64,000 bases of DNA from Kribbibacterium absianum (GCF_030067705.1 NZ_JASJEX010000002.1:372001-436000), one strand, 5' to 3'. Positions 1 to 64,000 are shown, counted from the first letter of the stretch. The notes: generated by a model not told the origin, from the letters alone. A program made the numbers and translations.

Positions 1-1
1 C

Positions 2-1141
2 CCCGTTCTCGGAATGGCCCATGGCATCGAGGGTCTGCTCCATGACGAGGTCGTGGACTTGGACGTTGCCGTGCCGGACGACCGGAGCCTCGACGTGCTC
101 CGCTCCACGCCCGGCAGCTACCTCGGGTCGTGTCGGTACAAGCTCCCAAGCCCTGAGGAGGCGCCGGCCGTCTACGACGCGTTGCTCGGCACTCTCGACC
201 GCCTGGGCGTCGGCGTCGTGGCGTACATCGGCGGCAACGACTCGATGGACACCATCGACAAGCTCGGCCGCTACGGGGAGGCGGCGGGCAGCGCCATCCG
301 CTTCATGGGCGTGCCGAAGACCATCGACAACGACCTGGTGGCCCAGGACCACACGCCCGGCTACGGCAGCGCGGCCAAGTTCGTGGCCACCTGCGTCTCC
401 GAGCTCGCGTGCGACGCCTCGGTGTACCCGGTCAAGAGCGTGCTCGTGGTGGAGACCATGGGGCGCGACGTGGGCTGGCTCGGCGCGGCATCTTCGTTGG
501 CATGGACGGCGGGGTCTCGAGGCCCGGACATTGTGCTCGTGCCCGAGGCGCCCGTCTCGCTCGATGCGTTCCTTGACAAGGTGTCGAACCTCTTGGCCGT
601 GCAGGACTTTGTGATGGTGGCGGTGAGCGAGGGGGCCCGCGGCCTCGACGGGCAGCCCCTTTATGCGGAGGAGGGCGCGAGGGAGGACGCGTTCGGCCAC
701 GCGGCGTCCCAGGCCGGCGTCGGCGGCTTTCTGGCGCGTCTCGTGTCCGAGCGGCTCGGTTGCAAGGCGCGCGGGGTGGAGCTGTCCACGCTCCAGCGCT
801 GTGCCGCCCATGTGGTCAGCGGGCGCGATCGCGAGGAGGCGGAGGCGCTCGGAGCGCTGGCGGTGCGCGTCGGTCTCGAAGGCCGGAGCCGCGGGATGTC
901 GTGCCTCGCTCGCGTGAGCGACCTTCCCTACGAGGTGCGCCTCGGCGTCACGGACGTCTCCGCGGTCGCCAACGAGGTGCGCCAGCTTCCCGGGTCGTGG
1001 ATCGCGAATGACGGCATGGGCGTCACGGCGGAGTTCGAGCGGTACGCGCGGCCGCTCGTGGAGGGAACGGACACGTGCCGCTGGGTGGACGGCGTGCCCT
1101 GGCACCTCAGGACGCCCTTCGGGGAGACCGTGGCCCTCTAG
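2..1141 (+). CDS. Pyrophosphate-type 6-phosphofructokinase (5' end outside window)
   Basis: Phosphorylates fructose 6-phosphate in glycolysis in the cytoplasm. The frame is open to the left edge, and the N-terminal glycine-rich nucleotide loop expected in this family is missing, so the true start lies upstream. Counting from the Met at base 14, GGNDSMDT lies at residues 73-80 and PKTIDND at 101-107. In the family, Asp after GG(N/D) and Lys before TIDND mark pyrophosphate users, whereas ATP enzymes have Gly at both places (GGDGS, PGTIDND). The phosphoryl donor is therefore inferred to be pyrophosphate. The C-terminal half carries the usual substrate-binding domain and ends at TAG. Family assignment is secure; donor choice is inference from two positions. 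Confidence 0.88.
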   Translation, partial: PVLGMAHGIEGLLHDEVVDLDVAVPDDRSLDVLRSTPGSYLGSCRYKLPSPEEAPAVYDALLGTLDRLGVGVVAYIGGNDSMDTIDKLGRYGEAAGSAIRFMGVPKTIDNDLVAQDHTPGYGSAAKFVATCVSELACDASVYPVKSVLVVETMGRDVGWLGAASSLAWTAGSRGPDIVLVPEAPVSLDAFLDKVSNLLAVQDFVMVAVSEGARGLDGQPLYAEEGAREDAFGHAASQAGVGGFLARLVSERLGCKARGVELSTLQRCAAHVVSGRDREEAEALGALAVRVGLEGRSRGMSCLARVSDLPYEVRLGVTDVSAVANEVRQLPGSWIANDGMGVTAEFERYARPLVEGTDTCRWVDGVPWHLRTPFGETVAL

Positions 1142-1422
1142 GCAGTCGCAACGGTTCTCTAACCACCGGTCAGAGCGGTTAGAATTGCAGAAATACTTGT
1201 GTCCATGCTCTCACGGTGTGGGAGGTACCGTTCGCCGAACCACCTTCTGGTGGCATCGGTGTATCTGGCGCTGTCGGTTTATGCACTCGGGATAACTGGC
1301 AGTAATGTAGCCATAGATACTATGTTAGTTGATGAAACAAAAGAGAACACGACGGGTCAGATCTGGCAAGCCTCAGAGCTGAAAAGGTTGTAACGATCAA
1401 GCCAAATGATCCGCGCTACAGT

Positions 1423-1447
1423 CTTTCTGGACGTTTTCAGAAAGGAG
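1423..1447 (+). promoter_or_regulatory. Hairpin overlapping the ribosome binding site of the SARP gene
   Basis: The arms CTTTCTG (1423-1429) and CAGAAAG (1438-1444) can pair, and the 3' arm overlaps the AAAGGAG ribosome binding site (1441-1447) that lies just before the ATG at 1453. This could limit translation. The rest of the 311-base gap before the gene holds a small CCACC/GGTGG hairpin (1240-1253) and a more AT-rich stretch (about 1280-1400), but no clear gene or terminator. Confidence 0.35.
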
Positions 1448-1452
1448 CGGAG

Positions 1453-4344
1453 ATGGGCGTGGCGGCGGGTTGGCAGGACGGGGCGGCTCTTGTGGGGACG
1501 CAGGTCTCGGCGCTCTACCAGGCGGAGCCTCCGCGGGTGCGCCGGCGGAGGCTGGCGTCTCGGCTCGTCTCGGCCGCTCGTTCGGGTGCCCCGGTCACGC
1601 TCTGCGCCTGCCGTGGCGCCGGCGCCACATCCCTGCTGAGGGACGCGGCCGCGCTTTGGCGCGAGGAGGGCGGCGAGGTGCGGTTTGTCTCGCTGCGTGG
1701 CGCTCCGGCGGCCGATGTGCCCGCGCTCCTGCGTCGGGCGAGGGAGTGCCTCGCCGGCGTCGTCGCGCCCACGCTGCTTCTGGTGGACGACATGCCGGGG
1801 CTCGAGGAGTTCACGGCGCGCGACGCGGCCTGCGAGCTGGAGCTCCTTGCCCGGCTCGTGCCCACTGTGTGCGCGACGGGGCCGGACGGCGAGCTGCTCG
1901 TGGAGGCGCTCGGCGAGCACCCCGCATGGGACACCAGCGAGCTGGGCGTCCGCTACGACGAGGTGGAGCACTGGCGCGTCGGCGACCTCTCGACGCGGGG
2001 CTTTCAAGAGCTGACCGGCGGGGTCGTGTCCTTGGCCGAGGCGTTGCGAGCCGACATGCGGGAGGGGCGCGGGGTCGGTGGCCCTCGCTACCAGGAGCAG
2101 CGGGCGCGTATGCTCTGCGTCGCCGTGGAGGGCGCGCTGATCGGCGAGGAGCGGCGCCTGCGGGGAGCGATGGCGCTGCTCGGCACGGGGACGTTCGGCC
2201 AGCTGCGCGGCCTCGGGCTCGCGTGTTCGCACGAGTTGGTCTCGTCCACCTGCGCCGAGGCCCCCGCGCTTGGAGTCGAGCGGTCGGGCGGCCGCTTCTC
2301 GATTGTGGGCGGTGCGCTGTGCCCCGAGCCGGTGGCCGAGCTATGCGGTCGCCTGTGGCCGGACCTGGCCTGCGAGGTGGTCTCCCTGCATATGGAGGAA
2401 GGGCGGCTGGCCCAGGCCATCGCTGTGGCCGCTGGGTGCGTCGACGCTCCGGAGCTTGAGAAGGTCCTCTCTGGGCGTTGGGTGGAGCTGTGGGACGCCG
2501 GCGGTCGCTCTCTGATGGAGGAGCTCGCCGCCCGAAGCCCGCAGGGCCTCGCTGCGGCGGCCCTCGCGGTGCTGTCGGGGGACGCCAAGGCCGAGCCGCC
2601 GGACCGTTCGCCGTGCTGGGAGCCGGTTCGGGCGCTGCGCGAGGTGGGGGCGCTCGGGGGCGCGACCGGTCTGTCTCGCGGTGACGGCGTGCGTGCCCTG
2701 CGGTTCTGCGGGGCGCCTCCCGACGATGCCCTGACCACGTCCGCGTGTGTGGCCGGCCTCTGGGACCTCTGGGAGTCCCGCCGCGCGCTCGCCGCCGGGG
2801 ATCTGGCCGGGGCGCTCGGCGTCACGTCCCGTGGGCTCGGCTCCGTGGGCGACGAGTCTGTCGTGGGCGCCTTGCTCGCCCAGGACCGCTACCTTGCGGA
2901 GGCCGGCCTCGGTCACGATACCCGGGGCAGCCGGTCGCGCGCGGAGGACGGGCTGCGCCTGCTCTGTGACCGAGGCGGTCCTCTCGGCCCTCGGGAGGCG
3001 GCTCGTCATGCGGTCGCGGACCTCGTCGTTGGGCGCCCGGTGAGCGCCGACGTTTTCTCCCAGGCCCTCGGGGTCGCTGTCAGCCACGGGGACCTGCTCG
3101 GGCGCGGGTGCGCGCTCATCGGTCAGGGCCTGCGTTCGTTTGAGGCCGGGGACTTCTCGGCGGCGCGTTCCCGTGGCTGCGAGGCGGCGCGCTTGGGGGA
3201 GGGGTGCGCGTGCGCGCCCCTTCGAGAGGGCGGGGCTGCGTTGAGCTTGATGGCGGAGCTCTCCTTGGGTCTGGAGCCGCACGTGGAGGCGCCGCTCGTC
3301 TCGCCGGACCTCTGTCTTCTGGCGGAGTGCGCCGTGCCCGTCGAGGAGGGTCCCGCGTCGGCGCGCCTACCTGCGCATCGCGACGCAACCCCGCGCGGGA
3401 TGTCGCTCGCTCTGCTGCGGGGCGCGCTGTCGCGGCCCGGCCGCGCCCAGGACCGCCTGTGGGCGGCCCTTCCGGGAAGCTGGCGCGAGGCCCACGGGGC
3501 GCGAACGACGGAGCCTGTCGCGGTGGGCGTCCAGTTGCCGTTGCCGGTGGGCGTCTCTGCGGACGCGCCCCTCTTGGAGGTCGACCTGCTCGGCGGCCTG
3601 TCCGTACGTCTGGACGGGCGCGTCGTGGACCCGGCGAAGTTCCGGCGCACGGGGTCGCGCCACCTGCTCGCGATCCTGGCCGTGCGTTCCGGCCACCAGA
3701 TCACGCGGGCGGAGCTGGCGGCCGAGCTGTGGCCGGAGCTCCCGCCCGAGCGCGGGCGCCGGAACCTCTACTCCATCGTGTCCTGTGCTCGACGGGGCCT
3801 CGGGGAGCGCGAGTACGGCCCTTGCTACCTGCTGAGCACCCGGGACCTTATCGCGTTCAACGCCGACACCACGGTCGTGGACCTCGACGGCTTCGAAGCC
3901 CTGCTGGAGCGCGCACGGGCTGCGGACGCCACCGACGCCGAGCGCGTGGCCTTGGCGGAGCGCGCCTCGTCCCGGTACCGTGGGGGCAGCTACCTGCCGG
4001 AAGGCGCAGAGCCACGGGCCTTGCACAACTATCACGATTGGCTCGAGTCCCGCTACGTGGAATGCCTGCTCACCGGTGCGAGGAGCGCCCTGCGCCTGCG
4101 GCGCCCGCACGTGGCGCGGGGCTTTGCACGAGAGGCGGCGGAGCGCGCGCCCTTGCTCGAGGAAGCGGCACGGCTGCTCATGGAGGCTCTCGTGCGCGAG
4201 GGGCGCCCTCTGGAGGCGCAGGGTGCGTTCAACGCTTTCGTCCGCGCGGCGAACGAGGCGGGGCTGCCGGTGCCGGAGGGCCTCGTTGCGCTGCGCGAGG
4301 GGTTGGCGGAGGAGCTCGCAGCCCCCGTCGGGCTCGTCGCGTGA
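1453..4344 (+). CDS. Large SARP/BTAD-family transcriptional regulator
   Basis: A 963-residue regulator. The C-terminal quarter (about 705-955) has an OmpR-type winged helix (LLEVDLLGGLSVRLDG, then ITRAELAAELWPELPPERGR) followed by a bacterial transcriptional activator (BTAD) helical repeat domain, the AfsR/SARP arrangement placed here at the C-terminus. The N-terminus has a degenerate nucleotide loop (CRGAGATSLL, near residue 50, lacking the usual Lys) and a hydrophobic strand ending in VDDM (near 110) like a Walker B, so it resembles a STAND ATPase that may no longer hydrolyse ATP. The middle is helical and repeat-like. It stands alone between pfk and secA, so its target is unknown. The start is supported by AAAGGAG six bases upstream. 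Confidence 0.8.
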   Translation: MGVAAGWQDGAALVGTQVSALYQAEPPRVRRRRLASRLVSAARSGAPVTLCACRGAGATSLLRDAAALWREEGGEVRFVSLRGAPAADVPALLRRARECLAGVVAPTLLLVDDMPGLEEFTARDAACELELLARLVPTVCATGPDGELLVEALGEHPAWDTSELGVRYDEVEHWRVGDLSTRGFQELTGGVVSLAEALRADMREGRGVGGPRYQEQRARMLCVAVEGALIGEERRLRGAMALLGTGTFGQLRGLGLACSHELVSSTCAEAPALGVERSGGRFSIVGGALCPEPVAELCGRLWPDLACEVVSLHMEEGRLAQAIAVAAGCVDAPELEKVLSGRWVELWDAGGRSLMEELAARSPQGLAAAALAVLSGDAKAEPPDRSPCWEPVRALREVGALGGATGLSRGDGVRALRFCGAPPDDALTTSACVAGLWDLWESRRALAAGDLAGALGVTSRGLGSVGDESVVGALLAQDRYLAEAGLGHDTRGSRSRAEDGLRLLCDRGGPLGPREAARHAVADLVVGRPVSADVFSQALGVAVSHGDLLGRGCALIGQGLRSFEAGDFSAARSRGCEAARLGEGCACAPLREGGAALSLMAELSLGLEPHVEAPLVSPDLCLLAECAVPVEEGPASARLPAHRDATPRGMSLALLRGALSRPGRAQDRLWAALPGSWREAHGARTTEPVAVGVQLPLPVGVSADAPLLEVDLLGGLSVRLDGRVVDPAKFRRTGSRHLLAILAVRSGHQITRAELAAELWPELPPERGRRNLYSIVSCARRGLGEREYGPCYLLSTRDLIAFNADTTVVDLDGFEALLERARAADATDAERVALAERASSRYRGGSYLPEGAEPRALHNYHDWLESRYVECLLTGARSALRLRRPHVARGFAREAAERAPLLEEAARLLMEALVREGRPLEAQGAFNAFVRAANEAGLPVPEGLVALREGLAEELAAPVGLVA

Positions 4345-4534
4345 CCTGCGACGGAGACGTGACCTGCGGTTCGTGGGACGCGACCCCAGTCTGGGAATGT
4401 GGTGCAAGGTGCCTTGCAGGTTCTCAGCCGCCCGGTTTGAGCCTATAGTGAAGGGGCTCAAAAGTGCATCTAAACTCATCGATTTTGTGGGACGCCCGCC
4501 GTCCTGTTCGATGGTGAACGACCGAAAGGACGCC

Positions 4535-7285
4535 ATGGCCGGCCTGTTCTCAAAGATCCTCTCCCTGGGCTCGGACAAGGAGCTCAAGGAGTTCCAGAAG
4601 GTCGCGGACCGCGTGAACGAGCTCGGCCCCGGCTACGCCAAGATGACCACCGACGAGCTTGCGGGGCTCACCGCGAAGTTCAAGGAGCGGGTGGCCGCGG
4701 GCGAGGACCTCGACCACCTGATGCCCGAGGCGTTCGCCGCGGTCCGCGAGATGTCCGACCGCACCATCGGCATGCGCCACTTCGACGTGCAGGTGATCGG
4801 CGCCGTCGCGCTCCACAAGGGCATGATCGCCGAGATGAAGACCGGCGAGGGCAAGACGCTCGTCTCGACGCTCGCCGGCTACCTCAACGCGCTCGAGGGC
4901 AAGGGCGTGCACATCGTCACGGTGAACGACTACCTGGCGCGCCGCGACTCCGAGTGGATGGGCCAGCTTTACCACGCGATGGGCATGTCCGTGGGCCTGC
5001 TCCAGAACGGCATGCCGCTGCCCGCGAAGCAGCCGGCGTACGCCGCGGACGTCACCTACGGCACCAACAGCGAGTTCGGTTTCGACTACCTGCGCGACAA
5101 CATGGTCACCCGCGCCGCCCAGCGCGTGCAGCGCGGCCACCACTACGCGATCGTGGACGAGGTGGACTCGATCCTCATCGACGAGGCCCGCACGCCGCTC
5201 ATCATCTCCGGCGCCGGCACCAAGTCCGCCACCACCTACCGCGACTTCGCCAAGGCCGTCCGCGGCCTGACACCGGACGTGGACTTCGAGATGGACGAGG
5301 CCAAGCACACGATCATGGCCACCGACGACGGCCTCAAGAAGATCGAGAAGCGCCTCGGCATCGACAACATCTACGGCGACATGGCCGGCCAGCTGGTGAA
5401 CCACCTGCAGCAGGCGCTCAAGGCCGAGTACCTCTTCCATCGCGACCAGCAGTACGTGGTCACCGGCGGCGAGGTCAAGATCGTCGACGAGTTCACCGGC
5501 CGCATCATGGAGGGGCGCCGCTACTCCGACGGCCTGCACCAGGCCATCGAGGCCAAGGAGAACGTGCAGGTGCTCGAGGAGAACCAGACCCTCGCCACGA
5601 TCACGCTGCAGAACTACTTCCGCCTCTACGACAAGCTCTCCGGCATGACGGGCACCGCCATGACCGAGGACGGCGAGTTCCGCGAGATCTACCACCTGCC
5701 GGTCCAGGAGATCCCGCCCAACCGCCCGGTGCAGCGCGTCGACCACGACGACCAGATCTACCGCTCGGTGGAGTACAAGTTCCAGGCCGTCGCGAACGAC
5801 ATCGAGGAGCGCCACAAGAAGGGCCAGCCGGTCCTCGTGGGCACCGTCACCATCGAGAACTCCGAGCGCCTCTCGCGCCTGCTCAACAAGCGCGGCATCA
5901 AGCACGAGGTGCTCAACGCCAAGTTCCACGAGCGCGAGGCCGCCATCGTGGCGCAGGCCGGCCGCGAGGGTGCCGTGACCATCGCCACCAACATGGCCGG
6001 CCGCGGCACCGACATCCTGCTCGGCGGCAACCCGCAAGTGCTCGCCGAGGAGACGCTCATCGAGCAGGGCGTGGACCTGGCCGAGGCCACCGACGAGCAG
6101 CGCGCGGAGGCCATCGCCGCCGCTAAGAAGACCTGCGAGGTGGAGCGCGAGCACGTGGTTGAGGCCGGCGGTCTCTGCGTGATCGGCACCGAGCGCCATG
6201 AGTCCCGCCGCATCGACAACCAGCTCCGCGGCCGCTCGGGCCGTCAGGGCGACCCGGGCGAGACGCAGTTCTACCTGTCCCTCGAGGACGACCTCATGCG
6301 CCTCTTCGGCGGCGACCGCATGGACCGCATCGGCGCGATGATGCAGCGCTACGACATGCCCCCCGATATGCCGCTCCAGGCCAAGATGGTCTCCAAGGCG
6401 GTGGAGAGCGCCCAGCGCAAGATCGAGGAGATCAACTTCGGCATGCGCAAGAACGTCCTCGACTACGACGACGTGATGAACCAGCAGCGCCAGGTCATCT
6501 ACCAGGAGCGCAACCGGGTGCTCGACGGCGAGGACCTCGTGGGCCTCATGAACGACGTGATGGACTCCTGCGTCACAGACATCTGCGACCAGTGCGTGAG
6601 CACGGACCTCAAGCCCGAGGACTGGGATCTGGACGGCCTGAAGGAGTGGCTCGAGGACCTCACCGGCGTCAAGGAGCTGCCGGAGCTCACGGCCGACATG
6701 GGTCGCGAGAAGATCCAGGCGACGGTGCGCGAGTTCGTCGGCAAGCTCTACGACGAGCGCGCCGAGGAGCTGGGCGCCGACGCGATGTCCAACCTCTGCC
6801 AGCAGATCATGCTCCGCGTGATCGACACCCGCTGGATGAGCTACCTGCAGGAGATGGACTACCTCAAGTTGGGCATCGGCCTCCGCGGCTTCGGCCAGCG
6901 CGACCCGCTCGTCGAGTACAAGCAGGAGGCGTTCCGCGCGTTCACGCTGCTGGTCCAGGCGCTGTACGAGGACTTCCTGCGCACGATCCTCCGCATCCAG
7001 GTGGCGAGCGCCCGCACCCAGGCCGCCAAGCAGGAAGAGCCCGACCGCCTTGCCGGGGCCACCTACTCCGGCCCGACGGAGGTGGACGGTGATCAGGGCC
7101 AGCGTCGCTCGACCCGAATCGCCACCACGTCGAATGTGGCCCGCGACGGCGAGGAGGAGAAGGCGCACAAGCACACGCCGTACCGAAAGGACGAGAGCGA
7201 CCCCTACGCGAACGTGGGCCGCAACGACCCCTGTCCCTGCGGCAGCGGGAAGAAGTTCAAGAACTGCCACGGCCGGCAGCGGTAG
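4535..7285 (+). CDS. secA: Preprotein translocase ATPase SecA
   Basis: Motor of the Sec export pathway; it binds SecYEG at the membrane and drives unfolded preproteins across with ATP. The product is 916 residues, a normal SecA length. It has the DEAD-type Walker A MKTGEGKT near residue 101, the VDEVDSILIDEARTPLIISG segment, the NMAGRGTDI helicase motif, and a C-terminal zinc-binding tail CPCGSGKKFKNCH that contacts SecB or phospholipid. An upstream in-frame extension exists, but the ATG at 4535 is preceded by GAAAGGA at 4524-4530, so it is chosen. The stop TAG lies inside a short direct repeat. Confidence 0.98.
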   Translation: MAGLFSKILSLGSDKELKEFQKVADRVNELGPGYAKMTTDELAGLTAKFKERVAAGEDLDHLMPEAFAAVREMSDRTIGMRHFDVQVIGAVALHKGMIAEMKTGEGKTLVSTLAGYLNALEGKGVHIVTVNDYLARRDSEWMGQLYHAMGMSVGLLQNGMPLPAKQPAYAADVTYGTNSEFGFDYLRDNMVTRAAQRVQRGHHYAIVDEVDSILIDEARTPLIISGAGTKSATTYRDFAKAVRGLTPDVDFEMDEAKHTIMATDDGLKKIEKRLGIDNIYGDMAGQLVNHLQQALKAEYLFHRDQQYVVTGGEVKIVDEFTGRIMEGRRYSDGLHQAIEAKENVQVLEENQTLATITLQNYFRLYDKLSGMTGTAMTEDGEFREIYHLPVQEIPPNRPVQRVDHDDQIYRSVEYKFQAVANDIEERHKKGQPVLVGTVTIENSERLSRLLNKRGIKHEVLNAKFHEREAAIVAQAGREGAVTIATNMAGRGTDILLGGNPQVLAEETLIEQGVDLAEATDEQRAEAIAAAKKTCEVEREHVVEAGGLCVIGTERHESRRIDNQLRGRSGRQGDPGETQFYLSLEDDLMRLFGGDRMDRIGAMMQRYDMPPDMPLQAKMVSKAVESAQRKIEEINFGMRKNVLDYDDVMNQQRQVIYQERNRVLDGEDLVGLMNDVMDSCVTDICDQCVSTDLKPEDWDLDGLKEWLEDLTGVKELPELTADMGREKIQATVREFVGKLYDERAEELGADAMSNLCQQIMLRVIDTRWMSYLQEMDYLKLGIGLRGFGQRDPLVEYKQEAFRAFTLLVQALYEDFLRTILRIQVASARTQAAKQEEPDRLAGATYSGPTEVDGDQGQRRSTRIATTSNVARDGEEEKAHKHTPYRKDESDPYANVGRNDPCPCGSGKKFKNCHGRQR

Positions 7286-7396
7286 CGGGCGGGCGCGACG
7301 GTTCTCGCGGAGCACCCGGCGGCGCGGCGCCCCGATGCGGCGGGTGCGACGCTCGGGCCCTCGCGGCCGGCAGCGGTAGCGGACGGGCGCGACGGT
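7270..7396 (+). repeat. 33-base direct repeat duplicating the secA stop region
   Basis: Bases 7270-7302, which include the last secA codons and its stop, recur at 7364-7396 with one mismatch (94-base offset). The copies share GGCCGGCAGCGGTAGCGG and then GGGCGCGACGGT. The second copy lies just before the terminator. Confidence 0.8.
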
Positions 7397-7397
7397 G

Positions 7398-7433
7398 AGC
7401 CCCTCTCGACGTGGTCGGGAGGGGCTTTCTTCT
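7398..7433 (+). terminator. Intrinsic terminator of secA
   Basis: AGCCCCTC (7398-7405) pairs with GAGGGGCT (7419-7426), followed by TTTCTTCT. Confidence 0.85.
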
Positions 7434-7468
7434 AAACGCCGGCGCTCTTGTTCGCGAGCGTGTTTGCG

Positions 7469-7632
7469 GGGAAACGATTGCCCACAAACAGATGAAAGCA
7501 GTTGCGGGGAAATAGGGCTCATTGCCCGCCCTACACAGGCGCCACCTGCGGTTTTGCTCGCGAAAGGGATTGCGGGGAAACGTTTCTCCGCAAGGAGGGC
7601 TCGTAGTTTGCGGGGAAACGCTTCTCCGCAAG
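7469..7632. repeat. Family C intergenic repeats between secA and prfB
   Basis: Four occurrences of TTGCGGGGAAA lie here. Two are extended into near-palindromes of 24 bases (7570-7593 and 7608-7631), in which TTGCGGGGAAAC faces (G)(T/C)TTCTCCGCAA. The same motif recurs at about 36828-36962. No gene is visible in the gap between secA and prfB. Confidence 0.75.
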
Positions 7633-7725
7633 CTTCGCGCACCCCGTCTCGGCCTCTTTCTCGTCGCACGCGGGTACGCGCTACCATGAGTCCCGCACCA
7701 ACACCGGCCCGAGAAAGGACGCCCG

Positions 7726-8847
7726 ATGGCCCAGGAGATCACGCACGACTTGGACGCCCTCGAGGCTCGTCTCGGTGAGGTGGAGGGCTATCTGGGCCTC
7801 GACGCCACGCGCGCCACGATCGCGACCCTTGAGGAGGAGAGCGCCGAGCCGGGCTTTTGGGACGATGCCGACGGCGCCCGCGCCACGATGGAGCGGCTCG
7901 CCCGTGCCAAGGAGGACGTGCAGGCCTTCGAGGAGGCCCGGGCGCTGCTCGGTGACGCGCGTGCCGCCCGCGAGCTGGGCGAGGAGCTCGAGGACGAGGA
8001 GAGCCTCGCGGAGTCCGAGGACCTCGCGGCGCGGCTGGAGGGCGCGCTCACCGAGCTGGAACTCTCCAGCTGGTTCACCGACGAGCTGGACCTGGGCGAC
8101 GCCATCGTCACCATCACCCCTGGTCAGGGCGGTCTTGAGGCCCAGGACTGGACCGAGATGCTCTTCAAGATGTATCTCAAGTACGCGGACCGCCGCGGCT
8201 GGAAGGTCACCGTCAACGACGCGACGCCCGGCGAGGCCATCGGTCTCGACCGCGCCACGTTCACCGTCTCCGGCAAGAACGCCTACGGCATGCTCAAGGC
8301 GGACCAGGGCGTGCACCGCCTCGTGCGCATCAGCCCGACCGACGCCAAGAAGCGGCGCCAGACCACCTTTGCCGGCGTCGAGGTGCTCCCCGTGCTGCCC
8401 GACGACATCGAGGTGCAGATTGACCCCTCCGACCTGCGGATCGACGTGTACCATGCGTCCGGCCCCGGCGGCCAGGGCGTCAACACCACAGACTCTGCGG
8501 TGCGCATCACGCACCTGCCCACGGGGCTCGTGGTCACCTGTCAGAACGAGCGCAGCCAGATCCAGAACAAGGCGAGCGCGATGAAGATCCTCGCATCGCG
8601 CCTCTACGAGCAGGAGAAGGCCAAGCGCGAGGCCGAGCTCGACGAGCTGCGCGGCCCCAAGCATGAGATCTCCTTCGGAAACCAGATCCGCAACTACGTG
8701 CTCTATCCCTTCCAGCTGGTGAAGGACACGCGTACCGGCATCGAGACCGGCAACGTGGACTCGGTGTTGGAGGACGGGGACCTGGACCCGTTCATTATCG
8801 GGTTCCATCGATGGGCGACGGGGCAGCGCTCGGCTGAACGGGCCTAG
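7726..8847 (+). CDS. prfB: Peptide chain release factor 2, with SPT in place of SPF
   Basis: Terminates translation at UGA and UAA. The product is 373 residues. It has the GGQ loop (SGPGGQGVNTTDSAVRITH), whose glutamine acts in peptidyl-tRNA hydrolysis, and typical RF2 flanking sequence. The stop-codon-reading tripeptide, normally Ser-Pro-Phe, reads Ser-Pro-Thr (Thr205, codon ACC at 8338-8340). The gene is in one frame from the start, so the programmed +1 frameshift found in many prfB genes is absent. RF1 normally has Pro-x-Thr, but the rest of the protein is clearly RF2. The start ATG follows AGAAAGGA. Confidence 0.95.
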   Translation: MAQEITHDLDALEARLGEVEGYLGLDATRATIATLEEESAEPGFWDDADGARATMERLARAKEDVQAFEEARALLGDARAARELGEELEDEESLAESEDLAARLEGALTELELSSWFTDELDLGDAIVTITPGQGGLEAQDWTEMLFKMYLKYADRRGWKVTVNDATPGEAIGLDRATFTVSGKNAYGMLKADQGVHRLVRISPTDAKKRRQTTFAGVEVLPVLPDDIEVQIDPSDLRIDVYHASGPGGQGVNTTDSAVRITHLPTGLVVTCQNERSQIQNKASAMKILASRLYEQEKAKREAELDELRGPKHEISFGNQIRNYVLYPFQLVKDTRTGIETGNVDSVLEDGDLDPFIIGFHRWATGQRSAERA

Positions 8848-8946
8848 CGCCGCATCGCGCCAGGAGCCGGATCCTGGACCTGTGCCCTGCACGTACCGCA
8901 GGTACGATGAGGGAGACCTGCTCTTTTCTCGTGAACGGGAGCGCCT

Positions 8947-9852
8947 GTGTCGCCACGAATTGCATCCGCTGCCAGCAATATCCTGCACAAGCGTGCCCTG
9001 CACGACGTGCTCCTCATTTGCGTGGGGTCGTTCATCTTCGCGTTCGGCTTCGACGCCTTCGCCGTGCGGGAAGGCCTCGCGGCTGGCGGCGTCACGGGCC
9101 TCGCGACGATCATCTACGCCATCGGCGAGAAGTTCGGCCTGTACATCCCGGTCGGCACGCAGACGCTCGTCATGAACGTGTTCCTGATGATCCCGGTGGT
9201 CAAATCCGGAGGGCTTCGCTATGCCGCGCGAACCATCGGGGGCATCGTGGCCAGCTCGGTGTTCCTCGACCTGCTCGCGCCCGTGACGCCCAACCTGGCC
9301 GGCGGCGACCTGCTGCTCGCCGCCATCTGGGGCGGTGCGCTCTGCGGCATCGGCCTCGGCATCGTGTTCCGCAGCGGCGGCAACACCGGTGGCGTCGACA
9401 TCATCGCGCAGCTGGTCCAGCGCAAGACGGGCGTGGGCGTCGGTGCCCTGTCCATCATCATGGACTTGATCATCGTCACGGCGTCCATCCCGGTGTTCTC
9501 GCTCAAGAACGCGCTCTACGCCGTGATCTTCATGTTCCTCTCCGGCGTGGTCATCGACGTGGTGATCGACGGCCCCAAGAACGACCGCATGGCCTGGATC
9601 ATCACCAAGAAAGAGACCGAGATGCGCACCGAGATTCTGGCGACGCTCGGCCGGGGCTGCACCACGGTCGAGGCGCGCGGCGCGTATTCCGGCAAGCGGC
9701 GCCCGATGTTCCTCGTGGTGCTCAGCCGCCGGGAGGTGGGCCTCCTGCGCGAGATCGTGGCGGCGGTGGACCCTCGCGCGCTCATGGTGATCACGGACGC
9801 AGAGGAGGCCTTCGGCGAGGGTTTCCGAGAGCTGTCCGACGGCCTGCGCTGA
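8947..9852 (+). CDS. YitT family membrane protein
   Basis: A 301-residue integral membrane protein. About five hydrophobic helices occupy residues 18-190 (for example VLLICVGSFIFAFGFDAF and the FRSGGNTGGVDIIAQL segment typical of YitT/DUF161). A soluble C-terminal DUF2179 domain follows (GRGCTTVEARGAYSGKRRPMFLVVLSRRE). The function of this family is not established. The start is GTG with a weak GGGAG upstream; no ATG fits better. It is convergent with the following regulator gene. Confidence 0.88.
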   Translation: MSPRIASAASNILHKRALHDVLLICVGSFIFAFGFDAFAVREGLAAGGVTGLATIIYAIGEKFGLYIPVGTQTLVMNVFLMIPVVKSGGLRYAARTIGGIVASSVFLDLLAPVTPNLAGGDLLLAAIWGGALCGIGLGIVFRSGGNTGGVDIIAQLVQRKTGVGVGALSIIMDLIIVTASIPVFSLKNALYAVIFMFLSGVVIDVVIDGPKNDRMAWIITKKETEMRTEILATLGRGCTTVEARGAYSGKRRPMFLVVLSRREVGLLREIVAAVDPRALMVITDAEEAFGEGFRELSDGLR

Positions 9853-9880
9853 CCTGCGGCCGCCCGACGCCGCGCCACCC

Positions 9881-10696
9881 TCAGCAGAGCGTGGCCACCC
9901 CCAGAGACGAGATCTGGCGCAGCGTGTCGGTGTCCGCGACGTCCGTCACGACGCCGGTGAAGTCGCCGAGGGAGGCAAAGCGGTAGCCGCTCCTCTTGGC
10001 GAACTTGGTCTTCTCGGCCAGCAGGAACTTGTACGTCGCGTTCTGGATCACCCGCTGCTTCACAAGGCCGTCGTCCATGACGTCGGTCATCACGGCCTTG
10101 TTCTGTAGGTTGACCGCCGACGCCGACACGAACACCTTCTCGAACATGAGCGGCTCCAAGAGGCTCACGGCGCTCGGCCCGGTGAACCCGCGCAGGTCCG
10201 GAGAAAGGTAGCCGCCGGTCATGAGCACCGTCACGTTGGGGTTCTTGGCCAGCACCGGCGGGATGTCCATCATGTTGGTGGTCACGATTACCCGCTTGTC
10301 GCTGGCAGCCAGCAGCTCCGCGATGTAGAAGCAGGTCTTGGAGACGTCCAGAAAGATCGCGTCCCGGTCCGCTATCTCCATGAAGGCCCGCGCCGCGACG
10401 ATCCGGCGGCTGGCCTCCATCGCGTCGCCGCGCGCGTCGCGCAGCCCGGTCGCTGAAGGCGGGTCGGTGGGTTGCGGCTCCTCGGCGAGCAGCGCGGCCA
10501 ACGGGTCGTGCGGCCGCTCCACGCGCACGGCCCCGCCGTACTCCCGGCGCACGAGCCCTTGGTCCGCCAGTGCCTTCAGGTCCTTGCGGATGGAGTCCAC
10601 GGACACGCCGAACCGTGCTGCGAGGTCCTCCACCTTGGCAAAGCCGTCGGCATCGACAATCATCGCAATCTGTTTGCGGCGCTCCTTCGGGAACAT
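9881..10696 (-). CDS. DeoR-family transcriptional repressor
   Basis: A 271-residue regulator with an N-terminal DeoR winged helix (ERRKQIAMIVDADGFAKVED, then LAARFGVSVDSIRKDLKAL, residues 4-45) and a sugar-phosphate isomerase-like sensor domain (IFLDVSKTCFYIAELL, MTGGYLSPDLRGFTG). It is divergent from the PTS/transketolase operon and is the obvious candidate to control it, with a phosphorylated pentose or related sugar as inducer. The ATG at 10696 is preferred over a GTG six bases earlier because GGAG lies at a good distance only from the ATG. Confidence 0.9.
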   Translation of the reverse strand: MFPKERRKQIAMIVDADGFAKVEDLAARFGVSVDSIRKDLKALADQGLVRREYGGAVRVERPHDPLAALLAEEPQPTDPPSATGLRDARGDAMEASRRIVAARAFMEIADRDAIFLDVSKTCFYIAELLAASDKRVIVTTNMMDIPPVLAKNPNVTVLMTGGYLSPDLRGFTGPSAVSLLEPLMFEKVFVSASAVNLQNKAVMTDVMDDGLVKQRVIQNATYKFLLAEKTKFAKRSGYRFASLGDFTGVVTDVADTDTLRQISSLGVATLC

Positions 10697-10966
10697 GGGC
10701 ACTCCAGCGGACGGGCCGGGCGGTCTTCGGGGCTGACGGCCGGAAGGCTGATTCTTCCTCGACCGTCCCTCTAGTATGCGTACACTTCCCGGTTCTCACC
10801 AAGGTTGCCCGAACTTTTCACCCGAATTGGATGTGAATCTGCCGTTCATCTCACGAATTCTACCGTTCTCGGTAAGAAACAGGAAGAAACAGGAAATAGC
10901 GGGCCATTCTGTCATGCTCGGTTCCAGCAACCAAGCCACCTGCTGAAGCGAGAAGAGGGACCGGAG
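10697..10966. promoter_or_regulatory. Divergent control region between deoR-type gene and PTS operon
   Basis: This 270-base region separates the two divergent genes and must hold both promoters. It is the most AT-rich stretch nearby. Short similar blocks (GGTTCTCACC, CGAACTTTTCACC, CCGTTCTCGG) between 10790 and 10875 could be repressor sites, and AGAAACAGGA is directly repeated at about 10876-10897. No clear consensus promoter is assigned. Confidence 0.4.
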
Positions 10967-11425
10967 ATGGCAAACGCAATCGCATCGATGCTCAACCGCG
11001 ACAACGTGATGATCTGGGAGGGGGCGGACTCCTGGGAGGAGGCCGTGCGCGTCGCTGTGACCCCGCTCGTCGACCATGGGGACGTGGAGGACTGCTACAT
11101 CCAGGGCATCATCGACAACGCCGCCCAGTACGGGCCGTATTTCGTGATCTGCCCGGACCTGGCGCTGCTCCACGCGCGTCCCGAGCAGGGGGCGATCAAG
11201 ACGGCCCTCGGCGTCTGCGTGATGCGCGAGCCCGTGTTCTTCAAGCCCGAGGGGCCCGGCGTGCGCGTGCTCGTGACCCTCTCCGCTACTGACTCCAACT
11301 CGCACATCGAGGTCATGCGCCAGCTGGCCACGATGTTCGGCGACCCCGCCAAAATCGAGGCCATCGCCACGGCCGCGACGGCCGACGAGGTCTACCACCT
11401 CTTCGTCGACGACGCCCAGGCCTAG
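10967..11425 (+). CDS. PTS EIIA component, ascorbate (UlaC/SgaA) type
   Basis: Cytoplasmic phosphocarrier that passes phosphate from HPr to the EIIB partner. The 152-residue product matches the EIIA-2 fold of UlaC, with the phospho-histidine in ALLHARP at His69, essentially the same position as in UlaC. It is the first gene of the operon PTS EIIA-EIIC-EIIB-transketolase-deoC-transaldolase. The open frame extends upstream to 10805, but the ATG at 10967 has GAGGGA and CCGGAG in front of it and starts the homologous region. The actual sugar is uncertain; ascorbate-type PTS proteins also serve other sugars and pentitols. Confidence 0.88.
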   Translation: MANAIASMLNRDNVMIWEGADSWEEAVRVAVTPLVDHGDVEDCYIQGIIDNAAQYGPYFVICPDLALLHARPEQGAIKTALGVCVMREPVFFKPEGPGVRVLVTLSATDSNSHIEVMRQLATMFGDPAKIEAIATAATADEVYHLFVDDAQA

Positions 11426-11548
11426 TGTCCCCACCGGACAAGGCCGCCGTGGGCGCGGACGTCCCGGCGGCGCTTCTGGATTGACCGGCCGCGGGCCGGA
11501 TGAATAACGGACAAACCCCAGCACTACCAATGAAAGGAGAGGGAACCA

Positions 11549-12976
11549 ATGGACGCAGTGCTCGACTTTATCGTCAACATCCTGTCCACGCCGGCCATTC
11601 TCGTCGGTCTTCTCTCGCTGCTCGGCCTTGTGCTTCAGAAGAAGCCGGTCGAGGACGTCGTATCCGGCACCATCAAGACCATCGTCGGCTTCCTCGTGCT
11701 CTCCGCCGGCGCCGCCTTCCTCCAGAGCGGCTCGCTCCTGGCCTTCGGCGAGGTCTTCAACTACGCGTTCAACATGCAGGGCGTCGTGCCCAACAACGAG
11801 GCCGTCGTCTCGATGGCGCTCTCCGACTTCGGGCAGGCCTCGGCCGTCATCATGTGCCTGGGCATGGTCCTGAACATCGTGCTGGCGCGCTTCAGCCGGC
11901 TCCCCTATATCTTCCTCACCGGCCACCACACGCTGTACATGGCCTGCATGCTCGCCGTGGTCTTCTCCATCGGCGGCCTCACCGGCTGGCCCCTGTACAT
12001 CGCCGGCGCCTGCGTGCTCGGCCTGATCATGGCCGTGAGCCCCGCGCTCTGCCAGTTCACCTTCAAGAAGGTCACCAAGACGGACTCCATCGCGCTCGGC
12101 CACTTTGGCGGCATCGGCTACTTCATCGCCGGCCTCTGCGGCAAGCCTTTCAAGGGGTCCAAATCCACCGAGGACATCAACTTCCCCAAGCGCCTGGTCT
12201 TCCTGCGTGACACCGTGGTCTCGATCTCCATCACGATGATGATCTTCTTCGTCATCGTCACCGGCGTGGCCGTGGGCCGCGGCATCCTGAGCGCCGACCC
12301 CTCGCAGTTCTCCAACCTGAACGAGCTGCTGAACGTCGGCACCGAGACCCACACCAACTGGCTGGTCTGGGCCCTCACCTCCGGCATGTCCTTCGCCGGC
12401 GGCGTGTACATCATCCTCTCCGGTGTGCGCCTCGTCGTGGGCGAGATCGTCCCGGCCTTCAAGGGTATCGCCACCAAGCTGGTGCCGGGCGCCATCCCCG
12501 CCATCGACTGCCCGGTGGCCTTCCCGTACGCCCCCAACGCCGTGATCATCGGCTTCCTGGTGTCCTTCGTGGGCGGCATCGTGGGCCTCGCGATCCTCGG
12601 CGTGATCAACGCCGCGATCGTGCCGGTCGCCCTGATCCTCCCGGGCGTGGTGCCCCACTTCTTCTGCGGCGCCACCGCCGGTGTCTTCGGCAACGCGGAG
12701 GGCGGCCTCAAGGGCTGCATGCTGGGCGCCTTCGTGCACGGCCTGCTGATCACCTTCCTGCCGGCCATCTGCATGCCGGTCTTCACTCAGCTCGGCTTCA
12801 CGAGCGCCACGTTCTCCGACTTCGACTTCTCGATTCTCGGCATCTGCTTCGGCAACCTCGCCAACATCATCCCCGGCTGGCCCATCCTGGTCGTGACGGT
12901 CGCGTGCTTCCTGGCGCCCATCGTCTACGCCCTCGTCGCGCCCAAGAAGCCGGCCGGCGGCGAGACGGCCAACTAG
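11549..12976 (+). CDS. PTS EIIC membrane permease, UlaA/SgaT family
   Basis: Membrane channel component of the PTS importer. The 475-residue product is hydrophobic almost throughout, with about ten or more membrane helices. It carries the family segment VVPNNEAVVSMALSDFGQAS and the LTGHHTLYMACM motif near residue 130. It sits 123 bases after the EIIA gene; that gap contains a GCCGCCG/CGGCGGC hairpin. The start ATG has AAAGGAGAGGG upstream. Partners are the EIIA before and the EIIB after; the imported sugar is phosphorylated on entry. Confidence 0.9.
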   Translation: MDAVLDFIVNILSTPAILVGLLSLLGLVLQKKPVEDVVSGTIKTIVGFLVLSAGAAFLQSGSLLAFGEVFNYAFNMQGVVPNNEAVVSMALSDFGQASAVIMCLGMVLNIVLARFSRLPYIFLTGHHTLYMACMLAVVFSIGGLTGWPLYIAGACVLGLIMAVSPALCQFTFKKVTKTDSIALGHFGGIGYFIAGLCGKPFKGSKSTEDINFPKRLVFLRDTVVSISITMMIFFVIVTGVAVGRGILSADPSQFSNLNELLNVGTETHTNWLVWALTSGMSFAGGVYIILSGVRLVVGEIVPAFKGIATKLVPGAIPAIDCPVAFPYAPNAVIIGFLVSFVGGIVGLAILGVINAAIVPVALILPGVVPHFFCGATAGVFGNAEGGLKGCMLGAFVHGLLITFLPAICMPVFTQLGFTSATFSDFDFSILGICFGNLANIIPGWPILVVTVACFLAPIVYALVAPKKPAGGETAN

Positions 12977-12986
12977 AGGTTCCATT

Positions 12987-13014
12987 GGCCGCCCTCGCCC
13001 AATCGAGGGCGGCC
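12987..13014 (+). terminator. Hairpin between EIIC and EIIB genes
   Basis: GGCCGCCCTCG (12987-12997) pairs perfectly with CGAGGGCGGCC (13004-13014), without a following T run. It looks more like an mRNA-stabilising or partial-termination element than a full terminator. Confidence 0.5.
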
Positions 13015-13089
13015 CGGTAGGCTTCGGGCGCTACGCTTGAGGCCGGTCCATCAGTGACAGCGCCGCTGAGCGCGGAAAGGACAAGTGCA

Positions 13090-13377
13090 ATGGCCATCAA
13101 CAAGATCATGTGCGCCTGTGGGTCCGGCCTCGGCTCCAGCCTCATGGTGCAGATGAACATCGACGACGTACTGACCGAGCTGGGCGTCTCCGGCGTGCAG
13201 GTGGAGCACTCCACGATCAGCGACGTGCAGCCGGGCGCCGCGGACCTCTTTGTGATCGGCCGCGACCTGGAGGCGTTCGTCAACGGCATCCCCGACGAGC
13301 AGAAGGTCGTGCTCGTGAACATCGTCGACAAGGACGAGCTGCGCGGCAAGCTCAAGGAGAAGTTCGACGCTCAGTAG
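13090..13377 (+). CDS. PTS EIIB component, UlaB/SgaB type
   Basis: Cytoplasmic phosphotransfer protein that accepts phosphate from EIIA and phosphorylates the sugar bound to EIIC. The product is 95 residues. The catalytic cysteine is in CACGSGLGSSLM, most likely Cys10, matching the CGNGQGSSM loop of UlaB. The ATG at 13090 follows GGAAAGGACAAG. The separation of A, C and B domains into three genes is normal for the ascorbate-type PTS. Confidence 0.9.
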   Translation: MAINKIMCACGSGLGSSLMVQMNIDDVLTELGVSGVQVEHSTISDVQPGAADLFVIGRDLEAFVNGIPDEQKVVLVNIVDKDELRGKLKEKFDAQ

Positions 13378-13400
13378 GATCGCTTCGGCAGTGCGACCTT

Positions 13401-13441
13401 GGGCGGGCCGGTCGCAACGAGACGGCCGACCCGCCCTTCTC
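13401..13441 (+). terminator. Terminator-like hairpin between EIIB and transketolase
   Basis: GGGCGGG (13401-13407) pairs with CCCGCCC (13430-13436), the inner CCGG/GGCCG bases extend the stem, and TTCTCT follows. It probably lowers read-through from the PTS genes into the transketolase genes. Confidence 0.55.
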
Positions 13442-13506
13442 TGCCGGAAGGCGGCGTCCGTGCGCCTGTTCGCGGGCGCTTCACGGATCCTCAGAAAGGA
13501 AGGACG

Positions 13507-14352
13507 ATGACGCAAGACGAGCTGGACCGCGTGCAGACGCTGGCGCTCAAGATCCGCCGCGACGTGCTGGAGATGCTCCTGCCGCTCGGGGCCGGACATC
13601 TGGGCGGCTCCTTCTCCATCGCGGACCTCATGGCGCTCCTCTATGGCAAGGAGCTCGCCTACAAGGCCGACGACCCCACTTGGGACGGCCGCGACCGCGT
13701 GGTGCTCTCCAAGGGGCACGCCGGGCCTGCCTGGTACGCTGCGCTGGCGGAGAGCGGCTTCTTCCCGCGCCAGGACCTCTTCACGCTCAACCAGCCGCAC
13801 ACCCACCTGCCGAGCCATCCCGACCGGCTCAAGACCCCGGGCGTCGACATGACCACCGGCTCGCTGGGCCAGGGCTGCTCCACGGCCGCCGGCATCGCCA
13901 TGGCGCTCAAGCTCAAGGGCAACGACGCCTGGACCTACCTGATCGTGGGCGACGGCGAGCTCAACGAGGGGCAGTGCTGGGAGGCCTTCGAGTTCATCGC
14001 CGCGCGCGGGCTGAACCGGCTCATCGTGCTGGTGGACGACAACAAGAAGCAGCTGGACGGCTATACGGCGGACGTCATGAACCCCTTCGACATCGCGGCC
14101 AAGATGAGCGCCTTCGGCTTCGAGACCCAGAAGGTGAACGGCCAGGACGTCGTGGCCCTGGACAACGCCATCCAGGCGGCGAAGGCCTCGGGCAAGCCGA
14201 GCGCCATCGTCATGGACACGGTCAAGGGCGCGGGCGTGCCGTACTTTGAGCAACTGATGGACAACCACTCGGTGAAGTTCGACGCCAAGGCGACCGAGGC
14301 CGCCCGGGAGGCCATCGACCACATCAACGCCAAGCTCGAAGGGAGGGCCTAG
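13507..14352 (+). CDS. Transketolase, N-terminal (thiamine diphosphate-binding) subunit
   Basis: One half of a split transketolase, which moves two-carbon units between sugar phosphates in the pentose phosphate pathway. The 281-residue product has GAGHLGGSFSIADL, the SKGHAGPA segment, GSLGQGCSTAAGIA and the cofactor motif GDGELNEGQCWEA (ending near the NN-type DDNKK). The C-terminal half is the next gene, which begins on the base after this stop codon. The start follows GAAAGGAAGGACG. Its location inside a PTS operon suggests it processes the pentose phosphate derived from the imported sugar. Confidence 0.93.
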   Translation: MTQDELDRVQTLALKIRRDVLEMLLPLGAGHLGGSFSIADLMALLYGKELAYKADDPTWDGRDRVVLSKGHAGPAWYAALAESGFFPRQDLFTLNQPHTHLPSHPDRLKTPGVDMTTGSLGQGCSTAAGIAMALKLKGNDAWTYLIVGDGELNEGQCWEAFEFIAARGLNRLIVLVDDNKKQLDGYTADVMNPFDIAAKMSAFGFETQKVNGQDVVALDNAIQAAKASGKPSAIVMDTVKGAGVPYFEQLMDNHSVKFDAKATEAAREAIDHINAKLEGRA

Positions 14353-15357
14353 ATGTTCCAGCTCGTAGACGACCGCTCCCAGAAGGGCGGAGAGCTCAGG
14401 GCCGCCGTGGTCCAGACGCTGCAGGCGGCCATGGAGACCAATAAACAGGTGGTGGCACTGGAGGCCGACCTAGGCGGCGCCAGCGGTTTCACCAAGATCG
14501 CGAAGAGCCACCCGAACCAGTTCGTGCAGTGCGGTATCGCCGAGGCCGACATGATGGGGATCGCCGCTGGCATGTCCTCCGAGGGCTTCGTGCCCTTCTG
14601 CCACACCTTCGGGCCGTTCGCCACGCGCCGCGCGTTCGACCAGATCTACCTGTCGGGCGCCTATGCGGGCAACACGGTGAACATCTACGGGTCGGACCCC
14701 GGCTTCACCGTGGCCGCCAACGGCGGGACCCACACCACCTATGAGGACGTGGCCCTGATGCGCACGATCCCCGGGGTCGTGGTCTGCGACGCGGCCGATG
14801 CGGTGCAGATGGCCTGGATCGTCAACGAGTTCCTGGGCCTTGGCACCGGCGTGCACTATGTGCGCGGCAACCGCAAGAACGTGCGTCCCGTCTACGCCGA
14901 GGGTTCCACCTTCGAGCTGGGGCGCGGCAACGTGGTGCGCCCCGGCACCGACGTGCTCGTGATCGCGGCCGGGCAGCTGGTGTCTGATGCGCTCGACGCT
15001 GCGGAAGAGCTAGCCGAGAAGGGCGTGTCCGTCGAAGTGGTGGACATGTTCTGCATCAAGCCGCTGGACACCGAGCTGGTGTGCAAGGAGGCCGTCGGCA
15101 AGAAGGCCGTGGTCACCTTCGAGAACCACAACGTGATCGGTGGTCTGGGCGAGGCCGTGGCGGCCACGCTGTGCGAGGCGGGCGTGTGCGTGTCCTTCCG
15201 GCGCCATGGCGTGAGCGAGCGCTTCGGCCAGGTAGGCCCGGCGGACTTCCTGCAACAGGAGTACCGTCTCACCGCCAAGGACCTGGTGGCCACCATCGAA
15301 GGCCTGTTCGCCGATCACGGCCATGGGCACGAGGAGCCAGTGTCCGATGGACGTTAA
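14353..15357 (+). CDS. Transketolase, C-terminal subunit
   Basis: Supplies the pyrimidine-binding and C-terminal domains of transketolase. The 334-residue product has the catalytic glutamate region [19 protein letters not shown], then [30 protein letters not shown] and the regulatory domain ending in [12 protein letters not shown]. Its ATG is directly adjacent to the preceding stop, so the two halves are translationally coupled. Its last 11 bases overlap the start of deoC. Confidence 0.93.
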
Positions 15358-16009
15358 CGCCCTGATCGACCACACGCTGTTGAGGCCCGACGCCGCGCGC
15401 GAGGAGATCGAGCGCCTGTGCGACGAGGCCGTCGCCCACGGGTTCGCCTCCGTGTGCGTGAACACCTGCTGGGTGCCGCTGTGCGCCGAGCGTCTGGCCG
15501 AGAGCCCGGTGGCCGTCTGTTGCGTGGTGGGCTTCCCGCTCGGCGCGATGGCCACCGAGCCCAAAGCCGCCGAGACCGCCTGGGCAGTGGCCGCCGGGGC
15601 GGACGAGGTGGACATGGTCCTCAACGGAGGCTGGCTCAAGAGCGGCATGGACGACGCCGTGCGCGCCGACATCGCGGCCGTGGTGGACGCGGCCAACGGG
15701 CGCATCGTCAAGGTGATCCTTGAGACGGGCCTGCTCACGGACGAGCAGATCGTGCAGGCGTGCGAGCTGGCCGTGGAGGCCGGCGCCGCCTTTGTGAAGA
15801 CGAGCACCGGCTTCGGTCACGGCGGGGCAACGGTCCACGACGTGGCGCTCATGGCCAAGGCCGTGGCCGGGCGCGCCCAGGTCAAGGCCTCGGGCGGCAT
15901 CCATACCGCGCAGGAGGCCGAGTCCCTCGTCGCGGCCGGTGCCAGCCGTCTGGGCACGTCGAGCGGCGTTGCCATTGCGGAGGGGCGCACGGTCGAGGGC
16001 GGCTACTAG
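15347..16009 (+). CDS. deoC: Deoxyribose-phosphate aldolase
   Basis: Cleaves 2-deoxyribose 5-phosphate to glyceraldehyde 3-phosphate and acetaldehyde. The 220-residue product begins [14 protein letters not shown] and has the Schiff-base lysine in [11 protein letters not shown] and the second lysine in [10 protein letters not shown]. An in-frame ATG 24 bases earlier is possible, but the ATG at 15347 starts the conserved fold and has GAGGAG about ten bases before it. Overlap with the transketolase gene shows the genes are one operon. Its presence suggests the pathway ends in C3 plus C2 products. Confidence 0.93.
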
Positions 16010-16065
16010 CGACCCCGATGAGTCACCGCCCGTGGGCACTGACTCATAGACAAGGAGCGATATAC

Positions 16066-16734
16066 ATGAAGTTCTTTATTGACACTGCCAACCTCGAGGA
16101 GATCAAGACGGCCAAGAGCTGGGGCTGTCTGGCCGGCGTCACCACCAACCCGTCCCTCTACGCCAAGACCGGCGGCAAGCTTGCCGACTTCGAGGGGCAC
16201 ATGCTCAGGATCGCCGAGCTCTGCGAGGGGCTGCCGGTCTCGGCCGAGTCCACCGCCACGACCACCGAGGGCATGATCGAGGAGGGGCGCCGTCTGGCCG
16301 CCCTCGCCCCCAACATTGTCGTCAAGCTGCCCATCTGCGCCGAGGGCCTCGCCGCCACGCACCAGCTGGCGCAGGAGGGCATCAAGGTCAACATGACGCT
16401 CATCTTCTCGGTGACCCAGGCGCTCATGGCCTGCTCGGCCGGCGCCCGCTATGTGAGCCCGTTCGTGGGCCGCTTCGACGACATCGCCGAGGACGGCGTC
16501 GGGCAGCTGGCCGATATCATCCAGGCCGTCAAGAACTACTACGGGCCGGACCACACCGAGGTCATCGCCGCGTCGCTCCGCACCCCGCGCCATGTGGCAC
16601 AGGCGGCGCTGCTCGGATCCGACATCGCCACGGTGCCCTTCGCGGCGCTCGAGAAGTGCATGCGGCACCCGCTGACGGACCGCGGCCTCGCCGCCTTCGA
16701 GGCGGACTGGAAAAAGGTCCAGGGCCTCGCGTAG
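16066..16734 (+). CDS. Transaldolase, fructose-6-phosphate aldolase (FSA/TalC)-like
   Basis: A 222-residue short-type transaldolase starting MKFFIDTANLEEIKTA, with GVTTNPSL, the Schiff-base lysine in NIVVKLPIC and the SPFVGRFDD motif. The short form covers both fructose-6-phosphate aldolases and true transaldolases; next to transketolase genes, transaldolase activity is the likelier role. The ATG follows AAGGAGCGA. It is the last gene of the operon and is followed by a palindrome that can act as terminator for both this gene and the convergent dxs. Confidence 0.92.
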   Translation: MKFFIDTANLEEIKTAKSWGCLAGVTTNPSLYAKTGGKLADFEGHMLRIAELCEGLPVSAESTATTTEGMIEEGRRLAALAPNIVVKLPICAEGLAATHQLAQEGIKVNMTLIFSVTQALMACSAGARYVSPFVGRFDDIAEDGVGQLADIIQAVKNYYGPDHTEVIAASLRTPRHVAQAALLGSDIATVPFAALEKCMRHPLTDRGLAAFEADWKKVQGLA

Positions 16735-16741
16735 CAGCCGC

Positions 16742-16814
16742 GAGACGTGCATTTGGGGACAGTCCCCAAATGCACGTCTCGCCATGTGCAAAAGGGGACA
16801 GTCCCTAAATGCAC
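16742..16814. repeat. Family A palindromes between transaldolase and dxs
   Basis: A perfect palindrome (16742-16780) has 19-base arms, GAGACGTGCATTTGGGGAC and its complement, around a single A. A second, less perfect copy (16786-16814) follows, four bases before the dxs stop codon. This probably serves as a bidirectional terminator. Confidence 0.9.
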
Positions 16815-16817
16815 GTC

Positions 16818-18575
16818 TCACGAAGTCACCGCGGCGATGGCGTCGTCTGCCACCTGCTCCGGCGTCATGCGGACCGACCGGAGCAGCTCGTCCACGTCGT
16901 AGCGCTCCCGGACCTGCTTCGCCAGCCCGCGACATAGCACGGCCACGCGTCGGTCTGGCCCGTAGAACCGTGCCACCTTGTCGCCGAAGCCGCCGGACAC
17001 GATGCCGTCCTCCAGCGTCACCACGACGGAGCACCGCCCGGCCAGCTCGCCGAGCAGTGCTCCGTCCACGCCGCTCGCATAGAGCGGGTTCACGAGGGCC
17101 GGGGTCACGCCCGTGCGCTTCTCGATGATCGCCGCCGCCCGCTCGGCCACCGGGAACATCGAGCCGAGCCCGACGAGGGCGATGCCGCGCCCGTCCTGCA
17201 CCAGCTCGAAGCTGTTGAGGCGCCCCCAGTCCTTCTCGCACGGGGCTCCGTGGCGCACGGGGCCCCCGGGCACTTTGATGGCGACCGGGTAGTCCGTCTG
17301 GTCGATGCCCCAGTCCAGCGCCGAGAGGTACTGCTCGACGGTGGTGGGCGCCAGGTACACGAGGTTGGGGACGTTGCCGAGCATCGGGACGTCCTGGAAC
17401 CCGTGGTGCGTGGCGTCGTGGGGGGCGAAGAGCGTCCCGCCGAACACCGCCAGGCACGCCGGCACGCAGTCGAGGCAGAGGTCTTGGGCTACCTGGTCGT
17501 AGGCTCGCTGCAAGAACGTGGACATCACGCCGTACACGGCCTTTGCGCCGCCGCGCACGAGGCCGGCGGTCACGGAGACCGCGCTCTGCTCGGCAATGCC
17601 GACGTCCAAGAACTGGCGCCCGGCCTGCGCGCGCAGCTCGGGCGTGAAGCCGAACATGCCCGGCGTGCCCGCTGTCACGGCAACGAGGTCCGGCTCGGAG
17701 GCCATGCGCGCCACCAGGTGCCTCGCCGTGATCGTCGCCAGCTCCGGGGGCGCCTTCGGGCCGCCCTCGCCGGTCGCGAGGTCGAAGGGGCCGGTGGAGT
17801 GCCAGGCCTCCGGGCTCCGTTCGGCCGGGCCGTAGCCGTTGCCCTTTCGCGTCACAATGTGCACGACGATCGGGTGGTCTATGCCCTTGACCTCGGCAAA
17901 TGCGTCCACCAGCGCGTCGAGGTCGTTGCCGTCGGGCACAAAGCGGTAGTCGAGCCCCAGGTCGCGGAAGAAGTTGCGCCCGGCGCGCCCGCCCGTGGCT
18001 CGCAGCTCGGCCAGGTTGCCGTAGAGGCCGCCCACGTTGGGCGCGATCGAGGCGTCGTTGTCGTTCACCACCACGATGAGGTTGTTCTTCATGGAGCCGG
18101 CCAGGTCGAGCCCCTCGAAGGCCTCTCCGCCGGACAGGGACCCGTCGCCGATGAACGCCACCACGTTCCAGTCGCCGCCGGTCAGGTCGCGCGCCGTGGC
18201 CAGGCCGCAGGCCCAGCTCACCGAGGTGGAGGTGTGCCCCGTGGTCGCGACGTCGTGCTCGGACTCGTAGGGGGAGGAGAAGCCCGTGACGTCGCCGTAG
18301 TGGGCCGGGTCGAGGAAGGCCTCGGCGCGTCCGGTCAGCATCTTGTGGGTGTAGGTCTGGTGCGAGACGTCGAACACGATGCGGTCCTGCGGCGAGTCGA
18401 ACACGTAGTGGAGCGCGATGGTCGCCTCCACCACGCCGAGGTTGGGGCCCGTGTGGCCGCCGGTCCGGGAGAGCTTTTGGAGCAGCGCCGCGCGCACCTC
18501 GGCGGCCAAGAGCGGCAGCTCGTCTCGGTCGAGCCGCTTGAGGTCCTCTGGTCCGGTGATGGCTTCGAGGTACAT
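16818..18575 (-). CDS. dxs: 1-Deoxy-D-xylulose-5-phosphate synthase
   Basis: First enzyme of the non-mevalonate isoprenoid pathway; joins pyruvate and glyceraldehyde 3-phosphate using thiamine diphosphate. The 585-residue product has HTGPNLGVVEATIALH, DVSHQTYTHK, the cofactor motif GDGSLSGGEAFEGL...NN and DVGIAEQSAVSVTAGL with the catalytic glutamate. It is a little shorter than the usual 620 or so residues, as in the short class found in Firmicutes and Coriobacteria. AGGAAGGA lies just before the ATG at 18575. It is single, convergent with the sugar operon. Confidence 0.92.
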   Translation of the reverse strand: MYLEAITGPEDLKRLDRDELPLLAAEVRAALLQKLSRTGGHTGPNLGVVEATIALHYVFDSPQDRIVFDVSHQTYTHKMLTGRAEAFLDPAHYGDVTGFSSPYESEHDVATTGHTSTSVSWACGLATARDLTGGDWNVVAFIGDGSLSGGEAFEGLDLAGSMKNNLIVVVNDNDASIAPNVGGLYGNLAELRATGGRAGRNFFRDLGLDYRFVPDGNDLDALVDAFAEVKGIDHPIVVHIVTRKGNGYGPAERSPEAWHSTGPFDLATGEGGPKAPPELATITARHLVARMASEPDLVAVTAGTPGMFGFTPELRAQAGRQFLDVGIAEQSAVSVTAGLVRGGAKAVYGVMSTFLQRAYDQVAQDLCLDCVPACLAVFGGTLFAPHDATHHGFQDVPMLGNVPNLVYLAPTTVEQYLSALDWGIDQTDYPVAIKVPGGPVRHGAPCEKDWGRLNSFELVQDGRGIALVGLGSMFPVAERAAAIIEKRTGVTPALVNPLYASGVDGALLGELAGRCSVVVTLEDGIVSGGFGDKVARFYGPDRRVAVLCRGLAKQVRERYDVDELLRSVRMTPEQVADDAIAAVTS

Positions 18576-18670
18576 GGGATCCTTCCTGATGGGCTTTCCA
18601 TCCTATGCCCGTTGGGCGGCGGCCTCTGGCCCCCGACGATAACGCCCCATCCCCAAAGTGGACGCCTGGT

Positions 18671-18780
18671 GGACGCTTGGGAGAGAGCCATTTGTCCACG
18701 CTCCGGCCGGCGACAGCGTGGACAAATGGCTTTGACCGAAGCGTCCAACCGTGGACAAACGGCTTTGACCGAAGCGTCCA
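18671..18780. repeat. Family B repeat cluster upstream of dxs and ftsE
   Basis: One forward unit (18671-18700, starting GGACGCTTGGGAGAGAGCC) and two inverted units (18717-18746 and 18750-18779, ending ACCGAAGCGTCC) can form a long hairpin. The remainder of the 351-base gap between dxs and ftsE must contain both promoters, which I could not place. Confidence 0.85.
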
Positions 18781-18926
18781 CGCTGGGGCTGTGGGCCTGC
18801 TTTTGCCCTTCGTGCCCTTACGGTGAACGCCTAGGGGCCCCAAACACCCCTTTGCTAAGCTGTATCGGTCTGTCCGTAGAGGCTCTGCGCGCAGACGGAC
18901 CCAAACGCACGACAAAAGGAGCATGA

Positions 18927-19892
18927 GTGGCCAACCATTTCCGCAGCCCGCGTGACGCGGGCGCCGCGGAGGAGCCGAACGCCCCGGCGACCACGCCGCA
19001 GGCGCAGGCAACGCCGCAGGACCCCGACGACCAGCCCGAGCTGGAGCCCGTCAAGGTCCAGACGGCCACGATTCGCGAGACGACGCCTGTCTCGGCGGAC
19101 GATTTCGACCCCTCCACCCAACAGGGCTACACGAGCGTGTTCGCCCCGCTGCGCGACGAGAGCGCCCCTGCGGTCAACCGCCAGGGCAAGCCCACGATCG
19201 CGATGAAGAACGTCACGAAGATCTATCCGGCCCAGCCCAACAAGCCGGCCCTCGAGGACGTGTCGCTCGAGGTCTACCCCGGCGAGTTCGTGTTCCTCGT
19301 CGGCCATTCCGGCTCGGGCAAGTCCACGTTCCTCAAGCTGCTGACCCGCGAGCTCAAGGCGACGAGCGGCACCGTGATGGTGGCCGGCCAGGACCTCTCG
19401 ACGATGCGCAACTACAAGGTCCCGTACCTCCGCCGCCAGATCGGCTGCGTGTTCCAGGACTTCAAGCTGCTGCCGGACAAGACCACCTACGAGAACGTCG
19501 CCTTCACCCTCGAGTGCATCGGCAAGCCGCGCTCGGTGATCAAGGCGCAGGTGCCCGAGGTGCTCCGCCTGGTCGGCCTGCAGGAGAAGATGGACATGTA
19601 CCCCGACCAGCTCTCCGGCGGCGAGCAGCAGCGCGTGAGCGTGGCCCGCGCCATGGTGAACCGCCCGCCGCTGCTCATCTGCGACGAGCCCACCGGCAAC
19701 CTGGACCCGGCCATCTCCTTCGGCATCATGAAACTGCTCGAGCGCATCAACCGCTCCGGCACCACAGTGCTCATGGCCACCCACGACCGCGAGATGGTCG
19801 ACTCCATGCGCAAGCGCGTGATCGCGCTCGAGGCCGGCCACGTGGTCCGCGACCAAGAGAAGGGAGGCTACGGCTACTATGGCGCCCTCTAA
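18927..19892 (+). CDS. ftsE: Cell division ATP-binding protein FtsE with long N-terminal extension
   Basis: ATPase that with FtsX controls septal peptidoglycan hydrolases at the division site. The 321-residue product is about 90 residues longer than typical FtsE: residues 1-88 are acidic, Pro/Ala/Thr-rich and look disordered. The ABC core follows with Walker A GHSGSGKS, Q-loop VFQDFKLLP, signature LSGGEQQR and Walker B LLICDEPTGNLD. The start is GTG at 18927 with AAAAGGA upstream; the ATG four bases earlier is out of frame and hits a stop after ten codons. It overlaps ftsX by 14 bases. Confidence 0.95.
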   Translation: MANHFRSPRDAGAAEEPNAPATTPQAQATPQDPDDQPELEPVKVQTATIRETTPVSADDFDPSTQQGYTSVFAPLRDESAPAVNRQGKPTIAMKNVTKIYPAQPNKPALEDVSLEVYPGEFVFLVGHSGSGKSTFLKLLTRELKATSGTVMVAGQDLSTMRNYKVPYLRRQIGCVFQDFKLLPDKTTYENVAFTLECIGKPRSVIKAQVPEVLRLVGLQEKMDMYPDQLSGGEQQRVSVARAMVNRPPLLICDEPTGNLDPAISFGIMKLLERINRSGTTVLMATHDREMVDSMRKRVIALEAGHVVRDQEKGGYGYYGAL

Positions 19893-20805
19893 CTTTGGCT
19901 ATTCGCTCCGCGAGGCGGGGCATCACTTCCGCCGCAACTGGTCCACGGCCCTCGGTGCCGTGGTCACCATCTTCCTGTCGCTGTTCATCATCGGCCTGTT
20001 CATGCTTGGCAGCTCGGTCCTCACCAACATGGTGGGCTCCGTCGAGGACAAGGTCACGATCCAGGCCTTCCTCTCCGACGACGCCAACCAGGAGAACGTC
20101 GACGCCCTTCAAAAGGCGATCCAGGGCTGGGGCGACGTTGAGTCGGTCACCTACAAGTCCAAGGACGAGGCCTTGGACGAGTACCGCAACACGATGAGCA
20201 ACAAGAACGCCGCGGCCGCCGTCGACGCCCTCGACGGCCAGAACCCGGTGCCGGCGTCGCTCGTGATCAAGCTCACCGACCCGCAGCAGGTCTCGACCGT
20301 GGCCGACAAGCTCATCGCCGACGCCGACTTCAAGGCCGTCTGCGACGACCCGGACAACCCCGCCGCCTCGGTGCAGTACGGCCAGGAGACCGTCGAGCGG
20401 CTGTTCTCGGTCACCAATTACGTGCGCATCATCGCCATCGTGCTCGTGATCCTGCTCACCTTCGTGGCCTTCGTGTTCATCAACAACACGATCCGCCTCG
20501 CCATCTCCGCGCGCCGTCGCGAGATCGCGATCATGCGCCTGGTGGGCGCGAGCAACGGCTTCATCCGCGGGCCCTTCGTGATGGAGGGCGCGCTCGAGGC
20601 GCTGATCGGCGCGCTGCTCGCCATCGGCGCGCTGCAGCTGGGCATCTCGTTCCTGCTGCCGAAGATCGAGGAGAGCCTGCAGTTCCTGGCCGTCAGCCTC
20701 GACCCGACGGTGGTGGCCGCGACCTACGGCCTCCTGCTGGTGGTGGGCGTGCTCATCGGCCTGCTTGGCTCCGCCATCGCCATGCGCCGGTACCTCAAGG
20801 TCTAA
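19879..20805 (+). CDS. ftsX: Cell division protein FtsX
   Basis: Membrane partner of FtsE. The 308-residue product has an N-terminal membrane helix (LGAVVTIFLSLFIIGLFML), an extracellular domain (about 50-165) and three C-terminal helices within the FtsX domain containing RRREIAIMRLVGASNGFIRGPF. The ATG lies inside the 3' end of ftsE (14-base overlap), which indicates translational coupling. A strong terminator follows. Confidence 0.95.
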   Translation: MAPSNFGYSLREAGHHFRRNWSTALGAVVTIFLSLFIIGLFMLGSSVLTNMVGSVEDKVTIQAFLSDDANQENVDALQKAIQGWGDVESVTYKSKDEALDEYRNTMSNKNAAAAVDALDGQNPVPASLVIKLTDPQQVSTVADKLIADADFKAVCDDPDNPAASVQYGQETVERLFSVTNYVRIIAIVLVILLTFVAFVFINNTIRLAISARRREIAIMRLVGASNGFIRGPFVMEGALEALIGALLAIGALQLGISFLLPKIEESLQFLAVSLDPTVVAATYGLLLVVGVLIGLLGSAIAMRRYLKV

Positions 20806-20831
20806 CGACCTCTCCGAGAACCGCGTTTTGT

Positions 20832-20871
20832 GGGGCAGAGCGTCGCGAACCGACGCTCTGCCCCGCTTTTT
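20832..20871 (+). terminator. Terminator of ftsE-ftsX
   Basis: GGGGCAGAGCGTCG (20832-20845) pairs with CGACGCTCTGCCCC (20851-20864), followed by GCTTTTTTG. Confidence 0.93.
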
Positions 20872-20920
20872 TGTAGGGAAGGGCGCCCCGAATCGGGCGG
20901 TTCGCGCGCGGAGCGCTCTC

Positions 20921-21036
20921 CGGGGCAAGTAGGGCAACGGTTTACCCCCTATCACGCAGTTCTCGGCATCCACAGCTCCAGAATGCCAAGAAAGGCACGA
21001 AGCGGGGCAAGATGCGCAACGGTTTACCCCTTATCG
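20921..21036. repeat. Family F direct repeat upstream of rnr
   Basis: A unit reading CGGGGCAAG, then GGCAACGGTTTACCCC with small variation, occurs at about 20921-20952 and again at about 21002-21035. The rest of the 328-base gap between ftsX and rnr shows no gene. Confidence 0.7.
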
Positions 21037-21133
21037 CCCCGCTCGCGCGAAACCTGCGATGCGGGGCAGCTGGAGAGCGGGCTCTCGCGTTCATTGGGAA
21101 GAATCCTGCGGAACGCCGTGAGAAGGGAACCCT

Positions 21134-23188
21134 ATGTCCGCAGCCAAGAAGCGCCCCAGCGCCCGCCGTCGTCGCCCGCCCAAGACGCGACCCCGTGAGC
21201 ATGGCGCGCTGATCGGGGCCGTCAAGGTCGCGCGGCCGGGTGTGGCCGAGGTGGTCACGGCCGAGGGCACGTTCCCTGTGGCGCGCGGCGGCCTCCGCGA
21301 GGCCATGAACGGCGACAAGGTGGGCGTCACGCTCGGGCGCCCGCACCGCGGCGAGCGTCTGGCCCGCGTGCAGCACGTGATCGAGCGTGCCGTCACGAGC
21401 TTCCTCGGCGTGTACGAGCTCATCGAGCCCCTTGGCGCCGTTCGGCCGCTCGACGAGCGCATCCGCCACGACTTCTTTGTGCTGCCGGACGACACGAGCG
21501 CCCAGCGCCTCGACGTGAGGAGCGGCGACGTCGTGGTCGCGAAGATCCTCACCTATCCGGCGCGCGGCGAGGCCGGCGTCGTGACGCTCACGGAGCGCGT
21601 GGGCTCTCCCGAGGACGTGGACGTCGCCATCGAGCGGGTCATCGCCAACCACGACCTGCCCGTCAGCTTCCCGGAACGTGCCCAAGAAGAGGCACGGGCG
21701 GTGCGGCTCGACGTTGCGGAGACGCTCGCGTCCGAGCCCTGGCGCCGCGACCTCCGCGACCTGCCGTTGATGACGGTGGACCCGGCCACCGCTCGCGACT
21801 TCGACGACGCCATCTGCGTCCAGCGCACCGACGCGGGCTACGAGCTCACGGTGGCCATCGCCGACGTCACCCACTACGTGCCGCAGGACAGCGCCCTCGA
21901 CAACGAGGCCAAACAACGCACCTGCAGCTGCTACTTGCCGGACCGCGTGATCCCCATGCTGCCGGAGGAGCTCTCCTGCGGCGTGTGCTCGCTCAACCCC
22001 AACGAGGATCGGCTGGCCATGGTGGTCAGGATCGCAGTGGACTCCAAGGGCGTGGTCAAGGACGCCGAGCCGTGCGTCGCCGCGATCCGCTCCCGGGCCC
22101 GCATGGACTACGACGCCGTGGACCGCTTCCTTGAGGCGCCGACCTCCGAGAAGGCCGCCGTGCTGGCGGAGGGGCTCGCCGCCCACGTGGGCGCGGCCGA
22201 GGCGCCCACGGGTGCGCTGGCCGTGACCCTGGGACAGTCGCTCGAGGCCGCCGACGAGCTGGCCGAGCTGCGCCGCCGCGTACGCGAGCGTCGCGGGGCC
22301 ATCGACTTCGACTCCGAGGAGAGCAAGGTCGAGCTGGACGAGAAGGGCGCGCCGGTGGGCGTGACCGTCCGCACACGCACGCGGGCAACGGGGCTCGTGG
22401 AGGAGGCAATGCTGCTCGCCAACGAGTGCGTGGCGGGGCTGCTCGCGAGCCGCGACATCAAGACGGCCTATCGTGTGCACCCGCAGCCGAGCGCCGAGGA
22501 CCTGGCCGCTGTGGTGCCGGTGCTCAAGGAGTTCGACCTGGTCACGCCGGCGCAGGCGGACCAGGTGGTGGCGGGCGACCCGCATGCCATCGAGGCCGTG
22601 CTGCAGCGGGCGGAGGGCACCCGCTACGAGCTGCTCGTCTCGACGCTGCTCGTGCGCGCGATGCAAAAGGCCGTGTACCTGCCCGACAACGAGGGCCACT
22701 ACGCGCTCGGCGCCAAGGCCTACTGCCACTTCACGAGCCCCATTCGCCGGTATCCGGACGTGCTCGTGCACCGCACGCTCAAGGCGTGCTTGCGCAACCG
22801 ATTGCACTCCAAGGAGCAGAAAGAGCTGGACCGCACCCTGTCCGTGCTGTGCAGCCAGTGCAGCGAGGGCGAGCGTCGCGCGTCCGGCGCCGAGTGGGAC
22901 GCGCAGGCCGTCAAGATGGCGGAGCTGTACGCCGGCAAGATCGGGGAAGAGGCCGAGGGCGTCGTCATTGGTTGTGAGCGCTTCGGGCTGTTCGTGCGGC
23001 TCGCGGACACCGGCGCCGAGGGGCTTGTGCCGGTGCGCGCGCTCGGCGACGAGTGGTTCGAGTACGACGAGAAGCGCCTGACCCTCACGAGCGAGGAGTC
23101 GCACGACGTGTACCGTCTCGGCGACCCGCTCACGGTGAGGGTGCACGGTGTGGACATCCCGAAGGGGCACATCGACTTCACCCTCTGA
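21134..23188 (+). CDS. rnr: Ribonuclease R (RNB-family 3'-5' exoribonuclease)
   Basis: Degrades structured RNA and works with tmRNA and SmpB, whose gene lies nearby. The 684-residue product has a basic N-terminus (SAAKKRPSARRRRPPK), cold-shock-like domains, the RNB core with the metal-binding LMTVDPATARDFDDAI near residue 215, HFTSPIRRYPDVLVHR near 535, and a C-terminal S1 domain (about 607-684). It is shorter than the roughly 810-residue enterobacterial enzyme, because the N- and C-terminal extensions are short. The start follows GAGAAGGGAACCCT. Confidence 0.93.
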   Translation: MSAAKKRPSARRRRPPKTRPREHGALIGAVKVARPGVAEVVTAEGTFPVARGGLREAMNGDKVGVTLGRPHRGERLARVQHVIERAVTSFLGVYELIEPLGAVRPLDERIRHDFFVLPDDTSAQRLDVRSGDVVVAKILTYPARGEAGVVTLTERVGSPEDVDVAIERVIANHDLPVSFPERAQEEARAVRLDVAETLASEPWRRDLRDLPLMTVDPATARDFDDAICVQRTDAGYELTVAIADVTHYVPQDSALDNEAKQRTCSCYLPDRVIPMLPEELSCGVCSLNPNEDRLAMVVRIAVDSKGVVKDAEPCVAAIRSRARMDYDAVDRFLEAPTSEKAAVLAEGLAAHVGAAEAPTGALAVTLGQSLEAADELAELRRRVRERRGAIDFDSEESKVELDEKGAPVGVTVRTRTRATGLVEEAMLLANECVAGLLASRDIKTAYRVHPQPSAEDLAAVVPVLKEFDLVTPAQADQVVAGDPHAIEAVLQRAEGTRYELLVSTLLVRAMQKAVYLPDNEGHYALGAKAYCHFTSPIRRYPDVLVHRTLKACLRNRLHSKEQKELDRTLSVLCSQCSEGERRASGAEWDAQAVKMAELYAGKIGEEAEGVVIGCERFGLFVRLADTGAEGLVPVRALGDEWFEYDEKRLTLTSEESHDVYRLGDPLTVRVHGVDIPKGHIDFTL

Positions 23189-23198
23189 CCCCGACCCT

Positions 23199-23324
23199 GG
23201 ACGCTTCGGAGAGAGCCATTTGTCCACGCCTGGACGCTTGAGAGAGAGCCATTTGTCCACGGTTGGACAGTTGGCTCTGAGCGAAGCGTCCAACCGTGGA
23301 CGATCGGCTTTGACGCAAGCGTCC
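23199..23324. repeat. Family B repeat cluster after rnr
   Basis: Two forward units (23199-23228, 23232-23261) are followed by two inverted units (about 23264-23292 and 23294-23324). The cluster starts ten bases after the rnr stop and can fold into a long hairpin. Confidence 0.85.
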
Positions 23325-23368
23325 GCGCGCTGCGGTAGGCTGTGAGTCCAAGCAAACTAAGGAGTTCC

Positions 23369-24232
23369 ATGGACCTTGATCAGATGACGAGCGACCTCGC
23401 GGCCGCCGAGGCCCTGCTCGCTACCGGCGAGGCCGAGAAGGCCGCCGAGTCCCTTGCGGCGCTGGCCGCCGATGCCGAGGAGTACGTGGACCGCAACTGC
23501 CCCACCACCGAGGAGGTCCAGTACTTCAGCTTCCCCACCATCTACGACCGGCTGGCCTACCGCCGTGTCGAGCGCGACCCGCGCCGTCTCGAGGACGTGG
23601 GCGAGCCCCTCGACCGGCTCTACGGCGACCTCGCGTACGCCTACGTCCACACCGGCGACTACGACCGCGCCCGCGAGGCCATGAAGCAGGCCGTCCGCTG
23701 GAACCCCATGGACTGCGCGCACCGCCTGGACCTGGCCGAGCTCTATCGCGTGGACGGCAACTTGCAGGAGTGGCTCGGCCTCTCGTACTCGGTGTTCCAG
23801 CGCGCGAGCGACCCCGCGCACCTCGTGCGCGCCTATGTGAACTTCGCCCGGTACTTCGGCCAGTCGGGGCAGCCCAAGCTCGCGGCGGCGTGCCTCAAGT
23901 GCGCGCAGCGCCTGGAGGTGGCCGACGCGCTGCTCGAGCAGGAGGTGGGCGCGGCCAAGGGCACGGAGTCGGACCCCGACGCCCTCACCTACGAGGAGGC
24001 CGGCCAGTTGGTGGAAGGGGAGGGCATCCCCGAGGGCGCCAACGCCGAGATCGCCGTGTGCCTGCTCATGTGCGCGACGGACGCGGCGGCCGCTGGCGAG
24101 CGCAAACTGGCCACGGCGCTCACGCTGCAGGCTCGTGACCTCGTGGGCGAGGCGGCGTGCAAGGCGCTCATTGCTCTGATTCGCGAGGCTGACGGCGACG
24201 CCCCGGGCGCCCCCGAGAAGGACGGCCAGTGA
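23369..24232 (+). CDS. TPR-like helical repeat protein of unknown function
   Basis: A 287-residue acidic, Ala/Glu-rich soluble protein. Several helix pairs resemble tetratricopeptide repeats (AYVHTGDYDRAREAMKQAVRWNP, then FGQSGQPKLAAACLKCAQRL). No enzymatic motif is seen. An in-frame codon at 23342 opens the frame, but the ATG at 23369 has AAGGAG just upstream. Its stop TGA overlaps the smpB ATG, so it is likely co-translated with smpB and may act in the same RNA or translation context; that link is only positional. Confidence 0.75.
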   Translation: MDLDQMTSDLAAAEALLATGEAEKAAESLAALAADAEEYVDRNCPTTEEVQYFSFPTIYDRLAYRRVERDPRRLEDVGEPLDRLYGDLAYAYVHTGDYDRAREAMKQAVRWNPMDCAHRLDLAELYRVDGNLQEWLGLSYSVFQRASDPAHLVRAYVNFARYFGQSGQPKLAAACLKCAQRLEVADALLEQEVGAAKGTESDPDALTYEEAGQLVEGEGIPEGANAEIAVCLLMCATDAAAAGERKLATALTLQARDLVGEAACKALIALIREADGDAPGAPEKDGQ

Positions 24233-24714
24233 TGCACCGCGAGAAGAAGACCATCTCCAAGAACCGCTCGGCGCGCCACGAGTACTTCATCGACGAGACG
24301 TTCGAGGCGGGCATCGAGCTCAAGGGCACCGAGGTGCGCAGCCTCCGCGAGCGCGCGGCGCAGATCACCGACGCCTTCGTGTTGATTCGCGACGGCCAGG
24401 CCTGGCTGCACGGCATGCACATCCCGCCCTACAGCCACGGCAACCGCTGGAACTCGGACCCCGACCGCAAGCGGCGCCTGCTCCTGCACAAGCGCCAGAT
24501 CGAGTACCTCGGGTCCAAGGTCAAGGACAAGGGCGCGGCCATCGTGCCGCTCGAGCTCTACTTTGACGAGCACAACCGCGCGAAGCTCTGCATCGCGCTC
24601 GCCCACGGCAAAAAGGCCTACGACAAGCGCCAGGACATAGCCAAGCGCGACTCGGACCGAGCCCTGGCGAAGGAACTCAAGGAGCGCAACAACCGCGCCC
24701 GCGGCTGGGCCTAA
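24232..24714 (+). CDS. smpB: SsrA-binding protein SmpB
   Basis: Binds tmRNA and delivers it to stalled ribosomes. The 160-residue product is of family length, with KNRSARHEYFIDETFEAGIEL, GTEVRSLR and the basic C-terminal tail (ELKERNNRARGWA) that enters the mRNA channel. A GTG precedes the ATG, but TGATG overlap with the upstream stop favours the ATG. Its RNA partner ssrA lies at 37816-38185 in this window. Confidence 0.97.
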   Translation: MHREKKTISKNRSARHEYFIDETFEAGIELKGTEVRSLRERAAQITDAFVLIRDGQAWLHGMHIPPYSHGNRWNSDPDRKRRLLLHKRQIEYLGSKVKDKGAAIVPLELYFDEHNRAKLCIALAHGKKAYDKRQDIAKRDSDRALAKELKERNNRARGWA

Positions 24715-24766
24715 GCCCAGCGCGTTTGCGTGGCGACCGTGATCGAAACGCGCCGAGAAGCGCCCC

Positions 24767-25804
24767 TCACCACACCCAAGGGCGCCGATACAGCCACCGG
24801 TACAGCTCCTGCTGGCGGGCGCGCTCCTCGGCCGTGGCGTTCGGGAGCCGTTCGCCCAAGCGCTTCGCCAGCGTGCGGGAGAATGCCTCCACACTCGCAA
24901 AGTCCTGAACCGTGCGCTTGGTGACAGGCCACGTCTCGATGTCCATCGCAGCCGACGCCAGCTGCTTGTCCGCATCCGCGAGCAGTGCGGCCTCGTTGTC
25001 GTGGTCCGCGACTCCTTGGTATTCAAGCGACAGCCGGTCCCCGGCGTAGCGGTCGTCCCATCGCAGAGCCCTGCGTCCGTGAACCAACGTGAGTGCGTCG
25101 TCGCTCAGTTCCATCGGGTCGTTCACTGTCGGGCGCTTGTGACCAAAGCCGCCCAGCCCCATCGGCGTGGACAGGAGAACGGTCAGCTTGGTCTCGGCTG
25201 GGGACGCGCTGTTCTCGAACGCGAGCGGCATGGCGCGACGCAGACAGCGCACGCCGCGCGTACGTGGCGGCAGCGCGTCGAGCAGCTCGGCGAGCCGGTC
25301 GGGCGTCAACGCGGGGGATTGGTCGTAGCGAACGCCGCGCTTCTCGTCTGTGGGGTCCCATCGATAGGTGCCGTAGAGCGACGTGAGCAGCGCGGCCGCT
25401 TGACCCACGCCCAGGTGTCGCGCCCGAAGCACCGCCTCCGGGCCCGCCCCCACCACAAAGAGTTGGCCGTGCAGCGGCTCTGTCCGGTCCAGCACCACCT
25501 CCCAGAGATGGTCGGCGGGCAGCGGGGCGGACCACACGGAGACCGAGCATCCTGCGCTCCGATGCACCTTTCGGGGGCAGTCCACCACAAAGGTCACGGC
25601 GCACGGCTCGTTGCCGGCGGCGAGTTCCTTGGCGTGCGGCACGGCGGCGGCGAGCGCCTCACAGGCCAGCACCTGTCGTGCGGCCTTGTCGCCCATGGCC
25701 GAGGCGCGCAGCACCGCCTGGCATTCGGCGCTGTCCGTCACGCGGCGGAGCGGGACGTGCGAAGCCTCGACCAGGTACCGAGAAACGCCCGCGAGAATCA
25801 GCAT
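24767..25804 (-). CDS. Putative PD-(D/E)XK (DUF559-like) nuclease-fold protein
   Basis: A 345-residue protein I do not recognise with certainty. Its C-terminal part has the look of Vsr/DUF559-type nuclease folds: PLAFENSASPAETKLTVLL, then MGLGGFGHKRP, RWDDRYAGDRLSLEYQG and an alternation of helices (ALLADADKQLASAAMDIETW). The expected E-x-K is E-Y-Q here, so catalysis is uncertain. The N-terminal half has no recognised motif. The open frame extends 37 codons further upstream, but the ATG at 25804 has GGAGGT in front of it and is chosen. It is convergent with smpB and stands alone. Confidence 0.5.
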   Translation of the reverse strand: MLILAGVSRYLVEASHVPLRRVTDSAECQAVLRASAMGDKAARQVLACEALAAAVPHAKELAAGNEPCAVTFVVDCPRKVHRSAGCSVSVWSAPLPADHLWEVVLDRTEPLHGQLFVVGAGPEAVLRARHLGVGQAAALLTSLYGTYRWDPTDEKRGVRYDQSPALTPDRLAELLDALPPRTRGVRCLRRAMPLAFENSASPAETKLTVLLSTPMGLGGFGHKRPTVNDPMELSDDALTLVHGRRALRWDDRYAGDRLSLEYQGVADHDNEAALLADADKQLASAAMDIETWPVTKRTVQDFASVEAFSRTLAKRLGERLPNATAEERARQQELYRWLYRRPWVW

Positions 25805-25984
25805 GAGCACCTCCAGCGCACAGGGCGACGTGGAGCCGCCCGTTGGGAAACGTGCGCGCAGGCTACCAAGGGCCCCTGGCCCAAAGCTGACACTAATCTG
25901 ACCAAACGCGGGCAAGACTCGGCGAGGAGAAACCTGACCCCGCAGCTAGCGGGGCGAAAAGCAGGCTCGGCGACGATGTCGAGA

Positions 25985-26280
25985 TCCCTATGATTTCTAT
26001 AGATGGGTCGACATACGAGTTGCGTTTGTATTCGCCAGCGAAACCGCCGGATTGGCTTGCGATTGCAAACGCAACTGCCCGATGGGCTTGTATTCGCAAG
26101 CTAAACGGCCGGATGGGTTTGCAATCACAACGCAAACTTCCGCAGCATCCACGCCGCCGACAAAACCGCAGGTAAACGCATCACAACCGCAACCAACTTG
26201 CGTTTGCATTGCAATCACAACCCAATCGGCGCCCGTTCCGCGCTTTCCCATTGCGATCACAACCCAAACGCGTGCCCGCC
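25985..26280. repeat. Family D-related TTGC/GCAA repeat region
   Basis: Many short copies of TTGCGTTTG, TTGCGATTGC and TTGCAATCACAAC occur in both orientations, including a dyad-like 18-mer at 26057-26074. The units are less regular than at 38258-38640. The rest of the 494-base gap before yhbY shows no gene. Confidence 0.65.
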
Positions 26281-26298
26281 ATCCGGCGCCGCGCCCCG

Positions 26299-26607
26299 CT
26301 AATCCAGGGGGATGTGCTCGATGCCCTCCTTGCGGCTCTCGCGATAGAGCGCGAAGCGGTGCCCGATCACCTGCACCACGGCCGCGTCGCAACGATCGGC
26401 CAGCTCGTTCGCGGCGTCGCGGGTCTGGAGGTCGGCGCTCTCCAGCACCGAGCACTTCACCAGCTCGTGCGCCTCGAGGCACGCGCTCGTCTGCGACACC
26501 AGGCTGGGCGTGATGCCCTCTTTGCCAATGCGCACCGTCACCGTCAGATGATGCGCGAGCGAGCGGAGCTGACGGACCTGTCGACCGGTGAGCTGTGGCT
26601 GAGACAT
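26299..26607 (-). CDS. yhbY: YhbY-type CRM RNA-binding protein
   Basis: A 102-residue single CRM (CRS1/YhbY) domain protein thought to bind pre-50S ribosomal particles. Features are LTGRQVRQLRSLAHHL, the conserved IGKEGITPSLV loop (the family GxxG-type RNA-binding turn), a helix ADLQTRDAANELADRC and GHRFALYRES near the end. Start ATG at 26607 is preceded by a run of AGGAAG. It is divergent from the next gene. Confidence 0.92.
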   Translation of the reverse strand: MSQPQLTGRQVRQLRSLAHHLTVTVRIGKEGITPSLVSQTSACLEAHELVKCSVLESADLQTRDAANELADRCDAAVVQVIGHRFALYRESRKEGIEHIPLD

Positions 26608-26753
26608 GTGCTTGCTTCCTCTTGCGGTTCCGGGTACAAACGGGGATTAAAGGTACCCCATTGCCAACGTGGCACTCACGTCAATACCGCAGGCAACGGG
26701 GCAAAACTGGCCCGGCGGCGCGGATGCCGGCCCTTACGGAATCGAGGAACCCC

Positions 26754-27263
26754 ATGGTCGATCCCACCGTCCTCTTTACCCTCAGTTACGGCCTGTACAT
26801 CGTGTCGTCGGCATCCGAGGACGGCGACGCCGGCTGCATCATCAACACGGCGACGCAGGTGACGAGCAGCCCCATCCAGGTGATGGTCGCCCTCAACAAG
26901 GACAACGTCACGTGCCAGCGCATCGTCGAGAGCGGCCACTTCGCGCTCACGATGCTCGACGAGACCAGCGACATGCCCTTCATCGGCCGCTTCGGGTTCC
27001 GCAACTCCAACGACTTCAAGAAGTTCGAGGGCATCGAGTGCCGGCGCGACCAGTTCGGCGACCCGTGGACCCCGGAGCACGCCTGCGGCATGCTCGGCTG
27101 CGCGGTGGCGCAGACCGTCGACGTGGGGACGCACCTGCTCTTTGTGGGCGAGGTGACCGAGACCGAGCACCTCTCCAAGGAGAAGCCCCTCACCTACGCC
27201 TACTACCACGGCGTTCTCAAGGGCAAGACGCCGCCCAAAGCCTCGAGCTACGTGGCGGAGTAG
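26754..27263 (+). CDS. Flavin reductase-like domain protein
   Basis: A 169-residue FMN-binding split-barrel protein (flavin reductase family), with LFTLSYGLYIVSS, a TQVTSSPIQVMVALNKDN segment and GRFGFRNSNDFKKFEG. In anaerobes such domains often pair with rubredoxin for oxygen or peroxide detoxification; a free rubredoxin is encoded at 37568 but not beside it. The frame extends upstream, yet the ATG at 26754 is preceded by GAGGAA and starts the conserved domain. The gene has its own terminator. Confidence 0.85.
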   Translation: MVDPTVLFTLSYGLYIVSSASEDGDAGCIINTATQVTSSPIQVMVALNKDNVTCQRIVESGHFALTMLDETSDMPFIGRFGFRNSNDFKKFEGIECRRDQFGDPWTPEHACGMLGCAVAQTVDVGTHLLFVGEVTETEHLSKEKPLTYAYYHGVLKGKTPPKASSYVAE

Positions 27264-27320
27264 GGCGCAATCGTTCTTACTCTACGGTGCCCACGTACTC
27301 CGGAGCACTTGTCTCACGCT

Positions 27321-27349
27321 GACCCGGACGTTGCGGCGCCCGGGTCTTT
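27321..27349 (+). terminator. Terminator after flavin reductase gene
   Basis: GACCCGG (27321-27327) pairs with CCGGGTC (27340-27346), followed by TTT. The following stretch (27380-27440) holds repeated GAGTTCTTTTAG-like blocks of unknown meaning. Confidence 0.65.
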
Positions 27350-27476
27350 CGCTGTGGCTTTCGCCTGCACCGTGTGTCAGGTCTGTTCCTTGAGGAGTTT
27401 TTGCTCCATTGAGTTCTTTTAGCTCTTTTAGTTCTTTGAGCCCGGCGGTATGCGGGTCACGTTCAAAGAAAGCGAA

Positions 27477-27499
27477 TCGTACCAATCGATGTGGTACGA
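27477..27499. promoter_or_regulatory. Palindromic operator 1 upstream of the AlbA_2-type regulator
   Basis: TCGTACCA (27477-27484) and TGGTACGA (27492-27499) form a perfect dyad with a 7-base spacer. The half-site is identical to that in the second dyad. Confidence 0.75.
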
Positions 27500-27512
27500 A
27501 CGAATAACCGAT

Positions 27513-27538
27513 TTGGTACGATATTCCTATCGTACCAA
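27513..27538. promoter_or_regulatory. Palindromic operator 2 upstream of the AlbA_2-type regulator
   Basis: TTGGTACGATA (27513-27523) and TATCGTACCAA (27528-27538) form a perfect 11-base dyad with a 4-base spacer, 27 bases before the start codon. Its position suggests autoregulation of the downstream gene. Confidence 0.8.
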
Positions 27539-27565
27539 TAACGCCTCGAGAACCGAGGAGGCGCC

Positions 27566-28819
27566 ATGCCAGAATCCCGCGACTTGGAGTGCAAGCAGTC
27601 GTACAGCCGGTCGTTCCTCAAGACCGTGAGCGCTTTCGCCAATCAAGAGGGCGGCCGGGTGTTGTTCGGCGTGACTGACGACGGCGTGCCGGTAGGTCTC
27701 GAGGACCCGGTTCAGCTGCGTTTGGATATTGAGAACGCGATCAACGACTCGCTGAGCCCACGCCCCGAGTATTCGCTGGAGACCAAAGAACTCCAAGGGG
27801 TTCCAGTCGTGTGGCTGACCGTGCGGGCTGGAACCGAGAAGCCCTATCTCTATCACTCCAAGGCATACAAGCGCGCGGACGCGGCAACGGTGCCGGTGAC
27901 GGACTTTGAACTGCGTCGACTGCTCTTGGCCGGGCAGCATCGAGCCTACGAAGAGCTGCCAGCGGCCAACCAGGACCTCAGGTTCACTCAGCTGGGGGAG
28001 CGCTTTCTTGGCCGTACCCAGGTGAACCGCTTTGATATGGACACGCTCAAGACGCTTGGGCTTTACCGGGACGGGTGCTACAACAATGCGGCGGCCGTCC
28101 TGGCGGACGAAAGCTCTCTGCCAGGCGCCAATCTCCTGCGATTCGGGGGCGAGCTCAACCAGATTCTCGACACGGAGCGCGTGGCCGGAGTCTCGGCTGT
28201 TGAGACCTATGAGCGGGCTCTGGGCTTCTATCGGCGCTACGGGCAGCACGAAGAGCTGCGGGGCAGCGACCGTGTGCTGGTAGAGGACGTGCCGGAGCTG
28301 GCATTCCGCGAGGCCGTGGCCAACGGCCTCGTGCACCGCGAGTGGGACGTGCCGGCGCCCCTTTCCGTCGCGTTTTTCCCGGATCGCGTCGAGATGGTGT
28401 CGCCGGGCGGTCTTCCTCCGGAGCTTTCCGTGGACTCGTACCTGAACGGCTTCGTGTCAATCCAGCGCAATCCTTTGATTGCTGGCGTTTTCGCTCGCTT
28501 GGGGTGGATTGAACTCTATGGCACGGGAATCCGTCGCATCAAGGAAGCCTACGCCGGTCGTCGAGCCCAGCCGTCCTTTGAGGTGGGCGAGTCCTCTCTC
28601 AGAATCACATTGCCGTTTGCCGGAGCTGCATCGGCTGAGCGGCCCGACGACATACTGGGCTACTTGGACACGGTTCCTGACGCGTCGCGCGATCAGGTGC
28701 AAGAAGCGCTCGGCTTGAGCCGCACCCAGACGGTGCGCAAGCTCAACGACGCGATTGCGGCCGGCGTGGTGGAGCGTCTCGGAGCAGGGCCGTCGACGCG
28801 TTATCGTCTCGTGGGGTGA
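27566..28819 (+). CDS. Schlafen/AlbA_2-type ATP-binding transcriptional regulator
   Basis: A 417-residue protein with an N-terminal Schlafen AlbA_2 domain (LECKQSYSRSFLKTVSAFANQEGGRVLFGV), a GHKL-type ATPase-like domain of the HATPase_c_4 kind (AFREAVANGLVHREWD near residue 250 and FARLGWIELYGTGIRRI near 312) and a C-terminal helix-turn-helix (SRDQVQEALGLSRTQTVRKLNDAI). This family acts as regulators, often autoregulated, and some members lie in defence islands. Two identical palindromes in the 90 bases upstream are the likely binding sites. It is monocistronic; no clear partner gene is adjacent. Confidence 0.85.
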   Translation: MPESRDLECKQSYSRSFLKTVSAFANQEGGRVLFGVTDDGVPVGLEDPVQLRLDIENAINDSLSPRPEYSLETKELQGVPVVWLTVRAGTEKPYLYHSKAYKRADAATVPVTDFELRRLLLAGQHRAYEELPAANQDLRFTQLGERFLGRTQVNRFDMDTLKTLGLYRDGCYNNAAAVLADESSLPGANLLRFGGELNQILDTERVAGVSAVETYERALGFYRRYGQHEELRGSDRVLVEDVPELAFREAVANGLVHREWDVPAPLSVAFFPDRVEMVSPGGLPPELSVDSYLNGFVSIQRNPLIAGVFARLGWIELYGTGIRRIKEAYAGRRAQPSFEVGESSLRITLPFAGAASAERPDDILGYLDTVPDASRDQVQEALGLSRTQTVRKLNDAIAAGVVERLGAGPSTRYRLVG

Positions 28820-28900
28820 GTCGGCCACAGTCCCGTGCCTTTTGGCTGTGTGGCTCAGAGACCACTAAGCTCTTTCCTACACGCACGGAAAGGGGGCGCG

Positions 28901-30001
28901 ATGAACAGGCGGTCGTTCATGCAGGGGTCGCTCGGGGCGGCCCTCTTTTTCACGCTGGGCGGTTGCGCGAGCGCCGACACCGCGGCCCAGGGCGACGAGG
29001 GCATCGCTGACGACTCCGACCAAAGCGCCGAGGCCGTGACGTCGGATAACGCGACGGCACTGGAGACGGTCGGCGGGGAGTCGACCCCTGTGGAGCAGCA
29101 CGGCGCGCTTTCCGTGCGTGACGGCCAGCTGGTGGACGCGTTCGGTGCGGCGTTCCAGCTGCGGGGCGTCTCCACGCACGGGCTCTCGTGGTTTCCGCAG
29201 TTCGTGTCCGAGGCCGGCTTCCGGACCCTGCGCGACGACTGGTCAGCCAACTGCGTGCGTCTCTCCCTCTATCCCGACGAGGAGGGCGGCTACTGCACCG
29301 GCGGCGATCAAGGCCAGCTCAAACAGCTGGTCAAAAACGGCGTGGCCTACGCGCAGCACCTGGGCATGTACGTGGTCATCGACTGGCACGTGCTGGGCGA
29401 GCAGGACCCGCAGGTGCACCAGGACGCGGCCATCGAGTTCTTCGCCGAGATGAGCGCCGAGTTCGCCGGGTCGCCCAACGTGCTCTATGAGGTCTGCAAC
29501 GAGCCCAACGGCGACACCAGCTGGGAGCACGTCACCGACTACGCGAACGCCGTGATTCCGACGATCCGCGCCAACGCGCCGGACGCCGTGGTCATCGTGG
29601 GCACGCCCACGTGGAGCCAGGACATCGACGACGCCCAGGCCGCGCCGCTTGGCTTCGAGAACCTGCTGTACGCGGTGCACTTCTACGCCGCGAGCCACGG
29701 GCAGTGGCTGCGCGACCGCGTGGAGGAGGCGCTCAACGCCAAGCCGCCAGTGATCGTGAGCGAGTTCGGGATGTGCGACGCGTCGGGCGATGGGGCCAAC
29801 GACTACGAGGAGTCCCAGGCATGGCTCGACTTCTTGGACGAGCATGACGTGAGCTACATCGTGTGGGCGCTGGCCGACAAGGACGAGACGGCGGACCTGG
29901 TCGCGGCGGGATCCGGCGTGACGAGCGACTGGGCGCCGGACCAGCTGAGCGACTCCGGCCGCTGGGTTCGCGAGCAGTACCGCGCGAGGCAAGGGAAATA
30001 G
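28901..30001 (+). CDS. Secreted GH5 glycoside hydrolase lipoprotein
   Basis: Likely endo-acting beta-glycanase (cellulase or mannanase type) displayed on the outer face of the membrane. The 366-residue product has a twin-arginine lipoprotein signal (MNRRSFMQGSLGAALFFTLGGC, Cys22), an Asp/Glu/Thr-rich linker to about residue 65, then a TIM barrel with the acid/base glutamate in CNEPNG and the nucleophile glutamate in VSEFGMCD. The frame extends 22 codons upstream, but the ATG at 28901 gives the signal peptide and has GGAAAGGGGG before it. The substrate is not deducible. Confidence 0.88.
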   Translation: MNRRSFMQGSLGAALFFTLGGCASADTAAQGDEGIADDSDQSAEAVTSDNATALETVGGESTPVEQHGALSVRDGQLVDAFGAAFQLRGVSTHGLSWFPQFVSEAGFRTLRDDWSANCVRLSLYPDEEGGYCTGGDQGQLKQLVKNGVAYAQHLGMYVVIDWHVLGEQDPQVHQDAAIEFFAEMSAEFAGSPNVLYEVCNEPNGDTSWEHVTDYANAVIPTIRANAPDAVVIVGTPTWSQDIDDAQAAPLGFENLLYAVHFYAASHGQWLRDRVEEALNAKPPVIVSEFGMCDASGDGANDYEESQAWLDFLDEHDVSYIVWALADKDETADLVAAGSGVTSDWAPDQLSDSGRWVREQYRARQGK

Positions 30002-30150
30002 CGACGGGCGTCCTGCCATTTGCGATCGCGCGGCATCGATTTCCAAGAATTCATGAAGATGCCTGCGGTGAACCCAAAAACCCGCATAAGTGAGGGAGAT
30101 TGATAACGGCAACCGCACGAAAGTTGCCGAAACACAAATGGGCACCTACG

Positions 30151-30180
30151 AGGGCGGCTCTCGGAGCCGCCCTTTCTTTA
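30151..30180 (+). terminator. Terminator of the GH5 gene
   Basis: GGGCGGCTC (30152-30160) pairs with GAGCCGCCC (30164-30172), followed by TTTCTTTA. It lies 150 bases after the stop codon. Confidence 0.9.
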
Positions 30181-30364
30181 GAATCGCGAACCTTGGAGCT
30201 GCGGCGCAGCACATGGTGTCGTGAGAGTGACTACGTGAGTGTTGCCAACTGACAACACGCCACTAATGAGGCACTCAAAGAAACCGGTGTTAGCTGGGAT
30301 TTTCGAGCTGTTATCTGCAGTTGCAGACTTTGATATACGCAATAGATCAAGATCCACTCTGGGA

Positions 30365-30393
30365 TTGACAAGCCATCCGCGCAGCGGTATAGA
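30365..30393 (+). promoter_or_regulatory. Consensus promoter of the pilus operon
   Basis: TTGACA (30365-30370), a 17-base spacer and TATAGA (30388-30393) match the vegetative sigma consensus almost perfectly. Transcription would start near 30400, leaving a leader of about 110 bases that contains a GGTCCCC/GGGGCC hairpin (about 30423-30450) and the AAGGCGGAG ribosome binding site. Confidence 0.85.
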
Positions 30394-30511
30394 TTTAGTG
30401 CGTGTTACCCGCTCGGGAGGAGGGTCCCCGGCCGCTAGGCGACGGGGCCTCTGCGCGCCGGAATGATTTGAACCCTAAACGTGCTTAACGGCACACAGAG
30501 AAGGCGGAGAC

Positions 30512-32425
30512 ATGGCTAAACGATTCAAGGCTGCCCTCGCTCTAGTGGTCGCGTGCCTCGGGGTGGCGTTGCTGGTGGCGGCGACGCCGGCGTGGGCAGC
30601 GCTCTCGGCTCCCGCCCATACCAAGACCGCGCAACTCAACGAGGACGGCACCGTGACCATCCGTCTTGACGTGACCGGCGCGTCCGAGACCTCGACCACA
30701 AGCCAGGGCGCCAACGTGTACGTGGTGGTGGACACGTCGGGGTCGATGGGGGAGGTGCTAAGTGGCATCACGAGCTATAGCCTTGTGGATCCGAGTAGCT
30801 ACAATCGGTACTTCGGTCCGTACGTCGGATCCACTGCCTATGGCCTGGTGGACGGCAACTACGTGGAGCTGGATGTTCGCAGAGAAAACACGGGATCCTT
30901 CTGGAATCCCAACTACGTATTCACCTTCACCGTCAAGGATACCGGCCAGCTTTACACAGGGGACGTCTATCGCGCGGTCGGCACCACGCGTATGGACGTC
31001 GCCAAAGGGGCTCTTCGCACCATGGGTAACACCCTTCTCGCCCAGGACAACGTGAAAGTGACCCTCATCCCCTTCGACACCAATGTCGGCACCGTGAGTG
31101 GTCCTTTTAGCAAAGGGAACACCACTGGGTTCGATACGGCAGTGAACAACATGAGCGCCGAGGGCGGCACCAACTGGGACGCGGCTCTTCGTAAAGCGGG
31201 CCAGCTCGCGGGTCAGCATCTCGAGACGCCGGCCTACGTCATCTTCCTCTCGGACGGTAAGCCAACGTTCCGCCTCAATGCCAATGGCGTAGTCGCCGGT
31301 TCAGGCAGTGACGACAACGACGGCAAGAATCTTGACGCCGCCGTTGCGGCCGCGAATGGCCTGCCCGCCAACGTGAAGGCCCTCTATTCGATTTACAACG
31401 GAGCAGACGCCGCCGACGATATGAAGGAGTTCAGCAACCGTGTGACAAAGACGTTCGACGAGAAAGAGGTTTATGACGGCACGAACGCCGACTCCCTCAA
31501 CGCCGCTCTCGCCAACATCGCTCAGGAGATCACAAACTCCGCGAGCTACAAGGACGTCGTCATCACCGACGTTCTAAGCCAGTGGGTGGAGTACGAGTTG
31601 CCCGCCCAAGAGATGGTGAATAGCGGTTTCACGTACTACAAGAACGACGAGCCGTGGGCGGACGCACCGAAAGCAAACATCGACGCAAGCGGCCACGTGA
31701 AGTGGGACCTCTCGTCGGTGGGCAAGCTCGAAGACGGGGCGAAATACGCCATCGAGTTCAAAGTGAAGCTCAAGCCCGAGGCCTACCAAGAGGCGGCGAA
31801 GAGCGACGGCGACTCCCTTGAGCTGCCCACCAACGCAGACGGCACCCAGGTGGATTACACCGTGCTCCAGGAGACAACGGGCGGCTCGTCCACGGAAGCC
31901 CCCGGCAGCGATTCGTACGAGATCCCCACCGTGCCCGTTCCGAAGACCAAGCTCGTCATCTCCAAGACCGTTGCTGGCAACATGGGCAACGTGAACGAGT
32001 CGTTCAACTTCACGGTGGACGTGCCGAACGGCACCTACTACGTGAACAACGTCGAGCAAAAGGTGGAGAACGAAAAGCTGTCCTTCCAGCTCAAGCACGG
32101 AGAGACCGTCACGATTAACGGCCTGATGCCGGGCGCTCATGCGGTGTCCGAGGTTCGCGACAACGTCACGGGCATGACCACGGCCATCAACGGGTCCGAG
32201 GTCAAGGGCTCGGATGCTGGCGACAACAAGCTGGCTTTCTCTACCGAGGCCACCATCCCGAACAGCTCCAAGGCGGTCACGGTCGCGTATGTGAACACCT
32301 CCGAGGCCGCTCCCATCGTCGGCTACTCCGACAACACCACACCCTTCATGGTCCTCATGACCGTTGCTCTAGCAGGCGCCGGCGCTGCGGGGGCCCATGC
32401 CTTCGCGCGAAGCAGGGAGGAGTAG
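30512..32425 (+). CDS. vWA-domain pilus adhesin / tip pilin
   Basis: A 637-residue surface protein. Residues 1-30 are a Sec signal ending AWA. A von Willebrand A domain follows (about 70-350), with the metal-ion site DTSGSMG, threonine in EGGTNWDAAL and FLSDGKPT. Ig-like pilin domains come next, including VPKTKLVISKTVAGNMG. A membrane anchor (MVLMTVALAGAGAAGAHAF) and a positive tail RSREE end the protein. The expected LPxTG is replaced by APIVG. As first gene of a sortase-pilin operon it is likely the tip adhesin. The start follows AAGGCGGAGAC. Confidence 0.88.
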   Translation: MAKRFKAALALVVACLGVALLVAATPAWAALSAPAHTKTAQLNEDGTVTIRLDVTGASETSTTSQGANVYVVVDTSGSMGEVLSGITSYSLVDPSSYNRYFGPYVGSTAYGLVDGNYVELDVRRENTGSFWNPNYVFTFTVKDTGQLYTGDVYRAVGTTRMDVAKGALRTMGNTLLAQDNVKVTLIPFDTNVGTVSGPFSKGNTTGFDTAVNNMSAEGGTNWDAALRKAGQLAGQHLETPAYVIFLSDGKPTFRLNANGVVAGSGSDDNDGKNLDAAVAAANGLPANVKALYSIYNGADAADDMKEFSNRVTKTFDEKEVYDGTNADSLNAALANIAQEITNSASYKDVVITDVLSQWVEYELPAQEMVNSGFTYYKNDEPWADAPKANIDASGHVKWDLSSVGKLEDGAKYAIEFKVKLKPEAYQEAAKSDGDSLELPTNADGTQVDYTVLQETTGGSSTEAPGSDSYEIPTVPVPKTKLVISKTVAGNMGNVNESFNFTVDVPNGTYYVNNVEQKVENEKLSFQLKHGETVTINGLMPGAHAVSEVRDNVTGMTTAINGSEVKGSDAGDNKLAFSTEATIPNSSKAVTVAYVNTSEAAPIVGYSDNTTPFMVLMTVALAGAGAAGAHAFARSREE

Positions 32426-32431
32426 AGATCG

Positions 32432-32740
32432 CTGAAGAAGAAACGCGAGCCCCGGTCCATCCCCCAGTCGCAGCTGCATCTGGCGGCGCGCGACGTCGGC
32501 CCCGGCACCTCCCTCCAATCCATCGCGGAGAAACTTCGAACGATGAAGTTCCGACGCAGCCTCTGGGGTGTCAGCGAGCCGGACGTGTGGACCAAGGTGG
32601 GGCGAATCGACGAGATGTACCGCTCGTTGTACCAGGAGCAGGAGGCCCGCTACCAGGCCCTGCTCCAGGAGCGCGACCAGACGATCGCGCTGCTGCAACG
32701 GGACCTCGCGTCCGCACAGAGCGGCCAGCGAGGGTTCTGA
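32432..32740 (+). CDS. Small coiled-coil protein in the pilus operon (CTG start proposed)
   Basis: The frame is open from just after the adhesin stop (32426) to 32740. The first ATG is at 32543 (65 residues, MKFRRSLWGVSEPDVWTKVG), but upstream codons continue in a protein-like way (KKKREPRSIPQSQLHLAARD). The only plausible earlier initiator is CTG at 32432, with GGGAGGAG nine bases upstream, giving 102 residues. The C-terminal half is a strongly helical coiled coil (MYRSLYQEQEARYQALLQER) reminiscent of DivIVA-like proteins. Function unknown; it is conserved in position between adhesin and SipA-like gene here. Confidence 0.6.
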   Translation: MKKKREPRSIPQSQLHLAARDVGPGTSLQSIAEKLRTMKFRRSLWGVSEPDVWTKVGRIDEMYRSLYQEQEARYQALLQERDQTIALLQRDLASAQSGQRGF

Positions 32741-33297
32741 GCGGCGACGTCGTCGCGGGGCGCAAGGAGCCAACGCAGACGACGATCGCCGAGCGCAAGG
32801 AGCGCGCCAGCGCGTGGCACACGGTGCGCGGGGCGCTTCTCAAGCTCGCGGTGCTGGTCGCCGTGCTTGTCGGGGCTTTCACGTGGGTGTTCGGCTTCGC
32901 CCAGGTGGAGGGAAACGGGATGAGGCCGACGGCGGGGGACGGCGACCTGGCCCTCTTCTACCGGTTGGACAGGGAGCTCGCGGCCCGGGACCTCGTGGTG
33001 TACGAGCACGACGGGCGTCTCCTCACAGGTCGCATCGTCGCGGTGCCCGGGGATCGCGTGGAGGTCACGGAGGACGGCCAGCTGAAGATCAACGGCTACA
33101 TCCAGGACACGCTTTACGGGCAGCCGACGATGCCCGCACACGATGGCCCCTCGTACCCGGTGACGGTGGGCCACGACCAGTACTTCGTGCTGGGCGACGG
33201 AAGGACCGCGGCCGAGGACAGCCGCGAGTTCGGAACGGTTGGCATCGACGACGTCCAAGGCAAGGTCATCACCCTGCTACGGCGTCGAGAGATATAG
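32737..33297 (+). CDS. SipA-like signal peptidase homologue lacking catalytic residues
   Basis: A type I signal peptidase fold (S26) protein: one membrane helix (LLKLAVLVAVLVGAFTWVFG), then VEGNGMRPTAGDGD, GRIVAVPGDRVEV and YFVLGDGR-AAEDSREFG. In active enzymes the nucleophile is the Ser of G-D-S-M and the base is the Lys before R-V/I; both are Gly here. The SipA/LepA proteins of streptococcal pilus loci show the same kind of loss and act in pilus assembly rather than cleavage. The start is uncertain: CTG at 32737 overlaps the preceding stop as CTGA, and the next in-frame start is GTG at 32824. Confidence 0.8.
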   Translation: MSGDVVAGRKEPTQTTIAERKERASAWHTVRGALLKLAVLVAVLVGAFTWVFGFAQVEGNGMRPTAGDGDLALFYRLDRELAARDLVVYEHDGRLLTGRIVAVPGDRVEVTEDGQLKINGYIQDTLYGQPTMPAHDGPSYPVTVGHDQYFVLGDGRTAAEDSREFGTVGIDDVQGKVITLLRRREI

Positions 33298-33317
33298 ACG
33301 CCTGGCAGGGCGCCAGG

Positions 33318-33343
33318 CGGGAGCGGGACGGGGCTCCCGTTTG
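33318..33343 (+). terminator. Terminator-like hairpin before the major pilin gene
   Basis: CGGGAGC (33318-33324) pairs with GCTCCCG (33333-33339), followed by TTTG. A neighbouring CCTGGC/GCCAGG hairpin precedes it. It may set the ratio between the sipA-like gene and the pilin gene. Confidence 0.5.
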
Positions 33344-33401
33344 AGAGAAAGCAGACTCGCGGGTTGCCCCACCGCGACACACGGTCACAAGGAGGCCACG
33401 A

Positions 33402-34469
33402 ATGAAGTTTGATGCGAAGAAGACCATCGCGGCGCTGGCGATGAGCGCGACGCTGTTCGCGATGCCGGTGAGCGCGCTGGCGGTGACGGTCGATAGCACG
33501 GGCAACCTGCTCACCAAGAGCTGGACCCAGATGCCCGCAGAGCTCCACAAGGTGACGAGCCAGGACTTCACGCTCACGTACACGGGCGTCACCGACACCG
33601 TCGGCACCATTGCCGGGTCCGTGACCTACAACGGGAACGCGCTCGCCGTGAACGGCACCGTCCCGGTGACGCTTGCAGCTGCCGCCGGCACGACGGCCCC
33701 TGCAGGCACCGTGTCGTTCGCGAGCGCGTTCGCCAACGTGGACTTCGCGACCCCGGGCGTCTACAGCTTCACGCTGACCGAGAACCCGACCACCAACAAG
33801 AACTACAGCTACAACACGGCGAACGCTTCCTACGTCGTGAAGGTGCAGGTCGTGTACGACGACCCTGTCGCCAAGACTGTGAAGGTCCAGGGCATCACGG
33901 TCTCCGACCCCTCCGACAACAAGCAGGACGAGAATGGCGGCACGTTCGTGAACACCGCCGTGGACAACGCGGTCCTCTCGCTCACCAAGAAGGTGGACGG
34001 CAACCAGGCCGACACCGCCAAGGAGTTCTCGTTCACGGTGACGCTGACCGGCCTCGAGCCCAACGCGACCTACAGCTACACCAATGGCGGCGAGACCACC
34101 ACGTTCACGGCTGACGCCAACGGGTCGGCCACCGTTTCTATTGACCTGCATCACGACGAGAACGTGACCATCAACAACCTGCCCGATGGCGCCACCTACA
34201 CCATCAAGGAGGGCTCCGTCGACATCACGGCGGACATGAAGGAGACCGAAGGCGCGGACGGCTACAAGGTCACGGCCACTGGCTTCGACGGTAACCTCGC
34301 CAACGGCGAGACCGACACCGTCACCGTGACCAACACCAAGACCGCGACCACGATCACCGGCCTCGCCGTCACCTTCCTGCCCTACATCGGCGGTCTCGCT
34401 GCTGCTGGTGCTGGCGTTGGCGCCCTCGTGATCTCCCGTCGCCACAAGAAGGACGCGGACAACTTCTAA
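33402..34469 (+). CDS. Major pilin subunit
   Basis: A 355-residue fimbrial backbone protein with a Sec signal (MKFDAKKTIAALAMSATLFA, ending ALA), two Ig-like pilin domains similar to the streptococcal Spy0128/FctA type (YSFTLTENPTTNKNYSYNTA contains the Glu typical of isopeptide formation; ATYTIKEGSVDITADMKETEG is the second), and a C-terminal anchor with the tail SRRHKKDADNF. The sorting motif before the membrane helix appears to be T-T-I-T-G, not LPxTG. An adjacent class B sortase probably polymerises it. It starts after AAGGAGGCCACG. Confidence 0.87.
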   Translation: MKFDAKKTIAALAMSATLFAMPVSALAVTVDSTGNLLTKSWTQMPAELHKVTSQDFTLTYTGVTDTVGTIAGSVTYNGNALAVNGTVPVTLAAAAGTTAPAGTVSFASAFANVDFATPGVYSFTLTENPTTNKNYSYNTANASYVVKVQVVYDDPVAKTVKVQGITVSDPSDNKQDENGGTFVNTAVDNAVLSLTKKVDGNQADTAKEFSFTVTLTGLEPNATYSYTNGGETTTFTADANGSATVSIDLHHDENVTINNLPDGATYTIKEGSVDITADMKETEGADGYKVTATGFDGNLANGETDTVTVTNTKTATTITGLAVTFLPYIGGLAAAGAGVGALVISRRHKKDADNF

Positions 34470-34484
34470 ACGAGGTTGCCGCAT

Positions 34485-35249
34485 GTGGTTCTGATGACTA
34501 GCACTACGGCCTATCGAGCAGCGCGCGGGTTCGACCGCGCGGTCAACGGCGCGATCGTCCTCGCGATCGCCTGCGCGCTGCTCTTCTCGGGGTACTCGCT
34601 GTGGGATTCCTGGCGCGTGCTCCATGCTCCGGACGAGGTCAACGCCCGGCTCATGGAGTACATGGGGCCGAACGGTCCCAGCTTTCGGGAGCTTCTGGCG
34701 CTCAATCCGGATGTGGTCGCCTGGCTGCGGCTGGACGGCACCCACATCGACTACCCCGTGGTGCAGGGCGAGGACGACTTTGAGTACCTCAACAAGGACG
34801 TTTTTGGGGAGTTCGCCCCCTCCGGGAGCATCTTCCTCGGCAAGGGCGCGGCCCGGGACTTCTCCGATCCCTACTCCGTGGTGATGGGGCACCACATGGC
34901 GGAGTCAAAGATGTTCGGGGACCTGGACCTGTACCGCGACGAGGGGTTCTTCCGGGCGAACACCACCGGCACGTTGTGGCTGCCCGACCGCACGCTGCAG
35001 CTGGAGACCGTGGCCCTGCTCTCCGCGGACGCGTACGACGGCGCTCTCTACAACCTGCCGGTGACGTCGGACGGCATGGCGCGCGTGGTCTCGCGCATCG
35101 AGGGCCTGAGCGTTCACTCGCGCGGGGGCGCCCTGCGGCCGACGGACCAGCTCATCGCGCTCTCCACCTGCGCGTCGGGGTCGGCCAACGAGAGGACCGT
35201 CCTTGTCTGCCGCGTGGTGGGCGAGACGGCTGCCAGCAATAACGAGTGA
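34485..35249 (+). CDS. Class B sortase (pilus polymerase)
   Basis: A transpeptidase anchored by an N-terminal helix (NGAIVLAIACALLFSGYSLW). The catalytic triad is visible: His in VVMGHHM, Cys in ALSTCASG and Arg in ERTVLVCR. VAWLRLDGTHIDYPVVQGED and the residues after it are typical of class B enzymes. In Streptococcus pyogenes FCT-3-type loci a class B sortase together with SipA assembles the pilus, which matches the gene set here. Initiation is ambiguous among TTG 34476, GTG 34485 and ATG 34494; GTG has GAGG at the best distance. Confidence 0.9.
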   Translation: MVLMTSTTAYRAARGFDRAVNGAIVLAIACALLFSGYSLWDSWRVLHAPDEVNARLMEYMGPNGPSFRELLALNPDVVAWLRLDGTHIDYPVVQGEDDFEYLNKDVFGEFAPSGSIFLGKGAARDFSDPYSVVMGHHMAESKMFGDLDLYRDEGFFRANTTGTLWLPDRTLQLETVALLSADAYDGALYNLPVTSDGMARVVSRIEGLSVHSRGGALRPTDQLIALSTCASGSANERTVLVCRVVGETAASNNE

Positions 35250-35259
35250 GGACACAGAC

Positions 35260-36348
35260 ATGACGGTTACACGCACTACACTCCCCGCCGCTGGGTTTGC
35301 GGCCTTGCTCCGGCCTCTCCGGAGGTGTCTGGTGGCGCTCGTCCTGGCAGCGTGCGCGTTGGTCGCGGTGCCAGGGCTCGCCCAGGCCGCGCCTTACAAC
35401 ACGACGGCCACCGTGCCCGTCACGGTGACGTACGAGAGCGACACGACGCCCGACGTGCGGTCGCCCGCATGCACCGTTGTGCTCACGCCCGAGGACGGGA
35501 GGCCCGGCGACGCGCAGACGCTCACGGTGACGCCGGCGCAGACCCAGGACTTCCGCGGCGAGGGCTCGGGCTCCTTCTCGGTGGAGCTGCCGGGGCTCGG
35601 GACCTATGAGTACACGCTGAAGCAGACCACGGCGGCCCAGAACGGCTGGACGCTGGACGCGGCCGTGTACGACGTGACGATTCAGGTGCTTCGCGACGAA
35701 GCCACCGACCAGCCCCGCGTCATCGTGCGCATCATGAAGGACGGGGCGAAGTTCGACGCGGCGGAGTTCGCCAATCGCTACGCGGCCGCGTGGCCTGAGG
35801 GTCGCACGCCCGCCGTCAAGGCTCACAAGGCCCTCGGCGTGAAGCGTGGCGGCGCGGTGACGGACGAGAAGGCGGACCTCGCAGCCGGCGCGTACACCTT
35901 CCAGTTGAAGGATGCCGCTGGCGCGGTGGTGGCCACCGCAACGAACGACGCCAGCGGCTTGGTCGCGTTCGCGCCGCTCGTCCACGACAAGACGGGCGTG
36001 TACCGCTACACGCTCTCCGAGGTCAAGGGCACAGACGCGAACACGGAGTACGACGAGCGGACCGTCGGGGTGGCGGTCACCGTGACCGACGACGGTGAAG
36101 GCGGCCTCGTGGGCACCGTGGCTTACGACGGTTCCGGGCAGCCGCCCACGTTCCAGAACTTCCTGCTGAAGGTGGGCGACCCCGGTGCTGTGGTGAGGCC
36201 GTCGGGTGGCACGTCGTTCCGGGGCTTCGGAGGCACTCCCACCACGGGCGACCCGCTGACGGACAGCTTCCTGTATCTGGCTCTGGGGGCGCTCGTGGCG
36301 CTCACGGCTGCTCTGGTCGTGCGCAAGGTGCGTGCGCAGGAGGCTTGA
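35260..36348 (+). CDS. Second pilin / FctA-like surface protein
   Basis: A 362-residue surface protein with a signal peptide (ALVLAACALVAVPGLAQAA), two FctA-type pilin domains (YEYTLKQTTAAQNGWTLDAA and YRYTLSEVKGTDANTEYDER contain the conserved Tyr-x-Tyr-x-(Leu)-x-(Glu/Gln) strand), a Gly-rich linker, TPTTG as the closest to a canonical sorting motif, and a membrane helix with the basic end RKVRAQEA. It is probably the accessory or basal subunit that is attached to the wall. The ATG at 35260 follows GTGAGGA. Confidence 0.85.
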   Translation: MTVTRTTLPAAGFAALLRPLRRCLVALVLAACALVAVPGLAQAAPYNTTATVPVTVTYESDTTPDVRSPACTVVLTPEDGRPGDAQTLTVTPAQTQDFRGEGSGSFSVELPGLGTYEYTLKQTTAAQNGWTLDAAVYDVTIQVLRDEATDQPRVIVRIMKDGAKFDAAEFANRYAAAWPEGRTPAVKAHKALGVKRGGAVTDEKADLAAGAYTFQLKDAAGAVVATATNDASGLVAFAPLVHDKTGVYRYTLSEVKGTDANTEYDERTVGVAVTVTDDGEGGLVGTVAYDGSGQPPTFQNFLLKVGDPGAVVRPSGGTSFRGFGGTPTTGDPLTDSFLYLALGALVALTAALVVRKVRAQEA

Positions 36349-36423
36349 CCGGCCAGCGACGAAGTGAAGCGAGAGCGGCGCCTTGGCAGGTCCGGGGCGC
36401 CGCTTGTGGCAGATTGAGGCGCT

Positions 36424-36723
36424 ATGTACGACCGAGAAACACGCCAGACCGCACTGGACGTGATGGATGCGATGGGCGGCGAGCCCACACAGCAGGTCGC
36501 CAAGCGACTGGGGCTCCCGCTGACGACCCTGCGGCGATGGGCGAGGGAGCGGGCGGCCGGCAAGGAGCCGGTGCGCTCCTCGACGCGTGAGATGCGCCCG
36601 CGGGAGCCGTTGGAGAACCATTCGCGCACGGAGCTCATCGCGCGGGTGCAGGAGCTTGAGGTGCAGAACGCCGTGCTCGAACGCCGCGTGGAGACGCTCG
36701 AGCGGCAAGCCGGGCTGGAGTGA
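36424..36723 (+). CDS. Small helix-turn-helix plus coiled-coil protein
   Basis: A 99-residue protein: residues 1-45 form a helix-turn-helix like that in IS3 OrfA-type transposase subunits (QQVAKRLGLPLTTLRRWARE), and 60-98 form a leucine-zipper-like coiled coil (ELIARVQELEVQNAVLERRV). No adjoining OrfB or inverted repeats are seen, so it may be a remnant of an insertion sequence or a domesticated regulator of the pilus locus. The start lacks a strong ribosome binding site. Confidence 0.6.
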   Translation: MYDRETRQTALDVMDAMGGEPTQQVAKRLGLPLTTLRRWARERAAGKEPVRSSTREMRPREPLENHSRTELIARVQELEVQNAVLERRVETLERQAGLE

Positions 36724-36739
36724 GGCGAACCCGTCCCGC

Positions 36740-37075
36740 GGACGCTTCGGAGAGAGCCGTTTGTCCACGCTTGGACGCTCGGGAGAGAGCCGTTTGTCCG
36801 CGCTCCTCGCGCGGCCGGTTGCGGGGAAACGATTCCGCACAAGACAAGGGCGCCCGTTGCGGGGAAACGACGCCCGCGTGCCGCCCGTGCGCGCATGGCC
36901 CGGGAAGGCGCCCTTGTGGGGAAACGGTCCCCCGCAAAGGAGGGGAGCCCGTTGCGGGGAACCGCTGGACGCTTGGGAGAGAGCCGTTTGTCCACGCTCC
37001 AGCGGGCCGGAGCGTGGACAAATCGCTTTGACCGAAGCGTCCAACCCCGGACAAATCGCTTTGACCGAAGCGTCC
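36740..37075. repeat. Composite of family B and family C repeats
   Basis: Family B units occur forward at 36740-36769, about 36773-36802 and 36967-36996, and inverted at about 37013-37042 and 37047-37075. Between them (36828-36962) lie four family C-type TTG(C/T)GGGGAA blocks (the last one diverged). This fills most of the 459-base gap after the helix-turn-helix gene. No gene is seen there. Confidence 0.85.
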
Positions 37076-37182
37076 ACGCCGCTCGCGTTCTGGTGTTTCA
37101 CTTGTCGGGTCGCTCGGCCGTTCCTTGATGTGGGCACATTTATCGATGTGAAAACGCCCGACCTTCAAGGAGATGGCTCGTC

Positions 37183-37464
37183 ATGGTCGAGAACGAGAAC
37201 AAGAACATCCAGATCCCCCGCAACGAGATCGCCATTGCCGGCTTCATCTGCGCGCTCGTCGCGCTGTGCCTGTGCTGGGTGCCGGGTCTTTGCTGGTGCG
37301 CGTGGGCGGCCGGCGTGGTGCTGAGCGCCATCGGCTACTTCATGGCCGACCAGGGCTATGGCCCTCTCGGCAAGGGCTACGCCGCTGCCGGCCTGATCAT
37401 CAGCCTGTGCAGCCTCGTCGCGCTGATTCTCTGCAATTACGTGTGGGTCGTTCGTATGTGGTAG
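37183..37464 (+). CDS. Small membrane protein (DUF4190-like)
   Basis: A 93-residue protein with three hydrophobic helices: IAGFICALVALCLCWVPGLC, CAWAAGVVLSAIGYFM and AAAGLIISLCSLVALILC. The arrangement resembles DUF4190-type proteins. It has a Cys/Trp-rich first loop. Function unknown. The ATG at 37183 has AAGGAG about 12 bases upstream; an out-of-frame ATG lies in between. Confidence 0.7.
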   Translation: MVENENKNIQIPRNEIAIAGFICALVALCLCWVPGLCWCAWAAGVVLSAIGYFMADQGYGPLGKGYAAAGLIISLCSLVALILCNYVWVVRMW

Positions 37465-37490
37465 GAACCAGAAAGCTGAGCTGGTAACCT

Positions 37491-37528
37491 ACGCGGCCTT
37501 GAGGGTACAGTGACCTTCAAAGCCGCGT
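37491..37528 (+). terminator. Hairpin between membrane-protein gene and rubredoxin gene
   Basis: ACGCGGC (37491-37497) pairs with GCCGCGT (37522-37528), with inner TTGA/TCAA and GGT/ACC pairs. No T run follows, so its terminator role is weak. Confidence 0.45.
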
Positions 37529-37567
37529 CATCATGACGCGGGTCATGAGAGGATCAAAGGAGTCACC

Positions 37568-37711
37568 ATGGCTGACGACAAGCAGTACACCTTCCGCTGC
37601 ACCGTTTGCGGCTACGAGGTCACCATCGACGAGCCGGAGCTTCCGGAGGACTACGTGTGCCCCGTGTGCGGCGTGGGCCCCGAGCTCTTCGAGCTGGTCG
37701 AGGAGGACTAG
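37568..37711 (+). CDS. Rubredoxin
   Basis: A 47-residue iron-binding electron carrier. The iron ligands are C11-T-V-C14 and C31-P-V-C34, followed by GVGPELFEL, all typical of rubredoxin. The first residues are MADDKQYTFRCTVCGYEV. The start follows AAAGGAG. It stands as a single gene, upstream of a family A hairpin and ssrA. In anaerobes it usually serves oxygen and superoxide defence with flavoproteins; the flavin reductase-like protein at 26754 is one possible partner. Confidence 0.93.
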   Translation: MADDKQYTFRCTVCGYEVTIDEPELPEDYVCPVCGVGPELFELVEED

Positions 37712-37716
37712 TTTCC

Positions 37717-37789
37717 TGCAAAAGGGGACGGAGCACTATTGCAGGTAGTTGCGGAATGCATCTGCAAAATGGCCCCGTCCCCATTTGCA
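37717..37789. repeat. Family A-like split inverted repeat between rubredoxin and ssrA
   Basis: TGCAAAAGGGGACGG (37717-37731) faces CCGTCCCCATTTGCA (37775-37789) with one mismatch and a 43-base loop. It starts six bases after the rubredoxin stop. Confidence 0.8.
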
Positions 37790-37815
37790 TGGTAAGCTGG
37801 TGAGCGCTTCATCAA

Positions 37816-38185
37816 GGGGGCGACTGGTTTCGACTGGATGGCCCTGAGGCAGGAAGCAGGCCGTGGTCTCCTCGCCACGTTAAACAGGGGTCCCGTCAAA
37901 TTGAATTGACGACAACGAATTCTCTGGGGCTTACGCCCTCGCTGCTTAGTCTTAACTAACCAGCGCGCTTGACGCGGGAGCACTCCCGACCCGCGCCGAG
38001 TGTCATCTGAGGGAGATGCGGATCTGGACGTCGTTGGTATGCCAGGTCCTAAGACCGAACCAACTCGGACGGAGTCGTTGGGCCACCGTACCCGCTCCGT
38101 CTAAAACCCGAATCGGTGGCTGAGCCTGGAGATGCCTGCCAGGGGGTTATGTAGGACCGGAGTTCGATTCTCCGCGCCTCCACCA
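37816..38185 (+). ncRNA. ssrA: Transfer-messenger RNA
   Basis: Rescues stalled ribosomes together with SmpB. The 5' end GGGGGCGACTGGTTTCGAC and the 3' end TTCGATTCTCCGCGCCTCC plus encoded ACCA form the tRNA-like domain, with GGGGGCG pairing CGCCTCC. The tag frame reads DDNEFSGAYALAA and ends with TAG at 37947-37949; the exact resume codon just before is not certain. Pseudoknot-rich sequence follows to 38140. The length of 370 bases is normal. The 3' end is a classic integration site for mobile DNA. Confidence 0.97.
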
Positions 38186-38257
38186 CCTGAGAACGGGGCG
38201 GACTGCTCGAGATGAGCGGTTCGCCCTTTTCTGTGGCTCGCGGAGCGCGGGCGGTGG

Positions 38258-38640
38258 TTGGGTTTGCAAATGCAACGCTGTCGCCGCCACAGGCGGCCGT
38301 TGGGTTTGCGATTGCAACGCCATCGCCGGCGCATGCCGGTTGCGCTTGCAAATGCAACGCTATCGTTGGCGCGTGGGGTACTTTGGCTTGCAAATGCAAC
38401 GGTATCGCCCGCGCATGCGGCCATTGGGTTTGCGAATACAACGCCATCGCCGGCGCATGCCAGTTGCGCTTGCAAATGCAACGTTATCGCCCTTCCGGAC
38501 GCCCGTTGCGCTTGTGAATGCAATACAAACCAAAGGTGGTTGCGATGCTGAATCGCCCACCTGCGACGATGCCGCATTTGATGCGCGCGCGGCGCTTTGA
38601 CTTGCGAATACAATGCTATCGCCGGCGCGCGGCCGCTCGT
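38258..38640. repeat. Family D tandem array (about 42-base units) after ssrA
   Basis: About seven degenerate units of 39-43 bases follow each other. Each has a core like TTGCGCTTGCAAATGCAACG, then a TATCGCC-like block and a variable GC-rich end. After the units, a 62-base block (38537-38598) contains a hairpin (AGGTGG, GCGAT / ATCGC, CCACCT; 38534-38562) that recurs at 41031-41092. This is not a CRISPR array: the spacers are too short and related. Confidence 0.8.
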
Positions 38641-38777
38641 CGCTGGCGCTCGCGAGCAACTCCTGCAAGGCGGACGTGCTCGTGGGCGTCGACTCCGCGG
38701 TCGGCGCAGAAGGCTCGGGCTGCGGAAAACGGTTCGCACAAATGAGCCCCGGCCCTGAGCGCCGCGTCCGCGCGCGA

Positions 38778-40487
38778 TTAGAAGTACCTGCGCAGGTGTG
38801 CCCGCAGCTCCGGGTCCACCACGTAGATGTGCGTGCCGTAGATGCCACGCGTCAGCAGCACGTAGTAGATGTTGCGGATGAACGCGTCGAGCTCCTCCTG
38901 CGTGGCCCCGTCCCTGCCCGTGGAGTCGTAATAGTGGACCCGGTCGCAGGCGATCGCGCCCGTCCTCGCGTCCAGCCGGGCATCCGGGGCGATGATCACA
39001 TAGGCGTAGCTCAGGTCATAGCCCTGGGTGGAATGAATGCACCCCACCTCGTGCGCGTAGAAGGGGTCCTCAAGGCCGAGCGCGACCCACGCGTCGTTGG
39101 TGCTGTTCCAGCGAAGGTCGATGTGGCCCAGCTCGAAGTCGTGGCCTTCAAAATGAAGGCCGGGCCGGGGGTTCTCGTCCGGACGAGTGACCCACGGCCA
39201 GCCAAATCCGGCCGCCATGCGTGTGAGGTCGTGGCGCTCCCAGGTGTCCTGGAACGAGTCGTAGAAGTCGTCGAAGTCATCGTGGAGCACCAGCTCATAG
39301 TCCCCGAAGTCGCGCGGCTCCGGGTCGCGCCCGTTCAGCACGTCCATGACATAGCGCACGTACTCCCTGCCGCCCTTCACGCGCATTTGGGTCGTGAGCG
39401 TGATGGGGTTCCTGGTTGCAAGCCCGAGCCGGTCGCTCATCTGCTCCGGCGTGATGCAATTGGGGCCGATGGCCTGCAGGGGGTCGTAGAAAAGGACGGC
39501 CAGCTTCGCCTGGCTCAGCGCCCAGTCCAGCTGCGTGGCGTCCGCGTCGAGCCCCAGAGCGTCGCAGGCGTTCCGATAGTTCTTCCTCTGCCGGCCGAGG
39601 TTCTTTCTCTGCTTGAGCTTGTGCGCCTCGTCCACCAGCAGCACGTCGATGCTCTTCACGTCCGCGGACACGAAGCCGTACCGGGGGTTCTTGAGGTCGA
39701 AGGGGCTGATGACGTCCTTCTTGCGCAGGCCGGCCACGGTGCCGAGCGAATCCCGCAGGGTCGTCCGCACGGAGGTGACGGGCTCGAGCAGCTTGACGTT
39801 GAGGTCGTGGTAGCGGGGGTCGTCCTTGAGCATCTTCATGAGATGGACCGCCAGGACGGTCTTTCCGGTGCCCGGTGTCCCCTCGATGACGATGGGGCGC
39901 TTCTCGGAGTCGTCCGCCTTGATGGCCTCCATGATCCGGCGAAGCGCGTCGTACTGGTCGAGCGTCAGGCTTTTGTAGGGGCTGTACTTGAATACGTCCG
40001 AGTCCTCGATGCGCGAGAGCGGGTTCTCGGCGATGCCCCTGTCGCGCAGGTCCTGCCAGAGCGCCTCGAACATCTCGCCGTACTCGGCCTTCGAGAAGTA
40101 GTTCGTGTCCTCGAGCCCGTTGTTCCGGTTGGTCACGCGGTAACGGCCGTCGGCGTGCAGGCAGCCGATGAGGCGGTGCTCGTAGTCAACGGCCGCCGAC
40201 GTGTTGAGCTCGTCGTTGAAGATGAAGGTGGCCTGGTCGAAGCGCCTCTTCCGCTTGCTCTTCGCGTGCTGGAGCATGCGCCGGTAGGCGTTCGTGGTCT
40301 GCCCCACGTAGGCGTCTCTGTCTCCGGTGAGGATGTAGACCACGGGCCAGTCGACGATCTTGTCCTCACCGATGGTTGCGACTTCAATGGCTTGAGGCGT
40401 GCCGGGACGGAAGGGCGACGTCTCGAGACGAAACGGCGCGCCCTGGGGCACCTGGGCGTGCGTCGCCGTGGGCACGGTGCGCCTCAT
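38778..40487 (-). CDS. GIY-YIG nuclease domain fused to DUF2075 ATPase/helicase
   Basis: A 569-residue fusion. Residues 48-125 form a GIY-YIG endonuclease domain (VVYIL at 49-53, AYVGQT at 59-64, Arg69/70, Glu103 in YEHRL, Asn120). Residues 195-569 are a DUF2075 superfamily-1-like ATPase with Walker A GTPGTGKT (203-210) and Walker B DVLLVDEAHK (281-290), plus a C-terminal HSTQGYDLSYAYVII segment like helicase motif V. The open frame runs far upstream, but the ATG at 40487 overlaps the MazG-like stop as ATGA and has GGAG before it. Such fusions occur in defence islands; the role here is inferred. Confidence 0.85.
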   Translation of the reverse strand: MRRTVPTATHAQVPQGAPFRLETSPFRPGTPQAIEVATIGEDKIVDWPVVYILTGDRDAYVGQTTNAYRRMLQHAKSKRKRRFDQATFIFNDELNTSAAVDYEHRLIGCLHADGRYRVTNRNNGLEDTNYFSKAEYGEMFEALWQDLRDRGIAENPLSRIEDSDVFKYSPYKSLTLDQYDALRRIMEAIKADDSEKRPIVIEGTPGTGKTVLAVHLMKMLKDDPRYHDLNVKLLEPVTSVRTTLRDSLGTVAGLRKKDVISPFDLKNPRYGFVSADVKSIDVLLVDEAHKLKQRKNLGRQRKNYRNACDALGLDADATQLDWALSQAKLAVLFYDPLQAIGPNCITPEQMSDRLGLATRNPITLTTQMRVKGGREYVRYVMDVLNGRDPEPRDFGDYELVLHDDFDDFYDSFQDTWERHDLTRMAAGFGWPWVTRPDENPRPGLHFEGHDFELGHIDLRWNSTNDAWVALGLEDPFYAHEVGCIHSTQGYDLSYAYVIIAPDARLDARTGAIACDRVHYYDSTGRDGATQEELDAFIRNIYYVLLTRGIYGTHIYVVDPELRAHLRRYF

Positions 40488-40834
40488 TCCGCGCTCCATT
40501 TCCGCGCGTTGCCCCGGGCCTTCTCGGTGGGGTAGCGGCGCCCGTTGCGGGCGAGCTTGTCGGCCATGATCGTCGGCGCGTCGACGCCGAGAGCGTCCGC
40601 GAGATAGACGCAGTAGAGCAGGACGTCCGCCAGCTCGTCGACCGTCTCGGCACGGCGGTCCTCGCGCTGCAGGTCCGCGCCCGACCACTGGAAGGTCTCG
40701 AGCAGCTCGCCGGCCTCGATGGCAATGGACGCCGCGAGGTCTTTCGGGTTGTGGAACTGCGCCCAGTCGCGCTCGTCGCGGAACCGGCGCGCGAGGGCGA
40801 GCGCCTCCGAGAAGCCCGTGTCCTGCTCCGGCAT
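40484..40834 (-). CDS. MazG-like nucleotide pyrophosphohydrolase
   Basis: A 116-residue all-alpha NTP pyrophosphatase. The metal-binding motif is IAIEAGELLETFQW (ExxE) and ETVDELADVLLYC (ExxD). This small single-domain type hydrolyses non-canonical or deoxy-NTPs. It lies upstream of the GIY-YIG/DUF2075 gene with a 4-base ATGA overlap, so both are made together. The start has a strong AAGGAGG. Cleaving nucleotides plus a nuclease-ATPase would fit an antiphage pair, but that is inference. Confidence 0.88.
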   Translation of the reverse strand: MPEQDTGFSEALALARRFRDERDWAQFHNPKDLAASIAIEAGELLETFQWSGADLQREDRRAETVDELADVLLYCVYLADALGVDAPTIMADKLARNGRRYPTEKARGNARKWSAE

Positions 40835-40907
40835 GCAGCCTCCTTGCTGGGGTTGTTGGGAAACAGTCTAACCAGGACCGCCGCGCGATGGTCCAGAGGC
40901 CCGCGCG

Positions 40908-41110
40908 TGTGGCAGTTGGGTTTGCGATTGCAACGCTACGCCTCTCGCGGGCGCCGGTTGGGTTTGCGATTGCAACGCTACGGCTCCCACGGGCGCCGGT
41001 TGGGTTTGCGAATACAACACAAGCCAACGCTGGTTGCGATGCTGAATCTCCCACCTGCGACGATGCCGCATTTGATGTGCGCACGGCGCTTTGGATTGCG
41101 AATGCAGCGC
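40908..41110. repeat. Family D array on the far side of the MazG/GIY-YIG cassette
   Basis: Three units with GTTGGGTTTGCGA(T/A)T(G/A)CAAC lie at 40915-41020, followed by a block at 41031-41092 that matches 38537-38598 with 3 mismatches in 62 bases in the same orientation. The rest of the 361-base gap before the TatD-like gene holds no gene. Confidence 0.8.
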
Positions 41111-41195
41111 AAACTCCGTCCCCGGCGGCCGCACGGCCCCTCCCGCCGGCGTTTGCTCCACAATGGCGAGGCACACGCCGACGAAAGGGGCCCGG

Positions 41196-42176
41196 ATGCC
41201 TGCTCTGCTCGACACGCTTGCGCAAGGCGAGCTGTTCCACACCAAGAAGGGGCGCCCGGTGGCGTGCCCGCGGGCGCTGGCTCCCATTGCGGACACCCAC
41301 GGGCACCTGACGGTGTTCCGGCAGCACGACCCGGCGCTCGCGATCGCCCGGGCGGCGCTGGCGGGCGTGCGGTTGATGGCCGTGCCGCTGGACCCGACGG
41401 AGGACGCGAAGGACCCGGCGGCGTCGGCGGAGCAGATGGACGCCTGGGTCCGAGAAGCCCGCGAGGCGCTGGCCGTCGCGGCGGACGCGGGCGTGGAGCC
41501 CCCGGCGTTCTCGGACGTGCCGCCGCTGGTGGACAACGTTTGGACGCTGGCCGGCGTTCACCCCTACGGAGCTGGGGATTTGTTGGCGGACCCGTCGCGC
41601 TGGGACGCGCTGCTCGCGTTCCTTGAGCAGCCGCGGTGCCTGGGGATCGGCGAGATCGGCCTGGACTATCACTGCGATGTGCCGCGGGAGGTCCAGATCG
41701 AGGCGTTCCGCCGGCAGCTGGCGCTGGCCGTGGAGCGCGACCTGCCCGTCGAGCTGCACCTGCGCGACGCCGACGACGACCCTGCGGCGCTCGCCCACGC
41801 GGATGCGCTGGCCGTGATGGACGAGACGGGGCTGCCCGCCGCCGGTGTGGACCTGCACTGCTTCACGAGCGGGCCGGCGGTGCTGCGCCCGTTCGCGGAG
41901 CGTGGCTGCTTCATCGCGTTCGGCGGGGCGATGACGTTCAAGAACAGCGAGGACATCCGCGACGCGATGCTCAGCTGCCCGGTGGGACAGCTGCTCTCCG
42001 AGACGGACTCGCCGTACCTGGCGCCCATGCCGCTGCGCGGCCAGGAATGCGAGCCGGCGATGGTGGCGCTCACCGTGGCCGCGATGGAGGAGCTGCGGGC
42101 GGACGCAGGCCTGGACGAGCCGCGCGCCACAGCCGCCGCTCTCTGGGCCAACGCGAACCGCTTCCTCGGCCGATAA
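41196..42176 (+). CDS. TatD-family metal-dependent hydrolase
   Basis: A 326-residue amidohydrolase-fold protein of the TatD DNase family. Metal ligands are visible: HGH in IADTHGHLT, Glu in GIGEIGLDYH, His in VELHLRDAD, His in DLHCFTSG and Asp in SETDSPYLAPMP. It is longer than the usual 260 residues because of an N-terminal segment and an insertion between residues 65 and 110 (AEQMDAWVREAREAL). The ATG at 41196 follows GAAAGGGG and starts after the family D array; the upstream open frame is repeat sequence. Confidence 0.88.
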   Translation: MPALLDTLAQGELFHTKKGRPVACPRALAPIADTHGHLTVFRQHDPALAIARAALAGVRLMAVPLDPTEDAKDPAASAEQMDAWVREAREALAVAADAGVEPPAFSDVPPLVDNVWTLAGVHPYGAGDLLADPSRWDALLAFLEQPRCLGIGEIGLDYHCDVPREVQIEAFRRQLALAVERDLPVELHLRDADDDPAALAHADALAVMDETGLPAAGVDLHCFTSGPAVLRPFAERGCFIAFGGAMTFKNSEDIRDAMLSCPVGQLLSETDSPYLAPMPLRGQECEPAMVALTVAAMEELRADAGLDEPRATAAALWANANRFLGR

Positions 42177-42188
42177 CTCCAGCAACCG

Positions 42189-42222
42189 CGTGACAAAGGG
42201 GTCAGAGCCTTTTGTCACGTTT
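42189..42222 (+). terminator. Terminator-like hairpin after the TatD-family gene
   Basis: CGTGACAAAGG (42189-42199) pairs with CCTTTTGTCACG (42208-42219) with one bulged base, followed by TTT. Its GGGGTC core is similar in design to family A repeats. Confidence 0.65.
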
Positions 42223-42277
42223 GAAAGATTATGTGACGGCGGCCGTCCGAGGTGCTAGGATGGCCGACTGTCAATGA

Positions 42278-42323
42278 GCAGTCGCGACGACGTGGCGTAG
42301 GTCCAATTGGCCGCCGCGACTGC
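42278..42323 (+). promoter_or_regulatory. Leader hairpin upstream of the MFS exporter gene
   Basis: GCAGTCGCG (42278-42286) can pair with CGCGACTGC (42315-42323), enclosing GGCG/CGCC. It lies 44 bases before the start codon. A possible promoter TGTGAC with TAGGAT sits just upstream. Confidence 0.4.
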
Positions 42324-42367
42324 CCCTCCCTGGCCGGTCCCTGTGGCCTGCGCCGAGGAGGTTCCCT

Positions 42368-43837
42368 ATGGCACAAACCCAAACCCCACCGGCCGCGCCC
42401 GACAAGCTCGCGCCGGGCGACGGCTTCTTCCTGCTCGTCGTGTATCTCGCCACGTTCGTTGCGGCGTTCAACGAGAACATCGTCAACGTGGCGCTCCCGG
42501 AGCTCTGTCAGGACCTGGCCATCGGCACCGACACCGGCCAATGGCTCATCACCGGCTACATGGTCGTCGCGTCGATCATGACCGCGTCCACGGGCTTCCT
42601 GTCCCGGCGCTTCTCGACGCGCGGGCTCTTTTTCACGGCCGTCGCGGCGCTCGTCGCCGGCGAGCTGCTCTGCCTCGTTGCGCCCAGCTACGGGATGCTC
42701 TTGCCCTGCCGACTGATCCAGGCCGTGGGCTCCGGCATCCTCTTCCCGCTCATGATGAACGTCGTGCTCGCCTGCGCGCCCAAGCCGCGCCTCGGACTCT
42801 TCCTCGCCGTCGGCACCGCGTGCATCACGCTCGGCCCCGCGCTCGGCCCGGTGCTGTCCGGCCTCGCCGACACCCTCTTTGGCTGGCGCGCCATCTTCGT
42901 ACTGCCGGGCGTGGCGTCGCTGATTCTCGGGCTGCTCGGCCTCAAGGCCGTGCGCACGGTGAACGTGCCCGAGAAGGTCTCCCTCGACGTCGCGTCCCTC
43001 GTCCTCATGGCCTGCGGGCTCACGGTCCTCGTGCTGGGCATCGGCTCGGTGACGAGCAACCCGGCTCTCGGCGTCGCGCTGCTCGTGGTCGCGGTGGTTC
43101 TGCTTGCCCTGTTCGCGCGCCGGCAGTTCGCGCTCGAGACACCGCTGCTCAACCTGCGCCCGTTCTTCAACGGTGCGTTCTGGCCGGCGGTGCTCTTCAC
43201 AATGGTCGCGATGATGATGAGCTTCTCGCTCAGCGTGCTGCTGCCGCTGTACTACGAGGGCGCCTTCGCCACGACGTCCTTCGTGGCCGGCCTGCTGATC
43301 CTGCCCGCCGTGGCCGTGAACGCCGGCACGAGCGTGTGGGGCGGCCGGATCATGGACGCGTCCGGCGAGTGGCCGCTGCTGCCGGCGGGCTTCGCGCTGG
43401 TCCTCGGTGCCCTTGTCGTGATGGTGGCCATGGCCGAGGGCGGCGCCGGTCTCGTGGCCGTGACGCTCCTGACCGTCGCGGTGTACGCGGGCGTGGGCTT
43501 CGTGATGTCGCCCTCGCAGACCGCCGGGCTGCGACGCCTCGCGCCCGGCGAGGACCAGGGCGGCACCGCGATCATCAACACGTCGGTGATGATCGCCGCG
43601 TCCATCGGATCCTCGCTCTTCGTGGGCGTGATGACGGCCGCGACCGGCAGCGCGACCTCCGGCGGCGCATCCGAGGCCGCTGCCACGGCCACCGGTTTTG
43701 GCGCCGCGATGACCGTGGCCGCCGCATTCGCGCTGGCGGGCCTTGTGGGCGCGTTCTTCTACGCCCGTGCCATGAGCGCGTCCCGCGTGACCGCCGCCGC
43801 GAAGCCGTCCGACACGAAGGGCCCCTCGGGCCGCTGA
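42368..43837 (+). CDS. MFS multidrug exporter, DHA2 (EmrB/QacA) family
   Basis: A proton-driven drug efflux protein with 14 predicted membrane helices in 489 residues. Typical motifs are NIVNVALPELCQDL in helix 1, GQWLITGYMVVASIMT, SRRFSTRGLFFTA (motif A position) and RLIQAVGSGILFPL (motif B region), then GPALGPVLSGL (motif C). The start has GAGGAGGTTCCCT upstream. No regulator gene is adjacent. The substrate cannot be told from sequence. Confidence 0.9.
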   Translation: MAQTQTPPAAPDKLAPGDGFFLLVVYLATFVAAFNENIVNVALPELCQDLAIGTDTGQWLITGYMVVASIMTASTGFLSRRFSTRGLFFTAVAALVAGELLCLVAPSYGMLLPCRLIQAVGSGILFPLMMNVVLACAPKPRLGLFLAVGTACITLGPALGPVLSGLADTLFGWRAIFVLPGVASLILGLLGLKAVRTVNVPEKVSLDVASLVLMACGLTVLVLGIGSVTSNPALGVALLVVAVVLLALFARRQFALETPLLNLRPFFNGAFWPAVLFTMVAMMMSFSLSVLLPLYYEGAFATTSFVAGLLILPAVAVNAGTSVWGGRIMDASGEWPLLPAGFALVLGALVVMVAMAEGGAGLVAVTLLTVAVYAGVGFVMSPSQTAGLRRLAPGEDQGGTAIINTSVMIAASIGSSLFVGVMTAATGSATSGGASEAAATATGFGAAMTVAAAFALAGLVGAFFYARAMSASRVTAAAKPSDTKGPSGR

Positions 43838-43964
43838 GCCCCGCGCTCGGCCGAGGCGCTGCGCCTGTTGTTTTGCCGCTCGCGTCGGCCTCGCCCGTTC
43901 AAGGGGCGCTTCTCGGGCATAGCCACTTCAGTCGATCGGATCCGTCCAGACCAAAGGAGTCGCC

Positions 43965-44753
43965 ATGTCCGTGCCCCAGGGCAAGACCTTCAAGCTCGCC
44001 GACCTGTTCCCCGTCGCGGAACACCAGATTGAGAACAACGTGATCTTCACCACCGAGAACGGCGACGTGCGCGCCGTGTCGCTCGGCGCCGGCGCCGACG
44101 CGGCCCCGCGCCGTCACGGGCGCGGGCACCTGGCCCTCGGCATCGACGGGCAGGTCCGTATCGCCCGCGCCGGCAAGGAGAAGGACGCGCCCGAGCGTCC
44201 AGCCATCACCAAGGACGACGTGGACCTGGCCGTGGCAGAGGGTGCGGACGTGCGCCGTGTGGAGAGCGCGGACGACCTCGCCGACGACGAGCCCAAGACG
44301 GTGCCCGAGAAGGACTTCGGCCGTCTGGGGCAGGGGATGGCGTTCGTCACCGCGCCGGGTCAGGACATGGGCATCTCTGCCGAGCATCGCTCGCTCTTTG
44401 TGACGGTTCCTTTGCCCGAGGACGTGCAGCTCCACGGCGGCCTGCACCTCAACAAGCGCGCGGTGCTCGCCGACCTCATCGACTACCGCGACGGCGAGGT
44501 GGCCCGCGAGGCCGTACTCGACGGCACCGGCGTCAAGCTGATGCTGCTGGCCTTCGATTACGAGCAGCAGCTGGCCGCCCACACCGCAGGTGCGGACGCG
44601 CTCTTCCTGGTGCTCGAGGGCGAGGCGACCGTTGAGTACGAGGGCCGCGCCCACACCGTGCACGCCGGCGAGCAGATGGTCTTCGCGCCGGACGCCGAGC
44701 ACGCGGTCTCCTGCGAGCGGCGCTGCAAGGTCGCCCTTCTGCGTGTGGAGTAG
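43965..44753 (+). CDS. Bicupin-type protein
   Basis: A 262-residue protein with two cupin barrels. The N-terminal one is degenerate (GAGADAAPRRHGRGHLALGI); the C-terminal one is clearer (AFDYEQQLAAHTAGADALFL, then GEATVEYEGRAHTVHAGEQM and FAPDAEHAVSC), with metal-binding His residues partly preserved. A central insertion is acidic. No catalytic assignment can be made. The start follows AAAGGAGTCGCC. Confidence 0.82.
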   Translation: MSVPQGKTFKLADLFPVAEHQIENNVIFTTENGDVRAVSLGAGADAAPRRHGRGHLALGIDGQVRIARAGKEKDAPERPAITKDDVDLAVAEGADVRRVESADDLADDEPKTVPEKDFGRLGQGMAFVTAPGQDMGISAEHRSLFVTVPLPEDVQLHGGLHLNKRAVLADLIDYRDGEVAREAVLDGTGVKLMLLAFDYEQQLAAHTAGADALFLVLEGEATVEYEGRAHTVHAGEQMVFAPDAEHAVSCERRCKVALLRVE

Positions 44754-44860
44754 CCGGAGGGCCGCACGAAGGGCGCGCTCGCTGCCGGCCCAGCGGCATC
44801 CCGCCGCGCTCGCGCTAGGATGGAGCCCTCCCTCCCTTGTGCGGCCGCGCCGGAGGTCCC

Positions 44861-45643
44861 ATGGCGCGCTCGCATCTCATCGCGGCCCGCGAGGCCGTGC
44901 AAGAACTGCTCTGGCCCACCCGGTGCGTCGGCTGCGACGACCCGGGGTCGGTGCTCTGCGCCGACTGCGCGGCCAAGCTCCCCTGGATCGACCAGCGCTG
45001 GGCGTGCCCTCGCTGTGGCGCGCCGTTCGGCCACCTCGTGTGCACCGAGTGTCGCGGCCGCTGGGACGGCGACGCGTGCGTCTCGGCGCTGCTTCATCGC
45101 GGCACGGCCGCCCGGCTCGTTCGCACGTACAAGGACGGCCACGAGGCGCGCCTGGCCCCGGTTCTCGCGGCCGCCATCGCGACGGCTGTGGACGAGGCGG
45201 CCTCGTGGCCCGGCCGTCCCGAGCTGGCGGGTGCGGGGAGGCCCCTCGGGCCGGACGAGCCCCCGCCGCTGCCGCCCTTGAGTCCGCTCGACCTCGGCGC
45301 GGTGGACGCGCTCGTCTTCGTGCCGGCCACCGCCGAGGCCTACCGGCGCCGCGGCTTCGACCACATGGAGCTCGTGGCCCGGCACCTGGCCCCGATGCTC
45401 GGGCTCGCGCTCGCGGACGTCCTCATCCATAACCGCGCGGCCGACCAGCGCGGGCTCGGCCGAGAAGGGCGCGCCGCGAACGCCCGGGGGTCCTTCGAGG
45501 TGCTCGGCAACGTGGCGGGCGCGAACCTCCTGCTCGTGGACGACGTGCTCACCACCGGCGCCTCGATTCAGGCCGCTCGCGAGGCCCTTGTCTCCCGCGG
45601 CGCGGGACACGTGTGGACTGCGACGGCCACACGGGCCTGGTGA
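44861..45643 (+). CDS. comFC: ComFC-like phosphoribosyltransferase-fold protein
   Basis: A 260-residue ComF-family protein involved in DNA uptake or recycling. The N-terminus has zinc-ribbon cysteines (CVGCDDPGSVLCADC, CPRCGAPFGHLVCTEC). The C-terminal phosphoribosyltransferase fold contains FVPATAEAYRRRGFDHMELV and the PRPP loop LLLVDDVLTTGAS. A Pro/Gly-rich insert lies around residues 115-145. The ATG at 44861 is used, with GGAGG before it. A structured RNA candidate follows directly. Confidence 0.88.
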   Translation: MARSHLIAAREAVQELLWPTRCVGCDDPGSVLCADCAAKLPWIDQRWACPRCGAPFGHLVCTECRGRWDGDACVSALLHRGTAARLVRTYKDGHEARLAPVLAAAIATAVDEAASWPGRPELAGAGRPLGPDEPPPLPPLSPLDLGAVDALVFVPATAEAYRRRGFDHMELVARHLAPMLGLALADVLIHNRAADQRGLGREGRAANARGSFEVLGNVAGANLLLVDDVLTTGASIQAAREALVSRGAGHVWTATATRAW

Positions 45644-45727
45644 GCGCCACCGCGCCCCAGCGCGGCGGTCGCTTTCAAGGTGTTCTTAAGCGCGGCTCCC
45701 GCGCCTCCGTTCTTCTCCATAAACCGC

Positions 45728-45736
45728 TGGTATACT
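45728..45736 (+). promoter_or_regulatory. Extended -10 promoter of the RNA after comFC
   Basis: TGGTATACT (45728-45736) is an extended -10 element; TTCTTC is a weak -35 about 15 bases earlier. Transcription would start near 45742-45745. Confidence 0.6.
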
Positions 45737-45741
45737 CCACG

Positions 45742-46062
45742 GGTTCCCTTGCCGGGTCTGTGGTTGCGGGCGTCCCTCGGTGTCGCCGAGGCGCGCCCTA
45801 GTCCATGGCAGACGAGGCCCAAAGGATCCACGTAAGTCCGGTCGTGCGCGGCCGGGCGATCACGGCTCGTCCTAGAAGTAAGTCGCACCCCCCGCCCACC
45901 CACACAGCGGGGCGAAGGCGCCCCGCCGGGGGAGAGGGCCAAGAGTGGAGGCGCCGCGGCGCCGGAAGCGACGGCCCCCGTGCGCGAGTGTGGGGTCGAA
46001 GACCAGGTCAGCCGGCAGGGGGCCTGATGGGAGCCTGGCCCCGGCCGCGGGGCCTGCACAGC
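45742..46062 (+). ncRNA. Structured RNA candidate between comFC and lipoprotein/hpf genes (raiA-motif-like position)
   Basis: The gap between comFC and the next start is 434 bases and full of pairing. A bulged hairpin GGGCG...CCTCGG/CCGAGG...CGCCC lies at 45769-45799, GCGGGGCG/CGCCCCGC at 45907-45926, GGTCgaaGACC near 45998, and CTGTG (about 45759) can pair with CACAG near 46060, closing the whole. An extended -10 lies at its 5' edge. The raiA RNA motif is known between comFC and raiA/hpf in Firmicutes and Actinobacteria, and hpf lies at 47242. Assignment is by position and foldability, not by consensus match; the borders are approximate. Confidence 0.5.
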
Positions 46063-46077
46063 GGAGAGGAACGGCCG

Positions 46078-47085
46078 ATGGCCTGCAACAACCAGTCACG
46101 CTCGTGGCTTCGCACCATCGGTGCCGCCGTGCTCGCCGCCTGTGCCCTCATCGTCCTGGCCGGCTGCTCGGCTGTGACGCTGACCACGGTTCAGGAGGCG
46201 GAGGCCCAGCGCAAGCTCGAGGCGCAGGTGTCGAGCCCCGCCATCGTCGAGGACGGCAAGCTGCGCATCGGCCTGCTCACGAGCAACGGCGTGCCCGAAC
46301 TGGTGGAGGCGGGGGGCGCCTACGAGGGCATCGACGTGACGGCCGGCGCTGCCCTGGCCCAGGCGCTCGGGCTCGAGGCCGTCTTCGTGCCCGTGGAGAG
46401 CGCCGCCGACGCCACGGCGCAGAACGTGGACGTGGTGATGGGGGTGGACTCCTCGACGGCCGGCGACATGGTGGTGGTCTCGACGTATCTGGAGAGCGCC
46501 ACCGGCGTGTTCGCGCGCGGCGACTCTCCCGAAGTCCCCATCGCGGCCACGGACCTTGGTGGCACGACGGTGGGCGTCCAGACCAATTCCCTGTCCGCGC
46601 ACCTGCTGGATGAGAGCGACCTGCTCGTGACCCAGAAGGGCTACGACACGCTGGACGAAGCGTTCGAAGCCCTCCGAGACGGCTCTGTGGACTACGTGGT
46701 GTCGCCGGCGCTGCCGGGCGGCTACTTGGCCCATCGCTTCGGCGACATGAGCCTCGCGGGGCTGCTCGACGTGCCGAGCACGATCGGCGTGGGGGTCTCG
46801 GCGGCCAACACCGAGCTGCAGGAGAAGGTCCAGGCGGCGATGGACTCGCTCGTGAGCGGCGGCGTCATCGCGGTGGCCCGCTCCCAGTGGGTCGGGTCGA
46901 TGCCCGCGCTGACGGCGGACCTCCAGATCAAGGGTGTCACGTTCACCGAGAAGGACGAGGGGACCCCGGTGCCGACGGACGTCGGCACGGGCAACGGCGC
47001 CGATTCGGACGGCATCTCGGTCCCGAGCTCCGGTGCGATGGACGGGTCCACTGCCGGCTCCAACGCGGTGACCGACATCGGATAG
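46078..47085 (+). CDS. Extracellular solute-binding lipoprotein (SBP family 3-like)
   Basis: A 335-residue lipoprotein with signal and lipobox (VLAACALIVLAGC, Cys29) and a periplasmic-binding fold of the amino-acid type (IRIGL-like LRIGLLTSNGVPELVE, YEGIDVTAGAALAQALGL, VGVQTNSLSAHLL, DGSVDYVVSPALPGGYLAHR). The C-terminal 45 residues are a Thr/Gly/Ser-rich tail. No permease or ATPase gene is next to it, so it may be an orphan sensor or share a distant transporter. The ATG at 46078 follows GAGAGGAACGGCCG. Confidence 0.8.
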   Translation: MACNNQSRSWLRTIGAAVLAACALIVLAGCSAVTLTTVQEAEAQRKLEAQVSSPAIVEDGKLRIGLLTSNGVPELVEAGGAYEGIDVTAGAALAQALGLEAVFVPVESAADATAQNVDVVMGVDSSTAGDMVVVSTYLESATGVFARGDSPEVPIAATDLGGTTVGVQTNSLSAHLLDESDLLVTQKGYDTLDEAFEALRDGSVDYVVSPALPGGYLAHRFGDMSLAGLLDVPSTIGVGVSAANTELQEKVQAAMDSLVSGGVIAVARSQWVGSMPALTADLQIKGVTFTEKDEGTPVPTDVGTGNGADSDGISVPSSGAMDGSTAGSNAVTDIG

Positions 47086-47241
47086 CCGTCTTGCACGGTC
47101 GCCCGCCTCACCGAGCCGTTCGCCTTTGAAGATTGGGCGTATTCGCGACTCTTCATTTTCCCTTCAGCCAAAGTGGGGTAGCAACGAGGGAAGAAGGGCG
47201 CGGCGTCGCTGCGCCTTAGGCATTCGGGAGAGGTTTGCATC

Positions 47242-47841
47242 ATGGAGATCACGGTTATCGGCCGCAAGATTCAGGTCACCGACGCCCTGCGCGAGCGCGT
47301 GGAGCAGAAGGTCGGCGACGCCCTCAAGGTGTTCGACATCGACCCCATCACCTGCGACGTGGTCCTGCGCGTCGAGCACTACAAGAGCACCAAGACCACT
47401 GACATCTGCGAGGTCACCGTGCACGTGCACGGCGCCGTGATCCGTGTGGAGGCCGCCAAGGAGGACATGTACGCCGCCATCGACGAGGCCGCGCGCATGG
47501 TCGAGCGCCAGATGCGCAAGTTCAAGACCAAGATCCTCGACCGCCGGAAGCCGGGCAAGCAGCCGCGGAACCAGATCAAGGCCGGCACGCAGGAGGAGCA
47601 GACCATCCTCAACGACGAGAAGCAGGTGCTCTCCGAGGAGGACGACGACGCCCTCGTCCGCACCAAGTACATCCCGGTCACCAAGCTCACCGAGGAGGAC
47701 GCGCTCGTGCAGGCGGACCTGCTCGGCCACGACTTCTATGTGTTCGAGGACATGCAGACGGGCAACACGCACGTGATCTACCACCGCAAGAGCGGCGGCT
47801 ACGGCATCCTCAAGCCGGAGTCCGAGAAGGACCAGAAGTAG
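47242..47841 (+). CDS. hpf: Long-form ribosome hibernation promoting factor
   Basis: Binds 30S subunits and dimerises ribosomes into 100S particles in stationary phase. The 199-residue product has the N-terminal RaiA/HPF domain (1-105: MEITVIGRKIQVTDALRERV, AKEDMYAAIDEAARMVERQM, KFKTK), a charged linker, and the C-terminal dimerisation domain (VRTKYIPVTKLTEEDALVQA, then FYVFEDMQTGNTHVIYHRKS). The start ATG has GGGAGAGG upstream. Position after comFC and a structured RNA is the typical setting. Confidence 0.95.
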   Translation: MEITVIGRKIQVTDALRERVEQKVGDALKVFDIDPITCDVVLRVEHYKSTKTTDICEVTVHVHGAVIRVEAAKEDMYAAIDEAARMVERQMRKFKTKILDRRKPGKQPRNQIKAGTQEEQTILNDEKQVLSEEDDDALVRTKYIPVTKLTEEDALVQADLLGHDFYVFEDMQTGNTHVIYHRKSGGYGILKPESEKDQK

Positions 47842-47848
47842 CGCTCCG

Positions 47849-47878
47849 AAAGGCCCCGGCAACCGGGGCCTTTCCTTT
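47849..47878 (+). terminator. Terminator of hpf
   Basis: AAAGGCCCCGG (47849-47859) pairs with CCGGGGCCTTT (47863-47873), followed by CCTTT. Confidence 0.93.
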
Positions 47879-47885
47879 GACCATC

Positions 47886-47920
47886 GATGTGCATTTAGGG
47901 ACAGTCCCCAAATGCACATC
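47886..47920. repeat. Family A palindrome after hpf
   Basis: GATGTGCATTTAGGGAC faces GTCCCCAAATGCACATC around one A, with a single mismatch. Confidence 0.9.
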
Positions 47921-48029
47921 CTAGAAACTGGGTGAAGACGGGCGCGGGCCCGTAGTGGGCGCGCCCCGCGCACGGGATAATGGGCATTTGCATTTGAACG
48001 TTTTCCTGTCCCCGAGCGAGAGGACCTTT

Positions 48030-49211
48030 GTGAGCACGGAGTCCGCTGAGTCCCTGTCCCTCGACCCCAAGGCCGCCAAGCAGGCCGAGAAAGAGGCCGC
48101 ACGAGAGGCCAAGGCCGCTGCGAAGGCCGCCGCCAGGCAGGCCAAGGCGGAGGCCAAAGAAGCGGAGCGCGCCGAGAAGGAGGCCGCGAAGGAGGCTGCA
48201 AAGGGCGCCAAGGAGGCCGAGCGCGCAGCCAAGAGCGTCGCCACCGACGCCGCCGCCCTGGCCAAGACCTTCCGCCCCAACCCGCACGTCAACATCATCG
48301 TGGACAGCTGCGGCGACTTCGACCCCGCCATCGCGCGCGCCCTTGGCGTCACGATGATCGGCTTCCCCTACGTGCTGAACGGCGAGGAGCACATCGACGA
48401 CCTGTTCCAGACCGTCTCGGCCCACGAGTTCTACGAGGGCATGCGCCACGGCGACTACCCCACCACCTCGGCCGTCACGCCGGGGCGCTACCACGAGGTC
48501 TTCGAGGAGGCTGCCAAGAAGGGGGTCCCCTCCATCTACCTCGGGTTCACCCGGGCGCTCTCCTCGTCGATCGACTCCGCCCGCACGGCCGCCGAGATGA
48601 TCCGCCAGGAGTACCCGGACTTCGAGCTCTACGTGGTGGACAACAAGTGCCCGTCGGCGGCCACGCAGCTGCTCGTGATGGAGGCCGTGCACCAGGCCAA
48701 CCTCGGCGCCACCGCCAAGGACCTCGCCACCTGGGCCGAGGAGGCCCGCTACTTCGTGCACGGGTACTTCACGCTCGACAGCTTCGACGCGCTGGCCCGC
48801 GGCGGCCGCATCCCTGCGGCGGCGGCGTCGCTCGGCGGCAAGCTCGACATCAAGCCCGAGCTGTCCTACGACGAGTCCGGCGCGCTGTCGCTCACGCGCA
48901 TGTGCCGCGGCCGCAAGAAGGCCCTCCGCGCGATCATCGAGGACTTCCGCGAGAAGAGCGCCGGCGAGCGCTCGATGCCCGTGGGCATCATGACCGCCGA
49001 CGCGGAGAAGGACGGCGACTGGCTCGAGGGGCTGCTCCGCAAGGAGCCCGGTTGCGAGGACATCCCCGTGATCCGCAGCTCCATCAGCCCCGTCATCGGA
49101 AGCCACGTGGGCCCGGGCATGGTGGCCATGGTGTTCTGGGGCAGCGACCGCCGGGAGGACCAGGGCCTGTCCGGGCGCATCGCGTCCAAGGTGGGCCTGC
49201 GCCGCAAGTAA
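48030..49211 (+). CDS. DegV-family fatty-acid-binding protein with Ala/Lys/Glu-rich N-terminus
   Basis: DegV proteins bind fatty acids and serve as FakB partners of the fatty acid kinase. The 393-residue product has an unusual N-terminal helix of about 75 residues made mainly of Ala, Lys and Glu, then the DegV fold: NIIVDSCGDFDP, TTSAVTPGRYHEVF (binding Ser/Thr), GFTRALSSSIDSAR, GRIPAAAASLGGKLDIKP and ISPVIGSHVGPG. The start is GTG at 48030 with GAGAGGA six bases upstream. The stop TAA overlaps the first bases of a family E repeat. Confidence 0.88.
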   Translation: MSTESAESLSLDPKAAKQAEKEAAREAKAAAKAAARQAKAEAKEAERAEKEAAKEAAKGAKEAERAAKSVATDAAALAKTFRPNPHVNIIVDSCGDFDPAIARALGVTMIGFPYVLNGEEHIDDLFQTVSAHEFYEGMRHGDYPTTSAVTPGRYHEVFEEAAKKGVPSIYLGFTRALSSSIDSARTAAEMIRQEYPDFELYVVDNKCPSAATQLLVMEAVHQANLGATAKDLATWAEEARYFVHGYFTLDSFDALARGGRIPAAAASLGGKLDIKPELSYDESGALSLTRMCRGRKKALRAIIEDFREKSAGERSMPVGIMTADAEKDGDWLEGLLRKEPGCEDIPVIRSSISPVIGSHVGPGMVAMVFWGSDRREDQGLSGRIASKVGLRRK

Positions 49212-49274
49212 CCTCCCAGGGTGCCACGCACCACAGGAGGAAACCTCCCAGGGTGCGTGGCACCACAGGAGGTT
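49210..49274. repeat. Family E repeat pair after degV
   Basis: Two adjacent units (49210-49240 and 49242-49274) begin AACCTCCCAGGGTGC and end CCACAGGAGG. They overlap the DegV stop codon. A similar pair lies at 56085-56152. Confidence 0.85.
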
Positions 49275-49298
49275 ATTGAATTGATGAGAGGGAATCGC

Positions 49299-50363
49299 AT
49301 GAAGGGCTCGAAGAAGATCAAGCGCGTCGCTGTGGTGGGCACGGGCATCATGGGTGCCCCCATCGCGCGCCACCTGATGGACGCCGGCTTCGACGTCACC
49401 GTCACGACCCGCACGCGGGACGCGGCGCGCGACCTGGTGAGCGCGGGCGCCCACTGGGCCGACACCCCGGCGCTCGCTGCGGCTGGCGCCGACTGCGTGC
49501 TCACGATGGTCGGCACGCCCGAGGACGTCGAGGACGTCTACCTCGGCACGGACGGCCTTCTCGGCTCCGCGGCGCCGGGGCTCTGGATGGTCGACCTCAC
49601 CAGCTCGATGCCGGACCTGGCCGAGGAACTCTCCAACGCTGCCGAGTCCATGGACTGCCACGCGTTCGACTGCCCCGTGACCGGCGGCCAGGCGGGGGCC
49701 GAGGCCGGCACCCTCACCCTCATGGCGGGCACCACGGCCGAGAAGGCCGCCCCGGTGCTGCCGGTGCTCAACGCCTTTGCCGAGAGGATCGTGTTCTTCG
49801 GCAAGCCCGGCTCCGGCCAGGCCGCGAAGCTCTGCAACCAGCTGTCCCTCGCGGGCGCGATGCTCGGCATGGCGGAGGCCGTGGCCTTCGCGCGCGCCTA
49901 CGGGCTCGACGAACAGGCCATGCTCGAGCTCGTGGGCTCCGGCATGGGCGACAGCCGCGCGCTCCGCGACCTCGGCCCGAAGGCCGTCGCATCCGACTGG
50001 AAGCCCGGCTTCAAGGTGACGCACTTCGCGAAGGACCTGAACGACGCGCTCATGACGGCGGACGACCTCGGCCTCGCGCTCCCCGGCGCGACGACGGCGC
50101 ACACGCTGTACGCCACACTCGACGCCATCGGCGGCGGCCAGCTGGGCACGCAGGCGCTCGAGGTGCTCTACGAGCCCGAGAGCGACGCCATCGCCGCCGG
50201 CCTCGACTGGTCCTGCGCACCGGTGGACGTGCCGGACGACCACGCGGACGACTTCGACCGCGCCGAGCAGGGCGCCTGCGGCTGCGGCCACGACCACCAT
50301 CACGACCACGACGACCACTGCTGCGGCCATCACGACTGCGGCTGTGGCCACGACCACCACTAA
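49299..50363 (+). CDS. 3-Hydroxyisobutyrate dehydrogenase-family NAD(P) oxidoreductase with His/Cys-rich tail
   Basis: A 354-residue beta-hydroxyacid dehydrogenase. The Rossmann loop is VGTGIMGAPIARHL, the substrate loop CPVTGGQAGAEAGTLTLM, the catalytic lysine is in GSGQAAKLCNQ, and the C-terminal helical domain carries KDLNDALMTADDLG. Beyond the normal end (about residue 315) there is a tail of about 30 residues made almost only of Cys, His, Asp and Gly, likely a metal-binding segment. The upstream frame runs through the family E repeat, so the ATG at 49299 with GAGAGGGA before it is chosen. Confidence 0.88.
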   Translation: MKGSKKIKRVAVVGTGIMGAPIARHLMDAGFDVTVTTRTRDAARDLVSAGAHWADTPALAAAGADCVLTMVGTPEDVEDVYLGTDGLLGSAAPGLWMVDLTSSMPDLAEELSNAAESMDCHAFDCPVTGGQAGAEAGTLTLMAGTTAEKAAPVLPVLNAFAERIVFFGKPGSGQAAKLCNQLSLAGAMLGMAEAVAFARAYGLDEQAMLELVGSGMGDSRALRDLGPKAVASDWKPGFKVTHFAKDLNDALMTADDLGLALPGATTAHTLYATLDAIGGGQLGTQALEVLYEPESDAIAAGLDWSCAPVDVPDDHADDFDRAEQGACGCGHDHHHDHDDHCCGHHDCGCGHDHH

Positions 50364-50372
50364 AGGAGCTCC

Positions 50373-50870
50373 ATGGACACTGAGGCCACGACGGACGTCG
50401 CGACCGCGGGTCTCTCGGACGCGGGCTTTGCCTGGGCCGTGGTCGGCCTGTTGCTCGCGCTCTTCGGGATCATCATCGGCTTCCACATCGGCGACGAGTG
50501 GGGCCAGAAGGCGCCGGACAAGAGGACCTACTGGAAGTACAACGGCATCGCCTACGCGGTGGGCATCGGGGCGTCCCTTCTCGTGTGGCTCACCGGCTGG
50601 GTCACGCTCGCGTTTCTGACCGTCGGCATGCTCGGCGGTGCGATCGCGGGCCTCAAGATGGGCTACGGCGCCAGCGTCGGCCCGTGGAAGGCGCACGACC
50701 GGTTCTTCAACCGCTCGAACAAGCGCGCCGCAGCGAAGTCCAAGGCAGCGGCCGAGAAGTCCGCGACCGGCGGTTGGGCGCGGCGCAAGCCGGCAGGCGA
50801 GCCCGAGACGGACGAGCCGGAGCTCATGAGCGTGGCGGATCCGGGCGACCGCAAGGGCCGCGGCCGGTGA
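50373..50870 (+). CDS. Small membrane protein with basic tail, unknown function
   Basis: A 165-residue protein with three hydrophobic segments: AWAVVGLLLALFGIIIGFHI, YAVGIGASLLVWLTGWVTL and FLTVGMLGGAIAGLKMGYG, then a Lys/Ala/Arg-rich cytoplasmic tail (NRSNKRAAAKSKAAAEKS). It starts nine bases after the dehydrogenase stop with AAAGGAGCTCC before the ATG, so it is in the same operon. No family was recognised. Confidence 0.75.
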   Translation: MDTEATTDVATAGLSDAGFAWAVVGLLLALFGIIIGFHIGDEWGQKAPDKRTYWKYNGIAYAVGIGASLLVWLTGWVTLAFLTVGMLGGAIAGLKMGYGASVGPWKAHDRFFNRSNKRAAAKSKAAAEKSATGGWARRKPAGEPETDEPELMSVADPGDRKGRGR

Positions 50871-50974
50871 CGGACCGCTCGCATCGTCCCTGAAAGATAC
50901 AATGGGACGAGGGAATCGCAGCTAGGCGCGCCCGCCGGAACAGCGGCGGGCGCCTTGTGTATGGAGGAGGACCC

Positions 50975-51535
50975 ATGGCAGACCTTTCCTTGGACGTTCT
51001 GGTGGCCGCGCTGGCCGGGCCGAGCCGTCGCGGGCGCCAGGAGGCCGCGCACGAGGTGGCGCTGGCCGCCGAGGAGGACCCGTCCGCGCTCGTGCCGTTC
51101 GCCGAGCAGCTGATGGACGGGCTGCAGCGCCCGGAGGCTCAGACCCGTTGGGAGCTGCTGAACGCGCTGTCGCTCGTTGCCGGCGTGGACGCGGACCTCG
51201 TCGAGGGCGCGATGGACGACGCCGAGGCGGCCCTCTTCGACGAGGGCTCCTCGATGGTGCGCCTGGCCGGGTTCCGGTTCATCGCGCGCGAGGGCAAGAG
51301 CGCGCCGGAGCGCTCGGCCGAGGCCTGGGCGCTGCTCGACGAGGCGGTCCAGTGCTACCACGGCGACCCGGAGTTCCGTGAGATGCTCGCGGCGCTGCTC
51401 GAGTTCGCGCAGGGCAACATCTCGGACGACGTGAAGCGGGCTGTGCACGACCGCGTGGCGTTCGACGCCGAGAAGTCCTCGATGCCCTTCATCAAGAGCT
51501 ACTCCGAGCAGATCGTGGAGGCCTGCGAGGCCTAA
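50975..51535 (+). CDS. HEAT-like helical repeat protein, unknown function
   Basis: A 186-residue all-alpha acidic protein with HEAT-like helix pairs (RRGRQEAAHEVALAAEEDPS, WELLNALSLVAGVDADLVE, MVRLAGFRFIAREG, SDDVKRAVHDRVAFDAEKSS). No catalytic motif. The upstream codons at 50957 are part of a GGAGGAGG ribosome site, so the ATG at 50975 is the start. A GC-rich hairpin (50923-50952) precedes it. Confidence 0.72.
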   Translation: MADLSLDVLVAALAGPSRRGRQEAAHEVALAAEEDPSALVPFAEQLMDGLQRPEAQTRWELLNALSLVAGVDADLVEGAMDDAEAALFDEGSSMVRLAGFRFIAREGKSAPERSAEAWALLDEAVQCYHGDPEFREMLAALLEFAQGNISDDVKRAVHDRVAFDAEKSSMPFIKSYSEQIVEACEA

Positions 51536-51551
51536 AAGGCCCGCGGGGCAG

Positions 51552-51620
51552 CGGGTCGGGCGCTTCTTCTCGCGCAGCCGCGCCGGCGGCCGAGAAAAGG
51601 CGCCCGACCCGTTTTCTCTT
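51552..51620 (+). terminator. Long-stem terminator after HEAT-like gene
   Basis: CGGGTCGGGCGC (51552-51563) pairs with GCGCCCGACCCG (51600-51611), with extra inner pairing CTTCTTCTCG/CGAGAAAAG, then TTTTCTCTT. Confidence 0.88.
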
Positions 51621-51697
51621 CCGCGTGGAAACGCACCCGCAGCATTGTCCCTTCATACTGGTGCGCCGGACTGCCCCCACGCTCGAAAGAGGTACCT

Positions 51698-52789
51698 ATG
51701 TCCCACGAGGTTGTGCTCATCCCCGGCGACGGTATCGGCCCCGAGATCTCCGCCGCCATGCGGCGCGTCGTCGACGCGACCGGCGTCGACATCCATTGGC
51801 GCGAGGAGCCCGCCGGCGAGTGCGCGATGGAGGAGTTCGGCACGCCGCTCCCCGAGCGGACCTGCGACGCGGTGGCCGAGGTCAAGTGCGCCATCAAGGG
51901 CCCCACCACCACGCCCATCGGTTGCGGCTTCCGCAGCGTCAACGTGGCGCTCCGCCACCGCTTCGACCTCTACGCCAACATGCGCCCCTGCGTCTCGATG
52001 CCCGGCGACGGCTCCCGCTACACGAGCGTGGACCTCACCGTCGTGCGCGAGAACACCGAGGACCTCTACGCCGGCGTGGAGTACGACTCCGGCAGCCCGG
52101 AGGCCAACCACATCATCCAGGCGGTGGACAAGGACTTCCCCGGCAAGATCCGCCCGGGCTCGGCCATCTCCATCAAGCCCATCAGCCCCGAGGGCTCCGA
52201 GCGCATCGTGCGCGCCGCCTTCGAGTACGCGGTGGACAACGGCCGCCACAAGGTGTGCGCTGTGCACAAGGCCAACATCATGAAGGCGACCGACGGCCTC
52301 TTCATGCACACGGCCGAGCGCGTGGCCGAGCAGTACCCGGGCATCGAGTTCGAGACGCGCATCGTCGACGCCACCTGCATGGGCCTCGTCCTCGACCCCC
52401 AGCAGTTCGACGTCCTCGTGCTGCCGAACCTCTATGGCGACATCCTGTCCGACCTCTGCGCCGGCCTCGTGGGCGGCCTCGGTCTCGCGCCGGGCGCCAA
52501 CATTGGTAAGGACTGCGCGATCTTCGAGGCGGTGCACGGCTCCGCGCCCAAGCACGCCGGCAAGGACGAGGCCAATCCCACGGCGCTGATCCTCTCGGCG
52601 GCCATGATGCTCGAGCATCTGGGCGAGAAGGCCGCGGCCGAGGCCGTGCGCCAGGCGGTCCGCACCGTGCTGGCCGCAGGCGTCGACGTGACCTATGACA
52701 TCCGCCGCAACCTGACCGGCTCCACCGAGGGCGCCGTGTCCTGCTCGGCCTACGGCGAGGCCGTGGCGAAAGCGGTGATGTGCATTTAG
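51698..52789 (+). CDS. Isocitrate/isopropylmalate dehydrogenase-family enzyme, probably NAD-type isocitrate dehydrogenase
   Basis: Oxidative decarboxylation of a malate-type substrate. The 363-residue product has IPGDGIGPEISAAM, the substrate arginines in NMRPCVSM and VVRENTEDLYAGVE, the catalytic lysine in VHKANIMKATDGLF and the metal aspartates in PNLYGDILSDLCAGLVGGLG. The VHGSAPKHAGKDEANP loop suggests NAD rather than NADP. Length and RENTEDLYAG fit the isocitrate-type branch better than LeuB. The last three codons (Met-Cys-Ile) and the TAG stop are provided by a family A repeat, so the native C-terminus may have been altered. Confidence 0.88.
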   Translation: MSHEVVLIPGDGIGPEISAAMRRVVDATGVDIHWREEPAGECAMEEFGTPLPERTCDAVAEVKCAIKGPTTTPIGCGFRSVNVALRHRFDLYANMRPCVSMPGDGSRYTSVDLTVVRENTEDLYAGVEYDSGSPEANHIIQAVDKDFPGKIRPGSAISIKPISPEGSERIVRAAFEYAVDNGRHKVCAVHKANIMKATDGLFMHTAERVAEQYPGIEFETRIVDATCMGLVLDPQQFDVLVLPNLYGDILSDLCAGLVGGLGLAPGANIGKDCAIFEAVHGSAPKHAGKDEANPTALILSAAMMLEHLGEKAAAEAVRQAVRTVLAAGVDVTYDIRRNLTGSTEGAVSCSAYGEAVAKAVMCI

Positions 52790-52839
52790 GGACAGTCCCC
52801 TTTTGCACATGTGCATTTAGGGACAGTCCCCAAATGCAC
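52778..52839. repeat. Tandem family A palindromes at the isocitrate dehydrogenase 3' end
   Basis: Two copies (52778-52810 and 52811-52839) share GTGCATTTAGGGACAGTCCC. The first copy contains the end of the coding region, including its TAG. Confidence 0.9.
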
Positions 52840-52945
52840 GCTCAGAGAACGAGAAGCTCGGCGGTCCTTCACGCGGGATTCGCCGAGCTTTGTTAGTGTT
52901 AACGCCTATCGGCATCTATCGAACCTTAAGGGAGGATCAGCCCCC

Positions 52946-53881
52946 ATGGCAGATAAGAAGAAGCGCCAGGTGAGCCCGATGGACGGCGAGCCCACCACCA
53001 TCCATGTGGAGGAGGGACCCGCTCAGAGCCCCGACAAGAAGCCCGCGCACCAGCTGCCGCTCGTGTTCTGCATCGTCATCGGTGTCGTGTGCCTGGCTCT
53101 TGGCCTCGTGATCGGTCGCTTCCTGCTCGGCGGCGTCGGCGGCGCTGTCTCCGGCAAGACCACCCTGAGCGAGGGGGAGCTCGACGCCACGGTGGCCACC
53201 TACACCTACGAGGGCAGCTCCCACGACGTGACCGCCCGCGAGGTGTTCGAGACTGGCTCGGGCCTCGAGTCCGCCCGCAAGGACGACGGCACCTACGCCT
53301 TCCCGGCCGCGAGCGACGTGCTCGCCTATGCCCAGAACCAGATCCTCAACCAAGCCGTCGAGGCCGCGGGCATCACCGTGTCCGATGAGGACATGACCAC
53401 CTACGCCCAGGACACCCTCGGCTCCTCCGATTTCAAGAGCCTGGCCAGCACCTATGGCATGTCCGAGGACGCGGTCAAGACCGTGGTTCGCCAGTCCGCC
53501 GGAGTGAAGAAGCTCTACGACCAGGTGGTGGGCTCCGACGCCTCCGCCGGCACGATGCCGGAGTCTCCCGCCACGCCCGCGTCCGAGGACGAGTACGACA
53601 CCAAGAACGCCACCTATGGCGAGTACATCGTCAACCTCCTCGGCGACGAGTGGGACAAGAACGCCAACACCTGGGCCCGCAAGGACGGTCCCTACTACGC
53701 CGCCATGTCCGACATGGACTTCACGAGCGACTCCGCCAGCTACAACCAGGCGATGACCGCCTACTACGTGGCTTACCAGCAGTACTCGCAGGTCGCGGGC
53801 ACGGCGAGCTCCAAGTGGACCACCTACGTGAACGGCCTGTTCGCGAAGGCGTCGATCAACATCGGAGAGATGGTCTCCTAA
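52946..53881 (+). CDS. Membrane-anchored SurA_N-like protein
   Basis: A 311-residue protein with a short cytoplasmic part (1-38), one membrane helix (LPLVFCIVIGVVCLALGLVI) and an outer domain. The region VLAYAQNQILNQAVEAAGIT plus VSDEDMTTYAQDTLGSSDFK resembles the N-terminal helical domain of SurA/PrsA-like foldases; no parvulin catalytic domain is visible. A tail rich in Tyr and Ser follows. It may be a chaperone-like protein; the exact role is unknown. The ATG at 52946 has GGGAGGATC upstream; the longer frame starts in repeat DNA. Confidence 0.7.
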   Translation: MADKKKRQVSPMDGEPTTIHVEEGPAQSPDKKPAHQLPLVFCIVIGVVCLALGLVIGRFLLGGVGGAVSGKTTLSEGELDATVATYTYEGSSHDVTAREVFETGSGLESARKDDGTYAFPAASDVLAYAQNQILNQAVEAAGITVSDEDMTTYAQDTLGSSDFKSLASTYGMSEDAVKTVVRQSAGVKKLYDQVVGSDASAGTMPESPATPASEDEYDTKNATYGEYIVNLLGDEWDKNANTWARKDGPYYAAMSDMDFTSDSASYNQAMTAYYVAYQQYSQVAGTASSKWTTYVNGLFAKASINIGEMVS

Positions 53882-53896
53882 CATCAAACCTACAAC

Positions 53897-53925
53897 GTGC
53901 ATTGAGGGACAGTCCCCAAATGCAC
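53897..53925. repeat. Family A palindrome after the SurA-like gene
   Basis: GTGCATTGAGGGAC faces GTCCCCAAATGCAC around one A, 15 bases after the stop codon. Confidence 0.88.
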
Positions 53926-53927
53926 AC

Positions 53928-53962
53928 GGGGCGGCTCCGGCGACGGGGTCGCCCCATTTTCT
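53928..53962 (+). terminator. Terminator after the SurA-like gene
   Basis: GGGGCG (53928-53933) pairs with CGCCCC (53950-53955), followed by ATTTTCT. Confidence 0.6.
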
Positions 53963-54010
53963 ATCGTCACCGCTACACTGGAGGGCACCGTCGCCGAGAA
54001 GGGAGAGCGC

Positions 54011-55207
54011 TTGAACGTCCTGGTGAGCCAGTGCCTGCTCGGCGCCCCCTGCCGTTACGACGGCGGCTCCAAGCCCTGTGACGCCGTGCGGCGCCTGCTC
54101 GCGCAGCCGGGCGTGAACGCGATCCCCGTCTGTCCCGAGACGGACGGCGGCCTCGTCTCGCCGCGCCCCCCGGCGGAGCAGCGCGGCGCCCGTGTGGTGC
54201 TCGAGACGGGGGAGGACGTCACGCAGGCGTTCCTCGCCGGCGCGACTCGGGCGGTCGAGCGGGCGCAAGCGGCCGGCGCCGACCTCTGCATCCTCAAGGC
54301 CAAGAGCCCCAGCTGCGGCTGCGGGCAGGTGTACGACGGCAGTTTCTCAGGGCGGCTCGTGCCGGGCGACGGCATTGCGGCCGCGCGGATCAAAAGAAAG
54401 GGGTTCCCCGTGCACACCGAGAACGAGGTCGAGGTGGTCCATCCCTCCATGGAGCATCCCGTGGCCATCAGCCTGGGCAGCGGCTTGGGCTACTTGGCGC
54501 AGCTGGTCAAGCCGGTCCGGCGCATCCCGTACGCGGACGTGCCGGGCTTTCCCGTGGGTGCCGCGCCGGTCCCCGGCCACAACTTCGAGGTGGTCATCGG
54601 CACCATCGACGATGTGCCCGTGATTCTCTATCCCGGCCGCGTGCACCTGTACCAGGGCTACAACGTGGCGCAGGTGTGCTCGCTCGTCCGCCACGCCCAC
54701 CATCTGGGGTGCCGCACGATGATCTTCGCCGCTGCGTCGGGCGCCGTGCCCGGGCGCGCCCCTCTCGGCCTCGGCCTCATCACCGACCAGCTCAACCTCA
54801 CCGGCCAGAACCCCCTCATCGACCCCGAGGACCTGCGCGACGTCGACACGCCGTTCGTCGATATGAGCGACGCCTACACGCCCTACCTGCGGTCCCTGTG
54901 CCAGGCCGTCGCCCGGGACGAGCGCATCCAGCTCACCTGCGGCGTCCTTGCCGGCATCACCGGCCCCAGTTTCGAGAGCCCCGCCGAGGTGCGCGCGATG
55001 GAGCTCATGGGCGCCAACTTCACCGCGATGTCCGTGGTGAACGAGGTGATCATGGCCCACGCGCTCGGCATGAACGTGCTCGGTCTCACTGTGAGCGCGA
55101 ACGCTGCGGGCGCCCCCGGCGTGAGCCACGAGACGGTGCTCGCCTACGCCAAGGCCCACCAGGACGACTTCGCCAAGCTCATGCGCGGTGTGCTCGGCAG
55201 GCTGTAG
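54011..55207 (+). CDS. DUF523 - purine nucleoside phosphorylase fusion
   Basis: A 398-residue two-domain protein. Residues 1-145 match DUF523 (VLVSQCLLGAPCRYDGGSKP, VCPETDGGL, AKSPSCGCG with conserved Cys, TENEVEVV). Residues 165-398 match a trimeric purine nucleoside phosphorylase: HNFEVVIGTIDDVPVILYPG, RVHLYQGY, TCGVLAGITGPSFESPAEVR, MELMGANFTAMSVVNEVIMA and SANAAG. The enzyme part would cleave purine nucleosides with phosphate. The start is TTG at 54011 with GGGAG upstream and the DUF523 fold beginning at once; no ATG or GTG is available near it. Confidence 0.88.
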   Translation: MNVLVSQCLLGAPCRYDGGSKPCDAVRRLLAQPGVNAIPVCPETDGGLVSPRPPAEQRGARVVLETGEDVTQAFLAGATRAVERAQAAGADLCILKAKSPSCGCGQVYDGSFSGRLVPGDGIAAARIKRKGFPVHTENEVEVVHPSMEHPVAISLGSGLGYLAQLVKPVRRIPYADVPGFPVGAAPVPGHNFEVVIGTIDDVPVILYPGRVHLYQGYNVAQVCSLVRHAHHLGCRTMIFAAASGAVPGRAPLGLGLITDQLNLTGQNPLIDPEDLRDVDTPFVDMSDAYTPYLRSLCQAVARDERIQLTCGVLAGITGPSFESPAEVRAMELMGANFTAMSVVNEVIMAHALGMNVLGLTVSANAAGAPGVSHETVLAYAKAHQDDFAKLMRGVLGRL

Positions 55208-55282
55208 CCAGCCTGTGGACGCTTGCCAGACGACTCGCCAACCGGTATAGTCAACGTTCGCTGCGGGAGAAAACGCAGACGT

Positions 55283-55358
55283 GCCAGTTTAGCTCAGTCG
55301 GTAGAGCACCGCTCTCGTAAAGCGGGGGTCATCAGTTCAAGTCTGATAACTGGCTCCA
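55283..55358 (+). tRNA. tRNA-Thr (anticodon CGT)
   Basis: A 76-base cloverleaf including encoded CCA. The acceptor GCCAGTT pairs AACTGGC, the D loop AGCTCAGTCGGTAGAGC and T arm GTTCAAGTC are standard, and the anticodon loop reads CTCGTAA, giving CGT for codon ACG. Confidence 0.97.
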
Positions 55359-55371
55359 GTGCATGATTGCA

Positions 55372-55407
55372 GGCCAGCGGGCGTTTTGCTCGCTGGCCTT
55401 GTTCTTG
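55372..55407 (+). terminator. Terminator of tRNA-Thr
   Basis: GGCCAGCGGGC (55372-55382) pairs with GCTCGCTGGCC (55388-55398) with one G/T wobble, followed by TTGTTCTT. Confidence 0.88.
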
Positions 55408-55573
55408 TGTTCTATGCGCATGACGACCTTTTGGGTCGAATCTCTCTTTGAGGCTCTCATGGCCGCGAGACGGCGGTTTCCGACCCTTCCGACCCCCTCC
55501 GCTGGTCGTGGGACCCCGGGGTATTGAAAGCGTCGAAAACCGCCCGTCTTGTTCAGAGTGCCTTCGGGTGTGG

Positions 55574-55650
55574 TATAAGGGTGTTGGTGACGTCGTATGA
55601 CAGTACACTTCCAGAGCGCCGGGGGATGTCCCTCGGCTTTCTTTTTGCCC
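55574..55650 (+). promoter_or_regulatory. Attenuator-like leader RNA upstream of the DUF3800 gene
   Basis: An extended -10 (TGGTATAAG, 55571-55579) is followed by sequence with a possible GTGT/ACAC hairpin (55581-55608) and then an intrinsic terminator: GCCGGGGG (55618-55625) pairing CCCTCGGC (55630-55637), followed by TTTCTTTTT. The terminator ends about 16 bases before the gene's GTG. Structured RNAs called DUF3800 motifs are known upstream of DUF3800 genes, and this has the expected place; consensus match was not tested. The remaining sequence from 55408 to 55570 shows nothing clear. Confidence 0.6.
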
Positions 55651-55661
55651 TAGGAGGCCGC

Positions 55662-56078
55662 GTGGCCGAGCTGAGCATCCTCGTCGACGAGTCTGGGGAG
55701 CAGGAGGGTCCGTCGGGGTTTTATCTTGTGACGCTCGTCTTTCACGACCAGGCCATGCCCATCGACAGGGCGGTGGCCGGCTACCATGCCGATTTGGCGG
55801 CGAAGGGGCTTCCCGACGTTCCCTTCCACGTCGGTTCGCTCAAGAACGGCCACGACGCGTTCGAGAATCTAGACCTTGCAGAGCGCAGGCGCCTCATGGC
55901 CTGCTTCTCCGGCTTCGTGCGGCGCATCGACGTGCGCTACCGGACGCTCGCATACCCGCGCCGGGAAGTCGGGACGACCGAGAGGCTCGCGGCGAGGCTG
56001 GCGCACGACCTGCGGGCCCTCTTCGTCGAGAACCAGCCGCTCATGCAGTCCCACGGCCAACCCTCACGCGCCCGATAA
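55662..56078 (+). CDS. DUF3800-domain protein, C-terminally truncated
   Basis: A 138-residue protein with the DUF3800 N-terminal signature (ELSILVDESGEQEGPSGFYL, a D-E-S-G motif resembling RNase H-like folds), then FHVGSLKNGHDAF and ACFSGFVRRIDVRYRTLAYP. Full-length members are usually well over 200 residues; this one stops seven bases before a family E repeat and ends with SHGQPSRAR, which looks non-native. It may be a remnant. The start is GTG with TAGGAGG before it. DUF3800 genes are often near defence genes, as here with cas3. Confidence 0.72.
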   Translation: MAELSILVDESGEQEGPSGFYLVTLVFHDQAMPIDRAVAGYHADLAAKGLPDVPFHVGSLKNGHDAFENLDLAERRRLMACFSGFVRRIDVRYRTLAYPRREVGTTERLAARLAHDLRALFVENQPLMQSHGQPSRAR

Positions 56079-56084
56079 ATGAGC

Positions 56085-56152
56085 AAACCACCCAGGGTGC
56101 GTGGCACCCCAGGAGGAAACCTCCCCAGATGCGTGGCACCCCAGGCGGTTTG
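56085..56152. repeat. Family E repeat pair between DUF3800 remnant and cas3
   Basis: Two units resembling 49210-49274 (CCCAGGGTGCGTGGCACC, CCCAGGAGG) are bounded by GCAAACC and GGTTTGC, which pair. They lie between the truncated DUF3800 gene and cas3. Confidence 0.82.
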
Positions 56153-56214
56153 CTGATGACAAGCTGTAACGGAACGTCTATCATCGATGCAATCAGGCAA
56201 TCGAGGGGACGCGC

Positions 56215-58536
56215 ATGGCTTCGGGCGACGAGGAGTACTTCGCACACGAGTCGGACGACGGTCGCAGGGAGACCGTGGGCACGCATCTGGACGAGGTGGC
56301 CGCCATGGCGGCCGAGTTCGCGGCTGCCTTCTCCACCGAGGATGACAGCTCGGAAGAGTTGGTCAGGTTGCTCGGCCTGGCGCACGACGCCGGCAAGTTC
56401 TCCCATGCGTTCCAGCGGAGACTGTTGGAGCAGGGCGACAAGGTGGACCATGCCACCGCTGGGGCGCTCATGTTGTGGAACCTCGGCGAGGACCTCGAGA
56501 ATCACCACGAGGTCGGCCTTTGGCTCCAGCTGCTGGCCTATTGCGCGGCCGGCCATCACGGCGGTCTCCCAGATGGCGGGGCGGTGGCTGCGGCCTTCGG
56601 CCACACCCTCATGGCACGTCTGGCGAGAGCCCGCAAGGGGCACATCCCGCCCTTCGACGCTTTCAAGCGTCAACGGCCGCCGCTGGCAGAGAGCGTGCCC
56701 GGGTGGCCCGAGCCGTTCCTCGATACCGACCCGGCCCCTCGTGGCGTCGTCGGCGACTACTTCGCGCCGTTCACTCAGGCGTTCTGGACGCGCATGGTCT
56801 TCTCCTGCCTGGTGGACGCGGACTTCCTATGCACGGAACGCTTCATGAAAGGCGCAGGCCGCTCGCAACCCTACGAAAGTCTCGAGGCACTCATCGAGCG
56901 CCTCGAGCGCCATCTGGACGGCCTCTGTGCTCGGAAGCCGGCCGAGGGCAAGGCTGCCGAGCTCGCCTCCTTGCGTCGCGAGGTGTCCAACGCCGCCCGC
57001 GACGCTGCCCAGCTCGCGCCGGGCATCTTCACCCTCACCGTCCCCACGGGAGGCGGCAAGACGCTGGCGTCCCTGCGGTTCGCGCTGCACCACGCGGTGG
57101 CCCACGGCAAACAGCGGGTGATTTACGCCATCCCCTACACCTCGATCATCGACCAGAACGCCCGGGTCTTCCGCGAGGCGCTCGGCGCGTCCAACGTGCT
57201 GGAACATCATTCGAACTTTGACTTCGACTCGTTGGAGGACCCCGACACGCCCGGGTCGTCCGAGCAGGCCGAGCGCCTGCGCCTGGCTTCCGAGAACTGG
57301 GACGCGCCCGTTGTGGCCACCACGACGGTCCAGCTGTTCGAGTCCCTCTTCTCCAACAAGCCCTCCAAGGCTCGGAAGCTGCACAACATCGCGAGCAGCG
57401 TGATCGTGCTGGACGAGGCGCAGTCGCTGCCCCTGCAGCAGCTGGCTCCGGCGATGGCCGCGCTGGAGGAGCTGGTGCGCCGTTATGGCTGCACGGTGGT
57501 CTTCTGCACGGCCACACAGCCGGGATTCCACGCCTTGATGGAGGGCCATCGCATCGGGCCGGTGCGGGAGATCGCGCCCAATGTGGACCGTCTCTTCACG
57601 GAGCTGCGACGTGTCTCGTATCAGTGGCTTGACCTGTTGGAAGATGACGAGCTGGCGGAACGACTGGCCGATGAGCACCAAGCGCTCTGCATCGTCAACT
57701 CGAAGAAGCAGGCCCGCGCGGTCTTTGAACTCCTGAAGGGTCGCGAGGGCGTTTTCCACTTGAGCACCAACATGCACCTGCACGACCGGGAGCGCGTGCT
57801 CAAGGAAGTGCGTCGGCGTCTGAAGGATGACGAGCCATGCACCCTGGTCTCGACCAGCCTGGTGGAGGCCGGCGTGGACGTCGACTTTCCCGTGGTGTAC
57901 CGGGCTCTCGCCGGTCTCGACAGCGTGGTGCAGGCCGCTGGGCGCTGCAACCGAGAAGGGCGCCGGAGCGTAGAGGAGAGCGTCGTCTATCTCTTCGAGC
58001 CGGCGGCCGGCTACAAGATTCCGGAAGAGACGCGAAACCGCGAAGGCCTGTCTCGGGTGCAGCGGGCATTGGAGGGGCGCGTGCCCGGTGGCCAGCTGCC
58101 GGACCTGGGCAGCCCCGAGGTTCTGCGGCGCTTCTTCTCCGCGCTCCTCGGTCAAGGCGCGGGCGATTGGCGGGCCCTCGACAAGAAGGGCATCCTGCGT
58201 CTCATCGACGGTGCCACGGTGGACTCGATGCCCTTCGAGACCGTCGCCCGGGAGTTCTCGCTGATCGACGGGCCGACGGACACCGTTGTGATTCCGTGCG
58301 AGGACAACCAGAAAGACCTGGAGGCGCTACTGTCCGGCGGGGGCGACCGTGCGTTGCTGAGGCGTCTGGGTCGGTGGTCGGTCTCGTTGTGGCCTAACCA
58401 GCGCGCCGCGCTTGCGAACGCCGGCGCACTGACGCCGGTGGGGGACGGCCTGTTCGTTTTGGACGACCCGTCGCTCTACCACGGGGACGTGGGGCTCGTG
58501 TTCGAGGAGGCAGGAGGCCGGGGCCAGTTCCTGTGA
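56215..58536 (+). CDS. cas3: CRISPR-associated helicase/nuclease Cas3 (type I-C)
   Basis: Single-strand nuclease-helicase that degrades target DNA after Cascade binding. The 773-residue product has an N-terminal HD nuclease domain (HLDEVAAM with His24, LAHDAGK with His57-Asp58, AGHHG), then a superfamily 2 helicase with Walker A PTGGGKTLASLRFAL (near 280), motif II VIVLDEAQSLP (near 400), FCTATQPGF and STSLVEAGVDVDFPVVYRAL plus QAAGRCNREGR. It is full-length with all key residues. The start follows GAGGGGACGCGC. A 240-base gap separates it from cas5c. Confidence 0.96.
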   Translation: MASGDEEYFAHESDDGRRETVGTHLDEVAAMAAEFAAAFSTEDDSSEELVRLLGLAHDAGKFSHAFQRRLLEQGDKVDHATAGALMLWNLGEDLENHHEVGLWLQLLAYCAAGHHGGLPDGGAVAAAFGHTLMARLARARKGHIPPFDAFKRQRPPLAESVPGWPEPFLDTDPAPRGVVGDYFAPFTQAFWTRMVFSCLVDADFLCTERFMKGAGRSQPYESLEALIERLERHLDGLCARKPAEGKAAELASLRREVSNAARDAAQLAPGIFTLTVPTGGGKTLASLRFALHHAVAHGKQRVIYAIPYTSIIDQNARVFREALGASNVLEHHSNFDFDSLEDPDTPGSSEQAERLRLASENWDAPVVATTTVQLFESLFSNKPSKARKLHNIASSVIVLDEAQSLPLQQLAPAMAALEELVRRYGCTVVFCTATQPGFHALMEGHRIGPVREIAPNVDRLFTELRRVSYQWLDLLEDDELAERLADEHQALCIVNSKKQARAVFELLKGREGVFHLSTNMHLHDRERVLKEVRRRLKDDEPCTLVSTSLVEAGVDVDFPVVYRALAGLDSVVQAAGRCNREGRRSVEESVVYLFEPAAGYKIPEETRNREGLSRVQRALEGRVPGGQLPDLGSPEVLRRFFSALLGQGAGDWRALDKKGILRLIDGATVDSMPFETVAREFSLIDGPTDTVVIPCEDNQKDLEALLSGGGDRALLRRLGRWSVSLWPNQRAALANAGALTPVGDGLFVLDDPSLYHGDVGLVFEEAGGRGQFL

Positions 58537-58540
58537 GTCC

Positions 58541-58572
58541 GAGCGGGCGCCCGACGAGACGGGCGCCCGCTC
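58541..58572 (+). terminator. Strong hairpin after cas3
   Basis: GAGCGGGCGCCCG (58541-58553) pairs perfectly with CGGGCGCCCGCTC (58560-58572). No T run follows. It may separate the cas3 transcript from the next unit. Confidence 0.6.
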
Positions 58573-58600
58573 CATCCGGGGAGTCCCTGCCCCTCCTACT

Positions 58601-58622
58601 GTTTCAATCCCCATGGGGCGAC
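58601..58622 (-). CRISPR. Single CRISPR-repeat-like sequence between cas3 and cas5c
   Basis: On the minus strand this reads GTCGCCCCATGGGG then ATTGAAAC. It matches both ends of a type I-C repeat (GTCGC...GGATTGAAA(C/T)) with about ten central bases missing. No second copy or clear spacer is visible, so it is not an array. The true array probably lies beyond cas2, outside the window. Confidence 0.5.
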
Positions 58623-58776
58623 GTGCCGCATGACGAGCGGATTATCTCAGAGCTCCGTTCGCGCGCGCACATGCTGCCGTTTATCCCCTAATAATGCTAT
58701 TCCTTTCCCTATTCTACTGAAGCGCGGATATGTTCTTCTGTGTCCCATCTGAACGAAAAACAGAAAGGAGGAATCC

Positions 58777-59442
58777 ATGGCCAAAGGAACCCGTATCGAG
58801 TTCTCCGCCCCGTACGCGCTCTTCTCGCGCCCCGAGCTTTCGGTGGAGCGGTACAGCTACGACGTGCCGACGCCCTCGGCGTTGCGCGGCGCCATCGAGG
58901 CGGTGTTCTGGCACCCGGGGATGAGGTACGTCATCGACCGCATCCACGTGCTCAACCCCATCGAGCGCACGAGCGTGCGTCGCAACGAGCTGGGCAGCAA
59001 AGCCAGCGCCAACGTTATGAAGACGGCCATCGGCAAGGGCCGGCCGCTGCCCAGCGTGGTGCGCTCGGACGTGGTGCAGCAACGGGCCAACGTGATGCTC
59101 ACGAACGTCCGGTACGTCGTGGACTTTCACTTCGACCTGACTCCCGCGGCGGCTCCCACCGACACGCCGGCCAAGTTCATCTCCATGCTCAACCGTCGTA
59201 TCCAGAAGGGCCAATGCTTCTCGCAGCCCTACCTGGGAACGCGCGAGTGCAGCGCCGACTTCAGGCCCGTGCCCATGGACGAGGAGCCGCAGGGTTTCTA
59301 CGCCGGCACCGGCGAGCGCGACCTCGGCCTCATGCTGTACGACCTCGACTACTCCGACCCGGCGAACATCCAGCCCATGTTCTTCCATGCCGTTATGCGC
59401 GACGGGGTCGTCGACGTGGCGGGAAGCGAGGTGTTCCGCTGA
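58777..59442 (+). CDS. cas5c: Cas5c (Cas5d) crRNA-processing subunit
   Basis: In type I-C systems this protein cleaves pre-crRNA (replacing Cas6) and caps the crRNA 5' handle in Cascade. The 221-residue product begins with a RAMP fold (GTRIEFSAPYALFSRPELSV), has TPSALRGAIEAVFWHPGMRY, a central QRANVMLTNVRYVVDFHF segment and a GQCFSQPYLGTRECSADF motif. The start has a perfect AAAGGAGGAATCC. Its stop overlaps the cas8c start. Confidence 0.95.
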   Translation: MAKGTRIEFSAPYALFSRPELSVERYSYDVPTPSALRGAIEAVFWHPGMRYVIDRIHVLNPIERTSVRRNELGSKASANVMKTAIGKGRPLPSVVRSDVVQQRANVMLTNVRYVVDFHFDLTPAAAPTDTPAKFISMLNRRIQKGQCFSQPYLGTRECSADFRPVPMDEEPQGFYAGTGERDLGLMLYDLDYSDPANIQPMFFHAVMRDGVVDVAGSEVFR

Positions 59443-61298
59443 TGCTGCTCTCTGCCCTGGCGGAGTATTACCGCTACAAGACCGAGGAGGCGCCTGACGA
59501 AATGGCGCGCCCCGGCTGGGCGCCCCAGAAGGTGGTGGCCCAGATTGTGCTGGACGAGCAGGGGAACCTGCTGGGCATCAACGGAGCCGGCAAGGACGAG
59601 TCCTGGACGTTCTCGGTTCCCACGCCCAAGAAACGCTCCTCCGGTGTCGCGGCGAACCTGCTCGCCGACACGGCCCAATACCTTCTCGGCGTTGGAGATC
59701 CGGGCAAAGAGGCGCGTACGCTCGAGTGCTTTCAGGCGTCTCGAGAAGAGCACCGCGAGGCGCTCGACGGCGTGGAGTCCGCGGCGCCGGTGCTCGCGTT
59801 CTTTGAGTCGTGGGACCCTGCGGGCGCGTTGGAGCACCCGGAGATCCAAAGGAGCCGGGACCTGTTGAAGAGCGGGTTCCTCGTGTTCGCTGTGAGCCGC
59901 GACGGGGTTCTTCAGCAGGTGCTCGGGTGCGACGACGTCCGGGTCCGCATCGACGACCTGGCCCGGGCCCCGTCGCCGGATGCGGAGGAGCGCGTCTGCC
60001 TGGTCTCGCACAAGCGCGGCCCCGTCGCCCGCTTGCACCCTGCGATCAAAGGCGTGCCGGGCGCGCAGTCCTCGGGAGCCACGCTGGTGGGGTTCAACCT
60101 GGAGGCGTTCGAGTCCTACGGCCAGACCCAGGGCAGCAACGCGCCGGTGAGCGAGTCGGTGGCCTTCCAGTACGGCACTGCTCTGAACTACCTGCTCGGT
60201 GACCCGCGGCATCGGCTGCGCATCGGAGACACCACGGTCGTGTACTGGGCCACGCTCCACGACGACGATGTGGCGCGCCTGTTCAGCCAGGCCGTGGATC
60301 CGGACGCCGAGCGTCTGGAGCGGCGCCGCAAGCGCGCGGAGCTTCGCAAGCGGGGGCAGCGCGTGGACAAGGAAGAGGAACGGGCGCTCACCCTACAGGA
60401 CGTCAAGGAGACCGACCAGCGTCTTGCGGGGCTGTTCGAAGCCGTGCGCACCGGCGCCCCGTTGGCCGAGGTGCCGGTGACCCGGGCGCCCTTCTATGTG
60501 GCGGGACTGGCGCCCAATGCGGCGCGCCTCTCTCTCCGGTTCTTCTGGCAGGGCGAGTTCGGCGACGTGCTGAGCAATCTGGACGCCCATTACCGGCGCT
60601 TGCGCATCGAGCACGCGCCCTTCGAGCCCGCGTACCTGTCGCCCTGGCGCATCGTCAAGGAGACCGAGAACCCTCACGCGACCAAGAGCCCTTTGAGCTC
60701 GATCCTCGGCTCGTCCTTGCTTGACGCGATGCTCACAAATGGGCGCTACCCGGAGGCCCTGGCGAAGAACGTCGTCCTGCGCGTCCAGGCGAACCGCAAC
60801 GTGTCCTATCCGCAGGCGGCCATGCTCAAGGCCTATTTGATAAAGAACTGCAACGAAAGCGAGGAGACCATGACCGCGGAGCTCAATGAGCAGCGCGACG
60901 ACGCCGCATATGTGCTGGGTCGTTTGTTTGCCGTGCTGGAGAACATCCAGTCGTGCGCTCAGCCGTCGATCAACGCCACCATCCGGGACCGCTTCCTGGA
61001 CTCGGCGAGTTCGACCCCTGCCACGACCTTCCCGACGCTCCTGGATCTTGCGAACAAGCATCTCCGCAAGCTCTCCCACGACGGCAGGACGCACAACTTT
61101 GCAATCAACCGCGAGCGCTTGGTGGAGAAGCTCATGACGCGCGCCGCAGACGCGCCCCTGCGCTTCACGATGGAGGAGCGCTTCACGTTCTACGTGGGTT
61201 ACTACCAGCAGCGCCAGGCCTTCTTCCGCAAACGTACCGAGGACGAGGCCAGCGAGGAAGAGGTCATCGAGGTCACCGAGCTCACAGAGGAGAACTAG
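59442..61298 (+). CDS. cas8c: Cas8c (Csd1) large subunit of the I-C Cascade
   Basis: Large subunit that recognises the PAM and recruits Cas3. The 618-residue product starts MLLSALAEYYRY, has the Csd1 features KRSSGVAANLLADTAQYLLG, GVPGAQSSGATLVGFNLEAF, the CxxC-less middle part and LRFFWQGEFGDVLSNLDAHY, and ends in a helical region (DRFLDSASSTPATTFPTLLD) that in I-C genes may also yield a separate Cas11-like small subunit by internal initiation. TGATG overlap with cas5c. Confidence 0.94.
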   Translation: MLLSALAEYYRYKTEEAPDEMARPGWAPQKVVAQIVLDEQGNLLGINGAGKDESWTFSVPTPKKRSSGVAANLLADTAQYLLGVGDPGKEARTLECFQASREEHREALDGVESAAPVLAFFESWDPAGALEHPEIQRSRDLLKSGFLVFAVSRDGVLQQVLGCDDVRVRIDDLARAPSPDAEERVCLVSHKRGPVARLHPAIKGVPGAQSSGATLVGFNLEAFESYGQTQGSNAPVSESVAFQYGTALNYLLGDPRHRLRIGDTTVVYWATLHDDDVARLFSQAVDPDAERLERRRKRAELRKRGQRVDKEEERALTLQDVKETDQRLAGLFEAVRTGAPLAEVPVTRAPFYVAGLAPNAARLSLRFFWQGEFGDVLSNLDAHYRRLRIEHAPFEPAYLSPWRIVKETENPHATKSPLSSILGSSLLDAMLTNGRYPEALAKNVVLRVQANRNVSYPQAAMLKAYLIKNCNESEETMTAELNEQRDDAAYVLGRLFAVLENIQSCAQPSINATIRDRFLDSASSTPATTFPTLLDLANKHLRKLSHDGRTHNFAINRERLVEKLMTRAADAPLRFTMEERFTFYVGYYQQRQAFFRKRTEDEASEEEVIEVTELTEEN

Positions 61299-61300
61299 CC

Positions 61301-62212
61301 ATGGCAGAACCCATCAAGCACCGCTACGACTTTGTCCTGTACTTCGACGTGGAGAACGGCAACCCCAACGGCGACCCCGACGCCGGCAACCTGCCACGTG
61401 TGACGCCCGAGGACGGGCACGGCATCGTCACGGACGTCTGCATCAAGCGCAAGGTGCGCAACTACATCGAGGCCGCCAAGGAGGACGAGCCGGGCTTCGA
61501 CATCTACATCAAGGAGGGCGTGCCGCTCAACCGCAGTGACCGTCGGGCCGTGGAGGCCGTCGGCATGGACCCCGATCAGAAGGACCTCGCGGCGGCCATC
61601 AAGAAGGCCAAGAAGACCAACCCCGAGCTCAACGTGATGATCCGCGACTACATGTGCCAGACCTTCTACGACGTGCGCACCTTTGGCGCCGTGATGACCA
61701 CCTTCGTGAAGGGCAACCTCAACTGCGGCCAGGTGCGGGGGCCGGTGCAGTTCACGTTCTCGCGCAGCGTGGACCCCATCATCCCGCAGGAGGTCACCAT
61801 CACGCGCGTTGCCATCACCACGGAGGAGGACGCGGAGAAAAAGGGCAACGAGATGGGCCGCAAGTACGTGGTGCCCTACGGCCTGTACCGCATGGAGGGC
61901 TTCGTCTCGGCCAACTTGGCGCGCAAGAGCACCGGCTTCTCCAATGAGGACCTGGAGCTGCTCTGGCAGGCGCTGGCCAACATGTTCGAGATCGACCGCT
62001 CCGCTGCTCGCGGCAAGATGTCGGTGCGGCGCCTCGTGGTGTTCGAGCACGAGAGCGAGCTGGGCAACGAGCCGTCCTACAAGCTGTTCGACCGCGTGAC
62101 CTGCCAGAAGAAGGAGGGCGTGGACGTTCCCGGGTCCTTCTCGGACTACGGGCCGATTGTGGTGAACGAGGAAGACATGCCGGCGGGCGTGACGGTCGAG
62201 GTGAAGGTCTAG
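61301..62212 (+). CDS. cas7c: Cas7c (Csd2) backbone subunit
   Basis: Forms the helical crRNA-binding filament of Cascade. The 303-residue product has the Csd2 signature VLYFDVENGNPNGDPDAGNL, CIKRKVRNYIEA, CQTFYDVRTFGAVMTTFVKG and GPVQFTFSRSVDPIIPQEVT. It starts two bases after the cas8c stop, with CAGAGGAG upstream. Confidence 0.96.
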   Translation: MAEPIKHRYDFVLYFDVENGNPNGDPDAGNLPRVTPEDGHGIVTDVCIKRKVRNYIEAAKEDEPGFDIYIKEGVPLNRSDRRAVEAVGMDPDQKDLAAAIKKAKKTNPELNVMIRDYMCQTFYDVRTFGAVMTTFVKGNLNCGQVRGPVQFTFSRSVDPIIPQEVTITRVAITTEEDAEKKGNEMGRKYVVPYGLYRMEGFVSANLARKSTGFSNEDLELLWQALANMFEIDRSAARGKMSVRRLVVFEHESELGNEPSYKLFDRVTCQKKEGVDVPGSFSDYGPIVVNEEDMPAGVTVEVKV

Positions 62213-62214
62213 CC

Positions 62215-62871
62215 ATGGACGCCGACGACTCCCTGGCCATCTCCGGTCTGCAGCACTTCTCGTTCTGCCGCAGGCAGTGGGCGCTCATCCACATCGAGGG
62301 CCTTTGGAGCGAGAACTACCTCACAGTCTCCGGGGCACTTATGCACAAGCGGGCCCATGACGAGAAGGCCAGGGAGCACCGGGGCGACCTGATCATCGAA
62401 CGAGGGCTGGCGGTCTCCTCGCGAAGGCTCGGGCTCCACGGCGTGTGCGACGTCGTGGAGTTCCGGCAGGCGCCGAACGGCTTTCCGCTGCCGGGAGAGC
62501 CGGGGCTTTGGTCGGCGGCGCCAGTGGAGTACAAGCGGGGCCGTCCGAAGGCCAACGATGCCGACCGTCTGCAGCTCTGCGCGCAGGCGCTGTGCCTGGA
62601 AGAGATGCTCTGCACGGACATCCCCGAGGGGTTCCTCTATTACGGCCAGACCCGCTCGCGGGAATCGGTGGCGCTTGACGCCGGATTGCGGGCGCGGGTT
62701 CAGGAGATGACGCAGGAGATGTGGAGCCTTGTTCGCGCGGGTCACACGCCGCGCGCCCGAGCCGGCAGGGCCTGTGGCTCGTGCTCCTTGAAAACCGAAT
62801 GCCTGCCCTCGCTCGAGCATCGCGAGAGCGTCGCATCTTACGTGGGCCGGCACGTGCGGGAGGGCCAGTGA
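62215..62871 (+). CDS. cas4: Cas4 nuclease
   Basis: RecB-like nuclease that trims prespacers and sets PAM and orientation with Cas1. The 218-residue product has the iron-sulfur cysteines at FSFCRRQW and in CGSCSLKTEC plus the catalytic motif in APVEYKRGRPK (E-x-K) and YGQTRSRESV. It starts two bases after cas7c and overlaps cas1 by four bases. Confidence 0.95.
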   Translation: MDADDSLAISGLQHFSFCRRQWALIHIEGLWSENYLTVSGALMHKRAHDEKAREHRGDLIIERGLAVSSRRLGLHGVCDVVEFRQAPNGFPLPGEPGLWSAAPVEYKRGRPKANDADRLQLCAQALCLEEMLCTDIPEGFLYYGQTRSRESVALDAGLRARVQEMTQEMWSLVRAGHTPRARAGRACGSCSLKTECLPSLEHRESVASYVGRHVREGQ

Positions 62872-63899
62872 GAAAGCTCAGGAACACGTTGTACGTGGAG
62901 ACCGAGGACGCGTACCTGGCGCTCGAGGGCGAGAACGTTGTCGTGAAGGGCTCGGACCAGGTGATTGGTCGCGTGCCGTTGCACACGCTCGAGAGCATCG
63001 TGAGCTTCTCGTACCGCGGAGCCAGCCCTGCTTTGATGGGGAAGTGTGCCCAGGACGGCGTCACGCTGGCCTTTTTCAGCCCGACGGGCCAGTTTCTGGC
63101 TCGGACGACCGGCGAGACGCACGGGAACGTGCTCTTGCGGCGCGAGCAGTATCGACGGGCTGACTGCGCCGAGGCGTCCACAGCGGTGGCGCGGGCGTTC
63201 ATTCAGGGAAAGGTGTTCAACTGTCGCTGGCTGCTGGAGCGGAGCGTGCGGGACCACGGGCTGCGACTGGACGGGGAGCGGGTCGCCACGGCGTCGGCTC
63301 GCCTGCAGGCAGCCCTGGGGAGGCTGGAGAGCGCACCGGACGTTGCAACCGTCCGGGCGGTGGAGGGGAATGCCGCCTCGGAGTATTTCGGCGTCTTCGG
63401 CGAGCTGGTGCTTCGCAACCGCGAGTTCTTCTCCTTTGGAGGTCGGAGCCGGCGCCCTCCCTTGGATTCTGTGAACGCGCTGCTGTCGTTCGCCTACAGC
63501 CTTTTGGCCACCGATTGTGCCGGCGCCCTGGAGGCCGCAGGGCTGGACTGCTTTGTTGGGTTCCTCCACTGCGATCGAGCGGGACGGCGTTCCTTGGCTC
63601 TGGATTTGATGGAAGAGCTCCGCCCGGTGTTCGTGGACCGTTTCGTGCTCACGCTGATCAACAACCAGGTGGTGGGGCCGAAGGACTTCGAGACGCGCGA
63701 GACCGGCGAGGTGCGAATCGCGGCGCGGGCGCGCAGGCGCGTGCTGGAGCAGTGGCAGGCGAGAAAGCGCCGTGAGGTCACGCATCCCTATTTGAAAGAG
63801 AAGATACGCTGGGGAGAGGTGCCGTTCGCGCAGGCCATGCTACTGGCCAAGCACCTTCGGGGCGATTTGGACGGCTACCCGCCGTTCTTCTGGAAATGA
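62868..63899 (+). CDS. cas1: Cas1 integrase (type I-C)
   Basis: Spacer integrase. The 343-residue product has VRKLRNTLYVETEDAYLALE, the catalytic Glu in VEGNAASEYFGVF, His in VGFLHCDRAGRRSLALDLME and acidic residues following it (DLMEELRP). The start is GTG in GTGA overlap with the cas4 stop. A 12-base upstream AGGG serves as the ribosome site. Confidence 0.96.
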   Translation: MRKLRNTLYVETEDAYLALEGENVVVKGSDQVIGRVPLHTLESIVSFSYRGASPALMGKCAQDGVTLAFFSPTGQFLARTTGETHGNVLLRREQYRRADCAEASTAVARAFIQGKVFNCRWLLERSVRDHGLRLDGERVATASARLQAALGRLESAPDVATVRAVEGNAASEYFGVFGELVLRNREFFSFGGRSRRPPLDSVNALLSFAYSLLATDCAGALEAAGLDCFVGFLHCDRAGRRSLALDLMEELRPVFVDRFVLTLINNQVVGPKDFETRETGEVRIAARARRRVLEQWQARKRREVTHPYLKEKIRWGEVPFAQAMLLAKHLRGDLDGYPPFFWK

Positions 63900-63905
63900 G
63901 CGGAC

Positions 63906-64000
63906 ATGTTTGTGGTCATTGCCTACGACGTGAACACCGAGACGGCCGAGGGGCGCCGAAGGCTGCGCAAGGTGGCAAAGATCTGTACCGACTACGGACA
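63906..64000 (+). CDS. cas2: Cas2 (3' end outside window)
   Basis: The first 31 codons read MFVVIAYDVNTETAEGRRRL followed by RKVAKICTDYG, the typical N-terminus of Cas2, partner of Cas1 in spacer acquisition. The ATG lies six bases after the cas1 stop. The CRISPR array is expected just downstream of the window. Confidence 0.93.
   Translation, partial: MFVVIAYDVNTETAEGRRRLRKVAKICTDYG

Follow-up and report, generated by a model that had tools for sequence, protein, structure and literature searches.

The 64,000-nucleotide stretch of Kribbibacterium absianum DNA that we analyzed (hereafter the window) carries on its minus strand a small MazG-like gene and, downstream of it, a longer gene in which a GIY-YIG nuclease domain is fused to a Schlafen group 3 (SLFN-g3, DUF2075) helicase domain (Table 1). 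Both reading frames begin with ATG and have intact stop codons, and the ATGA overlap described in the original prediction is present. The pair lies between the tmRNA gene ssrA and tatD, with an array of short direct repeats on either side. Elsewhere, the window includes a raiA RNA, a large structured RNA (45747-46020, plus strand; Rfam RF03072, 128 bits), as well as several consecutive genes for secreted or wall-anchored proteins that look like pilin subunits, interspersed with a sortase-like gene (33402-36348).

Table 1 Features of the two-gene locus and its surroundings, in window coordinates
Feature	Position	Strand	Basis
tmRNA (ssrA)	37816-38185		Rfam
Left repeat array: 40-42 bp units, core TTGCRAWTRCAACG, six to seven units, plus shared 62-bp block	38245-38624	+	
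GIY-YIG nuclease fused to Schlafen group 3 (DUF2075) SF1-like helicase/ATPase, 569 aa	38778-40487	-	Pfam and conserved motifs
SLFN-g3 helicase domain, residues 199-558 (Walker A K209, Walker B D286/E287, Q367/R369, R547)	38814-39893	-	PF09848
GIY-YIG domain, about residues 47-125 (Y51, Y60, G62, R70, E103, N120), boundary approximate	40113-40349	-	Pfam and invariant residues
ATGA stop/start overlap of the MazG-like gene and the fusion	40484-40487	-	Sequence; recurs in at least 10 related loci
MazG-like all-alpha NTP pyrophosphohydrolase, 116 aa, DCTPP1/RS21-C6 type	40484-40834	-	Pfam PF12643 and PDB sequence matches
Right repeat array: same orientation and architecture, three units, between the mazG upstream region and tatD	40903-41118	+	
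TatD	about 41199-42176		

Both proteins could be assigned to families with their key residues in place. Compared to Pfam, the 116-residue MazG-like protein scored 62.7 bits against PF12643 (E 3.9e-17, cut-off 27), and it carries the ExxE...ExxD metal site of the DCTPP1-type family. This site consists of E40, E43, E67, and D70, and its E..E/E..D pattern is kept in all 26 aligned partners. The best sequence matches in the PDB were a pyrophosphatase (4qgp, E 7.5e-21) and dCTP pyrophosphatase 1, or RS21-C6 (E about 6.6e-18). The profile score and the intact metal site thus bear out the view of this protein as a small NTP pyrophosphatase. Because its nearest characterized relatives prefer dCTP or modified dCTP (PMC7162842), these are also its predicted substrates.

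The fusion protein matched PF09848 (SLFN-g3_helicase, formerly DUF2075) over residues 199-558 with 173 bits (E 1.4e-50, cut-off 24). Its Walker A, Walker B, and arginine-finger-like motifs are intact, with K209, D286, E287, and R547 present in 26 of 26 aligned homologues, and Q367 and R369 are likewise invariant across homologues. The profile match of the nuclease domain is marginal, since PF01541 (GIY-YIG) reached 21.5 bits over residues 49-95, slightly below its 22.6-bit cut-off. Two homologues exceed this cut-off, and Y51, Y60, R70, E103, and N120 are invariant in all 23 aligned sequences that have the domain, as is G62 among homologues of this kind. The SF1-like ATPase with intact Walker motifs is thus upheld, and the GIY-YIG nuclease to which it is joined is probable. 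Lys209 and Tyr51, which the original prediction had named for mutation, are the correct residues, K209 belonging to Walker A and Y51 to the GIY-YIG set. Both domain assignments were made from sequence, because an AlphaFold model of the fusion, built from a two-row alignment, had a pLDDT of 39 and was discarded as too poor. A sequence search of the PDB with the fusion returned no match, and Pfam gave no match to the Schlafen core RNase domain, so that the protein does not qualify as a Schlafen RNase.

We then examined how far the two genes occur together, using a profile built from eight fusion homologues. Across 398 Coriobacteriia genomes, full-length homologues were found in 24, and two further members from an earlier sample brought the set to 26; a scan of genome contigs found one locus. 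A MazG-like gene is adjacent to 20 of these 26 fusions, mostly upstream, and the 4-nt overlap recurs in many of them, which suggests translational coupling. Approached from the other side, 46 of the 53 PF12643 genes in the same 398 genomes have an SLFN-g3 match no more than 1.5 kb away, 26 of them being upstream, 15 downstream in the same orientation, and 5 encoded on the other strand. A linkage that persists through such rearrangements argues for a functional connection between the two genes. Protein distances of the MazG-like enzyme and the fusion were correlated across 20 Coriobacteriia pairs (r 0.85, a value reached in 0 of 5000 permutations), which fits joint inheritance, with the reservation that shared vertical descent also raises r and is not removed by the permutation test. 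The MazG-like gene and the fusion form a conserved linked unit, and the co-occurrence anticipated in the original prediction extends well beyond this genome.

The linkage is not absolute. Six genomes whose fusion has no adjacent partner lack a PF12643 gene altogether, and in the remaining fusion genomes the adjacent PF12643 gene is the only one found (that of G208 being seen only with a narrower profile). At a further locus, in G370, the MazG-like partner is broken by TAG and TAA codons (L140, G370:C1:269916-270122), with the fusion still open. MazG is thus not always needed, and since it is lost or decayed in some genomes that have an intact fusion, we consider the nuclease-motor protein to be the core of the unit and MazG an aid to it. 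These cases also bear on another explanation, namely a toxin-antitoxin-like or abortive unit in which, after infection is sensed, the helicase-nuclease would damage host DNA or RNA, or the pyrophosphatase would drain dNTPs, the partner acting as a restraint. The likely coupling of a larger nuclease gene, at translation, to a small gene ahead of it would suit such a unit, as would the Abi_2 neighbor in G020, but gene order and strand vary, and a fusion that is kept where MazG is absent or broken indicates that MazG is not an obligate antitoxin. We therefore regard this explanation as improbable.

Some related loci depart from the common form in other ways. In three genomes (G029:C12:398789-399334, G210, and G294), SLFN-g3 genes are present as fragments interrupted by stop codons, which suggests that the module decays and is turned over. 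At L146, L147, and L156, the MazG-linked helicases have a different N terminus, whose first 250 residues stand in the place of GIY-YIG and have no Pfam match; this region is perhaps another nuclease.

With the fusion in 24 of 398 genomes, the pair is not the universal core gene set that would have spoken against an accessory role. In a maximum-likelihood tree of the fusion, members from different host families are intermingled, and well-supported branches force at least 4, 5, and 3 label changes for the three families tested. This mixing and the patchy presence indicate that the unit moves horizontally. Pairs with GIY-YIG fusions are also carried on Lactobacillaceae plasmids (L090 and L150). 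No relatives were confirmed in viral contigs. One record labeled as a Microcystis phage (L156, PP438423.1) encodes a Rep3 initiator, a TPR protein, and a MazG-SLFN-g3 pair. Because this initiator is of plasmid type and no clear structural phage gene was found in the part of the record examined, we treated this pair with caution; the record may be a plasmid or a phage-plasmid.

The repeats on either side of the pair offered a possible route for such movement. An alignment of the two arrays spans 238 bp with 78% identity (E 4e-49), and each includes one of two 62-base blocks (38537-38598 and 41031-41092) that differ at 3 of 62 positions, exactly as first described, in direct orientation. In pattern searches of the whole genome, the exact core of the units has eight matches, all in these two arrays and on one strand, compared to none for a reversed control, and searches elsewhere in the genome and in relatives returned short matches only. 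One explanation is accordingly that the pair belongs to a repeat-borne mobile island inserted at ssrA, as suggested by direct arrays that are found only here in the genome and by the position of the segment next to a tmRNA gene. However, comparable flanking direct repeats are absent from 25 of the 26 related loci, and the sole exception (L134, 346 bp at 95%) is without MazG, on which grounds we rejected the arrays as module boundaries. Insertion at ssrA was rejected as well: the 3' end of the tmRNA occurs once in the 64-kb window, the unit contains no integrase, and no ssrA-tatD junction is conserved. In single-contig relatives, ssrA and tatD are positioned, for instance, at 237 and 796 kb (G011), 24 and 477 kb (G016), and 181 and 1645 kb (G023), and genes hundreds of kb apart leave no ancestral junction that could hold an empty site; a check for empty junctions found none.

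Several other short-repeat families within the same 64 kb likewise argue against a special role for the two arrays, and make them look like a habit of this genome. A diverged relative with TTGCRATCACAACC-like units has copies on both strands at 26057-26260. Units of about 33 bp (GGACAAACGGCTCTCTCCGAAGCGTCC), with palindromic ends (GGAC...GTCC), occur in both orientations at 36739-37076, 18683-18770, and 23211-23260. A family with a 38-bp period, TTGCGGGGAAACGNTTCCGCAA-like and with a loop of some 10 bases enclosed by inverted ends, forms short arrays at 36818-36965 and 7463-7620. A role of the flanking array as a structured RNA was unconvincing (folding z -1.8 for the plus strand and +0.4 for the minus strand). 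Although the flanking arrays exist as described, the most plausible view is that they are peculiar to this genome, and they probably lie outside the module itself. An island inserted at ssrA is thus very unlikely. The suggestion of a mobile or recombination-exchanged module is supported as to horizontal spread and unsupported as to mobility driven by repeats; the position beside tmRNA was correct, and integration there is unsupported.

Because the nearest neighbors of the pair in the window (ssrA, tatD, and an MFS transporter) are housekeeping rather than defense genes, a role in defense has to be argued from relatives. We compared 121 proteins encoded within three genes of the pair to 120 control proteins drawn from arbitrarily chosen regions of those genomes, using PADLOC at E<=1e-15. 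Neighbors matched 203 models and controls 6 (mostly the generic mad3), figures that do not count systems, since many PADLOC models are related helicases and inflate them. The association with defense genes is therefore above background in relatives, though not at the window's own locus. Neighbor types included DISARM-like, Hma, Abi_2, Cas9, Cas3, restriction-modification, and SauUSI-like genes. In G020 (L136, 296-15469), DrmA, DrmB, the MazG-like protein, the GIY-YIG-SLFN fusion, Abi_2, HmaA, and HmaB are all encoded on one strand, an unusual composite defense locus. Other related loci lie near Cas9-Cas1, near Cas3, an MkoA-like gene, and HKD with Snf2, or near a reverse transcriptase and N6_Mtase. 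Among plasmids, one pair adjoins the type I restriction-modification genes hsdS and hsdM, and one fusion homologue lacking MazG adjoins cas6 and cas10. In two unrelated records, an unannotated fecal scaffold (L089) and a Lactobacillus plantarum plasmid (L090), a gene for a PLD-helicase directly precedes the pair. The two PLD-helicases are 30% identical, and that of the scaffold bears DUF3427, which we take to be the SauUSI architecture; on the plasmid, the PLD-helicase gene is itself preceded by one for a (deoxy)nucleoside triphosphate pyrophosphohydrolase.

Such neighborhoods could also be mere sites of turnover, in which case the two genes might be a house-cleaning or repair pair, the pyrophosphatase clearing damaged or non-canonical dNTPs and the GIY-YIG-helicase repairing lesions by a UvrC-like logic. 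GIY-YIG domains are also found in repair nucleases, and in this window the pair does stand beside core genes. Moreover, DCTPP1- and MazG-type enzymes have been called house-cleaning enzymes (PMC7162842, PMC10014863). This explanation nevertheless sits poorly with a pair present in only 24 of 398 genomes, with a fusion tree that crosses host families, with plasmid-borne copies, and with many defense neighbors where control regions have few, and we consider it unlikely. Instead, the strong enrichment of defense genes beside relatives makes defense the best reading, and a defense role for the pair, argued in this way from relatives, is in our judgment probable.

Next, we compared the pair to described and catalogued systems. 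With bacterial Schlafens and SLFN defense genes, the fusion shares only the name of the Schlafen group 3 helicase domain (PF09848), as it has GIY-YIG at its N terminus and no match to the Schlafen RNase core. Defense enzymes that deplete dNTPs include dCTP deaminase and dGTPase. These resemble the pair in acting on dNTP pools, but have another fold and reaction and no nuclease-helicase partner. PADLOC candidate PDC-S14 matches the GIY-YIG part weakly (E 6.7e-10, residues 40-126), leaving out both the helicase domain and the MazG partner. SNIPE similarly shares a GIY-YIG nuclease domain, which in that system cleaves phage DNA, but is a single-gene membrane protein with DUF4041, a C-terminal nuclease, and no helicase domain (PMC13190303). 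A parallel in layout is the modification-dependent restriction enzyme SauUSI, in which a nuclease is likewise fused to a helicase with a nucleotide pyrophosphohydrolase next door, and a SauUSI-like gene adjoins the pair itself in L089 and L090. MutT homologues adjoining SauUSI homologues have been noted earlier (PMC7641849). SauUSI differs in its components, having a PLD nuclease, an SF2 helicase, DUF3427, and a Nudix (MutT) companion where the pair has GIY-YIG, an SF1-like motor, and an all-alpha MazG. The fusion hence does not belong to the SauUSI-like group, which combines a PLD nuclease, an SF2 helicase, and DUF3427, and the resemblance is limited to how the two might work.

For the pair as a whole, the sources searched gave no earlier description. 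In PADLOC (2023), the fusion gave partial domain matches and MazG none, and no catalogued system covers both proteins. Within the open-access papers searched, nothing was found joining MazG with DUF2075, or GIY-YIG and DUF2075 with defense, and the papers that name DUF2075 appear from their titles and abstracts not to concern the pair. MazG NTP pyrophosphohydrolase was predicted, not validated, as a defense domain by DefensePredictor, in a study that mentions neither a GIY-YIG nor a DUF2075 partner in its main text (PMC13092281). The statement that no two-gene system of exactly this kind had been described thus stands for PADLOC and for the open-access papers searched, and the pair is probably an undescribed anti-virus module, for which it is a candidate.

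Taken together, the conserved linkage of the two genes, their intact motifs, the patchy distribution, the family-crossing tree, and the defense-gene neighbors point towards a horizontally moving, two-gene accessory module directed against invaders, either phages or plasmids. We put the probability of this candidate function, as read from the sequences, at roughly 0.6. Under this reading, the SLFN-g3 motor of the fusion would translocate on invading nucleic acid, or remodel it, at the expense of ATP, the GIY-YIG nuclease would cut the invading DNA or RNA, and the co-translated DCTPP1-like pyrophosphatase would hydrolyze dCTP or 5-modified dCTP. What the last step might achieve can be proposed only tentatively. 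The pyrophosphatase could possibly starve phage DNA synthesis or rid it of modification. It might instead, with similar diffidence on our part, prevent modified dCTP from being built into the host's DNA, which a nuclease that senses modification would then leave alone, a possibility modeled on what MutT-type enzymes may do beside SauUSI-type restriction enzymes. By the same parallel, the combination of a nuclease-helicase with an adjacent nucleotide pyrophosphohydrolase may be a design that recurs.

More speculatively, the pair could represent a widespread undescribed defense module that ties restriction to the sanitation of nucleotides: a GIY-YIG-helicase would recognize DNA that is modified or foreign, and a co-translated dCTP-type pyrophosphatase would guard the pool of nucleotides. 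Such a module would have been taken up repeatedly beside unrelated defense systems (DISARM-like, Hma, CRISPR, and SauUSI-like), as is likewise the case for nuclease-protease pairs (PMC12799240). The pair ties a nucleotide-metabolism enzyme to a nuclease-motor protein within one mobile unit, found throughout the Coriobacteriia, a class of actinobacteria, and on Lactobacillaceae plasmids. If it is indeed a defense module, it would add a nucleotide-pool step to restriction-like immunity and would give a testable role to DUF2075/SLFN-g3 and PF12643, two families that are unexplained in many genomes.
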